Part shown: positions 1 to 58,665 of the stretch, in pieces
Layout: each line of letters begins with the position of its first letter
How positions within the stretch are numbered: the stretch's first letter is position 1
Assembly (NCBI RefSeq): GCF_014805525.1
Contig: NZ_JACFSZ010000020.1
Coordinates: 1 to 58,665, forward strand
Length of the DNA: 58,665 nt
Source of the DNA: Rhabdothermincola sediminis
GTDB lineage: Bacteria > Actinomycetota > Acidimicrobiia > Acidimicrobiales > Acidimicrobilacustridaceae
Reading direction: 5' to 3'
Made by a program: the position numbers and the translations under genes
Notes under the pieces: generated by a model
Database searches by the model: none
The model's input: the letters and a program-made list of their open reading frames with translations, nothing else
What the model was told of the DNA's origin: nothing

Positions 1-301
1 GCTCGCTCGGCGCGACCGCGCCGGCATCCGGAGCCACCTCGGCCTCGGTGGACGTTCCGGCCGCGGTCGGCTTCGCCGCCGCCTTCTTCGCCTTCTTGGC
101 CTTCCCCGGCTCCTCGGGCTGCTGATCACGGATCAACCCCTCGCGCTCGGCCTTGCGACGGACGCGGTCGGCTTGGGCCTCGACCACGCTGGAGGAATGG
201 CTCTTCACCCCGATCCCCAGCGATTCGCAGAGATCGAGGCACTCCTTGTTGGTCAGCCCGAGTTCCCTCGCCAGCTCGTAGACGCGGATGTTCGATGGCA
301 A
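1..301 (-). CDS. infB: Translation initiation factor IF-2, N-terminal fragment
   Basis: Only the first 100 codons are present; the gene runs off the left edge, so the GTPase domain is outside the window. The product places initiator tRNA on the ribosome. Read on the minus strand from TTG (299-301), the protein begins LPSNIRVYELARELGL, which matches the conserved IF-2 N-terminal domain (usually VRVYELAKEL). A Lys/Ala-rich linker follows, as is usual in actinobacterial IF-2. An AGAGG sequence about seven bases upstream supports the TTG start. It is the last visible gene of the proS-rimP-nusA-infB run. The identity is firm; the exact start is less so because the frame stays open upstream. Confidence 0.88.
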   Translation of the reverse strand, partial: MPSNIRVYELARELGLTNKECLDLCESLGIGVKSHSSSVVEAQADRVRRKAEREGLIRDQQPEEPGKAKKAKKAAAKPTAAGTSTEAEVAPDAGAVAPSE

Positions 302-395
302 CGGCAGCCTCTGTTCGTCAGCGTGAACCGCTCCAGCGGCGAGCAGGAGCGGTCCTCTATCCTCGCGCGGTCACCTGGAGCGCACGAAAAGCGGT

Positions 396-1696
<1,301 letters not shown>

Positions 1697-1700
<4 letters not shown>

Positions 1701-2236
1701 GGGGCGTTGACCTCTCCTGTCTTCGGTGACTTCGACGGCTTCGGGTGCTTCGATCCACGGCTCGGGGAGCCGGGCTTCGGCCCCGGGCCCCATTCGAAGA
1801 CCGTGCGCGCCCGCTCGATGTCGGCCAGCGCGAGCGTCCGGCGGTCACCGGCCGGCTCATCGAGCACCACGGTGATGTCCTCGTCGGTGGCCGCGGTGAG
1901 CTCGCCCGTGAGGCGCCGGGGCCCGTCGAAGCCGGGCCCGGTCTTGAGCGAGACCCGCTGGCCCACCGCCCAGCGGAAGTGCGCGGGGGTGCGCAGCGGT
2001 CGCTCGAGCCCGGGGCTGGTGACCTCGAGGGTGTACCGGCCGGCGATGGGATCGAGATCGTCGAGCGCCCTCGACACCGCTCGAGTGGTCGCGGTCACCG
2101 TGTCGAGGTCGACCCCACCCGGCCGATCGACGGTGACCCGGAGGACCCCGCCGGCGTGCTCGAGGTCGAACAGCTCGAGCCCCTGAGCCCACACGACGGG
2201 CTCCACGACGGCCCGCACTCGTTCACTCACGCTCAT
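1697..2236 (-). CDS. rimP: Ribosome maturation factor RimP
   Basis: A 179-aa 30S subunit maturation factor, encoded just upstream of nusA as in most bacteria. The sequence shows the RimP N-terminal domain (VEPVVWAQGLELFDLEH, then RVTVDRPGGVDLDTV) and the diagnostic YTLEVTSPGLERPLR motif, followed by the Sm-like C-terminal domain. The start is ATG 2236: a GGAGG lies five bases upstream, whereas the in-frame GTG at 2242 overlaps that Shine-Dalgarno sequence. The C-terminus is Pro/Ser/Lys-rich. The stop overlaps the nusA start by four bases. Confidence 0.96.
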
Positions 2237-2307
2237 GGTCACCTCCTTCGGGGTCGGCCGCCTGGTCGGACAAGCTCGGATCGGGACGTTGCTGGTCTAT
2301 GACACGA

Positions 2308-2333
2308 AAGGCGTGGGCCCCAGCCCACGCCTT
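2308..2333 (-). terminator. Hairpin between proS and rimP (terminator or rimP leader attenuator)
   Basis: A perfect 11-bp inverted repeat (AAGGCGTGGGC, 2308-2318, with its complement at 2323-2333) encloses a 4-base loop. On the minus strand it follows the proS stop by about 37 bases and precedes the rimP start by about 70, and is followed by TTTCG rather than a long U tract. It could end part of the proS transcripts or act as an attenuator in the rimP-nusA-infB leader. The pairing is seen directly; the role is inferred. Confidence 0.6.
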
Positions 2334-2369
2334 CGCTCGGATCGAACGGATTGGCAACAGAAGTATAGG

Positions 2370-3794
2370 TCAGTACGCCCGGGCGACCACGGCGACGAGC
2401 CCCTGCTCATCCTGGCTCTCCGGGACCGACCCGTCGGGCCGCAGTAGGCACCGGACCGTCACCCCCCGCTCGGCCAGCTCGGCCTCACCCTCCTCCCCCA
2501 GCCGGGACCAGGGAACCCGAGCCCACCCCGTGGTCGCGGCCTCCACCGCCTCGGCGAGGCCCGAGACATCCTGGGTGCGCGCCTCACGCCTCTCGGTGGC
2601 GGACCGCAGGAGTGCGGACTGCTGTGCCTCGAGCAGATCGCTGACCGCCTCGTCGACCCCCTCGAGGGGCACGGCCGACTTGATGCCCGCCAACCGGTCG
2701 ACCAGGGTGACCTCGCCGGCGGCGAGATCGCGGGGCCCGAGCTCGAGCCGCACCGGCACGCCCTTCAGCTCCCAGTCGGTGGCCCGGCGCCCGAGGGAGA
2801 GCGCCACCCGGTCGTCGAGGCGGGCCCGCACCCCTGCCCCGCCGAGCATCTCGGCCAACCGGCCGGCCTCCGCCACCACCCCACCTTCGTCCCGGACGGC
2901 CAGCACGACGGCCTGGATGGGAGCCAGGCGGGGGGGTACGCACAGGCCCCGGTCGTCGCCGTGGCACATGATCAGACCGCCGACCATGCGGGTAGACACC
3001 CCCCACGAAGTGGTCCAGGCGAGCTGCTGGGTGCCGTGCTCGTCGAGATAGGTGATCTCGAAGGCCCGGGCGAAGTTCTGACCCAGCTCGTGACTGGTGC
3101 CCATCTGGAGGGCCTTCCCGTCCCCGGTCATCGCCTCGCAGGTCATGGTGTTGGTGGCGCCAGCGAAGCGCTCCTTGCGGGTCTTGCGCCCGACCACCAC
3201 CGGGATCGCGAGCACGTTCACCATGAAGTCCTCGTAGACCTCGTGGAGGATGCGCACCGCGTAGTCCCTGGCATCGGCCTCGGAGACGTGAGCGGTGTGA
3301 CCTTCCTGCCAGAGGAACTCGCTGGTCCGGAGGAACACCCGAGGCCGCAGCTCCCAGCGCACCACGTTCGCCCACTGGTTGAGCAGCAGCGGCAGGTCCC
3401 GGTAGCTCTGCACCCACTTGGCCATGAACTCACCGATCACGGTCTCGCTCGTGGGCCGCACCACCACCGGCTCCTCGAGCTCCTTGCCGCCCGCCACGGT
3501 GACCACCGCCAGCTCGGGACTGAACCCCTCCACGTGCTCGGCCTCCCGGCGCAGGTAGCTCTCCGGGATGAAGAGCGGGAAGTAGGCGTTCTCGGCCCCC
3601 GCGGCCTTGATGCGGGCGTCGAGCTCGGCCTGCATCCGCTCCCAGAGCGCGTAGCCGTAGGGACGGATCACCATCGTCCCCCGAACCGGGCCGTTGTCGG
3701 CGAGCTCCGCCTTGTTGATGAGGTCCTGGTACCAGCGCGGGAAGTCCTCGGCCTGCGGGGTGAGGACGGGCGCTCTGTCCTTGGGTCCGGCCAT
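2370..3794 (-). CDS. proS: Prolyl-tRNA synthetase, type 3 (archaeal/eukaryotic-like)
   Basis: A 474-aa class II aminoacyl-tRNA synthetase charging tRNA-Pro. Motif 2 (RWELRPRVFLRTSEFLWQEGH) and motif 3 (GWGVSTRMVGGLIMCHGDD) are visible, with the substrate-binding RPTSETVIGEFMAKWVQSYRDLP stretch before them and an anticodon-binding domain with its zinc-type C-terminal extension after. There is no editing INS domain between motifs 2 and 3, and the length fits the short ProS type 3 lineage rather than the roughly 570-aa bacterial type. The ATG at 3794 is followed by MAGPKDRAPVLTPQAEDFP, a typical N-terminus. It lies 80 bases downstream of ispG. Confidence 0.96.
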   Translation of the reverse strand: MAGPKDRAPVLTPQAEDFPRWYQDLINKAELADNGPVRGTMVIRPYGYALWERMQAELDARIKAAGAENAYFPLFIPESYLRREAEHVEGFSPELAVVTVAGGKELEEPVVVRPTSETVIGEFMAKWVQSYRDLPLLLNQWANVVRWELRPRVFLRTSEFLWQEGHTAHVSEADARDYAVRILHEVYEDFMVNVLAIPVVVGRKTRKERFAGATNTMTCEAMTGDGKALQMGTSHELGQNFARAFEITYLDEHGTQQLAWTTSWGVSTRMVGGLIMCHGDDRGLCVPPRLAPIQAVVLAVRDEGGVVAEAGRLAEMLGGAGVRARLDDRVALSLGRRATDWELKGVPVRLELGPRDLAAGEVTLVDRLAGIKSAVPLEGVDEAVSDLLEAQQSALLRSATERREARTQDVSGLAEAVEAATTGWARVPWSRLGEEGEAELAERGVTVRCLLRPDGSVPESQDEQGLVAVVARAY

Positions 3795-3874
3795 GGGGGG
3801 CGAGCCTACCGGCCGGGTGCCGGCGCCCTCCGCGGGCCGGTGAGCCGGCGAGCGAGCGGCACGTACGCGGCGCG

Positions 3875-5089
3875 TCAGAGGTTGCGGATGACCTCGACCC
3901 GCTGCTCGCTGAGGTTCGCGTCTGCCCCCTGCTCGTCGAGCAGGGCCCGCCGATCGGCCTCCGCTTCGGCTGCCGCGCCCGCATCAGCGTGGTGCATCGC
4001 CTCCTCCACACCACCGTCGGCGATGAGCTTCGCCCACTCGACGAGCGCGTCGACCATCTCGTCCTCGGGCACCACCTTCACCACTTTGCCCTTGACGAAC
4101 AGGTGACCGCGCCGGCGGCCCGCCGCGATCCCCAGGTCGGCCTCCCGGGCCTCACCGGGACCGTTCACCACGCAACCCATCACCGCCACCTGGATGGGCA
4201 GGTCCAGCGCTTCGAAGGCCCGCTGGGCATCGTTGGCCACCTGGATGACGTCCACCTCGGCCCGCCCGCAGGACGGGCAGGCGATGAGGTCCAGGCCCCG
4301 GCGCTCACGCAGGCCCATCGCCTCGAGGAGCTGGCGACCGGCTCGGGCCTCCTCGACGGGGTCAGCGGTCAGCGAGTAGCGGATCGTGTCGCCGATGCCT
4401 TCGGCCAGCAGGGTGGCGATGCCCGCGGTGGCCTTGACCAGCCCGCCCGGCGGCGGGCCGGCCTCCGTGACGCCGAGGTGCAGCGGGTGGTCGACGGTCT
4501 CGGACAGCAACCGGTACGCATCGATCATCAGCGGCACGTTCGAGGCCTTCACCGAGATCTTGACGTCGTCGAAGCCCACCTCGGCGAAGTAGGCCAGCTC
4601 CTGCAGGGCCGAGGCCACCATCGCCTCCGGGGTGACCCCACCGTGTGCCTCGTAGAGCGCGGGGTCGAGCGAGCCGCCGTTGACCCCGATGCGGATGGGT
4701 ACCCCGCGGTCCTTGGCCTCCCGGGCCACGGCCTTGATGTGCTCGGGACGGCGGATGTTGCCCGGGTTCAGCCGCAGCCCGTGCACACCGGCCTCCAGGG
4801 CGGCGAGGGCCATGCGGTACTGGTGGTGGATGTCGGCGATGATCGGCACCGGCGAGCGGGGGATGATCCGGGCCAGGCCCTCCGCCGCTTCGATCTCGTT
4901 GCACGTGCAGCGCACGATGTCGCAGCCCGCGGCGGCGAGCGCGTAGATCTGGGCCAGGGTGCCGTCGACATCCGCGGTCTTGGTGGTGGTCATCGACTGG
5001 ACCGAGACGGGCGCGTCCCCTCCGATGGCCACGTCACCCACGTGGATCTGGCGGGTGGAGCGCCGTTGGTACCGGGTCTGGTGCTGCAT
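3875..5089 (-). CDS. ispG: 4-hydroxy-3-methylbut-2-enyl diphosphate synthase (IspG/GcpE)
   Basis: A 404-aa iron-sulfur enzyme of the MEP isoprenoid pathway, converting MEcPP to HMBPP. The N-terminal TIM barrel starts TRQIHVGDVAIGGDAPVSVQSM. The C-terminal [4Fe-4S] domain shows the cysteines of LIACPSCGRAEVDV and MGCVVNGPGEAREAD. The last 50 residues are an Ala/Glu-rich tail beyond the usual family end. The gene sits 7 bases after rseP and in the same run as dxr, so two MEP-pathway enzymes are co-transcribed with the intramembrane protease, a common actinobacterial arrangement. Confidence 0.97.
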   Translation of the reverse strand: MQHQTRYQRRSTRQIHVGDVAIGGDAPVSVQSMTTTKTADVDGTLAQIYALAAAGCDIVRCTCNEIEAAEGLARIIPRSPVPIIADIHHQYRMALAALEAGVHGLRLNPGNIRRPEHIKAVAREAKDRGVPIRIGVNGGSLDPALYEAHGGVTPEAMVASALQELAYFAEVGFDDVKISVKASNVPLMIDAYRLLSETVDHPLHLGVTEAGPPPGGLVKATAGIATLLAEGIGDTIRYSLTADPVEEARAGRQLLEAMGLRERRGLDLIACPSCGRAEVDVIQVANDAQRAFEALDLPIQVAVMGCVVNGPGEAREADLGIAAGRRRGHLFVKGKVVKVVPEDEMVDALVEWAKLIADGGVEEAMHHADAGAAAEAEADRRALLDEQGADANLSEQRVEVIRNL

Positions 5090-5096
5090 CGGTGGG

Positions 5097-6644
5097 TCAG
5101 GGTCCGAAGGGGTTGGGCACGGGGTTCACCACGTCGAGGTACATCGAGGTGAGGCCGAGCCCCACGAGCAGGAAGATCACGGTGTAGGTCACCGGCATGA
5201 GCTTGCTCATGTCGACCCGGTACCGGCGACCGCTCAACCGTCCTCGGACGGCCTCGTAGGTGGCCACCATGGCATGGCCACCGTCGAGCGGCGGCAGCGG
5301 CAGCAGGTTGAACATGCCGAGGAAGATGTTCACGATGATCAGGGTCCACAGGAAGCTGACCATGCCCGACTGGGCGGCCTGGGCACCTAGTCGGGTGATG
5401 CCGATGATCGAGATCGGCCGGCTCTCCTGGAGCTCGAGCTGGGCCTCGGGCACGTACTGCGGCCCGGCGGGGTCGAGGGAGTGCACCGCCGGTTCACCGG
5501 CCCACCGCGAAGCGTCACCGTTGCCGGAGGTGGTCACCAGCTCCGCGTACCGGCGTAAGCCCTCAGGGGAGAACACCGTGCCCACCCCCTTCACGGACTG
5601 CACGACAATGGAGCCGAACTCGGGCACGGTGCGGCCCGCGGCCTCAACCAGGCTCACCCGCACGGCCGGTGCCGGCCCCCGCACGATCCCCAGGAAGCCG
5701 GACGCGCCGTCGGGTGACAGGGCCACGGGAGCCTGCACCTCGGTCCAGTAGGCGCCGGGCCCTCGCTCGAACTCGATGCGCACCGTGCCCCGGGCCGACC
5801 CGAGCCGCTCCACGAACGCCTGGTAGGAGGCGACCCGTTCCCCGTCGACGGAGACGATGCGATCGCCGTCGCGCAGCGGCGGCAGCGCGGCGGCGCCGAC
5901 CTCGTTCATCCGCCAGCCCGGCACCACCCCGAGCGTGATCTGCTCGCCACCCCGATCGACCACCACCTCGGTGGGCTGCCCGAGGGTGGGCGCGAGTGCG
6001 GGGCCGAGGCTCTCCCAGTCGCCCACCGGCGAGCCGTTGATCGACACCACCCGGTCGCCCGGCCGGATCCCGCCGGCCGCGGCGGCCGACCCGTCCAGCA
6101 CCCCGTCGACCACCCACGCCCCGCTGTTGCGCTCCCCGAACCCGGCGAACACCACGAAGATCAGCACCAGGGCGATGGCGAAGTTGGCGAACGGGCCGGC
6201 CAGCACCGTCGCCAACCGGCGGGGGTAGGACATCGCCCGGTAGGTGTGGCTCTCGTCGACATCGTCGATCTGTTCCAGGTTGCTCATGCCGATGATGCGC
6301 ACGTACGCGCCCGCGGGTAGCAGCTTCACGCCGTACTCGGTCTCACCCCGGCGGAACGACCAGATCTTGGGCCCGAAACCGATGAAGAACTCGGTGACCT
6401 TCATGCCCGAGCGCTTCGCCACCAGGAAGTGACCCAGCTCGTGCAGGAAGATCGAAACGACGATCGCCAGGATCATCGCCACCACGCCCCAACCGGTCAG
6501 GTAGCCGACGAGCCCCACGAACAGGCTGATCAGCAGTGGCCGCAGCCAGCCGCCCCTGGGTCCCGCCGGGGAGGGGGTGAGTGGTCGGCCGCTCGGGGCG
6601 GCATCGCCGCCGGTGGTCACGGGTTGCTCGAGGGTCTCGCTCAC
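5097..6644 (-). CDS. rseP: Site-2 intramembrane metalloprotease RseP (M50 family)
   Basis: A 515-aa membrane zinc protease that cuts transmembrane proteins such as anti-sigma factors. The zinc motif HELGH is near residue 69 in the first catalytic helix, and the second metal-ligand motif NLLPLPPLDGGH lies near residue 455. Two PDZ-like segments lie between them (around IRPGDRVVSINGSPVGDW and LRDGDRIVSVDGERV). Hydrophobic helices at about residues 36-62 and the C-terminus fit the usual topology. The GTG start overlaps the dxr stop as GTGA (6641-6644). Confidence 0.95.
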   Translation of the reverse strand: MSETLEQPVTTGGDAAPSGRPLTPSPAGPRGGWLRPLLISLFVGLVGYLTGWGVVAMILAIVVSIFLHELGHFLVAKRSGMKVTEFFIGFGPKIWSFRRGETEYGVKLLPAGAYVRIIGMSNLEQIDDVDESHTYRAMSYPRRLATVLAGPFANFAIALVLIFVVFAGFGERNSGAWVVDGVLDGSAAAAGGIRPGDRVVSINGSPVGDWESLGPALAPTLGQPTEVVVDRGGEQITLGVVPGWRMNEVGAAALPPLRDGDRIVSVDGERVASYQAFVERLGSARGTVRIEFERGPGAYWTEVQAPVALSPDGASGFLGIVRGPAPAVRVSLVEAAGRTVPEFGSIVVQSVKGVGTVFSPEGLRRYAELVTTSGNGDASRWAGEPAVHSLDPAGPQYVPEAQLELQESRPISIIGITRLGAQAAQSGMVSFLWTLIIVNIFLGMFNLLPLPPLDGGHAMVATYEAVRGRLSGRRYRVDMSKLMPVTYTVIFLLVGLGLTSMYLDVVNPVPNPFGP

Positions 6645-7861
6645 GTTGGCTCCGAGGTCCGGGGCGACGCGGGGCCGGGAAGGCTCCTGCCGATCAGGTT
6701 ACGGGCGACCTGGCGGGCTCGGCGGTCGGCCTCCACCACGTCGTCGACGGAGCCCGCCCGAGCTCCGTCGTGGCGGTCGAGAGTCGACTCGAGCAACCCG
6801 GGGATGTCGATCCACCGGAGCCGGCGGTCCAGGAAGGCCTCCACCGCCACCTCGTTGGCCGCGTTGAGCCACGCCGGTGCGGTCCCGCCGGCCCGCGCCG
6901 CCTCGTAGGCCAGGCGTAGGCACGGGAACGCGTCGAGATCGGGGGGCTCGAACTCGAGGCGGGTGACGCGGCGCCAGTCGAGCCGGCCGAACGGGGTGAC
7001 GATCCGGTCCGGGTAGGCCAGGGCGTACCCGATCGGCAGACGCATGTCCGGCGAGGAGAGCTGGGCGATCGTGGTGGCGTCGGTGAACTCGACCATCGAG
7101 TGCACGATCGACTGGGGGTGCACCACCACCTCGATCTCCTCCAGCGAGACACGCGCACCCAGGGGACCGGCCGGCGTGCCGAACAGCTCGTAGGCCTCGA
7201 TGACCTCTAGGCCCTTGTTCATGAGGGTGGACGAGTCGACCGTGATCTTCGGGCCCATGTTCCAGGTCGGGTGTGCGAGGGCGTCCTCGACGGTGACCGA
7301 CGCCAACTCCTCCCGACGACGACCACGGAACGGCCCGCCGCTGGCGGTGAGCACCAGGCGCGCCACCCGAGCGACGTTGTCGTTGGCTCGCAGGCACTGG
7401 TGGATCGCGCCGTGCTCGCTGTCGACCGGCACCAGTTCCGCGCCGGGTGTCCGGCGGGCCTGCTGCACGACCGGGCCTGCCGCGATCAGGGACTCCTTGT
7501 TGGCGAGCGCCAGTCGGCGACCGGCTTCGAGGGCGGCCAGTGTGACGGGCAGACCAGCGAAACCCACCACGCCGTTGACGATCACGTCGGCCTCGCCAGC
7601 CAGGCTGGCGAGGGCATCCGGCCCGGCGCGCACGTCGCAGGCGGGCAGGCGTTCGGCGAGATCGGCCGCGACCGAGGGGTCCGCGACCGCCACCACCTTG
7701 GGCCGGAAGGCGAGGGCCTGCTCGACCAGGAGATTGGGCCGGGACCCGCTCGCCCCGAGCGCCGTGAGTTCGAAGCGATCCGGCTCGGCCGCCAGCACCT
7801 CGAGGGTCTGCGTCCCGACGGAACCGGTGGAGCCGGCCACCGCGACGCGCACCCCAGTCAT
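6641..7861 (-). CDS. dxr: 1-deoxy-D-xylulose 5-phosphate reductoisomerase
   Basis: A 406-aa NADPH-dependent enzyme committing DXP to the MEP isoprenoid pathway. The Rossmann start VAVAGSTGSVGTQTLEV, the NKESLIAAG motif, the acidic metal site VDSEHGAIHQCL and the substrate loop TASGGPFRGR are all present. ATG 7861 is chosen because MTGVRVAVAGSTGSVG fits the family N-terminus; a GTG eight codons earlier is possible. The upstream region toward cdsA holds tandem palindromic repeats rather than coding sequence. Downstream it overlaps rseP by four bases. Confidence 0.97.
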   Translation of the reverse strand: MTGVRVAVAGSTGSVGTQTLEVLAAEPDRFELTALGASGSRPNLLVEQALAFRPKVVAVADPSVAADLAERLPACDVRAGPDALASLAGEADVIVNGVVGFAGLPVTLAALEAGRRLALANKESLIAAGPVVQQARRTPGAELVPVDSEHGAIHQCLRANDNVARVARLVLTASGGPFRGRRREELASVTVEDALAHPTWNMGPKITVDSSTLMNKGLEVIEAYELFGTPAGPLGARVSLEEIEVVVHPQSIVHSMVEFTDATTIAQLSSPDMRLPIGYALAYPDRIVTPFGRLDWRRVTRLEFEPPDLDAFPCLRLAYEAARAGGTAPAWLNAANEVAVEAFLDRRLRWIDIPGLLESTLDRHDGARAGSVDDVVEADRRARQVARNLIGRSLPGPASPRTSEPT

Positions 7862-7924
7862 GGGCTCCAGGCTACCGACCCTCACCTCAAGCGAGCCGAA
7901 AGCCCGCGACTGGGATGCTCCCGG

Positions 7925-8101
7925 CCGAACTGTTCACCCCCACGCGGCTGGAGGCCGCGAATCCCTGAACAGTTCGGGGTTGCCGGCCGAACTGTTCACC
8001 AGAACGCGGCGCGAGGCCGCGAATCCCTGAACAGTTCGGGGTTGCCGGCCGAACTGTTCACCAGAACGCGGCGCGAGGCTGCGAGTCCATGAACAGTTCG
8101 G
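7925..8101. repeat. Three tandem 62-bp palindromic repeats
   Basis: Three near-identical units start at 7925, 7987 and 8049. Each begins CCGAACTGTTCA and ends with its exact complement TGAACAGTTCGG, giving a perfect 12-bp outer stem (7925-7936/7966-7977, 7987-7998/8028-8039, 8049-8060/8090-8101). Inside each is a second stem, CGCGGC pairing with GCCGCG; in the third copy it is GCTGCG, which keeps pairing through a wobble. They fill the gap between cdsA and dxr, both on the minus strand. No protein family fits the open frames across them. Confidence 0.9.
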
Positions 8102-8121
8102 GGGGAGGAGGGGTGGTCGGA

Positions 8122-9708
8122 TCAGAGGCCGGGGACGAGGTTGAGAAGCCGGGCCGCGTAGTAAGCGGCCGGCAGCACGAACAGCAAGCCGTCGAAACGG
8201 TCGAGGATCCCGCCGTGGCCGGGCAGCACGCTACCCATGTCCTTCAGGCCCAGATCTCGCTTGAACAGTGACTCCGCCAGGTCCCCGATGGGGGCCGCCG
8301 CGGCCACGAACAGCCCGAACACCAGCGCTTGGCCGGCCGAGAACGGCCCCGCACCGAACAGCACGGCGAACACGAACACCGCCAGCAGGCAGGCGAGCAA
8401 CCCCCCGACGAGACCTTCGACCGTCTTGTTCGGACTCACGGTGGTGAGCGGGGTACGGCCGTACTGGCGACCGACGAAGAAGCCGCCGACGTCGTAGAAG
8501 ACCGCTCCGGCGACCGCCACCAGCAGGATGCTCACCCCTTCCGCGGGGATGTCCAGGATGAGCCCGGAGAACGCGCCGAACATTCCCACGTAGACCACCG
8601 CGAGGAGCGTGACCCCGATGTTGGGAACGGGCCTGACCGATCCCCCCACCCCCAGCAGGAACCACAAGATGCTGAACACCAGCGTCAGGAACAGCACCAG
8701 CGGCATGGCCGGCTCGCCTCTCCAGTAGACCGCCAGCGGCAACGCGACCACGGCTGCCAAGCCGAGCAGCGTGGCCGGCCGGTACCCGCCACGGCGCAGG
8801 GCGCTGAACAGCTCGACCGCAGCGAGCACCACCACCACCTCGACCAGGATCATGGTCGCCGCAGGTCCGAGCTTGAACAGGATCAGCGCCACCACCGCGA
8901 TCGCCAGCCCTACGAACACCGCCTGGGGAACGTCGCGCCCTGCACCGCCGGCGGAGGAGAGCTCCCCGGTCCGTGCACCTCGCCCGCGCTCGGGGGGACG
9001 GCCGGAGACCGGTTTGCGGTTCGAGGTGGGCCGATCCGGCGTGGCGGCCCGGGGTTGGCCGCTCGAGATGCGAATCGGATCATCGGTGGACCCGCGAGGA
9101 CGATCCGCTGGCATCTCCGGCACCTGCAGATCATCGAAGGTCAGGAACGCCTCGTGCGACTGGCGCTCGCTGGTGTCGAGGGCTCCCACGGAGGTGTCGA
9201 CCTCCGCCAGCTCGGACACGTGATCGGTCTCGTCCCACGGCTCGTGCTCGTCGCGCCAGCGGGGCGCCGCGGCGCCTGCGGCGAACGACGACCACCGCTC
9301 CTGCTCCGTGTCATCGCCGTCGCCGACCACGACCCTGGGCACCTCACCGGTCGCGGGCTCCGTCCAGTGCGGGAGCTCCGTCTCTCCGGTGGCGGGCTCG
9401 ACCGAGAGCACCGGCTCCTGGCTCCCCTGGGCCACCCGGGGTTCGACCGGGGCCACCCTCGGACGCTCGATCGCCGTGGCATCCGCGCGATCGGCCAGCG
9501 GGAATCGCAAGGCGGGGGTGATGTCCGCCGGGGAGGACTCAGGACGGTCCCCGTAGCGGGGCTGGTCCTGACCCTTGCGCCGCACCGCCTCACCGCGCTC
9601 GACCGCCTCCGCCGCTTCGTCGGGATCGATGATCCGCACCCCCTCGGCGGGATCCTCGGGCCCGCCGCTCTCCTGGTTGCTGCGGCTGAAGAGCGAATCG
9701 GGAGCCAT
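8122..9708 (-). CDS. cdsA: Phosphatidate cytidylyltransferase with long disordered N-terminus
   Basis: A 528-aa protein whose C-terminal half makes CDP-diacylglycerol from phosphatidic acid and CTP in the membrane. Several transmembrane helices start near residue 262. The family signature SLFKRDLGLKDMGSVLPGHGGILDR is complete, preceded by VSPNKTVEGL and GDLAE. The first 260 residues are unusual: polar, Pro/Glu/Arg-rich and apparently disordered, so the protein is about twice the usual 270-300 aa. The ATG overlaps the frr stop by one base (TGATG), with GGAGG inside the frr end. The start is therefore well supported and the extension is probably real. Confidence 0.93.
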   Translation of the reverse strand: MAPDSLFSRSNQESGGPEDPAEGVRIIDPDEAAEAVERGEAVRRKGQDQPRYGDRPESSPADITPALRFPLADRADATAIERPRVAPVEPRVAQGSQEPVLSVEPATGETELPHWTEPATGEVPRVVVGDGDDTEQERWSSFAAGAAAPRWRDEHEPWDETDHVSELAEVDTSVGALDTSERQSHEAFLTFDDLQVPEMPADRPRGSTDDPIRISSGQPRAATPDRPTSNRKPVSGRPPERGRGARTGELSSAGGAGRDVPQAVFVGLAIAVVALILFKLGPAATMILVEVVVVLAAVELFSALRRGGYRPATLLGLAAVVALPLAVYWRGEPAMPLVLFLTLVFSILWFLLGVGGSVRPVPNIGVTLLAVVYVGMFGAFSGLILDIPAEGVSILLVAVAGAVFYDVGGFFVGRQYGRTPLTTVSPNKTVEGLVGGLLACLLAVFVFAVLFGAGPFSAGQALVFGLFVAAAAPIGDLAESLFKRDLGLKDMGSVLPGHGGILDRFDGLLFVLPAAYYAARLLNLVPGL

Positions 9709-10277
9709 CAGTCCTCCAGCAGCTCGTGTTCCTTGGCCTCGAGTGCCTTGTCGATCTCGGCCTCTTGGGCATGGGTGATCTTGTCGAGCTCCTTCTCGGC
9801 CCGAGCCAGCTCGTCGCCGGAGAGCTCGCCGTCCTTCTCGAGGCCTTCCAGCTCGTGACGCGCCGCCCGCCGCAGGTTGCGGATCGCGACCTTGCCCTCC
9901 TCGGCCATGTGCTTGACCACCTTGACCAGCTCCTTGCGACGCTCCTGGGTGAGTGGGGGGAAGGTCAGGCGGATGTTCACCCCGTCGTTGCTGGGGGTGA
10001 GCCCGAGATCGGAGCTCTGGATGGCCTTCTCGATCGCTCCCATCGCCCCCTTGTCGTAGGGGGTGATGAGCAGCTGGCGAGCTTCGGGGACCTGGAAGCC
10101 GGCGAGTTGCTGGAGCGGGACCTCGCTGCCGTAGTAGTCGACGACGATCTTCTCCACCAGCGCGGGCGCGGCTCGACCGGTGCGGATGCTCGCGAACTCG
10201 CCGCGTGCGTGCGCGACGGCCTTGCGCATCTTCTCGGTGGTCTCCTGGAGAACCACGTCGGCCATCTCGCTGCTCAC
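9708..10277 (-). CDS. frr: Ribosome recycling factor
   Basis: A 189-aa factor that with EF-G splits post-termination ribosomes. The full family pattern is visible: EKMRKAVAHARGEFASIRTGRA near the start, PYDKGAMGAIEKAI and the LTFPPLTQERRKELVK motif. The GTG start at 10277 has a GAGGAGAAG sequence upstream; an ATG four codons later is the alternative. It lies downstream of pyrH, the normal pairing, and overlaps cdsA by one base. A short GC hairpin (10344-10360) sits in the pyrH-frr gap without a T tract. Confidence 0.97.
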   Translation of the reverse strand: MSSEMADVVLQETTEKMRKAVAHARGEFASIRTGRAAPALVEKIVVDYYGSEVPLQQLAGFQVPEARQLLITPYDKGAMGAIEKAIQSSDLGLTPSNDGVNIRLTFPPLTQERRKELVKVVKHMAEEGKVAIRNLRRAARHELEGLEKDGELSGDELARAEKELDKITHAQEAEIDKALEAKEHELLED

Positions 10278-10398
10278 GCCGGGCTTCTCCTCTCGTCCGG
10301 GACGGTGACTGGTCGGGACTGGTCGGGCTGCGGGCGGCTCGTCGGGCGCCGTCGGCGCCCCCGGCCGAGCCCCGGGCCCGGGTGACGACGGTAGTGCC

Positions 10399-11918
<1,520 letters not shown>

Positions 11919-11920
11919 CG

Positions 11921-12898
11921 TCACTCCTCACTCGTGGCAGCCGCGACCTCGCCTGCCTGCTCGGCACCGGCGAGGACGGCCTCGGCGTTCTCTGGGGTCA
12001 GGCCGGGATCGGCGTGCTCCGGCTCTGGATCGGCGTTGGCCGCGGTGTTGGCCTGCGACTGCTCGCCGGCCTGGGCTGCGATCCTCGCTTCGCGCTCCTG
12101 CGCGGCCAGTGCCGCCTGGCGGCGGGCCTCAGCCTGCTGGGCGGCAACGGCCGCCTCCTCCTCCGGTGTGCGCTCCGGTGCCGGGCCCCCGGCTGGGCCA
12201 CCCCGGCGGGAGGCGATGAAGCGACCCTCGATGACCGCGTCGGCCATGATCCGCGACATCAACGTGGACGAACGGATGGCGTCGTCGTTGCCGGGGATCA
12301 CGTACTGGATCACGTCGGGGTCGCAGTTGGTATCGACGACCGCGACGATGGGGATGCCGAGCTTGTTGGCCTCGGTGACCGCGATGTCCTCCTTCTTCGT
12401 GTCGAGGATGAACACCGCGTCGGGCAGCCGTTCCATGTTCCGAATGCCGCCGAGGTTGCGCTCGAGCTTCTCGAGCTCCCGCGACAGCATCAGTGCTTCC
12501 TTCTTGGGCATGGCCTCGAACTCACCGGCGGCCCGCATCCGCTCGTAGTCCTTCATCTTGCCGACCCGCTTGGAGATCGTCTGGAAGTTGGTGAGCATGC
12601 CGCCGAGCCAACGCTCGTTGATGTAGGGCATGCCGCACTTCTCGGCGTAGGAGCGGACCGCGTCCTGTGCCTGCTTCTTGGTGCCCACGAACAGGATCGT
12701 GCCGCCATCGGCGACCAGGTCTCGCACGAACGAGTAGGCGATCTCGATGCGGGCGAGGGTCTGTTGCAGGTCGATGATGTAGATGCCGTTGCGCTCCCCG
12801 TAGATGAAGCGCTTCATCTTCGGGTTCCACCGGCGGGTCTGGTGGCCGAAGTGGACCCCGGCCTCCAGCAGTTGGCGCATGGTCACGACAGGTGCCAT
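11921..12898 (-). CDS. rpsB: 30S ribosomal protein S2
   Basis: A 325-aa small-subunit protein. The core starts [20 protein letters not shown] and contains [15 protein letters not shown], the [15 protein letters not shown] motif and the [15 protein letters not shown] motif. About 80 extra C-terminal residues are Ala/Glu/Gln-rich, giving a protein longer than the usual 230-260 aa; such tails are common in actinobacterial S2. ATG 12898 is chosen over the open upstream extension because of the AGGAG eight bases upstream and the family N-terminus. Confidence 0.97.
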
Positions 12899-13049
12899 CG
12901 CAGGTGCTCCTTCCCATCGGTTCGTCGAGACCCCCGCCCGACGCTCGAAGCGACCGTGGGAGGGCGAGGGCGGATGTGTGCTCACGACGGCCCCGTGCAC
13001 GCCACCGGGCCACCAGGTTCCGGCCCGCGATGCGGTGGGCCGGCGGACG

Positions 13050-13079
13050 ATTGTAGGGAAGGGTCACCACGGGGGCCAA
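13050..13079 (-). promoter_or_regulatory. Candidate promoter for rpsB-tsf
   Basis: On the minus strand TTGGCC (13074-13079) and TACAAT (13050-13055) are separated by 18 bases, a plausible vegetative promoter. It would leave a leader of about 145 bases before rpsB, long enough for the autoregulatory structure known upstream of rpsB in other bacteria, though I see no clear conserved fold. It lies in the only sizeable gap upstream of the run that ends in infB. Confidence 0.45.
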
Positions 13080-13113
13080 CGCGGTACCGGCCTCGGACAG
13101 CGGCGCTGGGTGC

Positions 13114-14736
13114 TCACGGGCCGGGCCAGCTCATGCCTGCCAGCGCGCCGGCGGCGCCCGCAGCGTCGATCGCGAACGAGATGGTCTCGCCCTCGACCAG
13201 GGCGGACGCAGCCTGGCCAGCGCCGACGCACGTCGGGGGAAGCCCGGCCACGGCCAAGGCAATCTCGCGGGTGGCCGCAGGCGAGCCCGGCAGCTCGTCG
13301 TGAGCCGAGAGCCCGTGCAGGTCGACGGTGACGTGGCGCTCGCCGTCGACGAGCGTGCGCGGCCCGGGGACCACCCAGTCCCCCGAGGCGGCGATCGACA
13401 CCATGCGCAGGTGATCCGGCACCGGGGTGGCGGCGACCTGGCGGGTCAGGTCGGACACCTCGCTGAGCTGGCGAGCAGCGGGACTGGCCGGGTCGTGACC
13501 TCCGGGCACCACCGCGGCAAGGGCCGCCAGCTGCGCGTCGAACCCACCCAGCTCGTCGAGCGCGCCGAGGGCGGTGGCGAGGTCCGCGCCTCCGTGCGGG
13601 GTGCCGAGGGTGACGAACGTGCGCACCTCGGCGGGCAGCCTGCCACGGGAGAACGCCTCGCCGATCGCCAGGCGGGTGACGACGCCACCCTGGGAATGGG
13701 CGATCAGGTCGATCGGCACACCTGGCTCGGCCCGGCTCACCGCGGCGATCAGTGCCTCCAGCCGGGAGGCCGCCTCTCGCAGCTCGCCCTGGCTGTCGAG
13801 TTCGTCGTAGGGGCGGGCGGGCAGAGCAGCCAGCGAGTCGGTGAGCCCTTCGGCAGGGATCCGCCCACCCCGGTAGGAGAACCGGACCACGTCGCCGGGG
13901 GCGTAGCCCAGCGCCGCGGTGTCGGTGCGGTCGATGCCGCTCCCCTCGCTCGTCGAGCCGAACCCGGCCACCAGAATGGCGATGCGCCGGCCCGCCGGTC
14001 GTGGCGGCGGCGCGGTGGGCGGAGTGCAGTCGCCGCGACTGCGGCGCCATCGCTCCATGCCCATGGCGATGCGGGCCAGCCGGGTCTCGACCCGCAGCTC
14101 GACCGCGTAGTGGAGCAGGAGCCGGGCCCGCTGCCCGCTGGCATCGACCACCATGCCCGCCAGCCGGTACGGCGAGTCCAGGTGGTCGAGGATCACGGTC
14201 AGGAGGGCTCGGCGCTCCCGCAGCGGCCCCTCGCCTTCCTCGAGGCCCGGGACAAGGCGGACCCGAGCGGGGAGGTCACCGGCGAAGAGCACGGCCGGGT
14301 CCAGGTAGGTGCCGTCGCGATCGCGGATGCCGAGGTGCAGCATCGGCCCGGCGGTGCCGACCACCTCGCCCTGCCTGACCCGCGCGCCGACCCGCACGCC
14401 CACCGCCTCGAGGAACGAGTAGCTCGACCGCAGGCCGTCCGGGTGGCGTACCGTGACGTGCAAGGTGCCGGCCACCGGACCGGCGAAGATCACTTCGCCG
14501 TCGCCGATCGCTCGCACCGGGGTGCCCGGCTCGGTGGCGTAGTCGATCCCCCGGTTGCCGGGCCCGAAGCGGGTCGCCGGAGGGCGGAAGGGATCCGCGA
14601 CCGGCGCATCGACGGGCGGCCGGTATCGAGGCGGTGTGGCGGCCGCGTGGCCTGCGGGGGTGATGGCGGCGGACAGCGCGACGACGAACACGGCCGCCGC
14701 ACCGATCTGGGCGCGGCGGGGCACACGGTGGGCCAC
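13114..14736 (-). CDS. Secreted LytM (M23)-like domain fused to an alpha/beta-hydrolase (lipase-like)
   Basis: A 540-aa exported protein with two modules. Residues 1-32 look like a signal peptide. Residues 40-150 form a LytM/M23 fold (GIDYATEPGTPVRAIGDGEVIFAG), but two key positions are changed: the first zinc His is Asn61 (NRGID instead of HxGxD) and the catalytic His of HxH is Met132 (MLH134LGIR). It is therefore probably catalytically dead. Residues 245-540 are lipase-like: oxyanion region ILVAGFGSTSEGSG, nucleophile elbow AHSQGG (Ser348) and TLGTPHGGAD. The GTG start has GGGAGGTG upstream. It lies between rpsB and the sigma factor gene. A role in envelope remodelling is inferred. Confidence 0.82.
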   Translation of the reverse strand: MAHRVPRRAQIGAAAVFVVALSAAITPAGHAAATPPRYRPPVDAPVADPFRPPATRFGPGNRGIDYATEPGTPVRAIGDGEVIFAGPVAGTLHVTVRHPDGLRSSYSFLEAVGVRVGARVRQGEVVGTAGPMLHLGIRDRDGTYLDPAVLFAGDLPARVRLVPGLEEGEGPLRERRALLTVILDHLDSPYRLAGMVVDASGQRARLLLHYAVELRVETRLARIAMGMERWRRSRGDCTPPTAPPPRPAGRRIAILVAGFGSTSEGSGIDRTDTAALGYAPGDVVRFSYRGGRIPAEGLTDSLAALPARPYDELDSQGELREAASRLEALIAAVSRAEPGVPIDLIAHSQGGVVTRLAIGEAFSRGRLPAEVRTFVTLGTPHGGADLATALGALDELGGFDAQLAALAAVVPGGHDPASPAARQLSEVSDLTRQVAATPVPDHLRMVSIAASGDWVVPGPRTLVDGERHVTVDLHGLSAHDELPGSPAATREIALAVAGLPPTCVGAGQAASALVEGETISFAIDAAGAAGALAGMSWPGP

Positions 14737-14858
14737 GGGACGGGCACCTCCCCGGGGAGACGGGACCGGTGGGGGAAGTGCGGCCGAGGGCCGTGAGGGG
14801 GCGTCGCCCCGAGTTCAGGCGTGTCCGGCGAGATGGGGCCCCGAGCCGGAGCTCGTGC

Positions 14859-15644
14859 TCAGGCCGGCTCGCGTTCCTGGGCCAGGATCCGCGACCGGAG
14901 CTGGAGCACCGCTTTGGTGTGGATCTGGCACACCCGGCTCTCGGTGACGCCGAGAACCTGGCCGATCTCGGCGAGGGTGAGACCCTCGTAGTAGTAGAGG
15001 GTGAGGACGATCTTCTCCCGCTCGGGCATGCGGTTGATGGCCTTCGCGAGGATCTGGCGCATCTCCTCGACCTCGTAGGCCTGCACCGGCCCCTCCCCCG
15101 CATCCGCGATGGTGTCGCCGAGCGTCAGCGACTCACCCCGGTCGCCGCCAACCGAGAGCATCTCGTCGAGCGCGACCAGACCGACGAAGGAGATCTGCGA
15201 GAGCGTGGTCTGCAACTGCTCGTCGGTCATGTCCAGCTCGGCCGCGAGCTCCTCGTCGGTCGGGGCGCGGTGCAGTTCGCTCTCGAGCTTGGCGAACGCC
15301 TTCTCGAGCGCCCGAGCCTTGGCCCGGACCGAGCGCGGCACCCAGTCGATCGAGCGCAGCTCGTCGAGGATCGCCCCCTTGATACGAGCAATCGCGTAGG
15401 TCTCGAACTTGTAGCCCCGCGCCGGGTCGAACTTCTCGATGGCGTCGATCAGACCGAAGATGCCGTAGCTGACCAGGTCGGACTGCTCCACGTTGTGGGG
15501 CAGCCCCACCGCGACCCGGCCTGCCACGTACTTCACCAGCGGCGAGTAGTGCACGATCAGCTCGTCACGTGCCTCGCGCGTGCCCGTGGCCTTGTAGTCG
15601 ACCCATAACCGTTCGATGTGACCTGCTGCCTGGTCTTCCACCAC
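14859..15644 (-). CDS. whiG: Alternative sigma factor of the WhiG/FliA (sigma-28) type
   Basis: A 261-aa RNA polymerase sigma factor. Region 2 is clear (VEQSDLVSYGIFGLIDAI, then FETYAIARIKGAILDELR) and ends in DWVPRSVR, a hallmark of the FliA/WhiG subgroup. Region 3 follows, and region 4 carries MPEREKIVLTLYYYEGLTL with the helix-turn-helix LAEIGQVLGVTESRVCQIH. The open frame extends far upstream through xerC, but the real start must follow the xerC stop; GTG 15644 or 15641 fits with a GGA just upstream. No flagellar genes are nearby, so a developmental WhiG-like role is more likely than motility, by inference. Confidence 0.9.
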   Translation of the reverse strand: MVEDQAAGHIERLWVDYKATGTREARDELIVHYSPLVKYVAGRVAVGLPHNVEQSDLVSYGIFGLIDAIEKFDPARGYKFETYAIARIKGAILDELRSIDWVPRSVRAKARALEKAFAKLESELHRAPTDEELAAELDMTDEQLQTTLSQISFVGLVALDEMLSVGGDRGESLTLGDTIADAGEGPVQAYEVEEMRQILAKAINRMPEREKIVLTLYYYEGLTLAEIGQVLGVTESRVCQIHTKAVLQLRSRILAQEREPA

Positions 15645-15649
15645 CGGTC

Positions 15650-16540
15650 CTACGCTCGCGGGTGGGTCGACTCGACGACGCGCCGCAGCCGCTCCTTGCT
15701 CACATGAGTGTAGTGCTGTGTCGTGCCGAGGTCCGCGTGCCCGAGCAGCTCCTGCACCGCTCGCAGATCGGCGCCCCCGTCGAGGAGATGTGTGGCGAAC
15801 GTGTGGCGCAACGCATGGGGATGGGTCGGCGACAGCGCGCGGCGGTCGAGGATGCGCCGCACGTCCCGCGGGGTCAGTCGGCGCCCACGCCGGTTGAGGA
15901 ACACCGCGTCGACAGGCGTGTCGGTGGTGATCAGCTGGTCGCGCCCGCGGCGGAGCCAGGCGTCGATGGCCGCCGATGCCGGTTCGCTCAGCGGGACCTG
16001 GCGCTGCCGTGAGCCCTTGCCCCACACACGCACCGTGCGGTTGAGGAGGTCGAGGTCGTCGGGCCGCAGGCCGCAGAGCTCCGCCACCCGTAGGCCGCTG
16101 CCGTAGAGCAGCTCGAGCACCGCGTCGTCGCGCAGTCGGATGGCCGGCTCGTCGCTCGACGTGGACGCTGGTGGATCGTCGAGGAGAGCCCTCAGCTCCT
16201 CGTCGCGCAGCACCCGGGGCAGCCGCCCCTCCCCCGCCGGGGAGGAGAGACCCGCTGCGGGGTCGGCGCTCAGATGACCCGTGCGGCGCAACCAGGCGAA
16301 GTACCGGCGCAGCGCGGACGCCTTCCGGGCGACGGTGCGGCGTGCGTAGCGGCGGGTGCCTAGGTAGGCGAGGTATCGGCGGAGCACCTTGCGCTCGATG
16401 TCGGACGGGCCGCGGGCACCCAGACGCGCCGCCCACTCGATGAATGCCTCGAGATCGCTCCGGTAGGCGCGGATCGTGGCCGGCGACGCGGAGGTGAGCG
16501 CTGCCTCGAACTCCTCGAGCAGCCACCCGGCCTCGGCCAT
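15650..16540 (-). CDS. xerC: Tyrosine recombinase XerC/XerD
   Basis: A 296-aa site-specific recombinase that resolves chromosome dimers at dif. The N-terminal SAM-like domain covers about residues 1-95. All catalytic residues are visible: Arg151 (GSGLRVAEL), Lys175 (VWGKGSRQR), His242 and Arg245 (HALRHTFATH), His268 (LLGHADLGTTQ) and the nucleophile Tyr277 (HYTHVS). The start MAEAGWLLEEFEAAL fits the family. It lies between dprA and the sigma gene, the actinobacterial arrangement. It ends in TAG, so amber codons work as stops here. No phage genes flank it. Confidence 0.93.
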   Translation of the reverse strand: MAEAGWLLEEFEAALTSASPATIRAYRSDLEAFIEWAARLGARGPSDIERKVLRRYLAYLGTRRYARRTVARKASALRRYFAWLRRTGHLSADPAAGLSSPAGEGRLPRVLRDEELRALLDDPPASTSSDEPAIRLRDDAVLELLYGSGLRVAELCGLRPDDLDLLNRTVRVWGKGSRQRQVPLSEPASAAIDAWLRRGRDQLITTDTPVDAVFLNRRGRRLTPRDVRRILDRRALSPTHPHALRHTFATHLLDGGADLRAVQELLGHADLGTTQHYTHVSKERLRRVVESTHPRA

Positions 16541-16650
16541 CCCGGTCAACGGTACCCGGCACTCGCCGCCATCCTGTGGAGGGCCGAGCACGGGGCCGGC
16601 GGGGGGCTCCGGGCAGCCCGCCGGGTGGGCACTGGAGTGCGTGCGATCGA

Positions 16651-17784
16651 TCAGCGCCCATCGTGGGCCACCCGTTCGAACCAGCCCGCCCGGCGGGCCA
16701 CCCATCCAGCCGCCTCCAGCCGGTCGAGCGCCAGCACGAGCACCCCCAGCTCGAGACCCGTGCGTAGCACGAGTTGCTCGAGGGCGACTGGCTCCCATCC
16801 CATGTGCTCGAGGACCCGGGCGTCGGAGGGGTCCGGTGCGGGGCGCGGGTCCGCGCCCCGCCGTCGGGCGGGCGTGTCGAGCCCCAGCAGTGCGAGGACG
16901 TCACCCGCCCCGAGGCACACGTGGGCGCCCTCGTCGAAGAGCCGGTTCGTACCCTCCGACGCGTGGGCCCGGACCGAGCCGGGCACGGCCATCACCGGCC
17001 TCCCACGCTGGGCCGCTTCGGTGGCGGTATGCAGCGCGCCGCCTCGGGCGTGGGACTCGACGACCACGACGATGTCGGCCAGCGCGGCGATCAACCGGTT
17101 GCGGGCGGGGAAGTGCCAGGCCGTGGGTGAGGTGCCGAGGGGGTGCTCCGAGATGAGCAGGCCCGCGTCGGCCACGGCCCGCCAGAGGCTGTGGTTGCGA
17201 CGGGGGTAGACCACGTCGAGCCCGCTGCCCACGACCGCCACGGGTGGGGCGGCCCGGGCCTCCAGCGCCCCGGCATGGGCCGCACCGTCGATGCCGAGTG
17301 CCAGCCCCGACACGACGCGCACGCCGGCGGCCGCAAGGTCGCGACCGAGCTCGAAGGCCACGTCACGGCCGTAGCGGGTGCAGTCACGGGTCCCGACGAT
17401 CGCCACCCTCGGCCCGTCGAGGGCCTGGCTGTCGCCGCGCAGAACCACCAAGGGTGGAGGGTGCTCTTCGCGACAGAACGGCTCGGGGTAGGCGGGGGAG
17501 CTCACGCCGCAGACCTCGACACCGGCCTCGAGGTGACGTCGCCACAGCTCGCCCACGTCGAGCTCGCTCGCCCAGCGAGTCCAGGCCGCGAGCAGCGCCG
17601 CGGCCGGGGCACCCAGCAGGTCACGGACTCCGCCCCCTGGCACAGCACCCCGGCACAGCTCGTGCCACGCCTCGGCCGGTGACACCGCCCCGACCAGCGC
17701 ACGCAAGCGGGCGGGGCCCATCTGGGGCAGCGACGCCAGCGCCAGCAGGTGCGCTTCGGCCGGCAGCTCGATGGAGCACGACAT
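16651..17784 (-). CDS. dprA: DNA-processing protein DprA/Smf
   Basis: A 377-aa protein that loads RecA on incoming single-stranded DNA during transformation. An N-terminal helix-hairpin-helix/SAM-like region is followed by the Rossmann-like DprA core: VAIVGTRDCTRYGRDVA, VSGLALGIDGAAHAGAL, VVGSGLDVVYPRRN, SEHPLGTSPTAWHFPARNR and MAVPGSVRAHASEGTNRL. A C-terminal winged-helix segment ends the protein. ATG 17784 overlaps the comM stop by one base (TGATG), so both are translated together. Confidence 0.95.
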   Translation of the reverse strand: MSCSIELPAEAHLLALASLPQMGPARLRALVGAVSPAEAWHELCRGAVPGGGVRDLLGAPAAALLAAWTRWASELDVGELWRRHLEAGVEVCGVSSPAYPEPFCREEHPPPLVVLRGDSQALDGPRVAIVGTRDCTRYGRDVAFELGRDLAAAGVRVVSGLALGIDGAAHAGALEARAAPPVAVVGSGLDVVYPRRNHSLWRAVADAGLLISEHPLGTSPTAWHFPARNRLIAALADIVVVVESHARGGALHTATEAAQRGRPVMAVPGSVRAHASEGTNRLFDEGAHVCLGAGDVLALLGLDTPARRRGADPRPAPDPSDARVLEHMGWEPVALEQLVLRTGLELGVLVLALDRLEAAGWVARRAGWFERVAHDGR

Positions 17785-19301
17785 CAGCCCGCCAGCCGCT
17801 GCACGAGGAACGACGGCTCCGTGCGCAGCGCGCAAGCCTCCGCGACGTGCTCCACCGACAGCTCACCGCCGTGGCCCGCCAGGTCGGCAATCGTTCGCGC
17901 CACCCGGCGGACTCGCTGCAACCCGCGACCGGTGAGCCGGCCGGCGCGCAGGTCACCCTCGAGCTTGCGGGCCGCAGGTCGTGAGAGCGGCGCATACCGA
18001 TGGAGGCCGGCCTGGTCGAGCTCCGCGTTGGCGCGCACCCCTCGCCGCCAGGCGAGCTGGCGGGCGGCGAGCACCCGCTCGGCCACCGCCCGGCTGGGCT
18101 CCGATGGCGCGCTGCTCAGCAGCTCCAGCGGGTCCGGCCGCAACACGTCGACCCGCAGGTCGAACCGGTCGAGCAGCGGGCCCGAGATCCGCCGGCAGTA
18201 CCGGGCGAGCTGGAGATCCGAACAGCGGCAGGCGTCGGGCGAGCTCCGGAGGCCGCACGGGCACGGGTTCATCGCCGCCACGAGCTGGAAGCGGCACGGC
18301 AGCAGCACCTTCGAGTCGGCCCGGGCGAGGCGCACGACGCCCTCCTCGAGCGGCTGGCGCAGCGTGTCGAGCACGTGGGCGGGGAACTCCGCCAACTCGT
18401 CGAGGAACAGCACCCCCTCATGGGCCAGGGAGATCTCGCCCGGTCGAAGCTGTCCCGACCCACCACCGATGAGCGCCACCGCCGAAGCGCCGTGGTGCGG
18501 GGCACGGAACGGAGGCCGGCGGACCAACCCACCCGGAGGGAGCGGCGCGCCGGCCGCGGAGTGGATGCGGGTGGCCTCCAGCGCCTGGGCACCGTCGAGC
18601 TCGGGCAGCAGACCAGGCAGCCGCTTCGCGAGCATGGTCTTGCCCGCGCCGGGCGGCCCCACCATCAACAGGTGATGGCCGCCCGCCGCGGCCACCTCGA
18701 GCGCGCGCCGGGCGACGGGCTGGCCGTGGACGTCGCGCAGATCGGGGCCGAGGTCCTCGGGAGGCACCTGGTCCAACCGCGGCACCGCAGGCCACGGGCT
18801 GTCGCCCCGGAGGCAGCCGACCAGCTCACCGAGGCTGCCCACGATGCGAACCTCGTGCCGCCCGACGAGCTGTGCCTCCACCCGCGCATCGGACGGCACG
18901 ACCACCACCTTCGCCTCGACGGCGTCGACGAGGGGCAGCACACCAGGAACCTTGCGGAGTGCCCCGTCGAGGCCCAACTCGCCGACGAAGCCGACGTCCT
19001 CGACGACCGATGGCGGCAGCTGCTCGGTGGCGACCAGCACCCCGACCGCCATCGCCAGGTCGAGGCCGGCGCCGATCTTGCGCAAGCCGGTGGGAGCGAG
19101 GTTGACCGTGCACCGGCGCTGCGGCCACGACAACCCACTGGACAGGATCGCCGCCCGGACCCGGTCTCGCGCCTCGCGGCAGGAGCTGTCGGGCTGGCCG
19201 ACCACCGTGAACGACGGCAGGCCACTCGAGACGTGGACCTCGACGGAGACGACATGACCGTCGACACCCAAAAGGGTGGCCGACATGACGGTGGCGAGCA
19301 T
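17784..19301 (-). CDS. comM: ComM/YifB family Mg-chelatase-like AAA+ ATPase
   Basis: A 505-aa hexameric helicase-type ATPase that promotes branch migration of transformed DNA. The N-terminal Lon-like domain carries HVSSGLPSFTVVGQPDSSCREARDRVRAA and GLDLAMAVGVL. The AAA+ core has Walker A (GPPGAGKTMLAKRLPGLLPEL), the FRAPHH motif and Walker B GVLFLDELAEF. Four cysteines in CPCGLRSSPDACRC form the expected insertion. ATG 19301 gives the usual start MLATVMSATLLGVDGH. Its pairing with dprA suggests a competence or DNA-uptake role. Confidence 0.95.
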   Translation of the reverse strand: MLATVMSATLLGVDGHVVSVEVHVSSGLPSFTVVGQPDSSCREARDRVRAAILSSGLSWPQRRCTVNLAPTGLRKIGAGLDLAMAVGVLVATEQLPPSVVEDVGFVGELGLDGALRKVPGVLPLVDAVEAKVVVVPSDARVEAQLVGRHEVRIVGSLGELVGCLRGDSPWPAVPRLDQVPPEDLGPDLRDVHGQPVARRALEVAAAGGHHLLMVGPPGAGKTMLAKRLPGLLPELDGAQALEATRIHSAAGAPLPPGGLVRRPPFRAPHHGASAVALIGGGSGQLRPGEISLAHEGVLFLDELAEFPAHVLDTLRQPLEEGVVRLARADSKVLLPCRFQLVAAMNPCPCGLRSSPDACRCSDLQLARYCRRISGPLLDRFDLRVDVLRPDPLELLSSAPSEPSRAVAERVLAARQLAWRRGVRANAELDQAGLHRYAPLSRPAARKLEGDLRAGRLTGRGLQRVRRVARTIADLAGHGGELSVEHVAEACALRTEPSFLVQRLAG

Positions 19302-19435
19302 GAGGCCCTCCTCGACCGCATGGTGCGCATCGGAGCCAGGACGGGACCGTGCGCGCTGACGGTGGGAAGGACGGCCGTGTCGCCGGCCATCGAGCGTGGG
19401 CTGATGCTAGCGAGGGGGTCTGACAGTCGAAAGGG

Positions 19436-19774
19436 TCAGAGGCTGCGCTCGTAGGTGGCCACTGCCCGGATGTCCTCGGCGGAGAGCTGCTGTCCGAACG
19501 AGGGCATGCCGGCCCGGCCTTCGGTGATGACCGCGATCTGGTCCTCGATGTTCGGGTAACGGCTGGCCACCACCCCGGCGAGCCGCGGCCCGTTCCCACC
19601 TCCGCCCTTGGCACCATGGCAGGTGGCACAGTTCTGGCGGAACACCTGCTGTCCGCGAGCCAGGACCGGATCGGCCGGTGTGGCGGTGTCGTCGCTTCCG
19701 GTGCCGCAGGCGTTCAGTGCCAGCACACCGACGACGAGCGCGACGGCGAGGGTGAGGACCTTGACTGCCTTCAC
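19436..19774 (-). CDS. Membrane-anchored c-type cytochrome (lipoprotein)
   Basis: A 112-aa exported monohaem cytochrome. GTG 19774 gives a short basic start, a hydrophobic segment and a lipobox with cysteine (LALNAC, Cys23), so it is probably lipid-anchored outside the membrane. The haem site is CATCH (Cys49, Cys52, His53) within RQNCATCHGAKG, and Met in AGMPSFGQQLS is the likely distal ligand. It resembles single-domain cytochromes of the cbb3/SoxX-like class. A longer upstream frame exists but lacks a signal. No oxidase gene is adjacent, so the redox partner is unknown. Confidence 0.85.
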   Translation of the reverse strand: MKAVKVLTLAVALVVGVLALNACGTGSDDTATPADPVLARGQQVFRQNCATCHGAKGGGGNGPRLAGVVASRYPNIEDQIAVITEGRAGMPSFGQQLSAEDIRAVATYERSL

Positions 19775-19865
19775 GGCCGCAGACCTTACCGTCGGCCGGC
19801 GCGACCGCCGACCGACGCGGGCTCGGTAGGTGCGATCAGCCGCGGGCGCGCACGATACTGGGCTC

Positions 19866-19976
19866 GTGGGCTTCAACCCGTTCCGCGGCCGGCGCAGCTC
19901 CGGCGCCGACTACGCCATGGTCGTCGCGGCCCTGGTGGTAGTGGTCCTCCTCGTGGCCTGGGCCCTGTTCGGGTGA
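19866..19976 (+). CDS. Conserved 36-aa single-pass membrane protein
   Basis: A tiny frame from GTG 19866 encodes a basic N-terminus (MGFNPFRGRRSSGADYAM) followed by a strongly hydrophobic helix rich in Val, Ala and Leu that ends in WALFG. I recognise the MGFNPFR-type start as a small actinobacterial protein family of unknown role. Its stop overlaps the next start as GTGA (19973-19976), which supports it being a real gene. Confidence 0.72.
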   Translation: MGFNPFRGRRSSGADYAMVVAALVVVVLLVAWALFG

Positions 19977-20224
19977 GCACCAGGCAGGAGTGGGTGGTGA
20001 GCACCTGGCAGGACCTCGACGCCGACGGGCAGGTGGTGGAGGTACGGAGGGTACAGCCCTACCAGGCCACGAAGCGCTACGTGTGCCCCGGCTGCAACCA
20101 GGACATCCCGGCCCACACCGGCCACCTGGTGGCTGTGCCCGTCGAGGCTCCCGACCTCCGCCGCCACTGGCACCGAGGCTGCTGGGAGGCCCGGCATCGG
20201 CGGCGTCCCGGCCGAGCTCGCTGA
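19973..20224 (+). CDS. Small zinc-ribbon-like protein of unknown function
   Basis: An 83-aa protein starting at GTG 19973 and overlapping the 36-aa membrane gene by four bases; an alternative GTG lies at 19994. The centre has YVCPGCNQDIPAHTGHLV and later RRHWHRGCWEARH, so CxxC plus His/Cys pairs form a probable zinc site. Such proteins are widespread in actinobacteria, often with vague ATP/GTP-binding labels; no motif here supports nucleotide binding. The C-terminus is strongly basic. It is probably co-transcribed with the histidine phosphatase 70 bases downstream. Confidence 0.72.
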   Translation: MSTRQEWVVSTWQDLDADGQVVEVRRVQPYQATKRYVCPGCNQDIPAHTGHLVAVPVEAPDLRRHWHRGCWEARHRRRPGRAR

Positions 20225-20295
20225 TCCCGCCGCGGTCCCCACCGACGTCCCGACCCGGTGGCGGGGCCCGGAGCCGACCCGACAGGGAGGCCCGT

Positions 20296-20985
20296 ATGCT
20301 GCCCGCCGTGGAGCTGCTGTTCATCCGCCACGGTGAACCCGCCTGGGATGAAGCCGGGCTCGCGGTCGATGATCCCGCGCTCACCGATCGGGGCATCGAG
20401 CAGGCCCGGCTGCTCGGCCGGGCACTGCGCGGGCTGCGTGCCGACCAGCTCCTGGTCTCCCCGTTGCGGCGAGCGCAGCAGACCGCCGAGCCGATCGCCG
20501 ACGCCTTGGGACTCGAGCCCACCACCCTGCCCTGGCTGGCGGAGATCTCGATGGGTCGCTGGCAGGGCACGCCCAGCGAAGCCGTTGAGCGAGCCTTCCG
20601 CGAGAACCGCGGCCGTCCCCTGGAGGAGCAGTGGGAAGGGATCCCCGGCGGGGAGAGCTTCCGCCACTTCCACGCCCGGGTCACCGGTGGCCTGCAGGAG
20701 ATGCTCGACGGCGCCGGCGCGCTGCGCCTGTCCGATCATCCGCCGCTGTGGAAGTTGTGCGAGCCCGAGCGGCGGATCGTGGTGGTGGCCCACGGCGGCA
20801 CCAACGCGGTCTCCCTCGGCTATCTCCTCGGCATCGAGCCCGTGCCCTGGGAGTGGGAGCGGTTCGTGTCGTTCCATGCGTCGGTCAGCACACTGCAGCC
20901 GGTCGAGATCAGCTCGGGCCATACCTTCAGCCTGCTCCGCTTCGCTGACACCACACACCTGCCGGCAGAGCTGCAGACCCGCTGA
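20296..20985 (+). CDS. Histidine phosphatase family protein (phosphoglycerate-mutase-like)
   Basis: A 229-aa cytoplasmic phosphatase or mutase. The catalytic motif RHG is in LLFIRHGEPAWDE near residue 12. The second half has SPLRRAQQTAEPIAD and the second catalytic His in VVVAHGGTNAVSLGYLL. GGAGG lies five bases before ATG 20296. Substrate cannot be read from sequence; such proteins act on sugar phosphates, nucleotides or alpha-ribazole phosphate, and no cobalamin genes are nearby. It is convergent with yraN, with 18 bases between the stops. Confidence 0.86.
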   Translation: MLPAVELLFIRHGEPAWDEAGLAVDDPALTDRGIEQARLLGRALRGLRADQLLVSPLRRAQQTAEPIADALGLEPTTLPWLAEISMGRWQGTPSEAVERAFRENRGRPLEEQWEGIPGGESFRHFHARVTGGLQEMLDGAGALRLSDHPPLWKLCEPERRIVVVAHGGTNAVSLGYLLGIEPVPWEWERFVSFHASVSTLQPVEISSGHTFSLLRFADTTHLPAELQTR

Positions 20986-21003
20986 GTGCCGTGATCAGCC
21001 GTC

Positions 21004-21351
21004 TCAGAACGCGCCCTCGAGCACCTCGAGACGGCCGGCGAGGATCGATGCCACGTCGAAGCGGATCTCGCGGGGCCGAAACGGCGCCTCCTCCTCCAGC
21101 CATCTCGCCGCCAGGTGGCGGATGCGGCGCCGCTTCTCGTAGGTGACCGCCTCGACCGGCACCCCGAACGCGGAGGACGAGCGGGACTTCACCTCGCAGA
21201 ACACGATCGTGCGCCCCCGATGCACGATCAGGTCGAGCTCACCGTCGCGGCAGCGCCAGTTGCGGGCCAGCACCGTGTAGCCGTTGCGCTCGTACCACGC
21301 GGCGGCCATGGCCTCGCCGCGCGCCCCCAGCGCCTGCCGGGCCCGACTCAC
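21004..21351 (-). CDS. YraN family (UPF0102) putative endonuclease
   Basis: A 115-aa member of the UPF0102 family, a small restriction-endonuclease-like fold. Visible motifs are LGARGEAMAAAWYERNGYTVLARNWRCRDGELDLI and VFCEVKSRSSSAFG, which supply the E-x-K and D residues of a PD-(D/E)XK-like site. The GTG start at 21351 overlaps the DUF2469 stop as GTGA. It usually lies in the rplS/rnhB/dprA neighbourhood, as here. The biochemical role is not settled. Confidence 0.88.
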   Translation of the reverse strand: MSRARQALGARGEAMAAAWYERNGYTVLARNWRCRDGELDLIVHRGRTIVFCEVKSRSSSAFGVPVEAVTYEKRRRIRHLAARWLEEEAPFRPREIRFDVASILAGRLEVLEGAF

Positions 21352-21644
21352 GGGAGGTCCTCGCGGGGCAGCTCCTCGACGTTGACGTCCTTGAAGGTCG
21401 TGACGTGCACGTGGGACACGAAGCGGTTCTGGCGGTACATGTCCCACACCCAGGCGTCGCGCAGCCCCAGCTCGACCCACAGGCGTGGCCCCTCGCCGTG
21501 GACCTGCTGCGTGACCTCGTTGGCGAGGTAGAAGCGGCGTTCCGTCTCCACGACGTAGCGGAACATCGGGACGACGTCTTTGTACTCGCGGTAGAGCTGC
21601 AGCTCGAGCTCGGACTCGTAGTCCTCGAGATCCTCGGTGCTCAC
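21348..21644 (-). CDS. DUF2469 family protein
   Basis: A 98-aa conserved actinobacterial protein of unknown function. The sequence MSTEDLEDYESELELQLYREY and YVVETERRFYLANEV is typical of DUF2469, which is nearly always encoded downstream of rplS/lepB/rnhB and next to yraN. There is no signal peptide or membrane segment. The GTG start at 21644 is preceded by a weak GGGGTGAA. It overlaps yraN by four bases. Confidence 0.9.
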   Translation of the reverse strand: MSTEDLEDYESELELQLYREYKDVVPMFRYVVETERRFYLANEVTQQVHGEGPRLWVELGLRDAWVWDMYRQNRFVSHVHVTTFKDVNVEELPREDLP

Positions 21645-21655
21645 CGTTCACCCCA

Positions 21656-21675
21656 GTCCCGCGAGGGCGCGGGAC
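21656..21675 (-). terminator. Short GC hairpin between rplS and DUF2469
   Basis: A perfect 8-bp stem (GTCCCGCG, 21656-21663, with CGCGGGAC, 21668-21675) closes a 4-base loop in the 49-base gap after rplS. No T tract follows, so it may be a weak terminator or a processing structure separating ribosomal-protein expression from the downstream genes. Confidence 0.4.
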
Positions 21676-21693
21676 GGCCACGGCGTCGAAGCG

Positions 21694-22038
21694 TCAGTCG
21701 CGCTTCTCTTTGATCTTGGCCGCCTTCCCGACGCGGTCACGCAGGTAGTAGAGCTTGGCCCGGCGGACGTCGCCACGGCTGACGACCTCGATCTTGGCGA
21801 TGATCGGGGAGTGCACGGGGAAAGTGCGCTCGACCCCCACGCCGAAGCTCACCTTGCGGACGGTGAAGGTCTCCCGCACGCCCTCACCCTGGCGGCGGAT
21901 GACCGCACCCTGGAAGACCTGGACCCGCTCCCGCGACCCTTCGACCACCCGGACGTGCACCTTCAGCGTGTCGCCGGGGGCGAAATCCGGGATGTCGGTG
22001 CGGAGGCTCCGCATGTCGACGAGGTCGGTAGCTCTCAT
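21694..22038 (-). CDS. rplS: 50S ribosomal protein L19
   Basis: A 114-aa large-subunit protein. The N-terminus [19 protein letters not shown] leads into [16 protein letters not shown], and the core has [31 protein letters not shown] and [13 protein letters not shown] 22038 is chosen because GGAG lies eight bases upstream; the frame opens further but without similarity. It lies 71 bases downstream of trmD in the standard rpsP-rimM-trmD-rplS order. Confidence 0.97.
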
Positions 22039-22109
22039 GGTGGGATCTCCTGGGAGGGGGACTCCGAAGGATACGCACCCCCCGGGCTGGGGCACAAAGC
22101 GCTGCCGGC

Positions 22110-22832
22110 TCAATCCTCGGGGAACTCGAGCAGCAGGTACTCCTCCTCATCGGTGAGCCCACCCCGGGCCAGGATGAGATCCGGCCGGTCCGACAGCGTG
22201 CGCCGAAGGGCCATGGCCCGCCGCCAGCGGGCGATCTGTCCGTGGTCACCCGAGCGCAGGATGGCCGGCACCTGCATCCCCCGGTAGTCGGCCGGCTTGG
22301 TGTACTGGGGGTACTCGAGCAGCCCGTCCGCGAAGGACTCCTCGGCGGCCGAGTCCGCGTTGCCCATCACCCCGGGCACCAGCCGGCCCACCGCCTCCAG
22401 CACCACCATCGCCGCCACCTCGCCACCAGCGAGCACGAAGTCACCGATCGACACCTCACCGTCGACCAAGTGGGTGCGCACCCGCTCATCGACCCCCTCG
22501 TAGCGCCCGCACAGCAACGAGAACCCCTCCAGGGAGGCCAGCTCGCGCACGAGCTGCTGGTCGAGCCGCCGGCCGCCCGGGCCGAGCAGCAGCAGTGGCC
22601 TCGGGGGGTCGACGGCCTCGACGGTCTCGAAGATCGGCCCGGGCATGAGCACCATCCCCGCTCCCCCGCCGAAGGGCGTGTCGTCCACCGACCGGTGGGG
22701 ATCGGTGGTGACCGAGCGCAGGTCGTGGACCCGTATGTCGAGCAGACCCCGCTCGCGGGCCTTGCCGAGCAGGCTCCGGCAGGCGAAGTCCTCCACCATG
22801 CCGGGGAAGATGGTCAGCACGTCGATTCGCAC
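22110..22832 (-). CDS. trmD: tRNA (guanine-37-N1)-methyltransferase
   Basis: A 240-aa SPOUT methyltransferase that makes m1G37 in tRNA and prevents +1 frameshifting. The start [16 protein letters not shown], the [13 protein letters not shown] motif, the AdoMet-binding knot [14 protein letters not shown] and [16 protein letters not shown], and the catalytic region [20 protein letters not shown] are all standard. The GTG start lies 35 bases after the rimM stop. Confidence 0.97.
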
Positions 22833-22867
22833 GCCCGGTCTCCTTCAGACGGTCGGCAGCACAGGGC

Positions 22868-23323
22868 TCAGAGCTCGAACAGGCCTGCCGGCGGGTCGAT
22901 CACCAGGATCCGACCCGACTCGCTCCAGCCCACCACGAACGTGAGCGGGACGAGCGCACCCGAGTCCAGCACCAGCAGGTCGGCAGCCGGATTGGCCTGC
23001 AGCGCCTCCACCGTGCCCCGCGGCGTGCCGGAGACCTCCACCACCTCGGCCCCGACCAGCTCGTGCACCCACAGGTCGTCGGGATCGCTCGGGAGCGCTT
23101 CCGCTTCGAGTTGCACCCCACGGAGGCGATCGGCTTCCTCCCGACTGTCGACCCCCTCGAACTTCACGATGTAGCGGCTCTGGTGGGGGCGGGAGGCCGA
23201 CACCACCAGCTCCCGGCCGGCTGCGCAGAGCACGGACCCGACCGCCACCCGGGCCAACTCGGTGGTGGTCAACGTCACCACCACCTCACCGCGCAGGCCG
23301 TGACTCTTCGCGACCCGGCCCAC
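22868..23323 (-). CDS. rimM: 16S rRNA processing protein RimM
   Basis: A 30S maturation factor of about 151 aa that binds S19. The N-terminal beta barrel starts GRVAKSHGLRGEVVV, and the PRC-barrel half has DDLWVHELVGAEVVE and ALVPLTFVV. The annotated GTG may not be the true start: CTG 23332 in the same frame would give LLAVGRVAKSHG, the usual family beginning, right after the khpA stop. Position in rpsP-khpA-rimM-trmD confirms the identity. Confidence 0.92.
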   Translation of the reverse strand: MGRVAKSHGLRGEVVVTLTTTELARVAVGSVLCAAGRELVVSASRPHQSRYIVKFEGVDSREEADRLRGVQLEAEALPSDPDDLWVHELVGAEVVEVSGTPRGTVEALQANPAADLLVLDSGALVPLTFVVGWSESGRILVIDPPAGLFEL

Positions 23324-23339
23324 CGCGAGCAGTCGCCGT

Positions 23340-23636
23340 TCAGTCGACGAACTCGACCTCCACCTCGACGCCGTCGCGGGCCGCGGCGGCGCGGACCACG
23401 GTGCGGATGGACTGGGCGACCCGGCCGCGCTTGCCGATCACCCGGCCCATGTCCCCCTGGGCGACGTGGACGTTGAGGGTCGGGCGCCGGCCCCGCTCGT
23501 CGATCTCGACCTCCACCGCGTCGGGATCGTCCACGATCTGGCGCACCAGGTACTCGAGCACGGCACGGGCGGTCGCGGCCGGCAGCCGGTTGCCGTCGAT
23601 CTCATCATCGTCGAAGTCGTCGAGGTCGTCGCTCAA
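23340..23636 (-). CDS. khpA: KH-domain RNA-binding protein KhpA (YlqC family)
   Basis: A 98-aa RNA-binding protein. The single KH domain contains NVHVAQGDMGRVIGKRGRVAQSIRTVVRAAA, with the GxxG loop as GKRG. The first 18 residues are unusually acidic (Asp-rich). The start is TTG 23636, overlapping the rpsP stop as TTGA, so translation is coupled. In other bacteria KhpA pairs with KhpB/Jag; no partner is in this window. Confidence 0.92.
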   Translation of the reverse strand: MSDDLDDFDDDEIDGNRLPAATARAVLEYLVRQIVDDPDAVEVEIDERGRRPTLNVHVAQGDMGRVIGKRGRVAQSIRTVVRAAAARDGVEVEVEFVD

Positions 23637-23932
23637 GACGCGGCCGCCGTGTCCGTCGCGGCCGGCGCCTCACCCTTGAACTGGGCCCAGGCACCGGAGA
23701 CCTTCAACAGCTTCTCGACGGTCTCGGTCGGCTGCGCGCCTTTGCGCAACCACGCCACCGCCTTGTCGTTGTCGACGACCACGGTGGCCTGGCCTCCTTC
23801 GCCCCGGCGGGGGTCGTAGTGACCGACGATCTCGATGAAACGACCGTCGCGCGGCGAGCGGCTGTCGGCAGCGACGATGCGATAGGTGGGCTGCTTCTTC
23901 TTGCCCATCCGCATGAGGCGGAGCTTGACCAC
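23633..23932 (-). CDS. rpsP: 30S ribosomal protein S16
   Basis: A 99-aa small-subunit protein. The start VKLRLMRMGKKKQPTYRIVAADSRSPRDGRFIE is the classical S16 N-terminus, followed by IGHYDPR-type sequence (VGHYDPRRGEGG) and WLRKGAQPTETVEKLL. GTG 23932 is chosen over the longer frame. Its Shine-Dalgarno (AGAGAAG) is weak for a ribosomal protein. It heads the rpsP-khpA-rimM-trmD-rplS operon, 125 bases after ffh. Confidence 0.96.
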   Translation of the reverse strand: MVKLRLMRMGKKKQPTYRIVAADSRSPRDGRFIEIVGHYDPRRGEGGQATVVVDNDKAVAWLRKGAQPTETVEKLLKVSGAWAQFKGEAPAATDTAAAS

Positions 23933-24057
23933 GTTGTTCTTCTCTCTTCTCGCGGGGGCCGACTGACCGCCGGCGGTCCGGGTCGGGTCCCGCAGCGGCG
24001 ACCCGATATGGTGCGCCCGCCCGCCCGCCCGGATCAAGCCGAGCGGCCGGCGGGTGA

Positions 24058-25539
24058 TCAGCGGGAGCGTCCTCCGCCAGGGAGACCCGGCAGCCCGGGG
24101 GCGCCCCCCTGGAGATCCTCGAGCGTCGGCAGCGCGTTCGGGTCGATCGTGGGCAGGCGCAGCGACGAGCCCTTCGGCGAGACCCGCCCCTTCGGGGTGG
24201 CCCGCCCGCCCCCCTTGACCTTCTTGCCCTTGCGGGCCTTCTTCATCCGCTTCGACCCGAGACCCCCCATCCGTTTCATCATCCGCGAGACCTCCTTGAA
24301 CTGCTTGAGGAGCTCGCTCACCTGGGCGGGTTGGGTGCCGCTACCCCGGGCGATGCGGTTGCGGCGTGACGCGTCGATGCAATCGGGGTCGAGACGCTCC
24401 GCCGGGGTCATCGACCGGATGATGGCCTCGATGCGCGCGATCTCCCTGTCGTCGATCTGGGTGTCACGCACCTCCTTCGGGACGCCTGGCAGCATCCCGA
24501 TGAGCCCGGAGAGCGGGCCCATCTTCTTGATCTGCTGCATCTGCTCGAGGAAGTCCTCGAGGGTGAACTGCCCCTCGAGCAGCCTGGCGGCCGCAGCCTC
24601 CGCCTGCTCCTTCTCGAAGACCTCCTCGGCCTTCTCGATCAGCGTGAGCATGTCGCCCATGCCGAGGATGCGGCCGGCCAGCCGGTCCGGGTGGAACAGG
24701 TCGAACTCCTTGAGCTTCTCGCCGGTGGAGGCGAAGGCGATGGGCTTGCCGACGACCTCCTTCACCGAGAGCGCCGCACCGCCGCGGGCGTCGCCGTCGA
24801 GTTTGGTGAGGATGACGCCATCGAGCTCGAGGGCCTCGTGGAAGGCCTCCGCGGTGGCCACCGCGTCCTGGCCGGTCATGGCGTCGATCACCAGGAACGT
24901 GTAGTCGGGGTCGACCGCGGCCGAGATGTCGCGCACCTGCTGCATCAGCTCGGCGTCGATGGCCAGGCGCCCGGCGGTGTCGACGATCACCACGTCCCGA
25001 CCGAGCGAGCGGGCCTCCTCCAGCGAACGGCGGGCGACGGTGACCGGATCGGTCGGCTCGCTGAACACCGGCACGTCGATCTGCGAGCCGAGCGTGCGGA
25101 GCTGCTCGACCGCCGCGGGTCGCTGGAGATCGGCACCCACCAGCAGCGGGTTGCGACCCTGGCTCTTGAACCAACGGGCCAGCTTGGCCGAGTTGGTGGT
25201 CTTGCCCGAGCCTTGCAGGCCGGCCATCAGCACCACGGTCGGTGGCTTGGGGCTGAAGGTCAGCCGGAAGGTCTCGCCGCCGAGGGTGCGGGTGAGTTCC
25301 TCGTTGACGATCTTGACGACCTGCTGCGCGGGGCTCAGCGCCTGACTGACCTCCTCGCCGACGCAGCGCTCGCGCACCCGGGCGACGAACCCCTTGACCA
25401 CCTGGAAGTTGACGTCGGCCTCGAGCAGGGCCAGGCGGATCTCGCGCAGGACCTCGTCGACGTCGGCCTCGGTGAGCTTCCCGCGACCCCGCAGGCGCTT
25501 GAAGATCGCGTCGAACCGGTCGGAGAGAGCGTCGAACAT
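24058..25539 (-). CDS. ffh: Signal recognition particle protein Ffh (SRP54)
   Basis: A 493-aa SRP GTPase that binds signal sequences of membrane proteins. The N domain is residues 1-90. The G domain has GLQGSGKTTNSAKLA (about 107-121), VGADLQRPAAVEQL, DTAGRLAIDAEL and TKLDGDARGGAALS. The Met-rich M domain follows (FLEQMQQIKKMGPLSGLIGMLPG; SRRNRIARGSGT), ending in a Lys-rich then Gly/Pro-rich tail. Only the 546-base BON gene segment separates it from the receptor gene ftsY. Confidence 0.97.
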   Translation of the reverse strand: MFDALSDRFDAIFKRLRGRGKLTEADVDEVLREIRLALLEADVNFQVVKGFVARVRERCVGEEVSQALSPAQQVVKIVNEELTRTLGGETFRLTFSPKPPTVVLMAGLQGSGKTTNSAKLARWFKSQGRNPLLVGADLQRPAAVEQLRTLGSQIDVPVFSEPTDPVTVARRSLEEARSLGRDVVIVDTAGRLAIDAELMQQVRDISAAVDPDYTFLVIDAMTGQDAVATAEAFHEALELDGVILTKLDGDARGGAALSVKEVVGKPIAFASTGEKLKEFDLFHPDRLAGRILGMGDMLTLIEKAEEVFEKEQAEAAAARLLEGQFTLEDFLEQMQQIKKMGPLSGLIGMLPGVPKEVRDTQIDDREIARIEAIIRSMTPAERLDPDCIDASRRNRIARGSGTQPAQVSELLKQFKEVSRMMKRMGGLGSKRMKKARKGKKVKGGGRATPKGRVSPKGSSLRLPTIDPNALPTLEDLQGGAPGLPGLPGGGRSR

Positions 25540-25568
25540 GAGTCTCGTAGCCTACCGAGGCGGCGGGC

Positions 25569-26075
25569 TCAGCCCGCCTCGCTCGACGCGGCGGTGTCGA
25601 GCTCGAGCAGGTCGTCGACGCCGGCTACGCCGGGGATGTTGGCAGCGACCCGCAGCAGCTCCTCGCGTGCGGTCTCGTGGGGCACCGTGCCCCGGAGCTG
25701 TACCCGCCGATCGACCACCGCCACATCGGGTTGCGGCAGGTGCCAGGTGCGCGGGGCGTGGCCGAGCTCGAACGCCACCCGATCGGCGAGCTCCTCGTCC
25801 GACAGCCCTGACTGGCCGGTGAGCAGCCGGCGGAGCTTCGCTCGCATCTCGCGTCCCTTGCTGGGCGCGAACAGCAGCCCGATGACCAGCCCGAGCACGA
25901 AGCAGAAGACCCCGGAGATGCCGGCGGCCCGGGTCACCCGCCACCCGACCTTCACCGGGGCACCCCCCACCTTCACCCCCGCCTTGAAGGTGCCGCCGAG
26001 CATGACGAGGGCCAGCTTGAACGGAAGGACGGCCAGCCGGATCAGCACATGCACCAAGCCCTTGATCAACCGCAT
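25569..26075 (-). CDS. Membrane-anchored BON-domain protein
   Basis: A 168-aa protein between ftsY and ffh. The N-terminal half contains amphipathic and hydrophobic segments (LIRLAVLPFKLALVMLGG; GISGVFCFVLGLVIGLLFAP), the latter followed by SKGREMRAKLRRLL, as in YtxH-like proteins. Residues 90-160 resemble a BON domain (LADRVAFELGHAP, then VQLRGTVPHETAREELLRVAANIPGVAGVDDLLEL), a small fold linked to membrane or osmotic functions. Placement between the two SRP-pathway GTPases suggests a membrane-biogenesis link, but that is only inference. Confidence 0.75.
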   Translation of the reverse strand: MRLIKGLVHVLIRLAVLPFKLALVMLGGTFKAGVKVGGAPVKVGWRVTRAAGISGVFCFVLGLVIGLLFAPSKGREMRAKLRRLLTGQSGLSDEELADRVAFELGHAPRTWHLPQPDVAVVDRRVQLRGTVPHETAREELLRVAANIPGVAGVDDLLELDTAASSEAG

Positions 26076-26084
26076 GGTCTCCCC

Positions 26085-27302
26085 CTACGAGAACAGCGCT
26101 TCGACGAACTCGTCGGCGTCGAACGGTACGAGATCGTCCGCACCCTCTCCCAACCCGACCAGCTTGACCGGGATGCCCAGCTGAGCCTGGATGGCGACCA
26201 CGATGCCGCCCTTCGCGGAACCGTCGAGCTTGGTGAGCACGACGCCGGTCAGCTCGACCGCTTCGGTGAACTCTCGGGCCTGCACCAGACCGTTCTGGCC
26301 GGTGGTGGCGTCGAGGACCAGCAGCACCTCGGTGACGGTGCCCGCGCCCTTCTCGGCCACCCGGCGCACCTTGCGCAGCTCTTCCATGAGGTTGACCTTG
26401 GTGTGCAGCCGCCCGGCGGTGTCCGCGAGCACCAGGTCGGCGCCCTTGGCGGCGGCACTCTCGATCGCGTCGTAGATGACCGCGCTGGGGTCTCCCCCCT
26501 CCGCGCCGCGAACGATGTCCGCCCCGGCCCGCTCGGCCCACATGCCGAGCTGCTCGGCAGCCGCGGCCCGGAAGGTGTCGCCAGCAGCCATGACCACCCG
26601 GTGACCATCCGCGGTCTGCTGCTTGCCGACCTTGCCGATGGTGGTGGTCTTGCCCACGCCGTTCACCCCCACGAACAGCCACACCGTCGGTGGGGACTCG
26701 GCGAACCGCAGAGAGCGGTCGAAGCCCGACAAGCGGGTCTTCAGCTCGTCCTTCAACGCCTCGAGCAGCTGCTCCCCGCCGGTCAGGCCCTCGTCCTTCA
26801 CCCGGGCTCGCAGGTGGTCGAGCAGCTCGGTGGTGGGCTCCACCCCGACGTCGGCGCGGATGAGCGCCTCCTCCAGCTCCTCCCAGGTCTCGGCGTCGAT
26901 CGTGCTGCGGCCGACGAGCGAGCCGACGTAGCCGGCGAGCAGGCCCCGGGCCTTCGCCAACCGGTCACGGAAGCGGGGCTTGACCGGGACCTCGACCGGC
27001 GCGGCCTCGACGGTGATCGCCTCGGCCTCGGCGATGACCGCCTCCGCCTCCGCCGGGGCGACGGCCTCCTCGACCGCCTCCCGCAGCGCCTCGTCGATCG
27101 CTGCGGGCTCGACCTCGGCGGGCTCGGCGACCTCGGTGGCCTCGGCCTTGCGTTCAGCCAGCTCGTCGAGCACCTGCTGGGGGACACGGGGCGCGTCCGG
27201 TGGTGGCTCCAGCCCGCGCAACCGGCGGCGGCGGCCGCTCACCAGGGCCAGGCTGACACCGACCAGCACCGCTAGGACGACGAAGAGGAGGAGGATCTCC
27301 AT
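26085..27302 (-). CDS. ftsY: Signal recognition particle receptor FtsY
   Basis: A 405-aa GTPase docking SRP-ribosome complexes at the membrane. Unlike E. coli FtsY it begins with a transmembrane helix (LLLFVVLAVLVGVSLALVSG), followed by an acidic Ala/Glu-rich A region to about residue 110. The NG domain has VNGVGKTTTIGKVG, AAGDTFRAAAAEQL, LADTAGRLHTK and TKLDGSAKGGIVVAI. The C-terminus GEGADDLVPFDADEFVEALF is standard. Confidence 0.97.
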   Translation of the reverse strand: MEILLLFVVLAVLVGVSLALVSGRRRRLRGLEPPPDAPRVPQQVLDELAERKAEATEVAEPAEVEPAAIDEALREAVEEAVAPAEAEAVIAEAEAITVEAAPVEVPVKPRFRDRLAKARGLLAGYVGSLVGRSTIDAETWEELEEALIRADVGVEPTTELLDHLRARVKDEGLTGGEQLLEALKDELKTRLSGFDRSLRFAESPPTVWLFVGVNGVGKTTTIGKVGKQQTADGHRVVMAAGDTFRAAAAEQLGMWAERAGADIVRGAEGGDPSAVIYDAIESAAAKGADLVLADTAGRLHTKVNLMEELRKVRRVAEKGAGTVTEVLLVLDATTGQNGLVQAREFTEAVELTGVVLTKLDGSAKGGIVVAIQAQLGIPVKLVGLGEGADDLVPFDADEFVEALFS

Positions 27303-27384
27303 GGCGGGCCGAGCCTAGCGGTGAGCGTGGCGGGGCAGCGTGCCTAACGGCCGGGAGGCGAGCGGGCGCCGCGGTCCCGGGGCC

Positions 27385-27423
27385 GAAAACCGACTCGGGC
27401 GCACCCCGGAGGGTGCGCCCGAG
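27385..27423 (-). terminator. Rho-independent terminator after the HtrA gene
   Basis: A perfect 13-bp stem (CTCGGGCGCACCC, 27394-27406, and its complement 27411-27423) has a 4-base loop. On the minus strand it is followed by TCGGTTTTC. It lies about 25 bases past the HtrA stop and before ftsY, so it probably ends the regulator-kinase-protease transcript. Confidence 0.82.
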
Positions 27424-27447
27424 CGGGCTGGGAGCTCTGGCGGACCG

Positions 27448-28653
27448 TCAGCGACCGCTGCCGAGCGTGACCTCGACGCTACGCGTCTCGCGATCACGCA
27501 CGAAGGTCACCTGCACCCGGTCCCCGGGGGAATAGGTCCCGATGCGGCCCTGCAGCTCCTCGAAGGTGCGTACCGGCTTGCCGTCGACGGCCACGATGCG
27601 GTCACCGACCTCGATCCCCGCGGCCGCTGCGGGCCCACCGGGCACCACGCTCTGCACCACGGCGCCCGGGTCGCTGCTGGTGCTCCTCGACGATCCCTGG
27701 ATGCCGAGGACGGCCTTGTCGAGCGACTGGCCGTTCACGATCCGGTCCGCGACCCGCTTGGCGGTGTCGATCGGCACCGCGAAGCCGATGCCGTTGTTCT
27801 CGCCGTTCTGGCTGAAGATCGAGGTGGGCACCCCGATGATCTCAGCGTTGCGGTTGGCGAGCGCTCCGCCGGAGTTGCCGGGATTGATCGGTGCGTCCGT
27901 CTGCAGCATGTTGACCGCCACCCCCACCTCGTTGGGAACCGGTCGGTCCACGGCGCTGATGATCCCCGCGGTGACGGTCTGCGAGAGCCCGAAGGGGCTC
28001 CCCAACGCGATCGCCATCTGGCCCACCTGGACCTGGCCGTTGCCCAGACGCGCCACCGGCAGGTCGGTCGCGTCGATCTTGACCACCGCGATGTCACTGG
28101 ACGGATCCGCGCCGAGCACCCGCCCCTGGTGGCTGGATCCGTCCACGAGGCGGACGTTCACCGACCGGGCGTTGCCCACCACGTGGGCGTTGGTCATGAT
28201 CAGCCCGGAGGGGTCGTAGATGGTGCCCGAGCCGAGCCCACTGCCGGTCTCGATCTGTACCACCGCGGGGCTCACCGCGGCCGCCACCGCCGCGACCGGC
28301 TCGTCACCGCCGCCGTTGACGACCGGAGTGGTGCCGGCCGGCAGCGAGCTCGGGGTGATGGTGGTGACCGCAGTGGGGTTGCCGGGATCCTCGATCAGGC
28401 CGCGGGCCACGAAGCCGACGGCGATGAGCACCGCCATGGCGAGGGCGGTGAAGACCAGCCGCCACCCACCCCCTCGCGAGGCGGGGGGACGGGAGGAGGG
28501 TTCGCTCGGGGGCGGTGGGGTGGGAGGCGGGGTCTGGGGGAAGGGGCTCCGGACGACATCTCCCGGATCGGGCTGCGGTGGGCGGGGGGGCCAACCGGCG
28601 CCGTCCGCGAGCGGGGGGCTCGGCGGCGGCTCGGGGTTCCAGGTCGCGGTCAC
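27448..28653 (-). CDS. HtrA/DegP-type membrane-anchored serine protease
   Basis: A 401-aa trypsin-like quality-control protease. Residues 1-62 are a Pro-rich cytoplasmic tail, a single transmembrane helix spans about 66-86, and the protease domain is outside. The catalytic triad is His157 (TNAHVVG), Asp187 (SSDIAVVK) and Ser261 (GNSGGAL). One C-terminal PDZ domain follows (GPAAAAGIEVGDRIVAVDGKPV). GTG 28653 is the likely start. It lies just downstream of the kinase gene, and HtrA under two-component control is a common envelope-stress pattern. Confidence 0.92.
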   Translation of the reverse strand: MTATWNPEPPPSPPLADGAGWPPRPPQPDPGDVVRSPFPQTPPPTPPPPSEPSSRPPASRGGGWRLVFTALAMAVLIAVGFVARGLIEDPGNPTAVTTITPSSLPAGTTPVVNGGGDEPVAAVAAAVSPAVVQIETGSGLGSGTIYDPSGLIMTNAHVVGNARSVNVRLVDGSSHQGRVLGADPSSDIAVVKIDATDLPVARLGNGQVQVGQMAIALGSPFGLSQTVTAGIISAVDRPVPNEVGVAVNMLQTDAPINPGNSGGALANRNAEIIGVPTSIFSQNGENNGIGFAVPIDTAKRVADRIVNGQSLDKAVLGIQGSSRSTSSDPGAVVQSVVPGGPAAAAGIEVGDRIVAVDGKPVRTFEELQGRIGTYSPGDRVQVTFVRDRETRSVEVTLGSGR

Positions 28654-28714
28654 GGGAGCAACGTACGGCGCGACCCCTAAAGGCGGGGTAAGCGCCGGTG
28701 GCCGACCCGCAGAC

Positions 28715-29920
28715 TCAGCCGGCGGCCGGCAGCCACAACGCGAACGCCGCCCCCCGGCCGGGCTCGGAGGCCAGGCGGACCTGCCCGCCGTGAGCCTCGG
28801 CGACCTGGCGGACGATGGTGAGCCCGAGGCCGCTGTGACCCTCCTCGCGCCCGGCGCGCGGGTCGCCGCGCCAGAAGCGCTGGAACACCCGCTCATGGTC
28901 CTCCGGGGCGATCCCCGGGCCCTCGTCGCTGACCGCCATCCACACCCACGGGCCTTCCCTGCCGGCGGTCACCCGCACCGTCGAACCAGGCGGGCTCACC
29001 GCCAGCGCGTTCGCCAGCAGGTTCGCCAGCGCCTGCTGGAGCGCGAGGCGATCGCCATCCACCCACAGCCCGTCCGGGGCGGCGGAGGCGAGCCGCACCT
29101 CGCGCTCCGCGGCCAGCGCGTCGAACTCGCTCGCCGACGTCGCCACCACCTCGGCGAGGTCGAGCCGCTCGTGAGCGAGGGACAGGCTGCCCTGCCGGGC
29201 ATACACGAGCAGGTCGTCCACCAGCCGGGCCATCCGCTCGGTCGAGCGCTTCACCACCTCGGCGGTGCGGCGGAGATCCTCGGCGGTGGCATCCGGGTCC
29301 GAGAGCGTGACGTCGAGGTTGGTGCGGATCACCGCCAGCGGGTTGCGCAGCTCATGGGAAGCCTCGTGGATGAACTGGCGCTGGCTCTCGAAGGCCTGGT
29401 CGATGCGGGCCAGCATGTCGTCGAACGTGTCGGCGAGATGTTTCAGCTCGTCGTCGGGGCGATCGAGGTTGATGCGCCGGCTGAGATCGGTGGCCTGGAT
29501 CTCCTCGGCCACCGCGGTGATGTCGTCGATGGGCTTGAGTACCCGGCCGGCGACGATCCAGCCGATGGCCACGCTGGAGGCGAAGAGGATCAACAGCGTC
29601 CCGAACGAGTACTGCCGGAGCGTGGCCAAGGCCCGGGCGTTCGCCTCCCGTTCGATGTACAGGTAGCTGTCGACCTGTTCGATGGGGAACCGGAAGGCCC
29701 TTCCGTCCGCGGTGACCACCACGCCGTCACCGACCTTGCGGGTGATGGGCTGGTCATCCAGGGAGTGCGCCAGCCCCAGGTAGATGATCCCCACGACCAA
29801 GGCCGCGATGCCGAACAAGATCGTCGAGTAGACGAGGGCGATGCGGGTGCGGATGGATCCGAGCCAGCCGGGCAACCGCATCGCGGCGCGGGCGCGGCGT
29901 GGCAAGGAGGACGCGGTCAC
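28715..29920 (-). CDS. Two-component sensor histidine kinase
   Basis: A 401-aa membrane kinase. Two transmembrane helices (IALVYSTILFGIAALVVGII and FGTLLILFASSVAIGWIVAG) flank a short extracellular loop of about 70 residues. A HAMP segment follows (VLKPIDDITAVAEEIQ). The H box is FIHEASHELRNPLAVIRTN; the N box LANLLANALAVSPPG, G1 VSDEGPGI and G2 GHSGLGLTIV are all present. GTG 29920 overlaps the regulator stop as GTGA, so kinase and regulator are coupled. The N box reads ANALAVS where NALKYS-type sequence is usual. The signal is unknown. Confidence 0.93.
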   Translation of the reverse strand: MTASSLPRRARAAMRLPGWLGSIRTRIALVYSTILFGIAALVVGIIYLGLAHSLDDQPITRKVGDGVVVTADGRAFRFPIEQVDSYLYIEREANARALATLRQYSFGTLLILFASSVAIGWIVAGRVLKPIDDITAVAEEIQATDLSRRINLDRPDDELKHLADTFDDMLARIDQAFESQRQFIHEASHELRNPLAVIRTNLDVTLSDPDATAEDLRRTAEVVKRSTERMARLVDDLLVYARQGSLSLAHERLDLAEVVATSASEFDALAAEREVRLASAAPDGLWVDGDRLALQQALANLLANALAVSPPGSTVRVTAGREGPWVWMAVSDEGPGIAPEDHERVFQRFWRGDPRAGREEGHSGLGLTIVRQVAEAHGGQVRLASEPGRGAAFALWLPAAG

Positions 29921-30597
29921 GGCTCCGGCAGCCGGTAGCCGCGCCCGATGACCGTCTCGATCAGCGGCGGCTCGCCGCCGGCGGAGAGCTTCTTGCGCAG
30001 CGTGCCGACCGTGACCCGCACGGTGTTGGTGAACGGGTCGGCGTGCTCGTCCCACACGTGCTCGAGCAGCGTCTCCTGGGAGAGCACCTCGCCCGGGTGG
30101 AGCATGAAGTATCGCAGCAGCGAGAACTCCTTGGCGGTGAGGTCGAGCGTCCGGCCGGACCGGCTCGCCAGGTGCTTCGCCTCGTCGAGCTCGAGGTCAC
30201 CGACCCGGATGACCGCCGAGGTGGCGGGAGTGTCGCGCCGCAGCAGGGTGCGGACCCGGGCCGACAGCTCGGGGAACGCGAACGGCTTGACGAGGTAGTC
30301 GTCCGCGCCCAGATCCAGCCCGGCGACCCGGTCCTCCAGGCTGTCGCGGGCCGTGAGCATGAGGATCCGGGGCTGGGGGTCGAGGGTGGGGTCCTGGCGG
30401 ATCCGCCGGCAGAGCTCCCGACCGTCGAGGCCCGGCATGGTGATGTCCAGGCAGAGCAGGTCGTAGGCGTTCACGGTGGCCTTGTCGAGCGCCTCGGCGC
30501 CGTCGAACGCGACGTCCACGGCATAGCCCTCGCGGCGCAGCCCGCGGGCCACCGCCTCGGCCAGGTCGACCTCGTCGTCCACCACGAGCACGCGCAC
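29917..30597 (-). CDS. OmpR-family response regulator
   Basis: A 226-aa DNA-binding regulator partnered with the downstream kinase. The receiver has VVDDEVDLAEA, the phospho-acceptor Asp51 (LCLDITMPGLDG), TARDSLEDRVAGLDLGADDY and the KPF motif. The C-terminal winged helix has LDLTAKEFSLLRYFMLHPGEVLSQ and VRVTVGTLRKKL. GTG 30597 fits the usual VRVLVVDDE start. It is divergent from the MoxR operon, sharing a 166-base intergenic region that may hold both promoters. Confidence 0.94.
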   Translation of the reverse strand: MRVLVVDDEVDLAEAVARGLRREGYAVDVAFDGAEALDKATVNAYDLLCLDITMPGLDGRELCRRIRQDPTLDPQPRILMLTARDSLEDRVAGLDLGADDYLVKPFAFPELSARVRTLLRRDTPATSAVIRVGDLELDEAKHLASRSGRTLDLTAKEFSLLRYFMLHPGEVLSQETLLEHVWDEHADPFTNTVRVTVGTLRKKLSAGGEPPLIETVIGRGYRLPEP

Positions 30598-30763
30598 GCC
30601 GCGACCGTACCGTCGCCGCCCCTCCGACCGGTGGGCACCACGGTCGCAGCGGCGTCGCCCCCGCTTCACCGATGTCAGCGAGGGATGGGTCCTTTATCTT
30701 GAGCTTCGGCCCGTCGTGCTCCACTCCGGCACGGCCAGATCCGCACGAGAGGGGTTCCCCACC

Positions 30764-31900
30764 ATGGACGATCCGACGACCGGACCGGCGCCCGGCGTGC
30801 CGCCTGTGGCACCGGGGGCCGCGCCAGCCGCCTCCCCCACCGGAGGGGTGGATCCGGCGTTGGTCGAGCAGGCGATCTTCGAGCTGAAGAAGGTGATCGT
30901 GGGCCAGGACCGGGCCATCGAGCGGCTCTTCGTGTGCCTGCTCGCCGGTGGCCACTGCCTGCTCGAGGGGGTGCCCGGCCTGGCCAAGACCCTGGCGGTG
31001 GAGACCCTCGCCACCGTCGTGGGCGGGACCTTCACCCGCCTGCAGTTCACCCCCGACCTGCTCCCCGCGGACATCGTCGGCACCCGCATCTACCGGACCT
31101 CCGACGAGCAGTTCGACATCGAGTGGGGTCCGATCTTCGCCAATTTCGTGCTCGCTGACGAGATCAACCGAGCGCCGGCGAAGGTGCAGAGCGCGCTGCT
31201 GGAGGTGATGGCCGAGCACCAGGTGTCCGTCGGCGGGGTCACCCGGGAGGTGCCCGAGCCGTTCCTGGTGCTGGCCACCCAGAACCCGATCGAATCCGAG
31301 GGTGTCTACCCGCTCCCGGAGGCCCAGCGCGACCGGTTCCTGATGAAAGTGGTGATCGGCTATCCCTCACCGGCCGAGGAGCTCGAGATCGTGCACCGGA
31401 TGGGGGTTCACCCACCGCGAGCCACCCAGGTGCTCACCCTCGAGCAGCTCCGGGCCCTGCAGGGCGCCGCGGGCGAGGTCTACGTCGACCACGGGGTGGT
31501 CGACTACGCGGTGAACCTGGTGCTCGCCACCCGCACACCGGCCACGTTCGGCCTGCCCGAGCTGGCCGAGCTGGTCTCCTACGGCGCGAGCCCCCGGGCG
31601 AGCCTTGGGCTGGTCGCCGGAGCCCGAGCGCTGGCGCTGCTCCGTGGTCGCAGCTACGCGCTGCCCCAGGACGTGTTCGACGTGGCCCCCGACGTGCTCC
31701 GCCACCGGCTGGTCCTGAGCTACGAGGCGCTGGCGCAGGGGGTCGGGGTGGAGCACATCCTGGCCCGCCTGCTCAGCACCATCCCCGCCCCCCGGATCGC
31801 TCCCTCGCAGGAGGCGGCGCCCCCGCCGGCGTGGCCCGAGCCCGCTGCTGCCACCCAGCCCTTCCCCAGCCCGCCTGGCTGGCCGCAGGCCGCCTCGTGA
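30764..31900 (+). CDS. MoxR-family AAA+ ATPase
   Basis: A 378-aa chaperone-like ATPase. After a Pro/Ala-rich tail of 30 residues it has Walker A in LLEGVPGLAKTLAVETLA, Walker B in FVLADEINRAPAKVQSALLEVMAE, sensor 1 LATQNPIESEGVYPLPEAQRDRF and the helical lid. ATG 30764 has AGAGGGG upstream. It overlaps the DUF58 gene, giving the classical MoxR-DUF58-VWA operon, in which the ATPase is thought to act on metal-ion or complex assembly through the VWA partner. The C-terminus is Pro/Ala-rich. Confidence 0.93.
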   Translation: MDDPTTGPAPGVPPVAPGAAPAASPTGGVDPALVEQAIFELKKVIVGQDRAIERLFVCLLAGGHCLLEGVPGLAKTLAVETLATVVGGTFTRLQFTPDLLPADIVGTRIYRTSDEQFDIEWGPIFANFVLADEINRAPAKVQSALLEVMAEHQVSVGGVTREVPEPFLVLATQNPIESEGVYPLPEAQRDRFLMKVVIGYPSPAEELEIVHRMGVHPPRATQVLTLEQLRALQGAAGEVYVDHGVVDYAVNLVLATRTPATFGLPELAELVSYGASPRASLGLVAGARALALLRGRSYALPQDVFDVAPDVLRHRLVLSYEALAQGVGVEHILARLLSTIPAPRIAPSQEAAPPPAWPEPAAATQPFPSPPGWPQAAS

Positions 31901-32862
31901 CGGCCATGACCGCGAACCGCGAGTTGCGCGGGGTCCTGAACCGCCCGCCCAGCCTGGCGACCAGCCCGAGCGCAGAGGTGCTCCGGCGCCTGGAGCTGAC
32001 CATCACCCGCCGGCTCGACGGCATCCTGCAAGGCGACTACCGGGGCCTGGTCCCGGGGCACGGCTCGGATCTGGGTGAGACCCGCGAGTACCAGCCCGGT
32101 GACGACGTGCGGCGCATGGACTGGAACGTGACCGCCCGGCTGCGCACACCGCACATTCGCCAGACCATCGCCGACCGGGAGCTCGAGACCTGGGTACTGA
32201 CCGACCTCACGGCCAGCCTGGGATTCGGCACCGCCGAGTGCGAGAAGCGTGACCTGGCGGTCGCCGTCGTGGCCGCGGTCGGCTTCCTCACCGCCCGGGG
32301 CGGCAACCGGGTGGGGGCGGTGACGATGGAAGCCGGCCACTTGGCCACCATCCCGGCCCGGTCGGGCCGGGTGAACCTGCAGGCGCTGCTGCACCGGGTG
32401 GTCGAGGCGGCGCGGGAGGAGCGGACTGGGACGGCCGACCTGGAGGCGGCGATCCGGCGGGTGGGGGCCACGATGCGCCGGCGGGGCCTGGCAGTGATCG
32501 TGTCGGACTTCCTCGATCGCAGCCCCTGGGAGCGGCCGCTGCGGGCGCTGGCCGCGCACCACGAGGTGCTGGCGGTGGAGGTGGTGGATCCCCGGGAGCT
32601 CGAGCTGCCCGACATCGGGGTGGTGCGCCTGGTCGACCCCGAGTCCGGTGCGCAGCTCGAGGTGCAGACCGCCAACGCCAAGCTGCGCCAGCGCTATGCG
32701 GCCCGGGCGGCCGAGCAGCGAGCCGAGATCGCCCGCCGGATCCGGGCCGCGGGCGCGGACCACCTGGTGCTGCGCACCGACCGGGACTGGCTGGTGGATC
32801 TGGTGCAGTTCGTGGCCCGGCGACGGGAACGGATCGACGCGTTGACGAGGGTACGGCCGTGA
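31897..32862 (+). CDS. DUF58 domain protein
   Basis: A 321-aa protein of the DUF58 family, which carries a degenerate VWA-like fold. The family signature GLVPGHGSDLGETREYQPGDDVRRMDWNVTAR is complete, followed by the DLTASLGFGTAE segment. The GTG start at 31897 overlaps the MoxR stop (GTGA); ATG 31906 is the alternative. It overlaps the next gene by four bases. It is probably cytoplasmic and works with the flanking ATPase and membrane VWA protein. Confidence 0.92.
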   Translation: MTAMTANRELRGVLNRPPSLATSPSAEVLRRLELTITRRLDGILQGDYRGLVPGHGSDLGETREYQPGDDVRRMDWNVTARLRTPHIRQTIADRELETWVLTDLTASLGFGTAECEKRDLAVAVVAAVGFLTARGGNRVGAVTMEAGHLATIPARSGRVNLQALLHRVVEAAREERTGTADLEAAIRRVGATMRRRGLAVIVSDFLDRSPWERPLRALAAHHEVLAVEVVDPRELELPDIGVVRLVDPESGAQLEVQTANAKLRQRYAARAAEQRAEIARRIRAAGADHLVLRTDRDWLVDLVQFVARRRERIDALTRVRP

Positions 32863-33812
32863 CGTTCCTGGAACCGCAGCGGCTCTGGCTCCTGCTCGGC
32901 GTCGCCGCGCTGGTGGGGGGCTACGTGGCACTGCAATGGCGGCGCCGGGCCTACACGGTGAAGTTCACCAACCTCGACCTACTGGCCTCGGTGGCACCGA
33001 GACGCCCCGGCTGGCGGCGGCACCTCCCCGCCGTGGGCTACCTGCTGGCGGCTGCAGCCCTGGTGCTGGCGCTGGCCCAACCCTCACGGGAGGAGCGGGT
33101 GCCGAGGGAGCGGGCCACGATCGTCATGGCCATCGACGTGTCACTGTCGATGCAAGCCACCGACGTCGCCCCCACCCGCATCGAGGCAGCGAAGGACGCG
33201 GCGAAGGTGTTCCTCGACATCCTGCCGCCGAAGATCAACGTGGGGCTGGTGGCCTTCAACGGCAACGCGTCGCTCAAGGTGCCGCCCACCACCGATCGCG
33301 ACCGGGTGAAGGCCGCGATCGACGACCTGGAGCTGGGTGAGCGCACCGCGATCGGGGAGGCGATCTTCACCAGCCTGGACGCGCTCCGCCAGGTGCCTCC
33401 CGACGACGAGGGCACGCAACCACCGGCGCGCATCGTGCTGATGTCGGACGGCACGACGACCGACGGCCGTTCCAACGAGATGGCCGCGGAAGCCGCCCGG
33501 CAGGCGGGCGTGCCGGTGTCGACCATCGCCTTCGGCACCGACCGGGGCACCATCACGGTCCCCGAGGAACCACTGCCCATCCGGGTGCCGGTGGACCGGC
33601 CCGCGCTGCGGGCCATCGCGGACGCCACCGGCGGCAAGTTCTACAGCGCGGGCAGCGAGCAGCAACTCACCGAGGTGTACGAGAACATCGGGTCGTCGGT
33701 GGGCTACGTCACCGAGCCTCGGGAGATCACCACCTGGTTCGTGGCCGGGGCACTGGTACTGCTGGCGATCACCGGAGCCATGTCGCTGGTGTGGTTCAGC
33801 CGCCTGCCCTGA
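32859..33812 (+). CDS. Membrane VWA-domain protein (BatA-like)
   Basis: A 317-aa protein with N-terminal helices (LWLLLGVAALVGGYVAL; LPAVGYLLAAAALVLALAQ), a von Willebrand A domain and a C-terminal helix (VAGALVLLAITGAMSLVWF). The metal-ion site is intact: DVSLSM (Asp93, Ser95, Ser97), with the later Thr in ERTAIGEAI and Asp in VLMSDGTTTDG. It follows DUF58 with a 4-base overlap and completes the MoxR-DUF58-BatA unit. It converges on smc, 25 bases away, with no obvious terminator between. Confidence 0.92.
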   Translation: MTFLEPQRLWLLLGVAALVGGYVALQWRRRAYTVKFTNLDLLASVAPRRPGWRRHLPAVGYLLAAAALVLALAQPSREERVPRERATIVMAIDVSLSMQATDVAPTRIEAAKDAAKVFLDILPPKINVGLVAFNGNASLKVPPTTDRDRVKAAIDDLELGERTAIGEAIFTSLDALRQVPPDDEGTQPPARIVLMSDGTTTDGRSNEMAAEAARQAGVPVSTIAFGTDRGTITVPEEPLPIRVPVDRPALRAIADATGGKFYSAGSEQQLTEVYENIGSSVGYVTEPREITTWFVAGALVLLAITGAMSLVWFSRLP

Positions 33813-33837
33813 CCCTGGCGCAGGCTGGCGGGGGATA

Positions 33838-36800
33838 TCACGCGCCGGCGGCCACCTTCTCGGACACCACTCGGCTCGACCCTCCCGGTTGCATGGTGAC
33901 CCCATAGAGGCAGTCGGCGGCCTCCATGGTGCGCTTCTGGTGGCTGACGATGATCAGCTGCGCTTCGCGGCGAAACTCGTCGACCAGCCCGAGGAAGCGG
34001 TGCAGGTTGATGTCGTCGAGCGCGGCTTCCACCTCGTCCATGACGTAGAAGGGCGAGGGGCGGCTGCGGAACACCGCGAACAGGAACGCCAGCGCGGTGA
34101 GAGATCGCTCGCCACCCGAGAGCAGCGAGAGCTTCTTCACGTTCTTGCCGGATGGCTTGGCCTCCACCTCGATGCCGGTGGCGAGCAGGTTCTCCGGGTC
34201 GGTGAGCCGCAGACGGCCGGTGCCACCGGGGAACAGGGTGGCGAAGAGCTGCTCGAAGTTGGCGGCCACGTCCGCGAACGCGGCGGCGAACACGTTGACG
34301 ATCTCACCGTCGATGGCCTTGATGATCTTGGCCAGCTCACGGCGTGACTCCTTCACGTCGTCGAGCTGGTCCTGGAGGAACTGGTGGCGCTCCTGGAGGG
34401 CCTCGTACTCCTGCAGCGCCAGCGGGTTGATCGGGCCCATGATGCGCAGCTCGCGCTCGAGCTCCCGGATCCGGGCCGCGGGGGTGACACCCTCGGGCAG
34501 CGGCGGGCAGGCGGCCTCGATGGCCACGGCTGGCTCGGTGTCGAGGTCGCGACGCAGCGCCTCGACGGCGGTCTCGATGCGCAAGCGGGTCTCGGCCTCG
34601 TCGATCTCCAACCGTTGCAGCCGCTCCCGCAGCTCAGCCAACTCGGTCTCGGCCCCGGCTCGGTCCCGGCGGAGCCCGTCGAGCTCGGCGGCCACGGCCC
34701 GAGCGGCTTCGCTCTGGCGGCGCCGCCGCTCGCGCAGCTCCTGCAGGACGGTCTCGATCCCGGCGCTGCGCTCAGTGACGAACGCGGCCAGTCGATCGGT
34801 GGCGAGCTGGCGGGCATCGAGCTCGGCCCGCCGCTGTGCGGCCTGCTCACGCTCGGCCGCCGCACCCTGGAGGCGCTGCTCGACCTCGGCCAGGCGCCGG
34901 TCGAGGAACTGCCGGCGCTCGCTGGTGGCCGCGGCCCGCACGTCCAGGTCGGCGCGCATCGCCCCCACCTCGGCGGCACGCTCCTCCAGGCGGCTGCGAG
35001 CCTCTCCCATGCGCCGGCCGGCGTCGGCGTAGGCCTGCTCGTCGGCCTCCAGCGCAGGCAGGAGCCGTTCGAGCTCGCCGATCCGGGCCCGCTCCCGATC
35101 CAGCCGCTCGTCGAGCTCGGACAGGTGGGCTCGCAGAGCGTCGGACTCGGTGGCGGCATCACGTCGGTCGGTCTCCACCCGCTGCAAGCCGTCGGCCGCA
35201 GCGCTGAGCCGACCGTCGTTGTCGTCCAGCGACCGGGACAGCTCGGCTTCGACCCGACGGGCCTCCTCGAGCGCGTGGCGTGCGGCGGCCAGGGCCACGG
35301 TGGCCTGCTCGACGGCCAGCGTTGCCTGCTCGGCCCGCCGCCGGGCGTCCTCCAGCGCGGCGCCGGTGGCGCCGGCTCCGGCGCTGCCGATGCGCCAGCC
35401 CGTCTCCCCGAAGCGATCCCCGTCGGCGGTGACGACGATCGCCTCCGGGTGGGCGAGGGCCACGTCGACCGCTTCCGCCCAGCCACCGTCGACCACCATC
35501 GCAGCGCCGATCAACGTGTCGAGCAGGCGGTCGACCTCGACCCGGGCACCGCGAACGTGACGGCGGAGCGGCTCACCGACCGCTGGAGCCCGGCGGACCG
35601 GGCGATCGGCGCCGAGGGCCAGCACCGCCCCGGTGAGCGCTTCACCGTGGAGCGCGTGCAGGGCCTGGCGGGCGGTGACCGGGCTGTCGACCACCACCGC
35701 GGCGAGCGCGTCGCCGGCGGCCGCTTCGAACGCCGCCTCCCAGCCGGGGTCGACCTCCACGACGTCGAGAAGGGTGCCGATCACGCCGTCGATGCCGGCG
35801 AGGCGCTCGGCACCGGCCTTGGAGCGGGCTTCATCGAGGGCGAGCGCCAGCGCCTCGGCTCGGGCCTGCCAGGCGTGCAGCTCACTCTCGGCGTCCCGCC
35901 GGGCATCCTCGGCGGCCGCGACGCTCGCTTCACGCTCGATGCGGGCCCGCTCGGCCCCGTCGAGCGACTCGACCAGCGGCAGCTCGGCCTGCTCGGCGCC
36001 GGCCAGCTCGGCCCGCAGCCGCTCGGCCTCGGCCTCGAGGCGCTCCTGCTTGTCGTCGAGGGCGGCGAGCCGGGCTCGGACCCGGGCGTGGTCGGCCTCG
36101 GCCCGCTCGACCGCGGCACGCAACGCCGCCAGCTCCCCGCGCACCTCGGCCGCCTGCCCGCTCGGGGCGGGCACGCCGTCGCCCCACTCCTGCTCGAATG
36201 CGGCCCGCTCGGCCGCGAGCGCCGCCTCGGCCTCGGCCAGCGCTGCCAGTTGCGGCGCGGTGGCCGCGGCTTCGGCCTCCACCTGCTCGAGCTCGGCCCG
36301 GAGGCGGGCCGACTCGGCCTCGAGGGTGGCGATCACCCCTTGGTCGATCGACGCGTTGCGTTCCCGATCGAGGTTCCGCCGGCGTTCGGCCAGCAGCGTG
36401 CTCAGACCCCGGGCGCGCTCGTAGAGGGACTCGAACTGGGCCAAGGAGTCGCCGAGGTCGTCGCCGCCCATGGCCGACAGCCGGGCTTCGGTGGCCATCA
36501 CCTCGGTGTCGAGGGCGGCGAGCCGGGACTTGAGGTCGCGCTCAGAGGCGGCGAGCTCGCTGCGCTGGGCGGCGGTGGCCTCCAGGCGGTTCTCGAGCGA
36601 GTCGAGCTCCCGGCCGGCGGTGAAGATGCGCAGGGCGGTGAGCTCGGCCACCACGTCGCCGTGCTTGCGGGCGGCCTCGGCCTGGCGCTCGAGCGGTCGG
36701 AGCTGGCGTCGGACCTCGCGCAGCAGGTCCTGGAGGCGTAGCAGGTTGCCCTCGGTGGCGGCCAGCCGGCGCTCGGACTTCTCCTTGCGCTTGCGGTACT

Positions 36801-37305
36801 TGAGGACCCCCGCGGCCTCTTCGATGATGAGCCGCCGGTCCTCGGGCCGGGCGTTGAGCACCGCGTCGATCTGGCCCTGGCCGATGATGACGTGCTGCTG
36901 GCGGCCCACCCCGCTGTCGGAGAGCAGCTCCTGGATGTCGAGCAGCCGACAGGGGACGCCGTTGAGGGCGTACTCGCTGTCTCCCGACCGGAACAGCGTG
37001 CGGGTGATGGTCACCTCGCTGAACTCGATCGGCAGGACCCCCGAGCTGTTGTCGATGGTGAGGGACACCTCGGCCCGACCGAGCGCGGCCCGCTTCGCGG
37101 TGCCGGCGAAGATGACGTCGTCCATCTTCTGGGAGCGCACCGCGCTCGGGGCCTGGGCGCCCAGCACCCAGGCGATGGCGTCGACCACGTTGGACTTGCC
37201 GCTGCCGTTGGGGCCGACGACCACGGTGACGCCGGGCTCGAGCTCGAGCGTGGTCGATTCGGCGAAGGACTTGAACCCCTTCAACGTCAGGGATCTCAGG
37301 TACAC
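33838..37305 (-). CDS. smc: Chromosome segregation protein SMC
   Basis: A 1155-aa condensin ATPase that compacts and segregates the chromosome. The N-terminal head has Walker A GPNGSGKSN (about residues 31-39) in the FKSFAESTTLELEPGVTVVVG context and GQGQIDAVL; a long coiled coil follows, then a hinge around residues 510-650 (GVIGTLLDVVEVDPGWEAAFEAA), a second coiled coil, and the C-terminal head with signature KKLSLLSGGERSLTALAFLFA and Walker B FYVMDEVEAALDD. The GTG start has CGGAG upstream. Long antisense frames over it are shadows of its high GC. Confidence 0.97.
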   Translation of the reverse strand: MYLRSLTLKGFKSFAESTTLELEPGVTVVVGPNGSGKSNVVDAIAWVLGAQAPSAVRSQKMDDVIFAGTAKRAALGRAEVSLTIDNSSGVLPIEFSEVTITRTLFRSGDSEYALNGVPCRLLDIQELLSDSGVGRQQHVIIGQGQIDAVLNARPEDRRLIIEEAAGVLKYRKRKEKSERRLAATEGNLLRLQDLLREVRRQLRPLERQAEAARKHGDVVAELTALRIFTAGRELDSLENRLEATAAQRSELAASERDLKSRLAALDTEVMATEARLSAMGGDDLGDSLAQFESLYERARGLSTLLAERRRNLDRERNASIDQGVIATLEAESARLRAELEQVEAEAAATAPQLAALAEAEAALAAERAAFEQEWGDGVPAPSGQAAEVRGELAALRAAVERAEADHARVRARLAALDDKQERLEAEAERLRAELAGAEQAELPLVESLDGAERARIEREASVAAAEDARRDAESELHAWQARAEALALALDEARSKAGAERLAGIDGVIGTLLDVVEVDPGWEAAFEAAAGDALAAVVVDSPVTARQALHALHGEALTGAVLALGADRPVRRAPAVGEPLRRHVRGARVEVDRLLDTLIGAAMVVDGGWAEAVDVALAHPEAIVVTADGDRFGETGWRIGSAGAGATGAALEDARRRAEQATLAVEQATVALAAARHALEEARRVEAELSRSLDDNDGRLSAAADGLQRVETDRRDAATESDALRAHLSELDERLDRERARIGELERLLPALEADEQAYADAGRRMGEARSRLEERAAEVGAMRADLDVRAAATSERRQFLDRRLAEVEQRLQGAAAEREQAAQRRAELDARQLATDRLAAFVTERSAGIETVLQELRERRRRQSEAARAVAAELDGLRRDRAGAETELAELRERLQRLEIDEAETRLRIETAVEALRRDLDTEPAVAIEAACPPLPEGVTPAARIRELERELRIMGPINPLALQEYEALQERHQFLQDQLDDVKESRRELAKIIKAIDGEIVNVFAAAFADVAANFEQLFATLFPGGTGRLRLTDPENLLATGIEVEAKPSGKNVKKLSLLSGGERSLTALAFLFAVFRSRPSPFYVMDEVEAALDDINLHRFLGLVDEFRREAQLIIVSHQKRTMEAADCLYGVTMQPGGSSRVVSEKVAAGA

Positions 37306-37832
37306 GGCGACTCCGGTGCTGTCCGTCCGGGCCGGACCCCGGCGGGCCCGACCTCCCCAAGGCGCGACCCTACCGGGTGGCCTCCCGCCGGCCGTTCATC
37401 CCCCAGCCCTGCCGGAGGGTGCAGCCGATGCCCTGGGCTACGGGGGCCTCGGCCGATCCGCTGCCGTCGGCGCCCCGCCTGGCCTGCCAGCCGTGCTCGT
37501 GGAGCAGGGCGTGGCGGCTCGCCGGGGGAACGTCTGCTCCTTCGTGATCACTCAAGGCGTAATCGGCGCGACCTCCGGCATCGCCGACGGCGCGACGGCG
37601 TGATTGGCCTCGTTCGTTGCCACGCTGTTCGCGCCGGGGTTGCTCACCCGCGGTGATGAGTCCAGCGGAATCATCGACGTGACCCACCTCGGCCTTACGA
37701 CGCCGACGGGAGTGCTGCCCGGTGGCTACCCGTGCGTGCCGGGGGGTGGCCGCCGCTGGTCGCCGTGAGTGGTGCAACTCGGTCGAGTCGCACCGAGCCT
37801 GTCGCGGCTCGAGTCGCTAGTCGGTGCGTGGG
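37306..37832. other. 527-bp region without a recognisable intact gene
   Basis: Between smc and the FmdB-type gene no complete gene is convincing. One plus-strand frame reads coherently around an in-frame TGA at 37601-37603: before it VCSFVITQGVIGATSGIADG, after it SFVATLFAPGLLTRGDESSG and more, ending at TGA near 37768. This could be a decayed exported-protein gene, but I cannot name a family. Near the right end GGTGCAACTCG (37771-37781) pairs with CGAGTCGCACC (37784-37794), a near-perfect hairpin that may end transcription from the FmdB gene. Confidence 0.4.
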
Positions 37833-38045
37833 TCAGCCGAGGTAGCACGCGCAGGACCCACCGCAGGGCGCGGGCGGTGCCGCGGGCGGGCTGGCGGTGG
37901 CGCTGGCCGCGCTGAACACCGACAGCAGCCGCTTGGCGCCGGGATGACCCGACGGGCAGGTCGCCACGTCCGCCGACTCGCTCATCGGTCGGCGTTGCTC
38001 GAAGGTCGCGTCGCACACGTTGCAGCGGTACTCGTAGCGAGGCAT
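37833..38045 (-). CDS. FmdB-type zinc-ribbon protein
   Basis: A 70-aa small protein with the FmdB/CxxC zinc-ribbon start MPRYEYRCNVCDATFEQRRPMSE and the second Cys pair position VATCPSGHPGAKRLLSVFS. The tail ends in CGGSCACYLG, a Cys-rich end seen in many family members. The function is unknown; regulator-like or metal-handling roles have been suggested. The start is ATG 38045; the longer frame upstream is not supported. Confidence 0.88.
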   Translation of the reverse strand: MPRYEYRCNVCDATFEQRRPMSESADVATCPSGHPGAKRLLSVFSAASATASPPAAPPAPCGGSCACYLG

Positions 38046-38101
38046 GCCGCCAAGGGTACTGGCCGGCCCTCGGGGGTAGGGGTGAGCCCCGCTCGTTCCG
38101 C

Positions 38102-38257
38102 TCAACCGTCACCGTGGGGGTGGCGGACCATGCCTGCGAGCGCATCCCGCACCTCGCTCCGCTCGCGCAGCTCTCGACCCCATTCGATGCGAACACGCTC
38201 GTCGCGCCCATCGACGCTAGCGAGCAGGTCGAAGCCCACCCGATCGACACCGACCAT
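38102..38257 (-). pseudogene. C-terminal half of a DUF2470 (heme-utilisation-associated) gene
   Basis: A 51-codon frame reads MVGVDRVGFDLLASVDGRDE and then RVRIEWGRELRERSEVRDAL before its stop. This matches the second half of DUF2470 proteins, normally about 75-85 aa or fused to HugZ-like heme enzymes, in which MxGVDRxGFDL follows an N-terminal HMNxDH segment. That first half is absent: an in-frame TAA lies 11 codons upstream of the ATG and the sequence there is the heme-oxygenase promoter. I read it as a remnant left by a deletion, though a short functional form cannot be excluded. Confidence 0.6.
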
Positions 38258-38280
38258 GGTCGCGGTCGTCGCTCGAGGAA

Positions 38281-38307
38281 TTAGGTTGTGTTAGGTATCC
38301 CTAATAC
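38281..38307 (+). promoter_or_regulatory. Iron-box-like operator (DtxR/IdeR type) with -10 element
   Basis: TTAGGT occurs twice, at 38281 and 38291, exactly 10 bases apart. The second copy forms an inverted repeat with CCTAA at 38300-38304 (TTAGG-N4-CCTAA). Against the DtxR/IdeR consensus TTAGGTTAGCCTAACCTAA, the site starting at 38291 matches in 11 of the first 14 positions. TAATAC at 38302 could be the -10. The heme oxygenase starts 22 bases on, so iron-dependent repression of the heme operon is very likely, by inference. Confidence 0.75.
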
Positions 38308-38328
38308 TTTCCAGAAGGGTTCGTGACC

Positions 38329-38988
38329 ATGACGATCTCGGGCAACACCCTCGCGGACGGCTTCGCCAGCCGGCTGCGGCAGCGCACGATCTCAGCTCAC
38401 CGGGACGCCGAGACGTCGCCCTTCATGCGAGCTCTCTTCACCGGCAAACTGACCAAGGCCGGCTATGCGACGTACGCGGCGCAGCTGCTGGTCGTCTACC
38501 GGGAGCTCGATGCCGCGAGCGAAGCGATGGCCGACGATCCGATCGGTGGTTGCTTCGCCGACTCGGCGCTCCTGCGCGCCCGCGCCCTCGAGAGCGACAT
38601 CCGCGCGCTCTCGGGCGCCGACGAGACCCCTGCGCCGCTGCCCGCCACCCTGCAGTACCGCGACCGTGTCCGGGCGGTGGCATTCGATTGGCCCGGAGGC
38701 TTCGTCGCACACCACTACACACGACACCTGGGCGATCTCTCCGGAGGCCTCCACATCGCCCGTGCTCTGCGGCGCCACCTCACCGACGGCGATGATGCCG
38801 GGCTCTCGTTCTACGAGCTGACGGTTCCCGACCCGGACGCCTACAAGGCGCGCTACCGGGCGCTCCGCGATGCCGCACCGTGGGATGACGACGAACGCGA
38901 ACGGATCGTGGACGAGGTGCTCGAGGCCTACCGGCTCAACGACGCCGTACTCCTCGAGGTGTCCGAGGCCTGTGGGGTGCAGCCGTGA
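38329..38988 (+). CDS. hmuO: Heme oxygenase (biliverdin-producing, HmuO type)
   Basis: A 219-aa enzyme that opens heme to biliverdin, CO and free iron. It has the proximal heme ligand in TISAHRDAETSPFMRAL (His24) and the distal-helix motif HLGDLSGGLHIAR. Its length matches corynebacterial HmuO. ATG 38329 or GTG 38323 could be the start; AGAAGGG lies just upstream of both. It is the first gene of the heme operon behind the iron box and overlaps the next gene by four bases. Unlike several neighbours it appears intact. Confidence 0.94.
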   Translation: MTISGNTLADGFASRLRQRTISAHRDAETSPFMRALFTGKLTKAGYATYAAQLLVVYRELDAASEAMADDPIGGCFADSALLRARALESDIRALSGADETPAPLPATLQYRDRVRAVAFDWPGGFVAHHYTRHLGDLSGGLHIARALRRHLTDGDDAGLSFYELTVPDPDAYKARYRALRDAAPWDDDERERIVDEVLEAYRLNDAVLLEVSEACGVQP

Positions 38989-40196
38989 CCGTGCGACCCT
39001 CGCCGGCTGTCAGCCTGTGCGCCCTCGGTCTGCTCGCGGCGGCAGTGGTGGTCAGTCCGGCAGGCGCAGCTCAAGTGAGTGACGGCCAACGCACGCTGCA
39101 GGCCTCGCGCACGGAGGCACTCGACCCGACCGGCGAACGGATCACCGTGACCGGAGCCGGCTTCGACGTCAGCAAGGGCATCTACGTGGCCTTCTGCGCC
39201 ATCCCTCCGCCCGGCATGCCGCCGAGCCCGTGTGGGGGCGGCGAGGACCGAGCGGGCTCCACCGGTGCCTCGGCCTGGATCTCCTCCAACCCGCCTCCGT
39301 ACGCGGTCGGTCTCCCCACGCCGTACGGGCCAGAGGGCAGCTTCACCGTGGAGCTAGCGATCCAGCCGGTCATCAACGCAACCACCGACTGTCGGCGGGT
39401 GCGGTGCGCGATCGTCACCCGCAACGACCACACCCGCTCGTCGGACCGCAGCCAGGACCTGTTCCTGCCCGTCACGTTCCGCGCCGAGTCGACGACGCCC
39501 TCGCCCGGAACACCACCGGCCGGCGCGGCAACTCCCACCTCACCGCTCGACCCGGGCGCTGCAGCCATCCCCCCGACCGATGCGGCTTCGACCACCTCGA
39601 CCACCTCGACGATCCCCACGCCTCAGGTGACCTTGTCCCCTGACGGTCGTACCGCGATGGCGGGTGAGATGCGACTGGAGCTCTCCCACGTCGTCCTCGA
39701 TCCGACCGGCGACGAGCTCGACGTCACCGGATCCGGCTTCCGGAGAGGTCGCGAGCTGCAGGTCGCGCTCTGTGCGACCCCGGTGGTGGGCGAGGCACCA
39801 GTGGGCTGCGGTCCGGCGGCGAACACCGTCCCAGCCGAGGCCGATGGCGCAATGGCGGTGACGCTTTCGATCGATGGCCCGGTGCTGGGCGAACACGATT
39901 GCCGCGAGCTCCCCTGCGCAGTGGTGACTCGTGACCCGCTCACGCCGACAGATCGCTCGCAGGAGTTGGCGGTGCCCGTGCGCTTCGCATCCACCGAGCT
40001 CGCCACCGACACCAGCGGCACAGATCCCCGCGGCGACGACCAGCAGGGCACCGACCAGGCGGCCGCAGATCAGGCCGAGCGCGAAGAGCTCCCCCTCACG
40101 CCCTGGACGGTCGCGCTCGTGGTCGGCACGGTCTTGGTCATCACGGCGACTCGTATCGCAGCACGTCGCTGGCGACATCCCGTGGAGCGGCCATGA
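38985..40196 (+). CDS. Secreted, membrane-anchored surface protein with two neocarzinostatin-like domains
   Basis: A 403-aa exported protein. A signal peptide (residues 1-28) is followed by two repeats of a beta-rich domain: LDPTGERITVTGAGFDVSKGIYVAFC and LDPTGDELDVTGSGFRRGRELQVALC. Each repeat ends in a C-x4-C-AVVTR/AIVTR and SDRSQ/TDRSQ motif and holds paired cysteines. A Thr/Ser/Pro-rich linker joins them, and a C-terminal helix (WTVALVVGTVLVITATRIAA) plus basic tail anchors it. Such domains occur in actinobacterial HtaA-type heme surface proteins; no HtaA heme-binding domain itself is present. Heme capture or relay is inferred from its position between hmuO and hmuT. Confidence 0.82.
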   Translation: MTVRPSPAVSLCALGLLAAAVVVSPAGAAQVSDGQRTLQASRTEALDPTGERITVTGAGFDVSKGIYVAFCAIPPPGMPPSPCGGGEDRAGSTGASAWISSNPPPYAVGLPTPYGPEGSFTVELAIQPVINATTDCRRVRCAIVTRNDHTRSSDRSQDLFLPVTFRAESTTPSPGTPPAGAATPTSPLDPGAAAIPPTDAASTTSTTSTIPTPQVTLSPDGRTAMAGEMRLELSHVVLDPTGDELDVTGSGFRRGRELQVALCATPVVGEAPVGCGPAANTVPAEADGAMAVTLSIDGPVLGEHDCRELPCAVVTRDPLTPTDRSQELAVPVRFASTELATDTSGTDPRGDDQQGTDQAAADQAEREELPLTPWTVALVVGTVLVITATRIAARRWRHPVERP

Positions 40197-41230
40197 CCGA
40201 TCGCGCCGCCATGTCGCAGCCCACCCCGCCTCCTCGCCTGCACCTCCCGAGCCGACGGCGGTGGAGCCCGCTTCTCGTGATGATCGTTGCGTCGTTGGCG
40301 TTCACCGCCTGCGCTCAGCACGCATCGAGCAGCGCCGAGCAGCCTGCGCCGACCCTCCCCACCCCCGCCGAGGCGATCGCACCGGTGCTACCCGTCACCG
40401 TCACCGGAGACGACAGGGTACAAGCCACCGTGACCACCATCGATCGGATCGTGCCGCTCGCTGGGAGCCTGGCGGAGGTGGTGTTCGGTCTGGGGCTCGG
40501 GGGCCACGTGGTGGCCCGAGACGTCACGGCCACCTTCGCCGAGGTGCGAGATCGACCGATCGTGACCAAGGGACACGACGTCAGCGCGGAGTCGGTGCTG
40601 TCGCTGGCGCCGAGCGTGGTGTTGGCTCAGACCGACACGGGACCTCCCGAAGCGCTGGCACAGATTCGCGCTGCTGGTGTCCCGGTCATCGTGTTCGCCC
40701 AACCCGCATCGGTCGCCCACATCACCGAGCGGATCGAGGCGGTCGCCGAGGCGCTCGGGGTGCCACCGGCTGGCGCGCGGCTCGCCGGCGAGATCGACGA
40801 CCAACTCCGGGCTGAACTCGAGCGGGTCCCCGCAGGGCGGGCGCAGCCGAAGGTCGCGTTCCTCTACCTGCGCGGCCAGGCCGGCGTCTCACTGATCGGC
40901 GGGCCGGGTTCGGGAGCGGACTCGATGATCGCTGCGGCAGGGGGGATCGACGCCGGCACGGCAATCGGCTTGTCCCGACCCTTCACCCCGATCACCAGCG
41001 AATCACTGGTCGAGGCGGCCCCTGACATCATCCTCATGACCACCACGGGTCTGGATTCCGTCGGGGGAATCGACGGTTTGCTCGCGGTGCCTGGTGTCGC
41101 GCAGACACCCGCCGGACGGGCACGGCGGGTCGTGACCGTCGAGGACGGTCGGCTCTACAGCTTCGGACCTCGTACCCCCGAGGTGATCGGGGAGCTGGTG
41201 GACCGATTTTTCGAGGATCCCTTCTCATGA
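40193..41230 (+). CDS. hmuT: Hemin ABC transporter substrate-binding lipoprotein HmuT
   Basis: A 345-aa lipoprotein with a lipobox cysteine (LAFTACAQ) after a signal segment. The binding-protein domain has VPLAGSLAEVVFGLGLGGHVVARDVTATF, TKGHDVSAESVLSLAPSVVL, FLYLRGQAGVSLIGGPGSGADSMI and LDSVGGIDGLLAVPGVAQTPAGR, a pattern typical of actinobacterial HmuT, and full length. It receives heme outside the membrane and delivers it to HmuUV. The ATG overlaps the preceding stop as ATGA and its own stop overlaps hmuU. Confidence 0.93.
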   Translation: MTDRAAMSQPTPPPRLHLPSRRRWSPLLVMIVASLAFTACAQHASSSAEQPAPTLPTPAEAIAPVLPVTVTGDDRVQATVTTIDRIVPLAGSLAEVVFGLGLGGHVVARDVTATFAEVRDRPIVTKGHDVSAESVLSLAPSVVLAQTDTGPPEALAQIRAAGVPVIVFAQPASVAHITERIEAVAEALGVPPAGARLAGEIDDQLRAELERVPAGRAQPKVAFLYLRGQAGVSLIGGPGSGADSMIAAAGGIDAGTAIGLSRPFTPITSESLVEAAPDIILMTTTGLDSVGGIDGLLAVPGVAQTPAGRARRVVTVEDGRLYSFGPRTPEVIGELVDRFFEDPFS

Positions 41231-42123
41231 ACGCGGTCGACACCTGCGAACGTACGGCTCGATCGGTGACGACGAGCACCGGCTCGGTGCTGCTCGTGCG
41301 TTCGTCCCGACGTGAGCCGCTCGTGCTCGGCGCGCTGATGCTCGGGCTCCTGGTGGCTTTCGTGGTGGCGGCCGGCTCTGGCGTGGTCGGTGTCTCGTCG
41401 GGCGCGGCGGTGGGGGCAGCGGGTGCGATCGTGGCTGGGGCCTCGCTGCTCGGTCTCTGGACGATCGGGGCAGCTGCGTTCGCTGGCGGTGTGATCACGG
41501 TGGCGGTCGTCCACCTCGCCGCCCGTTCGGGCGGGCGCACCGAGGTGGTGACGCTGATCCTGACGGGCATCGCGATGAACGCCCTGGCTGGGGCGGTCAT
41601 CGGGTTGTTGATGTACCTCTCCGACGATGCGGAGCTGCGGAACGTGTCGTTCTGGACGCTGGGCAGCGTCGCTGGCGCCAACTGGTCGCGAGTGGCCGCC
41701 TTCGCTCCCATGGCCGTGCTGGGTGTGGTGGTGGCGTGTTCCCAAGCACGCCGGCTGGATCTGCTGAGCCTCGGTGAGGGGCCGGCTCGCCACTTGGGTG
41801 TGGACGTCGAGCAGACCCGCCGGATCACGCTCGGCGTGGTGGCCGTTCTGACCGCGGCCGCGGTGGCGGTCGCTGGGATCCTCATGTTCGTCGGGCTGGT
41901 GGTCCCTCACCTCGTGAGGATGATCTCGGGACCTCGCCACCGTTGGCTGCTGCTGTCGTCCGCGGTTGCGGGAGCGCTGGTGCTGGTGGTCGCGGACCTG
42001 GTGGCTCGCACGGCGGTGGCGCCCGCGGAGTTGCCGCTGGGGACGTTGACGGCGCTAGTGGGAAGCCCGGTTTTCTTCTGGCAGCTGCGCCGCACTCGGT
42101 CTCGTCAGGGAGGCTGGGCGTGA
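41227..42123 (+). CDS. hmuU: Hemin ABC transporter permease HmuU with an internal deletion
   Basis: A 298-aa FecCD-family permease, about 50-60 residues short of normal. The C-terminal two-thirds is typical: TLILTGIAMNALAGAVIGLLMYL, FWTLGSVAGANW, GLVVPHLVRMISGPRHRWLL and the LPLGTLTALVGSPVFFW end. The first helix LMLGLLVAFVVAAGSG passes directly into VVGVSSGAAVGAAG. The segment that normally lies between, with the LRLPR motif, TM2 and QxxxRNPLAxP, is missing. The reading frame is kept. A functional heme channel is doubtful. The start overlaps hmuT by four bases. Confidence 0.85.
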   Translation: MNAVDTCERTARSVTTSTGSVLLVRSSRREPLVLGALMLGLLVAFVVAAGSGVVGVSSGAAVGAAGAIVAGASLLGLWTIGAAAFAGGVITVAVVHLAARSGGRTEVVTLILTGIAMNALAGAVIGLLMYLSDDAELRNVSFWTLGSVAGANWSRVAAFAPMAVLGVVVACSQARRLDLLSLGEGPARHLGVDVEQTRRITLGVVAVLTAAAVAVAGILMFVGLVVPHLVRMISGPRHRWLLLSSAVAGALVLVVADLVARTAVAPAELPLGTLTALVGSPVFFWQLRRTRSRQGGWA

Positions 42124-42740
42124 GGCGCAGGCATCTGCGGCTGCCAGGGCCGATCGCGGACCCACTGGTCGAGGCGATCGGGCTGTGGGTGCATCGGGGA
42201 CGCCGAACGGTTCTGCGTGACCTGTCGGTCGCGGTACGGCCCGGTGAGTTCATCGCGGTCGTCGGCCCGAATGGTGCTGGGAAGTCCACGCTCGTGGGGG
42301 CTCTGGCCGGTGACCTGAGCGCGAGTGCAGGCCACGTCCAGCTCGACGGGAAACCGATCGGCGCCTGGCGGCCGGTCGAGCTGGCCATGCGTCGGGCGGT
42401 GCTGCCACAGGACCAACAGGTCGCGTTCCCGTTCACCGTCTCGGAAATCGTCTCGATGGGCCGCACCCCCTGGGCGGGAACCGCTCGTCACGAGCAGGAC
42501 ACGTCGCGAGTGCTGGACGCACTCGTGGCGATGGACGCGCTCGAACTCGCCGATCGTCGGTTCCCGACCCTCTCCGGTGGTGAGCGAGCACGGGTGGCGA
42601 TGGCTCGGGCCCTGGTACAGGATGCAGCCAAGATCCGCCTCCACCGCCGCCGGATACCAGCGGTGGTGGAGGCGGATCGGCTCCGATCGATGGTCCGGGC
42701 GGGGGCCGAACGGCGCTCGGCCCGAACGGGCAGCAACTGA
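42120..42740 (+). pseudogene. hmuV: Truncated hemin ABC transporter ATPase HmuV
   Basis: A 206-codon frame starting at GTG 42120 (GTGA overlap with hmuU). Walker A GPNGAGKSTLVGAL, the Q loop AVLPQDQQVAFPFTV and the signature LSGGERARVAMARALVQ are intact. Immediately after this, where LLLDEPT (Walker B), the D loop and the switch His should follow, the sequence changes to unrelated basic residues and stops. The protein lacks catalytic Glu and His and about 70 residues, so it cannot be an active ATPase. The break coincides with an 18-bp inverted repeat and the start of the HtaA-like frame. Confidence 0.88.
42633..42677. repeat. 18-bp inverted repeat at the hmuV break
   Basis: ATCCGCCTCCACC (from 42633) starts an 18-base arm ending at 42650. 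Its complement occupies 42660-42677, with 17 of 18 positions paired and a 9-base loop. It begins within ten bases of where HmuV homology ends, so it probably marks the deletion scar or helped cause it. It could also act as a terminator-like hairpin for the shortened transcript. Confidence 0.7.
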
Positions 42741-42742
42741 CG

Positions 42743-43561
42743 GTGAAGCCAGCTCGCGGGCTCGACCCCGCGGGAGCGACGGTGCGGGTCGAGGGCGCAG
42801 GCTACGACCCGTCTGTCGGTGTCTACCTGGCCATGTGTGTGGACCAGGGTCCTGCGCTGCCACCGAGTCCCTGCTTCGGAGGCGCGGACACCTCCGGCGA
42901 GAGCCGGTCGGCGGTGTGGTTCTCGAACAGCCCACCGCCTTATGCCGTGGGTCTCACCCGCCCGTTCGGCGTTGGTGGCAGCTTCGAGGCGGAACTGGAG
43001 ATCGCTGCGCTGCAGCGGGACGAGACGGGCGCGGTGGTGATCGACTGCCTCGACCCGTCCGCCAGATGTGTCATCGCCACCCGCGCGGATCACACTCGCC
43101 CCGCTGACCGATCGGCCGATGTGAAGGTGCGGGTTTCTTTCGCTGGCCAGGAGGACCCGGACCCCGGCGTGGACGACCCACCCTCGCCCGCACCTCCCAC
43201 CCTGGAACTCGATCGCCTGCAGGTGACCCCGGGCGAGCCGCTCTCGGTGTCGGGTCGAGGGTTCCTCGCCGGCGAGCAGGTCGAGTTGCTGCTGTATTCG
43301 ACCCCGCGCTGGGTGAGCACTCCCGTTGCCGATCCGACCGGGGCGATCGCCGTCTCGTTCACCGTGCCGGTCGACCTCGAGCCTGGTGAGCATCACCTCG
43401 AGGCCCGGGGGGTGAGCTCGGGGCTCACTGCTCGGTCCCCGAGCTTCATGGTGGTCCCGGCGACGCTCGCTCGTGCCCATCGCCGCCGTACCAGCGTCGA
43501 AGCTCGCTGGAGGGGGCCACGTCAGTCGACCACTCGTCGAGGGCCGCCGCGTCCTTGCTGA
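42743..43561 (+). pseudogene. HtaA-type heme surface protein, tail fragment without signal or anchor
   Basis: The frame runs from at least 42664 (a Gly/Pro linker GGGSAPIDGPGGGRTALGP) through GTG 42743 to 43561. It encodes one neocarzinostatin-like domain (LDPAGATVRVEGAGYDPSVGVYLAMC, then CVIATRADHTRPADRSADVK) and a second beta domain (LQVTPGEPLSVSGRGFLAGE). This resembles the C-terminal part of HtaA-family surface proteins, but there is no signal peptide or HtaA domain before it and no anchor after it. Beyond SFMVVPATLARAH the residues are antisense to DUF488. Both ends therefore look cut by deletions. Confidence 0.72.
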
Positions 43562-43694
43562 CCCCACGGGGCCGAAGCCGGTCGACCAGGACCCGGTAGG
43601 CACCGGACTCGAGGGTGCCGTCGTAGGCCCGAACGACTGTCACCCGGGGTGTGGCAGCAGGCCTGGCGGTCGGGTGGGGATCATGTCGAGGCAT
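43446..43694 (-). pseudogene. 5' half of a DUF488 gene
   Basis: The minus-strand frame from ATG 43694 reads VTVVRAYDGTLESGAYRVLV and then DRLRPRGVSKDAAALDEWST, a close match to the first half of DUF488 proteins (YRVLVDRLWPRGVSKEKA, W..DVAPS.ELR.WFGHD). After LRRWYGGD the similarity stops and the frame ends nine residues later, where the HtaA-like fragment begins on the other strand. About half of the usual 115-130 aa is missing. The function of the family is unknown. Confidence 0.78.
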
Positions 43695-43956
43695 CGTTAC
43701 CACCCCACGAATCGGAGACGTGACCAAACCGTAACCGAGGTCGGCGCTGATCTGTCAGCGGCGCTCGTGTGAGCGCGAACCACCGGCGTGACACGCGAAC
43801 CGATCGGCCACATCAGTCGGTACGGTGAAGCGGGGTCCGTCCGCCCGATGCGTTCGGTCCGCCCGGGGTGACGAGCCATCCGATGGGTAGGCGAAATCGG
43901 GTGGGGCCAGTCCCGGATCCCGCGGTCGTTGGAGTGGTCTCGAAGGAGGTCTGACG

Positions 43957-44781
43957 ATGGTCGCCTTGGCTGGCACGTTCGACATCCTCCAGGTCGACGA
44001 GGTGCTCACCTTGCTGGCCGATCACCGCTGCACCGGCCGGCTGCGAGTGCGAACCGGTGCGCACCACCTCCTGATCACCCTGGACAGGGGGTTGGTCGTG
44101 GGCGCCACCGCGAGCAACGGCGCCACGGGTGGCGGAGCGTGGGAGCGACTGGTGGAGGAGGTCTGCTGCGAGGCGCTGCGGACCCGGCGGGGAACCTTCG
44201 AGGTATTGGTCGAGCGTGAGGTGAGCGCGTCGGCCGGCCCGCCGCTGCCCGTGAGCGAGGTCCTGGCCGGAGCACGGCGCCGGGCGGAGGCCTGGGAGCG
44301 GGTCGAGCGGGTGATCCCCTCCGTCGAGGTGGTGCCGCGGCTGGCCGAGCGACCGCGACCCGATCCGCTGATCCTGGAACCGGAACGATGGGAGCTGATC
44401 GTCGCCATCGACGGGCGCCACCCGATCGCCTCGGTCGCCCGGCGGCTGCGGATGGATCCTCTGCGTGTCTGCGAACTGCTGGTGCCGCTGGTGGAGCGGG
44501 GTGCCGTGCTGCTGGACGAGCCCTCGAAGCAGGTGAAGATGAGCGGATCGGAACGCGCGCCTCGCCCCAAGCCGTCGCGCCCGGGCTCGCAACGTTCGAA
44601 CGTGCGCCTGCTCCCTCCGGGCAGGCTGCCCGCGGATGGGGCGGGGCTGAACGCCGACGGGGAGCAGCAGCAGGAGCAGGTACTCGATGGCGTGCTGGAG
44701 TCGCTAACCCCCGAGCGTGAGGTGCCCGCGGTGGCGCCGGCGGACGAGGCGGAGCTCGTCGCTGCCGTCGACTCGGCGTGA
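43957..44781 (+). CDS. DUF4388 domain protein
   Basis: A 274-aa cytoplasmic protein. Residues 1-90 fit DUF4388 (LAGTFDILQVDEVLTLLADHRCTGRLRV, ITLDRGLVVGA), a domain seen with gliding and regulatory proteins. Residues 140-190 look like a winged helix (LIVAIDGRHPIASVARRLRMDPLRVCELLVPLVERGAV). The last 80 residues are polar and low-complexity. AAGGAGG lies eight bases before ATG 43957, so the start is firm. No partner gene suggests a function; a regulatory adaptor is my inference. Confidence 0.8.
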   Translation: MVALAGTFDILQVDEVLTLLADHRCTGRLRVRTGAHHLLITLDRGLVVGATASNGATGGGAWERLVEEVCCEALRTRRGTFEVLVEREVSASAGPPLPVSEVLAGARRRAEAWERVERVIPSVEVVPRLAERPRPDPLILEPERWELIVAIDGRHPIASVARRLRMDPLRVCELLVPLVERGAVLLDEPSKQVKMSGSERAPRPKPSRPGSQRSNVRLLPPGRLPADGAGLNADGEQQQEQVLDGVLESLTPEREVPAVAPADEAELVAAVDSA

Positions 44782-44990
44782 GTTCCGATGATCGGCACGC
44801 TGGCGATGGGCGTGAAGCGATGTCGGGGCGCTCCGCACGGGCGAAGGCGAGCGACGCAGCCGGGACAGGTGACGATGTTCGCAGCGTGACGATGGGGTCT
44901 GCTGCACGGTCGGGTGACAGGTTGGGTCTGGGAGTCCCCCCGCTGACCGGCCACGTCGACCGGGGGCGACGGACGACCGGAAGTCGCATG

Positions 44991-45006
44991 ATACCCTAAG
45001 GGGTAT
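44991..45006 (+). promoter_or_regulatory. CsoR/CstR-type operator before the DUF302 gene
   Basis: ATACCCTAAGGGGTAT is a 16-bp inverted repeat of the form ATACCC-N4-GGGTAT, followed at once by ATAGG, so TATATA (45004-45009) may be the -10. The same pattern occurs once more in the window, before the rhodanese gene at 50664. CsoR-family repressors bind TACCC-N4-GGGTA-like sites. It lies 63 bases before the DUF302 start. No csoR/cstR gene is in the window. Confidence 0.65.
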
Positions 45007-45068
45007 ATAGGCGTCGGTGCGGGCCCCGTCCCGTGGTGGACCCGCACCCCCGTCGGAAAGGCACTCCG

Positions 45069-45467
45069 ATGCAGTCCATCACCACGACCGTTCCGCTCTC
45101 CCTCACCGAGGCTGAGCACGCCGTACGGGCCGCGCTCGCCGAGCAGGGCTTCGGCGTGCTCACCGAGATCGACGTGGCCGCCACCCTCAAGGCCAAGCTC
45201 GACGTCGACCGGCCCCCGCTCAAGATCCTCGGTGCGTGCAACCCCGCCCTCGCCCACCGGGCGCTCGAGATCGACCCCTCGACGGCGCTCGCGCTGCCGT
45301 GCAACGTCGTGCTCGAACCCGCCGCCGACGGCGGCACGGCGGTGCACGTGGCCGATCCCCGCGAGCTCATGGCCGACCCGGCGATGGCCGAGCTGGCCGA
45401 GCAGGCTGCGACCAAGCTCAGGGCCGCGCTCGACGCCCTCGGCCGCGACGCAGGGGCCGCGTCGTGA
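45069..45467 (+). CDS. DUF302 domain protein
   Basis: A 132-aa soluble protein of the DUF302 family. The sequence TTVPLSLTEAEHAVRAALAEQGFGVLTEIDVAATLKAKL and LKILGACNPALAHRALEIDP is typical, with a conserved Cys in the GACNP motif. Family members are found with sulfur and metal handling genes, often next to rhodaneses; the role is not established. It lies behind a CsoR-like operator and overlaps the MerE-like membrane gene by four bases. Thiol, persulfide or copper stress is the likely theme, by inference. Confidence 0.88.
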   Translation: MQSITTTVPLSLTEAEHAVRAALAEQGFGVLTEIDVAATLKAKLDVDRPPLKILGACNPALAHRALEIDPSTALALPCNVVLEPAADGGTAVHVADPRELMADPAMAELAEQAATKLRAALDALGRDAGAAS

Positions 45468-45901
45468 GGCCGGCACCCGACGTCCGACCGATGGAACCGG
45501 TGGCGGCACTGCGTCCGGAGGGGTCGGCACCCGACGCACCGTCGCTCGACGACACGGCCCGTCGCACCAGCACGGCGAGAGGAGCCGCGACACTCGTGCT
45601 GCGTGACGCCACTGCGCTGGGCTCGTCCGCACCGAACCAGGCGAAGGCCCTGGAGCGCCGTGGACGGGCGTGGCTGCTGTGGTCCTTCCTGCTGTGCCCC
45701 TGCCACCTCCCGCTCACCCTGGCGGTGATCACCGCCGTGCTGGCCGGCACCTCGTTCGGTGTGGTGCTGCGCGACCACGCCTGGGTGGCGGGCACGGTGA
45801 TCACGGTGGCGTGGCTGACCGGCACCGGATACGGCCTGCGGCTCATCCGCCGGGCGGAGCGCACCGGCGGTGCCTGCCCCACCTCCGCACCGCCCCGCTG
45901 A
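45464..45901 (+). CDS. Small membrane protein with a CPCH motif (MerE-like)
   Basis: A 145-aa protein with a disordered 65-residue N-terminus and two hydrophobic helices: WLLWSFLLCPCHLPLTLAVI and VAGTVITVAWLTGTGYGL. The Cys-Pro-Cys-His motif inside the first helix resembles the MerE family, whose paired cysteines move mercury or other thiophilic metals through the membrane. Mercury genes (merA, merR) are absent. Coupled to DUF302 by a GTGA overlap and behind the CsoR-like operator, it more likely handles copper or sulfane sulfur here. Confidence 0.7.
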   Translation: MRPAPDVRPMEPVAALRPEGSAPDAPSLDDTARRTSTARGAATLVLRDATALGSSAPNQAKALERRGRAWLLWSFLLCPCHLPLTLAVITAVLAGTSFGVVLRDHAWVAGTVITVAWLTGTGYGLRLIRRAERTGGACPTSAPPR

Positions 45902-46075
45902 GCCCACCTGAGGGCGGTCGCTCGGACGAGCGCTGGACCGGGGAGAGGGCCACACCCGCGACGGGCCGAACGCGAACGACCGTACCGAGGGAACCAGCGC
46001 GCAACGAACCCCCCTCGGAGCGACCCGTCCGCACGACCGGTCCTCCCGGAACCGCCGGCCGCTCAGAGGTGCCGC

Positions 46076-47221
46076 TCAGTCGCCGGCCAGGATGCGGCGG
46101 ATCCCGGCGACGAAGGTGTGCACGTCGGCCTCGGTGGTCTGGAAGCTGGTCATCCAGCGCACGACGTGGTGCTCGGGATCCCAGGGCCAGAAGAACGACC
46201 ACTCCAACAGCGTGCCGAGCCGGTCCCACGGCACCGTGGCGAACACCATGTTGACCTGCGGTGGCCGCACCACCGTCACCCCCTCCACGCCCGCCACCTC
46301 CCGGGCGAGCAGGGCGGCGGTGTCGTTGGCGGTCCGGGCGTTGCGCAACCACAGGTCGTCGGTGAGCAACGCAGCCACCTGCGCGCCGACGTAGCGCGAC
46401 TTGGACACGAGCTGGCCCGCCTGCTTGCGCACGTAGCGCGCGTGGGTGGCAAGGGCCGGGTCCACGAACACGACCGCCTCGCCGTACACGGCGCCGTTCT
46501 TGGTCATCCCGAAGGTCATCACGTCCACGCCGGGGTCACGGATCAGGGTGGTGAGATCCGTGCCGGTGGCCACGACGGCGTTGGCGATGCGGGCGCCGTC
46601 GACGTGCAGGACCATCCCCCGGGCGTGGCAGCGCTCCGCCAGCGCACCGAGCTCGTCCGCGGTGTACACGGTGCCGTCCTCGGTGGCCTGGCTCACGGTC
46701 ACCACCCGGGGCTGGGGCCGGTGCTCGATCCCCGCCCAGAACGCGTACGGCTCGAGCGCGTCGGGGACCAGCTTGCCGTCCACGGCCGGCACCGTGATGA
46801 TCGACGAGCCGCTGAAGCGCACCGGCCCGCCGGTCTCGTCCACCACGACGTGGGCGCTGTCGACGGTGATCACCGCCTGCCAGGGCTGCAGCACGCTCGC
46901 CAACCCCACGATGTTGGCCCCGGTCCCACCCCAGCAGAACAGCACCTCCACCGGCGCGTCGAACAGCTCGCGGATCGCCCGCTCGGCCGAGGCCGTCCAG
47001 GGGTCGTCGCCGTAGGCCATCGCCGGCCCGCTGTTCGCCGCGGCGAGCGCCTCGAGCACCTCGGGACTGGCACCTGCGGTGTTGTCGCTCGCGAAGGAGC
47101 ACGACGGTGCCGGGGGCAGACCCGCCGGTTGCGCAGGCCGGACTCCCGCCGGCGGCGGTTCCGCTTCCGACCCGTCAGGAGACGGTGGACGATCTCGGGT
47201 GCCGGGGTCGTCGGGGGTCAC
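46076..47221 (-). CDS. Low-specificity L-threonine aldolase-like PLP enzyme
   Basis: A 381-aa fold-type I PLP enzyme. Visible are SFASDNTAGASPEVLEAL, YGDDPWTASAERAIRELF, VLFCWGGTGANIVGL, the LHVDGARIANAV Asp-Arg motif and the PLP lysine in MTFGMTKNGAVYGEAVV. This matches bacterial threonine aldolases/beta-eliminating lyases, which cleave threonine to glycine and acetaldehyde. A Pro-rich N-terminus of about 50 residues precedes the domain. GTG 47221 has GGAGGG five bases upstream. It is divergent from the SnoaL-like gene, 88 bases away. It appears intact. Confidence 0.88.
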   Translation of the reverse strand: MTPDDPGTRDRPPSPDGSEAEPPPAGVRPAQPAGLPPAPSCSFASDNTAGASPEVLEALAAANSGPAMAYGDDPWTASAERAIRELFDAPVEVLFCWGGTGANIVGLASVLQPWQAVITVDSAHVVVDETGGPVRFSGSSIITVPAVDGKLVPDALEPYAFWAGIEHRPQPRVVTVSQATEDGTVYTADELGALAERCHARGMVLHVDGARIANAVVATGTDLTTLIRDPGVDVMTFGMTKNGAVYGEAVVFVDPALATHARYVRKQAGQLVSKSRYVGAQVAALLTDDLWLRNARTANDTAALLAREVAGVEGVTVVRPPQVNMVFATVPWDRLGTLLEWSFFWPWDPEHHVVRWMTSFQTTEADVHTFVAGIRRILAGD

Positions 47222-47309
47222 GGTCCCTCCGGGTGGTGCGGGATGAGGCACCCTATCCGCCGAGCCGGAGGTCGCTCTCCGACGAGCCGACCCGACCGAG
47301 GAGGACGCC

Positions 47310-47900
47310 GTGCCCGACCCCATCCCCGCCGACCGTCCCGACGAGGAGGTCGCGCCCGACCTCGGCCAGGGCCCGGCCTCCGCAACCGACCCGTCTCCCG
47401 ACGGTCAGGTGCTCGACCCGGCCCGGCAGGGCGACGTGCTCGCCATCCAGGACCTCGCCATCGCCTACGCCCACGCCGTCGACGACCGTGACTGGCGGCG
47501 GTGGGAGGCCCTGTTCGTCCCCGACGCTCACATCGACTACCGGCACTCCGGCGGGATCGCCGGCACACCCGCCGAGGTGGCGGCCTGGCTGCCGGGCGCC
47601 ATGGCCGTGTTCACCTTCTGCATGCACTCGATCCTCACCCACGAGATCCGCTTCACGGGACCCGACACCGCCACCGGCCGGGTCCACCTGCTCAACCGCA
47701 ACGGGCTGGAGTGGGAGGGCGCCTTCGAGTTCTGCGACATCGGGGGCCTGTACCTCGACGACTACGTGCGGGTGGGCGCGCACTGGCGGTTCGCCCGCCG
47801 GGTCGAGCACACCCACTACGTGACCGGCGGGGCCTTCGCCGCGGTCGTGCGCGACCTCGCGGCCGACGCCGCACCCGACCGGCCACCCGTCGCGGGCTGA
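47310..47900 (+). CDS. SnoaL-like (NTF2-fold) protein
   Basis: A 196-aa protein. After a polar leader of about 40 residues, ILAIQDLAIAYAHAVDDRDW-like sequence (VLAIQDLAIAYAHAVDDRDWRRWEALFVPDA) starts an NTF2 fold of the SnoaL_4 group, with conserved HSILTHEIRF, GRVHLLNRNG and RFARRVEHTHYV. Members include dehydratases and isomerases for steroid or polyketide-like substrates; the residues here do not settle the activity. GTG 47310 is the likely start. The nearby P450 and LLM oxidoreductase remnants hint at an earlier catabolic cluster. Confidence 0.75.
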   Translation: MPDPIPADRPDEEVAPDLGQGPASATDPSPDGQVLDPARQGDVLAIQDLAIAYAHAVDDRDWRRWEALFVPDAHIDYRHSGGIAGTPAEVAAWLPGAMAVFTFCMHSILTHEIRFTGPDTATGRVHLLNRNGLEWEGAFEFCDIGGLYLDDYVRVGAHWRFARRVEHTHYVTGGAFAAVVRDLAADAAPDRPPVAG

Positions 47901-48032
47901 GATCGAGCGGGCCCGCAAGCGACGAAGGGTCGGGGACCGCCCGTCGATCACGGTCGCGGCCCGGTCGTCCACCGTCGACGACGCCGGCGGTGGACCGGCC
48001 CCGTCGGGGCGGCTCGCCGGTCGTTCGCCGGC

Positions 48033-48657
48033 TCAGATCCTGGCGATGACCTCCTCGCCGTAGCGGGCGAGGTCCTCGGCCGGGTTCCCGAAGAACGCGA
48101 ACGACGGCACGATGACCCGGTGCACCCGAGCTCGGCCAAGGCACGCACCTCGTCGAGCGCGCCGGGGCCGATGGCGCCGTTCCCACCGGAGGACAGCTCG
48201 ATGGCGCCCGGAGCGCGTGCAGGGCGTCGTCGGTGCGCGCACCGCGCTCGGCGAACGGCACCCCGATGGCCTCGAACTCCTCCCGGAGCCAGCCCGAGCC
48301 GATGCCGACGAGCAGGCGCCCTCCCGAGAGGTGGTCGAGGGTCGCGAGCTCCTTGGCGAGGACCACGGGGTTGCGCTGGGGCAGGATCAGCACGCCGGTG
48401 GCGAGGCGCAGGGTCGTGGTGGCCGACGCCAGGTACGCGAGCCAGACGAGCGGGTCGGGCAGGGGCGAGTCCTCGGGGCCGGGCATGCGGCCCGACGAGG
48501 AGTAGGGGTAGGCGGACTCGTAGCCGGCGGGCACGACCACGTGCTCGACCGTCCAGATCGACTCGAACCCGGCCGCCTCGGCCGCCCGCGCGAACGACAC
48601 GGCGGCGTCGGGCTGTGCGAACGGGCCGATGTTGGCGAAGGCGATGCCGAACTTCAC
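48033..48657 (-). pseudogene. F420-dependent LLM-class oxidoreductase with internal deletion
   Basis: The start MKFGIAFANIGPFAQPDAAV (GTG 48657) and about 150 residues are typical of luciferase-like F420 oxidoreductases (LDHLSGGRLLVGIGSGWLREEFEAIGVPF). At about 48205-48212 the sequence jumps from TDDALHALR to a different frame reading AIELSSGGNGAIGPGALDEV, which is normally near the C-terminus. Some 100 residues are missing. One more frame change in a G run near 48130 is needed to reach the true end VIVPSFAFFGNPAEDLARY. The gene is therefore dead. Confidence 0.85.
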
Positions 48658-48887
48658 GGGTGCTCCTCGGACTCGGCAGGCGGGCCGGGACGACGCACGG
48701 CGGGTCCCACCGGCGATGGGGTGGTGGCGATCGGCGCCGACCCTATCCGCCCGGTCGGGCGCTGCCGGCCCCACCACCCGCCCACCGCTGCATCGCATCC
48801 ACCAGCGGGCGGGCCTCGTGCACGACGACGGAGCGTCACGCCGGGGTTCAGAGCCGCACCCGTCAGCGGGCGAGTCGGCAGAGCATG

Positions 48888-48920
48888 ACATCATGTTGTG
48901 AACAATTGTTATCATGATGT
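48888..48920 (+). promoter_or_regulatory. Palindromic operator before the toxin-antitoxin pair
   Basis: ACATCATG (48888-48895) and CATGATGT (48913-48920) form a perfect inverted repeat, with the 10-bp palindrome AACAATTGTT (48901-48910) between them. It lies immediately before the antitoxin GTG, where ribbon-helix-helix antitoxins bind to autoregulate. The AT-rich block contrasts with the surrounding GC-rich DNA. Confidence 0.68.
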
Positions 48921-48921
48921 G

Positions 48922-49170
48922 GTGATCCGGACGCAGATCTCCATGACGCCCGCCCAGGCCGAAGGCCTCCGACGGCTCGCCGCCGCTCGCCGGCGCTCCC
49001 AGGCCGCCCTGCTGCGGGATGCGCTCGACGGCCTGCTCGGTGACGACGAGCGCAGGCGGCTGGTCGAGCGGGCACGCCGGCCGGTCGGAGCCTTCGCTTC
49101 CGGCCACCGCACCACGAGTGCACGCCACGACGAGGTGCTCGACCACGCCTACTCCCCGTCGGCGTCGTGA
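48922..49170 (+). CDS. Ribbon-helix-helix antitoxin (VapB-like)
   Basis: An 82-aa protein starting at GTG 48922. The N-terminal VIRTQISMTPAQAEGLRRLAAARRRSQAALLRDALDGLL is a ribbon-helix-helix domain, and the C-terminus (VGAFASGHRTTSARHDEVLDHAY) has the GxF/SGxxxxSxxHDxxLxxAY pattern that wraps around PIN toxins. It overlaps the toxin by four bases. A longer frame from an upstream GTG would run through the operator and is rejected. Confidence 0.85.
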   Translation: MIRTQISMTPAQAEGLRRLAAARRRSQAALLRDALDGLLGDDERRRLVERARRPVGAFASGHRTTSARHDEVLDHAYSPSAS

Positions 49171-49583
49171 CCACGGTCTTCGTCGACACCTCGGCGCTCT
49201 ACGCGGTGCTGGACCGCGACGACGAGCACCACCGGTCCGCGGCCCGGCACTGGCACCGCCTGCTCGACGGGATCGAGGCGGGAACGGCCGACGCCTGCAC
49301 CCACGGCTCGGTGCTCGTCGAGGTGACGGCGCTCGTGCAGCACCGCCTCGGCAGGGCCGCCGTGCGCGCCCTGCACGACGCCGTCCTGCCCGTGCTCGAG
49401 GTGGTGTGGGTCGACCGGGAGCTGCACCGCCGGGCGGTCGCCGCCCTGCTGGCCGCCGACCGCCGGGACGTGAGCCTCGTGGACTGGACGTCGTTCGAGG
49501 TCATGCGGGATCGGGGCATCGAGGCCGTGTTCGCCTTCGACGAGGACTTCGCGGCGCAGGGCTTCGCCGCCTGGGCCGATTGA
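49167..49583 (+). CDS. PIN-domain RNase toxin (VapC-like)
   Basis: A 138-aa PIN domain. The acidic active-site residues are seen in VFVDTSALYAVLDRDD, SVLVEVTAL, RDVSLVDWTSFEVMRDRGIEAVFAFDEDF. The GTG start overlaps the antitoxin stop as GTGA. VapC toxins cut tRNA or rRNA; the target here is unknown. The pair sits between the LLM pseudogene and the reductoisomerase-like gene and appears intact. Confidence 0.88.
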   Translation: MTTVFVDTSALYAVLDRDDEHHRSAARHWHRLLDGIEAGTADACTHGSVLVEVTALVQHRLGRAAVRALHDAVLPVLEVVWVDRELHRRAVAALLAADRRDVSLVDWTSFEVMRDRGIEAVFAFDEDFAAQGFAAWAD

Positions 49584-49615
49584 GGGTCCCCGCCGGGTCC
49601 CCTACCGTACCTGAC

Positions 49616-50596
49616 ATGACCGTCATCTACGGGGAGTCCGACGCCGATCCCACCGCCCTCGACGGCTCCACCGTGGCGGTCGTCGGGTACGGCAACCAGG
49701 GCCGGTGCTGGGCCCTGAACCTGCGGGACAGCGGCGTGGCCGTCGAGGTGTGCGTCCGCCGGGACGCCAGCCGCGAGCAGGCCCGGGCGGACGGGTTCGC
49801 CGCCCACGACCTCGAGGCCGCGAGCGACGCCGACGTCGTGTGCCTGCTCGTCCCCGACGACGTGATCCCCCAGCTGCCGGTGCGCCCCGACCCCGAGGCT
49901 CTCACCATCGTGGCGAGCGGCTACACGCTCGCCTTCGGTCGCCTCGATCCCACCGGTGATGCCGGCATGGTGGCGCCCCGGATGCTCGGCCCCGAGGTCC
50001 GCCGGTGCTACGAGGAAGGTGTCGGGTTCATCACGGCCGTCGGCGTCCACCGGGACCGCACCGGCACGGCGCTGGCCCGTACGCTGGCGGTGGCCCGGGC
50101 CATCGGCGGGCTGCGCCAGGGCGGGATCGAGATGACCGCCCGGGACGAGGCCGTACTCGATCTCGCCGTGGAGCAGGTCCTGTCCCCGGCGCTCGCCGCG
50201 GTGAACACGGCGTTCCTGACCGTCATGCTCGAGGCCGGCATCCCGCTCGAGGCGATCCTGTGCGAGCTGTTCCTCTCCGGCGAGGTCGAGCGCACCTACC
50301 GCCTGCTGCGCGAGGTCGGCTTCGCCGCCCAGAACGACCTGCACTCGCCCACCAGCCAGTACGGGCAGCTGTCCCGGCGGGGCCGCTACGACCACCTCGG
50401 CGTGGACGCCACGATGCGGGAGCTGCTCGCCGACATCACCAGCGGACGTTTCGCCGACGAATGGGACGCCGAGCGCGACGCCGGCTACCCCCGGCTCACC
50501 GCGCTGCGTGCCGAGCACGCCGGGCCGGCGGTCCGGGAGTTCGAGGCGGAGCTGCGCCGCAGGCTCGGACCCGGCCGGGTGGAGAGGGCGACCTGA
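49616..50596 (+). CDS. Ketol-acid reductoisomerase-like protein
   Basis: A 326-aa protein with an N-terminal NAD(P)-binding domain (TVAVVGYGNQGRCWALNLRDSGVAVEV) and an IlvC-type helical C-terminal domain (DLAVEQVLSPALAAVNTAFLTVMLEAGIP; HSPTSQYGQLSRRG). The metal-binding Asp and Glu of DLFGEQ are matched by DLAVEQ. Overall it is divergent from true IlvC, so it may act on another 2-hydroxy-3-keto acid or belong to a natural-product pathway. It has no ilvB/ilvN partners. ATG 49616 is the sensible start; a longer frame running back through vapC is rejected. Confidence 0.78.
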   Translation: MTVIYGESDADPTALDGSTVAVVGYGNQGRCWALNLRDSGVAVEVCVRRDASREQARADGFAAHDLEAASDADVVCLLVPDDVIPQLPVRPDPEALTIVASGYTLAFGRLDPTGDAGMVAPRMLGPEVRRCYEEGVGFITAVGVHRDRTGTALARTLAVARAIGGLRQGGIEMTARDEAVLDLAVEQVLSPALAAVNTAFLTVMLEAGIPLEAILCELFLSGEVERTYRLLREVGFAAQNDLHSPTSQYGQLSRRGRYDHLGVDATMRELLADITSGRFADEWDAERDAGYPRLTALRAEHAGPAVREFEAELRRRLGPGRVERAT

Positions 50597-50663
50597 TCGG
50601 GCGACCGATACAGCACACTCGACCACGGAGGGTCCCATCCGACTCGTCGGCCCGGGTCGGATG

Positions 50664-50679
50664 ATACCCTGGGGGGTAT
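50664..50679 (+). promoter_or_regulatory. CsoR/CstR-type operator before the rhodanese gene
   Basis: ATACCCTGGGGGGTAT follows the same ATACCC-N4-GGGTAT pattern as the site at 44991, and again is followed directly by a -10-like TATAAG. The GTG of the rhodanese lipoprotein is only 15 bases downstream, so the mRNA would be leaderless or nearly so. CstR-type persulfide sensors are known to control rhodanese genes, which makes sulfane-sulfur control plausible. Confidence 0.65.
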
Positions 50680-50694
50680 AAGAACCGCCTTCCC

Positions 50695-50900
50695 GTGGTT
50701 GCCGCAGCCCTCGCCCTGACCGGTGCCCTCACCCTGTCTGCCTGCAGCTCGTCCGAGCCGACCGCCACCGCCGAAACCCCGGCCAGGCGGGCGCCGTACC
50801 CCCCGGTGAGCCGGCCGCCCGGGCGGCGCGGGAGCAGGGGCGCACCGTCATCGACGTGCGCACCCCGGAGGAGTTCGCCGCCGGCCACGGGCTCCACGCG
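50695..50900 (+). pseudogene. Rhodanese-domain lipoprotein, frameshifted and truncated
   Basis: GTG 50695 starts a lipoprotein signal (VVAAALALTGALTLSACSSSE, lipobox LSAC). Near 50775-50785, in a run of four Cs, the frame must shift by one base to continue as QAGAVPPGEPAARAAREQGR and then TVIDVRTPEEFAAGH, the first strand and helix of a rhodanese domain. The domain stops after GHGLHAFERA, before the active-site Cys loop, where the island with nuclease and methylase genes begins. The gene is therefore dead twice over. Confidence 0.82.
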
Positions 50901-50943
50901 TTTGAGCGAGCCTCCGTCAGACCCGGGGTTCCTCTAGACTTGA

Positions 50944-51633
50944 CGAGAGTTCGACCTTGCCAGTCCGGATGGCACGGTTAGGGGACGGATCGACCTATTG
51001 CTCCTCGGTTCGAGACCATCCGTCGTCGACTACAAGACCGGCATCGTGGTGGCGGAGGGAGCCTTGAACGGTCGCTACGAGCGGCAGCTTGCCATCTACG
51101 CGTGGCTGGTCGAAGCGTCGCTCGGCATTGCGGTCGATGATGCGATGTTGTTCTCCCTTCGAGATGGGATCGTTGAGGTCGATGTCTCTCGCTCAGTTCG
51201 TGAGCGTGCGGTCGCCGAAGCCGCCGATGCACGAGAGGCGTTCAACGGGCGAGTACCAGGAGCGCAGCCTGCGACGCCCTCGAAGCGTGCTTGCGGGACG
51301 TGTCCATTCGTCAGCCTATGCGACGCGACGTGGGACGCGCTGCGGCAGGGACACATCGACGGAGTGGGATGGGGTGACGCGGTTCGAGGACATCTGAGAG
51401 CTCCCATCGTCAGCAACGCCGGCGGTACAGCCGCCGTCCCCCTCGATGTTCGCGTCGGCACAGTCAGGGGGGAGGTCATGCTGATCGATGTGCCGAACGC
51501 GACGGTGGTGGAGTGCTCTGTCGGAGACGAGGTAGCGGCATGGCGGCTGGCAGGTCGGTCCGATGAACCCGTGACGCTCGCGTGGCGAGAGGGCACCAGC
51601 TCGCTGCAGGTCCAGCCGGGATGGGTCAGCTAA
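50944..51633 (+). pseudogene. PD-(D/E)XK (RecB/Cas4-like) nuclease, N-terminally truncated
   Basis: A 229-codon frame preceded immediately by an in-frame TGA. It starts REFDLASPDGTVRGRIDLLLL, already inside a RecB-type nuclease domain. The catalytic strand VVDYKTG, motif QLAIYAWLVE and a cysteine cluster CGTCPFVSLC (iron-sulfur type) are present, followed by a C-terminal beta-rich segment of about 90 residues. The N-terminal part is missing; TTG 50998 could serve as a start but would leave an incomplete site. Such domains often end UvrD-like helicases. It sits directly before vsr with no gap. Confidence 0.72.
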
Positions 51634-52116
51634 GTGACCGCCAATGCGCGAACGGTTGCGCTCGCGGGCGGCCAGAGGGTCCCGTATCCCGACCCTGTCG
51701 ATGCGGCCTCTAGGGCCCGCGGAAAGGCGAATCGCAGGCGAGACACCAAGGTCGAAGTCGCCATCCGATCCGCTCTACACCGGAGAGGTTTGCGGTTTCG
51801 CAAGGATCACCTCGTTCGGTGCTCAAACGGGGTTCGTGTCCGAGTCGACATCGCCTTCACCCGGGCGAAGCTTGCGGTCTTCGTGGATGGCTGTTTCTGG
51901 CATGCCTGTCCCGACCACGGCACGACGCCGACGCGCAACCAGGACTACTGGCTCCCCAAGCTCGAAGCCAACGTGCAGCGAGATCGGCGTGTGGGCGCCG
52001 CGTTGGCGGCCGACGGTTGGCGGGTGCTGCGGCTGTGGGAGCACGAGGACGTAATGGAGGCTGCTGCCCAGGTCGAGCGTAAGCTCTCGTCCCTCGATCA
52101 GACCAGGCGGAGCTGA
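51634..52116 (+). CDS. vsr: Vsr-type very-short-patch-repair endonuclease
   Basis: A 160-aa endonuclease that nicks T:G mismatches arising from deaminated 5-methylcytosine. Family motifs are KVEVAIRSALHRRGLRFRKDH, VRVDIAFTRAKLAVFVDGCFWHACPDHG (catalytic Asp and zinc-site His/Cys), NQDYWLPKLEANVQRDRRV and WRVLRLWEHE. GTG 51634 follows the nuclease stop directly. It converges on the methyltransferase, overlapping its end by 19 bases. Being next to a C5-methylase fits its repair role. Confidence 0.9.
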   Translation: MTANARTVALAGGQRVPYPDPVDAASRARGKANRRRDTKVEVAIRSALHRRGLRFRKDHLVRCSNGVRVRVDIAFTRAKLAVFVDGCFWHACPDHGTTPTRNQDYWLPKLEANVQRDRRVGAALAADGWRVLRLWEHEDVMEAAAQVERKLSSLDQTRRS

Positions 52117-53231
52117 CCGACCGGCTCGACCAGCGGCTCGAGGCCGGCGACGGCTCGGATCACGGCCTCGGCGAGCTTGGGGGGAACGGAGTTGCCGAGC
52201 TGCGCCTGGATGGCGGACCGGCTCCCGACGAACTCGAAGCTGTCTGGGAACGTGAAGAGGCGCTTGACCTCGGGCACCCGCAGGCGGCGGTTCTCCCAGT
52301 GGAAGGGCCCGACGTTGGGGCCCGGGTGCGCCTGGATAGTGGGCGATGGCCGCTCGGGGTCGAGTTTGAGCAGGAAAGACCAGTAGCGGCTTCGCCACTC
52401 GAACTGCGGGTCCGGGTGCCCGCGCTTGGCCGTGAGATGAAGGTAGTTCTCACCGGGTGGGATCTCGGGAAGGAGGTGCGCGTACCGGCCGCGGACGACC
52501 TCCTCCGCCTCGGGCTCGGTGACCAGGCCGGCGAGTGCCTTGCCTGTCGTGACGTGCGGACGGGCGACGTTCCCAGTCGCTTGACGCTCCCAGGTTCCGC
52601 CGTGGGTGGGCTCGGGGTGCTCTGGCAGAGGGCACCGTTTCGGGACGCCGATCACGAACAGTCGCGGCCGCAGTTGAGGCACGCCATAGTCGGCAGCGTT
52701 GAGCACCTTGGCTCGGCAGTGGTAGCCGGCCTCGTCGATCTCCCGAAGGAGCCGCTCGAACGCTGGTCGGCTCGCCTTGTTGTTGTAGGTGAGGGCGTAC
52801 ACGTTCTCGAGCACGAAGTAGCGAGGCCGAGCCTCTGCCAGCACCCGGGTGTATGCCTGCAGGAGCGAGGCGTCGGGGTCCAAGCCGGCGCGCTTCCACT
52901 CGAGCCAGAACCCGGACTTGCTGAACGGCGTACACGGCGGGCCCCCGATCAGGAGCGCGGGCCTCTCACGGCCCCGCAGCCCCGCCGCACGCAGGATGTC
53001 GCGGGTCGGGACATCGAGGATGTCCCGCTGAATCACCTCGGTCGTGAGGTGGTCGAAGTTCTTCTCCATCGTCGCAGCGGCATCACGGTTCAGCTCGACC
53101 GCGGCCCGCACCGAGAAGCCGGCCGCCTCGGCGCCGAGATCCATGCCGCCTGCGCCTGCGAAAAGGCTGATCGCGGGACCTAGGTCGGCGGCGGACATGG
53201 GCACATTGTGCACATGGGATGTGACAGTCAC
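52098..53231 (-). CDS. C5-cytosine DNA methyltransferase (type II)
   Basis: A 377-aa methylase. Motif I is ISLFAGAGGMDLGAEAAGF, motif IV has the catalytic Cys100 in GGPPCTPFSKSG, motif VI FVLENVYAL, motif VIII LRPRLFVIGVPKR and motif X QLGNSVPPKLAEAV. The region between VIII and IX (about residues 190-300) is the target-recognition domain; the site cannot be read from it. GTG 53231 overlaps the restriction gene stop as GTGA. It protects host DNA from the upstream restriction enzyme. Confidence 0.95.
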   Translation of the reverse strand: MTVTSHVHNVPMSAADLGPAISLFAGAGGMDLGAEAAGFSVRAAVELNRDAAATMEKNFDHLTTEVIQRDILDVPTRDILRAAGLRGRERPALLIGGPPCTPFSKSGFWLEWKRAGLDPDASLLQAYTRVLAEARPRYFVLENVYALTYNNKASRPAFERLLREIDEAGYHCRAKVLNAADYGVPQLRPRLFVIGVPKRCPLPEHPEPTHGGTWERQATGNVARPHVTTGKALAGLVTEPEAEEVVRGRYAHLLPEIPPGENYLHLTAKRGHPDPQFEWRSRYWSFLLKLDPERPSPTIQAHPGPNVGPFHWENRRLRVPEVKRLFTFPDSFEFVGSRSAIQAQLGNSVPPKLAEAVIRAVAGLEPLVEPVGQLRLV

Positions 53232-54040
53232 CGTGGATCGTCCTCCTCGGGCCGATCCCGACGTTCGAGTTCATCGATGCGCTCCTGTTGTTGGTGGATC
53301 AGCCGGTCGAGCTGCCGCTGCACCTGCTGGCTGATCCGGAACGGGAACCCCCTCCAGTAGTTGTAGAACTCGTCCGGGGTGGCGAACTCGCCTCGGCCGG
53401 CCCTGAGGTCCTCGATCAGATCGATGGCGCCGATGTACTCCCGGGTGGTCGAGGATCGCTGCCGACTGGCGATCCGCCAGGCTGGCTGGACCACGAGCTC
53501 AAGGCCCGCCACGCGGGAGCTGATGTTGGGGACGAACTCGTAGAGCACGATGACGTCGAGGTGGGAGGCGTAGTCGGCGAAGGGCCGAAAGGTGCCGGGC
53601 CAGTGGAGCTGCGGCCACCGGAAGTAGGTATTGCCGGTGTAAAGCGTGATGCGGCTCTTCGTCCGGGCGGGATTGCGGTCGTCGCGGCGTGCGACCTTGA
53701 CGTCGAGGGCATGGTACCCCTTGCCAAAGCGGTCGCCGGACAGCTCGAGGTCGGGGTAACCGCGCTCGGACCCGCGCCTGGCCACGATCCCGGGATCGCC
53801 CTTGGTGGCGTCGAGCAGGTGGTCGACGATCGCCACCTCCAGGATGTTCGCGAGCGCCGCTGGCTCCTTCGGGAGCGGCAGGAGGTGACCGGTGGCGAGG
53901 AGCTTCGCCTCAAGGTCCTCCGGGTCGGAGGCGTCGAAGGGCCAGCCGTGGTCACCGTGCCGCCGGAACACGCCCACGACGTCGAACTCGAACTCACCGC
54001 AGCGAGCGCGCAACCAGTCGAGAACCTCAGGCTCAGGCAC
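53228..54040 (-). CDS. Type II restriction endonuclease, EcoRV family
   Basis: A 270-aa nuclease. Catalytic residues match EcoRV in spacing: Glu68 (ILEVAIVDHLL), Asp97 (YPDLEL), Asp113 and Lys115 (LDVKVARR), equal to EcoRV Glu45, Asp74, Asp90 and Lys92. The C-terminal half follows EcoRV closely: ITLYTGNTYFRW, RPFADYASHLD, WRIASRQRSSTTREYIGAI and the RGEFATPDEFYNYWRGF end. The C-terminus is a Gln/Arg-rich coiled coil. GTG 54040 is the likely start; the frame further upstream is IS256 antisense. The IS lies only 60 bases upstream and may have replaced the native promoter. Confidence 0.88.
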   Translation of the reverse strand: MPEPEVLDWLRARCGEFEFDVVGVFRRHGDHGWPFDASDPEDLEAKLLATGHLLPLPKEPAALANILEVAIVDHLLDATKGDPGIVARRGSERGYPDLELSGDRFGKGYHALDVKVARRDDRNPARTKSRITLYTGNTYFRWPQLHWPGTFRPFADYASHLDVIVLYEFVPNISSRVAGLELVVQPAWRIASRQRSSTTREYIGAIDLIEDLRAGRGEFATPDEFYNYWRGFPFRISQQVQRQLDRLIHQQQERIDELERRDRPEEDDPR

Positions 54041-54099
54041 CCAGCCAGCTTCGCGAACGGGCCTCGACGCGCCGCGGACCCTGAGTGAGGTATGACCTG

Positions 54100-55493
54100 A
54101 ACCTGTGGATCGGCCACCCGCTCGAGGGCGCGGCGTACCTTCCTCGTTGAACGAAACGAGTGAACGCCGGGGCTGCAACCCCTGCGAGGAAGGCACGCCG
54201 ATGTTGACAGTAGTGACCGATGACGACGCCCGCGCGGAGATGCGCTGGGCGCTGGATGAGATCGTGTTGGAGGGCGCCCGGCGCATGCTGGCGGCGGCGC
54301 TCGAGGCGGAGGTCGACGCCTTCATCGCCGGGCTGGCTGACCGGCTCGACGAGCGAGGCCACCGGCTGGTGGTGCGCAACGGCCACGCCCAGCCGCGCAC
54401 GATCACGACCGCTGCGGGCCGTGTCGAGGTGCGCGCCCCGCGGGTCGATGACCGCCGCGTCGACCCGAAGACGGGTGAGCGGGCCCGGTTCCGCAGCTCG
54501 ATCCTGCCGCCGTGGGCGCGCAAGAGCCCGAAGGTGACCGAGGTGCTGCCGTTGCTGTACTTGCACGGCATGTCCAGCGGTGGCTTCGCACCGGCGCTGG
54601 AGGGGTTCTTCGGGTCCGCTGCGGGCCTGTCGGCGTCGGTGATCACCCGGCTGACCACCCAGTGGCAGGCCGAGCAGCGAGCCTTCGCCGAGCGGCGCCT
54701 CGATGACCGCGACTACGTGTACGTCTGGGCCGACGGGGTGCACTTCAACGTGCGGCTCGAAGAGGACCGCCTGTGCTGTCTGGTCATCGTCGGGGTCCGT
54801 GCCGATGGCACCAAGAAGCTCGTCGCGCTCGCCGATGGCTACCGGGAGTCGACCGAGTCCTGGGCGGATCTGCTGCGGGACCTCAAGCGCCGCGGCATGC
54901 GGGCCCCGGTGCTCGCCGTCGGGGACGGGGCGCTGGGGTTCTGGGGAGCGTTGCGCGAGGTGTTCCCCGAGACCCGCGGCCAGCGGTGCTGGGTACACAA
55001 GGCCGCCAACGTGCTCTCGGCGTTGCCGAAGTCGGCCCAGCCCACCGCCCGCAAGATGCTGGCGGAGATCCGCGACGCCGAGGACCGCGACGAGGCCGTC
55101 GCTGCGGCCAACCGGTTCGCCACCGAGTACGGCGCGAAGTGGCCCAAGGCGGCCGCCAAGATCACCGACGACCTCGAGCTGCTGCTCGCGTTCTACGACT
55201 TCCCCGCCGAGCACTGGATCCGCCTCAAGACCACCAACCCGATCGAGTCGACGTTCGCGACCGTGCGGCTGCGCACCAAGGTCACCAAGGGCCCCGGCTC
55301 GAGAGCCGCCGGCCTGGCCATGGCCTTCAAGTTGCTCGAAGCCGCACAAGACCGGTGGCGAGCCGTGAACGGACCCCACCTCGTCGCGCTCGTCCGAGCC
55401 GGCGCACGCTTCGACAAGGAGGTGATCGTCGAACGCGAACAAGCGGATCAGGAAGCCATCGCGTGATCAGCGGAACCGGCCGACCCACAGGTC
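54100..55493 (+). mobile_element. IS256-family insertion sequence
   Basis: About 1.4 kb with one transposase gene. Terminal inverted repeats are AACCTGTGGATCGGCC at 54100-54115 and its complement GGCCGACCCACAGGTC at 55478-55493 (14 of 16 pairs). The exact outer ends and the 8-9 bp target duplication are not certain. The left end is 60 bases from the restriction gene start; the right end cuts a cytochrome P450 gene, whose missing 3' part is not found on the left side. So the insertion was accompanied by a deletion or rearrangement. Confidence 0.85.
54201..55466 (+). CDS. IS256-family transposase
   Basis: A 421-aa mutator-type DDE transposase. It carries LPPWARKSPKVTEVLPLLYLHGMSSG, the first catalytic Asp in YVWADGVHFNV, the second in VGDGALGFWGAL, the WVHKAANVLSALPKS motif, and the third-residue region with TTNPIESTFATVRLRTKVTKGPGS. 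ATG 54201 follows GAGGAAGG. Full length and no visible lesions, so it is probably active. Confidence 0.95.
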   Translation: MLTVVTDDDARAEMRWALDEIVLEGARRMLAAALEAEVDAFIAGLADRLDERGHRLVVRNGHAQPRTITTAAGRVEVRAPRVDDRRVDPKTGERARFRSSILPPWARKSPKVTEVLPLLYLHGMSSGGFAPALEGFFGSAAGLSASVITRLTTQWQAEQRAFAERRLDDRDYVYVWADGVHFNVRLEEDRLCCLVIVGVRADGTKKLVALADGYRESTESWADLLRDLKRRGMRAPVLAVGDGALGFWGALREVFPETRGQRCWVHKAANVLSALPKSAQPTARKMLAEIRDAEDRDEAVAAANRFATEYGAKWPKAAAKITDDLELLLAFYDFPAEHWIRLKTTNPIESTFATVRLRTKVTKGPGSRAAGLAMAFKLLEAAQDRWRAVNGPHLVALVRAGARFDKEVIVEREQADQEAIA

Positions 55494-55499
55494 TTGACG

Positions 55500-56641
55500 A
55501 TTCCTCGCGTTCTCGCCCGCTCGATGTCGATGGCCTCCGCGTCGGTGAGCTCGTCCTCGTCGCGGTTCGCCGACACGTACCACATGAGCACCTGGTCGTC
55601 CTTGCCGATCTGTCGGCCCCGGATCTCGCAGTCACGGGTGGCGGTCCGTCGCATGTAGGGCAGCGGGGTCTGCCACCGGATGATCTCGGGGACCAGCCCG
55701 GCGATCAGCGACGGGTCCGCGATGAGCTTGTCGTACTGGTCGGGCTATCGGTTGAGCCCGTACACGCTGCCGGTCATGGTGTTACGGGTCGTGTCGTTGC
55801 CGCCCACGATCAGCAGGATCGGGTTTCCCACGGCGACGAGGGTGTCCATGTCCTTGGTGTCCTCGCCGTTTGCCATCAGGCTGACGAGGTCCTGCCCGTC
55901 GCCGCCGACGCGCTCGGCCGGAACAGAGCTCCCCGAAGTAGAGGGCCATCTCGGTGAGCTCTTCGCCCTTCTGCTCGATCGACTCGACGACCCCACCCGG
56001 CTCGGGGATGGCGAACACCACGTCGGACCATCGGGTGAGTTTGCGGCGTTCCTCGAGCGGGAAGTCGAAGAGGGCGGCGAGCATCAGGGTGGTGAGCTCG
56101 ATCGACACGGTGTCGACCCAGTCGAAGGTCTCGCCTTCGGGGAGCGCGTCGAGCACGGCGATGGTGCGCTCTCGGATGAGCGGCTCGATGTTGCGCAGGT
56201 TGCTCGGGGTGGACACCGACCGCACGGTCTTGCGGTGCCGGGTGTGCTCGGACGGGTCCATGGCGATGAAGGTCCGAACGAAGTCCTGCATGGTCAGGGC
56301 GTTGGAACTCGGCGGTGCACCGAGCGTGATGCCCCGGGCCGAGGAGAACGTCGCCCAGTCGCCGTTGATGGCCCGCACGTCGTCGTACTTGGTGATCGAC
56401 CAGTAGCGGCCGGCCGACTCGATCTCGTTCAGGTGGACCGGGTCCCCGGCGCGCAGGCGGGCGAAGTGGTCCTGCCAGCGGTCCTCGCTGAACAGGTATG
56501 GGTTGGCCGGTTGATGTCCTCCAGCGCGAGGTCGGCGGCGGCGCCGACTCCCTTGCCGAGCCGTGCCAGCTCGACGTCGGGCTCTTCGTTGTGGGCGTTC
56601 AGCAGCTCGCCGAGCCCTTCCTCGGTCACGTCTCCATTCAC
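55500..56641 (-). pseudogene. Cytochrome P450 with frameshifts, nonsense codon and lost heme loop
   Basis: Starting near GTG 56641, the pieces spell a P450 of the steroid/alkane type: PYLFSEDRWQDHFARLRAGD, YWSITKYDDVRAINGDW, DPSEHTRHRKTV, the I-helix GGNDTTRN and the ExxR motif EIIRW. Four lesions are visible. They are a one-base loss near 56505 after DIN, a frame change near 55925-55945, an in-frame TAG at 55745-55747 after YGLNR, and truncation at IDIERARTRGIV, where the IS256 end begins. The Cys heme-binding loop is gone. Confidence 0.9.
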
Positions 56642-56897
56642 GGGCTCTCGTCGTCCGTTGCGTATGAGTGCGGCTTCTTCGGCACCCTCGACCGGCCGAC
56701 GATGGATGCTAGGGGGTGAGCGCCGTCGCCTCGCGCCCCACCGGCGCACCGGCCTCACGTCGTGGCCCGGGAATCGATCGCCTCCCCGTGTCGACGGCCT
56801 GCTCCGGTTCCATCGCGGGTCGACCGTACCCCGGCCGCGCGGCTAGCGTCGCAGGCACCGTGAACCGCCTGGTTCGTGGACCGGTTGGGAGGGAACC

Positions 56898-57362
56898 GTG
56901 AAGATCCGCACTCCGATCCTGGCCGTCGCTGCGGTGGCCGCGCTCGCACTCGCCGGCTGCTCGAGCGACGACGGCACCCCGACGACCACCACCAGCACCG
57001 CTGCGTCGGGCGGCGCCACCACCACGTCGGCCGCCGCGGGCACCACGCCCGGTACCGGTGGCAGCTCCTCGGGCAGCGGCGAGATCGTCGGCTCGTACAC
57101 CGGCACGGTGACCCTCGCCGAGGGCAAGACCGTCCAGGTCGAGGGCGACCTCACCACCTGCACCATCCAGGACAACGGCGCCGAAGCCAAGGGCGAGGGC
57201 TTCGGCTTCACCCACAGCAACTACGACGGCAACCTGACCTTCACCGTCGAAGGGCGCGAGATCATCGCGTCGGGCCCGACCATCGGCCAGGGCGGCGGCA
57301 TGATCAACGTGACCGGGATGTCGGAGGGCACCGGGTTCGTGTTCAACATCACCTGCGGTTGA
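56898..57362 (+). CDS. Small secreted lipoprotein (LpqH-like fold)
   Basis: A 154-aa lipoprotein. GTG 56898 has GGGAGGG upstream. The signal ends in a lipobox cysteine (LALAGCSSD), followed by a Thr/Ser/Gly-rich linker to about residue 60, then a beta-rich domain with two cysteines (DLTTCTIQDNG and the C-terminal NITCG) that may form a disulfide, as in mycobacterial 19-kDa/LpqH proteins. The function is unknown. It is intact and lies between the P450 remnant and the IS3 element. Confidence 0.8.
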   Translation: MKIRTPILAVAAVAALALAGCSSDDGTPTTTTSTAASGGATTTSAAAGTTPGTGGSSSGSGEIVGSYTGTVTLAEGKTVQVEGDLTTCTIQDNGAEAKGEGFGFTHSNYDGNLTFTVEGREIIASGPTIGQGGGMINVTGMSEGTGFVFNITCG

Positions 57363-57472
57363 CTCGCCCGACGCGGGCGGCCTTTGCGGCGGGACCCCGA
57401 TGACCGTCACCGTCGTCCTGAACCGCCCTGGGTTCGTTGGAGGCTCCTGACCTTGGAAACGAGGGTGGTGTC

Positions 57473-57826
57473 ATGCCACGAGAGAAGTCGCCAGGGAAGC
57501 CGACGACGCGTCGCTGCAGCGAGGCGGAGAAGGATCAGGCTGTTCGGCTGGTGCGCCAGCTCCGTGCGGAGCTCGGCACCGAGCACGGCACGCTGTAGCG
57601 GGTCGCTGCCCAGTTGGGCTACGGCGTCGAGTCGGTCCGCAAGTGGGTCCGTGAACGCGATGTCGTCGACGGACTGGCCGGGCCGGAAGCGTTGAGGGTC
57701 CGCGAGTTGGAGGCCGAGAAGAAGGCGCTCGAGCAGGAGCTGCGCGAGACGCGCCGAGCGAACGAGATCCTGCGCAAGGCGTCGGCGTGTTTCGCCCAGG
57801 CGGAGCTCGACCGCCCATCGAAGTGA
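57473..57826 (+). pseudogene. IS3 transposase OrfA with amber codon
   Basis: A 117-codon frame: MPREKSPGKPTTRRCSEAEK, then a helix-turn-helix (VAAQLGYGVESVRKWVRERD) and a leucine-zipper coil (RVRELEAEKKALEQELRETRRANEI). An in-frame TAG at 57596-57598 replaces what is normally Gln in TLxRVAAQLG. Because TAG acts as a stop elsewhere in the window (xerC), this is most simply a CAG-to-TAG nonsense mutation. Confidence 0.82.
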
Positions 57827-58553
57827 TCGTCGGGTTCATCGACGAGCATCGGGACCAGCTCGGAGTCGGGCCGATCTGCCGTGCGTTGCAGATCGCTCCG
57901 AGCACCTACTACGCCGCCAAGAAGCGCGAGGTGGCGCCGTCGGCGCGTGCCGTGCGTGACGCGGTGATGATGCAGATCCTGATGGTGTTGTGGGTCACGA
58001 ACCGCAAGGTCTACGGGCCGGCAAGCTGTGGCGCGCCGCCCGCCGTGCCGGCCACGAGATCGGCCGGGACCAAGTCGCCCGCCTGATGCGGGAGCTGGGC
58101 ATCGAGGGCATCAGCCGCCGTCGCAAGACGATCTACACGACGATCCAGGATCCCGATGCGGTGCGGGCGCCGGATCTGGTGAACCGGAACTTCAAGGCGG
58201 CCGCGTCCAACCAGTTGTGGGTGACGGATCTGACCTATGTGCCGACCCGGTCGGGGATGGCCTACGTCTGCTTCATCGTGGATGTGTTCTCCCGCATGGT
58301 CGTCGGCTGGCAGGCATCGAAGTCGCTGCGCTCGGACCTGGCCATCGACGCGTTGGAGATGGCCAGAGCCTCTCGGGGTGCCGGCCGGCTGGTCGGCGTG
58401 GTGGCACACGCGGATGCCGGGTCGTAGGGCGAACTCAACTGGTCGTCGCAACACCTCACGATGATGGAGGTGTGGTTCATGGCGACGATGGGAGAGCGGC
58501 AGTGGCAGGTGCAGCTGTATCGGGGGCAGGTCCCGTCGCTAGGACTGTGCTGA
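57787..58553 (+). pseudogene. IS3 transposase OrfB, frameshifted and interrupted
   Basis: The start reads VIVGFIDEHRDQLGVGPICR and STYYAAKKREVAPSARA up to NRKVYG. Near 58015 one base is missing in a G run and the sequence continues in another frame as AGKLWRAARRAGHEIGRDQV. The rve domain then shows the first Asp in LWVTDLTYVPTRSGM and the second in VAHADAGS. TAG at 58425-58427 follows, again where Gln is expected, and the frame continues GELNWSSQHL to a TGA at 58553. The catalytic Glu region is not recognisable. Confidence 0.8.
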
Positions 58554-58665
58554 GCAAGGCGCCTTCGTGGGGTGGAGGGCGGCCGTCGGTCGTGGGAGGG
58601 GCGTCGTGTCGTCGGAGGGCGAGCGGGTCGCGGTGCGGGCAGATCGAAGGGCCGGGTTGAGGTGT

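Follow-up and report, generated by a model that had tools for sequence, protein, structure and literature searches.

The window, a 58,665-nucleotide stretch of Rhabdothermincola sediminis DNA, carries what its genes predict to be a type IIP restriction-modification system that is complete and includes a Vsr repair enzyme. Its nuclease belongs to the EcoRV family and is paired with a C5-cytosine methylase, whose kinship points to GAGCTC as the probable site. Restriction systems in which an EcoRV-type nuclease goes with a C5 methylase are real and widespread. Gene content, the predicted fold and catalytic residues of the nuclease, the recurrence of the nuclease-methylase pair, and the occurrence of SacI-family and EcoRV-family nucleases under one methylase family were all computed in this study. 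The components of the system are as follows.

51634..52116, plus strand: Vsr T:G mismatch endonuclease, 160 aa (TIGR00632, PF03852 and PDB Vsr matches)
52098..53231, minus strand: C5-cytosine DNA methylase, 377 aa (PF00145, 9e-54)
53228..54040, minus strand: EcoRV-family type II restriction endonuclease, 270 aa (PF09233, 46.2 bits)
53429..53458, minus strand: presumed recognition loop RSSTTREYIG of the nuclease, from the EcoRV alignment (coordinates derived from the residue numbers of the alignment)

The reading frames of nuclease, methylase and Vsr are all open. On the minus strand, the nuclease gene runs from a GTG start at 54040 to a stop at 53228, and this stop overlaps the GTG start of the methylase by 4 bp, while the Vsr and methylase genes are convergent and share 19 bp at their 3' ends. 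The methylase matches PF00145 in Pfam with 183.5 bits (9e-54), its motifs PPC, ENV and QxRxR are intact upon inspection by eye, and its target-recognition variable region spans residues 197-295. With the NCBIfam PRK10458 cytosine methylase model, whose cut-off is 710, it scores 30 bits. For the Vsr, the NCBIfam profile search gave 131.6 bits with TIGR00632, above the cut-off of 97.85; matches were also found to PF03852 in Pfam (5e-13, 49 bits) and to Vsr in the PDB (E 1.7e-13). E. coli Dcm-Vsr is likewise a C5 methylase system with an associated Vsr. The window thus has a Vsr beside a C5 methylase as Dcm-Vsr systems do, but adds a nuclease to them.

The nuclease scored 46.2 bits with PF09233 (Endonuc-EcoRV; E 5e-12), above the curated cut-off of 25. 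This was its only Pfam match, RE_SacI (PF09566) giving none, and phmmer retrieved EcoRV PDB chains with a best E of 3.8e-6. Identity to EcoRV is about 20-24%; family PF09233, fold and catalytic spacing are common to both. With numbering from the GTG, the catalytic site consists of a Glu, an Asp and an Asp-x-Lys at the EcoRV spacing (Glu68, Asp97, Asp113 and Lys115). These four columns are invariant in 31 of the 31 rows of our alignment (A3), which include a closer EcoRV relative (L008), and a search for the catalytic pattern matched 51 of 56 nuclease reading frames, the misses including some partial genes. An AlphaFold model computed with the 31 aligned sequences as input reached a mean pLDDT of 94.5. 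With this model, Foldseek placed EcoRV structures at ranks 1-39 (E 1.2e-13), and VIA-align gave EcoRV as the best neighbour (Z 22.5, rmsd 2.7, 200 aligned residues), followed at lower Z by SwaI (14.7), with HincII also among the neighbours. The initial annotation had placed a Vsr, a C5-cytosine methylase and an EcoRV-family nuclease in 51634-54040, which the Pfam and NCBIfam profiles bear out; the PF09233 score and predicted fold agree with the EcoRV assignment, and the four catalytic residues lie exactly where that annotation had put them, as verified on residue numbers.

We examined how widely the system is distributed. The nuclease is present in 7 of 198 genomes of the window's own order, and 5 of 396 genomes of the phylum pass the EcoRV profile, the own genome being included in both counts. 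Across the genome collection we obtained 56 loci, which include representatives of Actinomycetota, Myxococcota, Pseudomonadota, Binatota and Thermodesulfobacteriota; the 55 that have a nuclease reading frame are the basis of the counts that follow. A C5 methylase lies at 2.5 kb or less from the nuclease in 52 of these 55 loci, on the same strand in 40 and on the opposite strand in 12. The three others (L039, L052 and L064) are truncated, their contigs stopping close to the nuclease gene or inside it. An arrangement found in 52 of 55 loci is not due to chance. A Vsr was found within the same distance in 18 loci of the 55, so that Vsr is an optional companion, and the nuclease-methylase pair is the core. 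In one locus (L029), the EcoRV-type nuclease has an open frame, while the methylase next to it appears to be broken, its match being split over two separate frames.

A search of plasmids gave no match to the nuclease. The phage search retrieved only an EcoRV-like gene, in two records that both belong to halovirus HGTV-1; it aligns with 56% of the query at 27% identity. One viral contig does carry the system: a 36-kb contig from a viral collection (L115) has nuclease, methylase and Vsr of the window's type, and the recognition region of its methylase equals that of a Lentzea locus (L019).

Methylases of the window's family were also found beside a different kind of nuclease. On a Haladaptatus plasmid (L071), a methylase about 38-41% identical to that of the window adjoins a nuclease annotated as SacI-family, and this annotation was confirmed with PF09566. 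Searches with PF09566 yielded one of 396 genomes in the phylum (L073), 3 of 394 in the class to which that genome belongs (L073, L225 and L226), and 2 of 297 in its family (L073 and L227). The L073 and L227 nucleases scored 118.5 and 73.7 bits, respectively, and both adjoin methylases of the window's family; an EcoRV-type nuclease was looked for in these two loci and not found. The L227 methylase is 76% identical to that of the window over 355 positions, 76% in the 38-position recognition core and 71% in the variable region. For L073 these values are 49% overall, 62% in the core and 46% in the variable region, and for L071 40% of the variable region is shared. These comparisons use a narrower variable region, an earlier and wider one having taken in the conserved motif IX. 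Seven control C5 methylases, drawn from weaker matches (L222 was omitted, its methylase being annotated in two pieces), are 12-32% identical to the window's within the variable region and 33-41% outside it, and one of them, the neighbour of an AlwI-family nuclease, shows 44% identity in the short recognition core. Similarity in the variable region is not proof of one site, since L070 and L072, neither of which has a recognised SacI-family or EcoRV-type nuclease as its partner, are 31 and 42% identical to the window's methylase in that region.

In the methylase tree, L073 is sister to L014 and L036 (support 100/99), two Microbacterium systems with EcoRV-type nucleases, and its recognition core is 89 and 84% identical to theirs. 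In a second tree, built without L070, L071 and L072 because of their long branches, the SacI-linked label changes at least 2 times, as forced by well-supported branches; SacI-linked methylases occupy two or more separate positions. Both trees left out L067 and L115, and L029, with its apparently broken methylase, was excluded from both trees as well as from the variable-region comparisons. As one methylase family stands beside both SacI-family and EcoRV-type nucleases, unrelated nucleases seem to have taken each other's place next to it. On an Amycolatopsis plasmid (L069:5876-6970), a methylase 67% identical to that of the window adjoins a 364-residue protein that gave no Pfam match up to E 0.1, possibly a nuclease of a third type served by this methylase family.

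The SacI family itself is not of one specificity or partner. The L225 and L226 nucleases are weak PF09566 matches (35.5 and 32.9 bits), and their C5 methylases are 21-22% identical to the window's. The L227 nuclease is 26% identical to that of L073 and 29% identical to that of L226. A Halorussus SacI-family nuclease (L114:3015-5092) is accompanied by a D12 adenine methylase, and a 45% identical Haladaptatus nuclease has a C5 methylase. We also obtained SacI-family matches in many EcoRV-type loci, which proved to be an artefact of an open frame antisense to the L227 methylase: they vanished with the trimmed L227 protein, a search with which found no SacI-family nuclease in the EcoRV-type loci.

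M.SacI is the C5 methylase of GAGCTC, with a mass of ~43 kDa, and the modified positions stated for it agree with the inner C of that site (PMC4725820). The L073 methylase has a mass of 43.2 kDa, and, judging from its Pfam match and this size, L073 may be a true SacI system. Judged via the SacI-family-linked L073 and L227, SacI systems have in common with the window the methylase family and recognition region, and differ in the nuclease, which is of the SacI family in the former and of the EcoRV family in the latter. Since SacI-family nucleases are also found with this methylase family, since a nuclease must cut the site that its methylase protects, and since M.SacI recognises GAGCTC, we infer that this is the site of the window system. 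The behaviour of the controls, the mixed nature of the SacI family and the uninformative palindrome counts described below keep our confidence in this site moderate.

The scheme that we favour, and consider reasonably likely as a whole, is that of a type IIP GAGCTC system with a blunt GAG^CTC cut, GAG(5mC)TC protection and Vsr repair. The EcoRV-fold nuclease, acting as a dimer, would cut unmethylated GAGCTC in incoming DNA. By analogy with EcoRV, the dimer would bend the site and, with the R-loop of each subunit reading the sequence, cut it in the middle, the cut being probably blunt (GAG^CTC). The C5 methylase would protect the host as GAG(5mC)TC, and the Vsr would repair T:G mismatches produced by 5mC deamination. 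SacI leaves a 3' overhang, whereas the EcoRV geometry would give a blunt cut. Ecl136II and EcoICRI are blunt cutters of GAG^CTC, having the same site and cut as those predicted here. The papers listed from the open literature on Ecl136II, EcoICRI, EcoRV-like enzymes and the SacI methylase include no report of an EcoRV-family nuclease together with a C5 methylase.

A system of the same kind might instead recognise a related degenerate site or another C-containing one, for instance containing or overlapping GAGCTC, and its specificity would then be new for the fold, perhaps altogether. We consider this rather unlikely, but it is the best of the alternatives. It would fit a methylase core that is 62%, not 100%, identical to that of the SacI-linked L073, the several unrelated partners seen among SacI-family nucleases, and a nuclease loop unlike that of EcoRV. 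However, the methylase of L227, whose partner is of the SacI family, is 76% identical to the window's, and in A3 the window loop SSTTREYIGA is the same in L014 and L036, whose methylases are nearest to that of L073.

We also counted GAGCTC in genomes. Within 459 kb sampled from the own genome, the window being part of the sample, it occurs at 0.78 of expectation, the 4th lowest of 64 palindromes, which speaks for this site. Pooled over genomes, the ratio differed little, being 0.86 in 9 genomes with the system versus 0.93 in 7 without (p 0.13), so that no distinct avoidance is seen. In this comparison GAGCTC ranked 8 of 37 testable palindromes, and the 7 that separated the two groups better were headed by GTGCAC (p 0.008). 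Whole-genome counts in 24 genomes, GAGCTC being compared with its reversed control, did not show a clear depletion. In one sample (G150, loci L104-L108), CTGCAG was at 0.04 of expectation in 100 kb; this strong avoidance suggests that the G150 genome holds another restriction system.

The neighbourhood of the system bears on its present state, and contains the following features.

50998-51633, plus strand: PD-(D/E)XK nuclease, apparently without its 5' part (PF12705; best PADLOC profile DruK)
54101-55492: IS256-family element just upstream of the nuclease, its inverted ends short and imperfect
55448-55651, minus strand: fragment, possibly of a truncated gene (cytochrome P450 match of 21.5 bits, weak and below the cut-off of 22.8)

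The left end of the IS256-type element is at about 54101, ~60 bp upstream of the nuclease start at 54040, so that the nuclease promoter may be affected. One full match and five partial or distant matches to this element were found in the genome. It is improbable, in our estimation, that the system is decaying, with a promoter removed by the insertion and an operon either silent or read from the insertion element. The position of the left end relative to the nuclease start is compatible with such a decay, as are the 5'-truncated nuclease gene on one side and the P450 fragment on the other, but the three reading frames are open and the catalytic residues of the nuclease are conserved. A search of the genome with the window methylase (E up to 0.001) returned this methylase alone, so that a 5mC motif could be traced to it.

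The DruK match of the truncated nuclease begins at profile position 138 of 326, and none of the 56 related loci contains a match to this fragment at E 1e-4. A Druantia label was not adopted, DruM and DruK being the best PADLOC profiles for the C5 methylase and the truncated nuclease, respectively; Druantia consists of the DruE helicase and other Dru genes. The P450-like fragment adjoins the IS256-type element. Farther away, a ribbon-helix-helix and PIN-domain pair (48898-49583, plus strand) forms a VapBC-like toxin-antitoxin arrangement, and an integrase-core (rve) transposase fragment (57990-58427, plus strand) lies near the contig end.

EcoRV recognises GATATC, and its partner is an adenine methylase; the window system has a C5 methylase and a Vsr instead. 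The EcoRV R-loop GSGNTTNIG aligns with SSTTREYIG of the window nuclease. Its residues G182, G184, N185 and T186 are absent from the window nuclease, where the aligned residues are S, T, T and R. A loop of the form (S/A)S-x-TREY-(I/L)-G-(A/S) is present in 52 of the 55 related loci, and in the three others (L060, L066 and L067) the nuclease matches are partial only. In the closer EcoRV relative L008, which scores 321.8 bits with PF09233, the loop is GSGNTKNIG, nearly that of EcoRV, and the methylase is a D12 adenine methylase (PF02086); this is a single comparison, L008 being the one closer relative with an examined partner. GAGCTC shares the outer GA/TC with GATATC, and the EcoRV residues that read these bases are not conserved in the window nuclease, which counts against GAGCTC. 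In a study of EcoRV, the R-loops are described as the principal recognition elements, and the central TA as lacking major-groove hydrogen bonds (PMC4081073). The Arg of TREY, which aligns with EcoRV Thr186, could read the inner G:C, as a guess from the alignment.

It is very improbable that the window system is a GATATC-cutting isoschizomer of EcoRV whose methylase was replaced by a C5 enzyme modifying the outer C: the EcoRV fold and catalytic residues are present and a C occurs within GATATC, but L008, with its adenine methylase, keeps a near-EcoRV R-loop that the window nuclease does not have, and the methylase family also partners SacI-family nucleases. The window system is probably not an EcoRV isoschizomer. 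The earlier proposal of a site that differs from GATATC and contains a modifiable C is thus probably right, given an R-loop unlike that of EcoRV and the EcoRV-like loop and adenine methylase kept together in L008. That the system is the best candidate in the window for a new restriction specificity is probably wrong, because its methylase family also serves SacI-family nucleases, leading to the known site GAGCTC.

As a model of DNA recognition, EcoRV has entered the textbooks, and efforts to give it a new specificity by engineering have had little success. The TREY-type loop, replacing the base-reading loop of EcoRV, is perhaps a natural change of specificity on this scaffold. As a tentative extension of the GAGCTC reading, to which we give somewhat less than even weight, the EcoRV scaffold would have been naturally re-specified: the outer GA/TC would be kept, the inner TA would have become GC, the conserved Thr-Arg-Glu-Tyr of the R-loop, its Arg standing at the EcoRV Thr186 position, would recognise the inner pair by direct readout, in place of the indirect readout by which EcoRV senses a kinked TA step, and one methylase family would repeatedly have changed between SacI-family and EcoRV-family nucleases. 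If this is true, natural EcoRV relatives that keep the fold and catalytic site, share a different reading loop and have a predicted site altered in no more than its two central bases would illustrate how specificity shifts on this scaffold, and unrelated nucleases exchanged under one methylase family would show how restriction systems get rebuilt. GAGCTC is already known from SacI, and a natural specificity shift on the EcoRV scaffold would be of interest for specialists.
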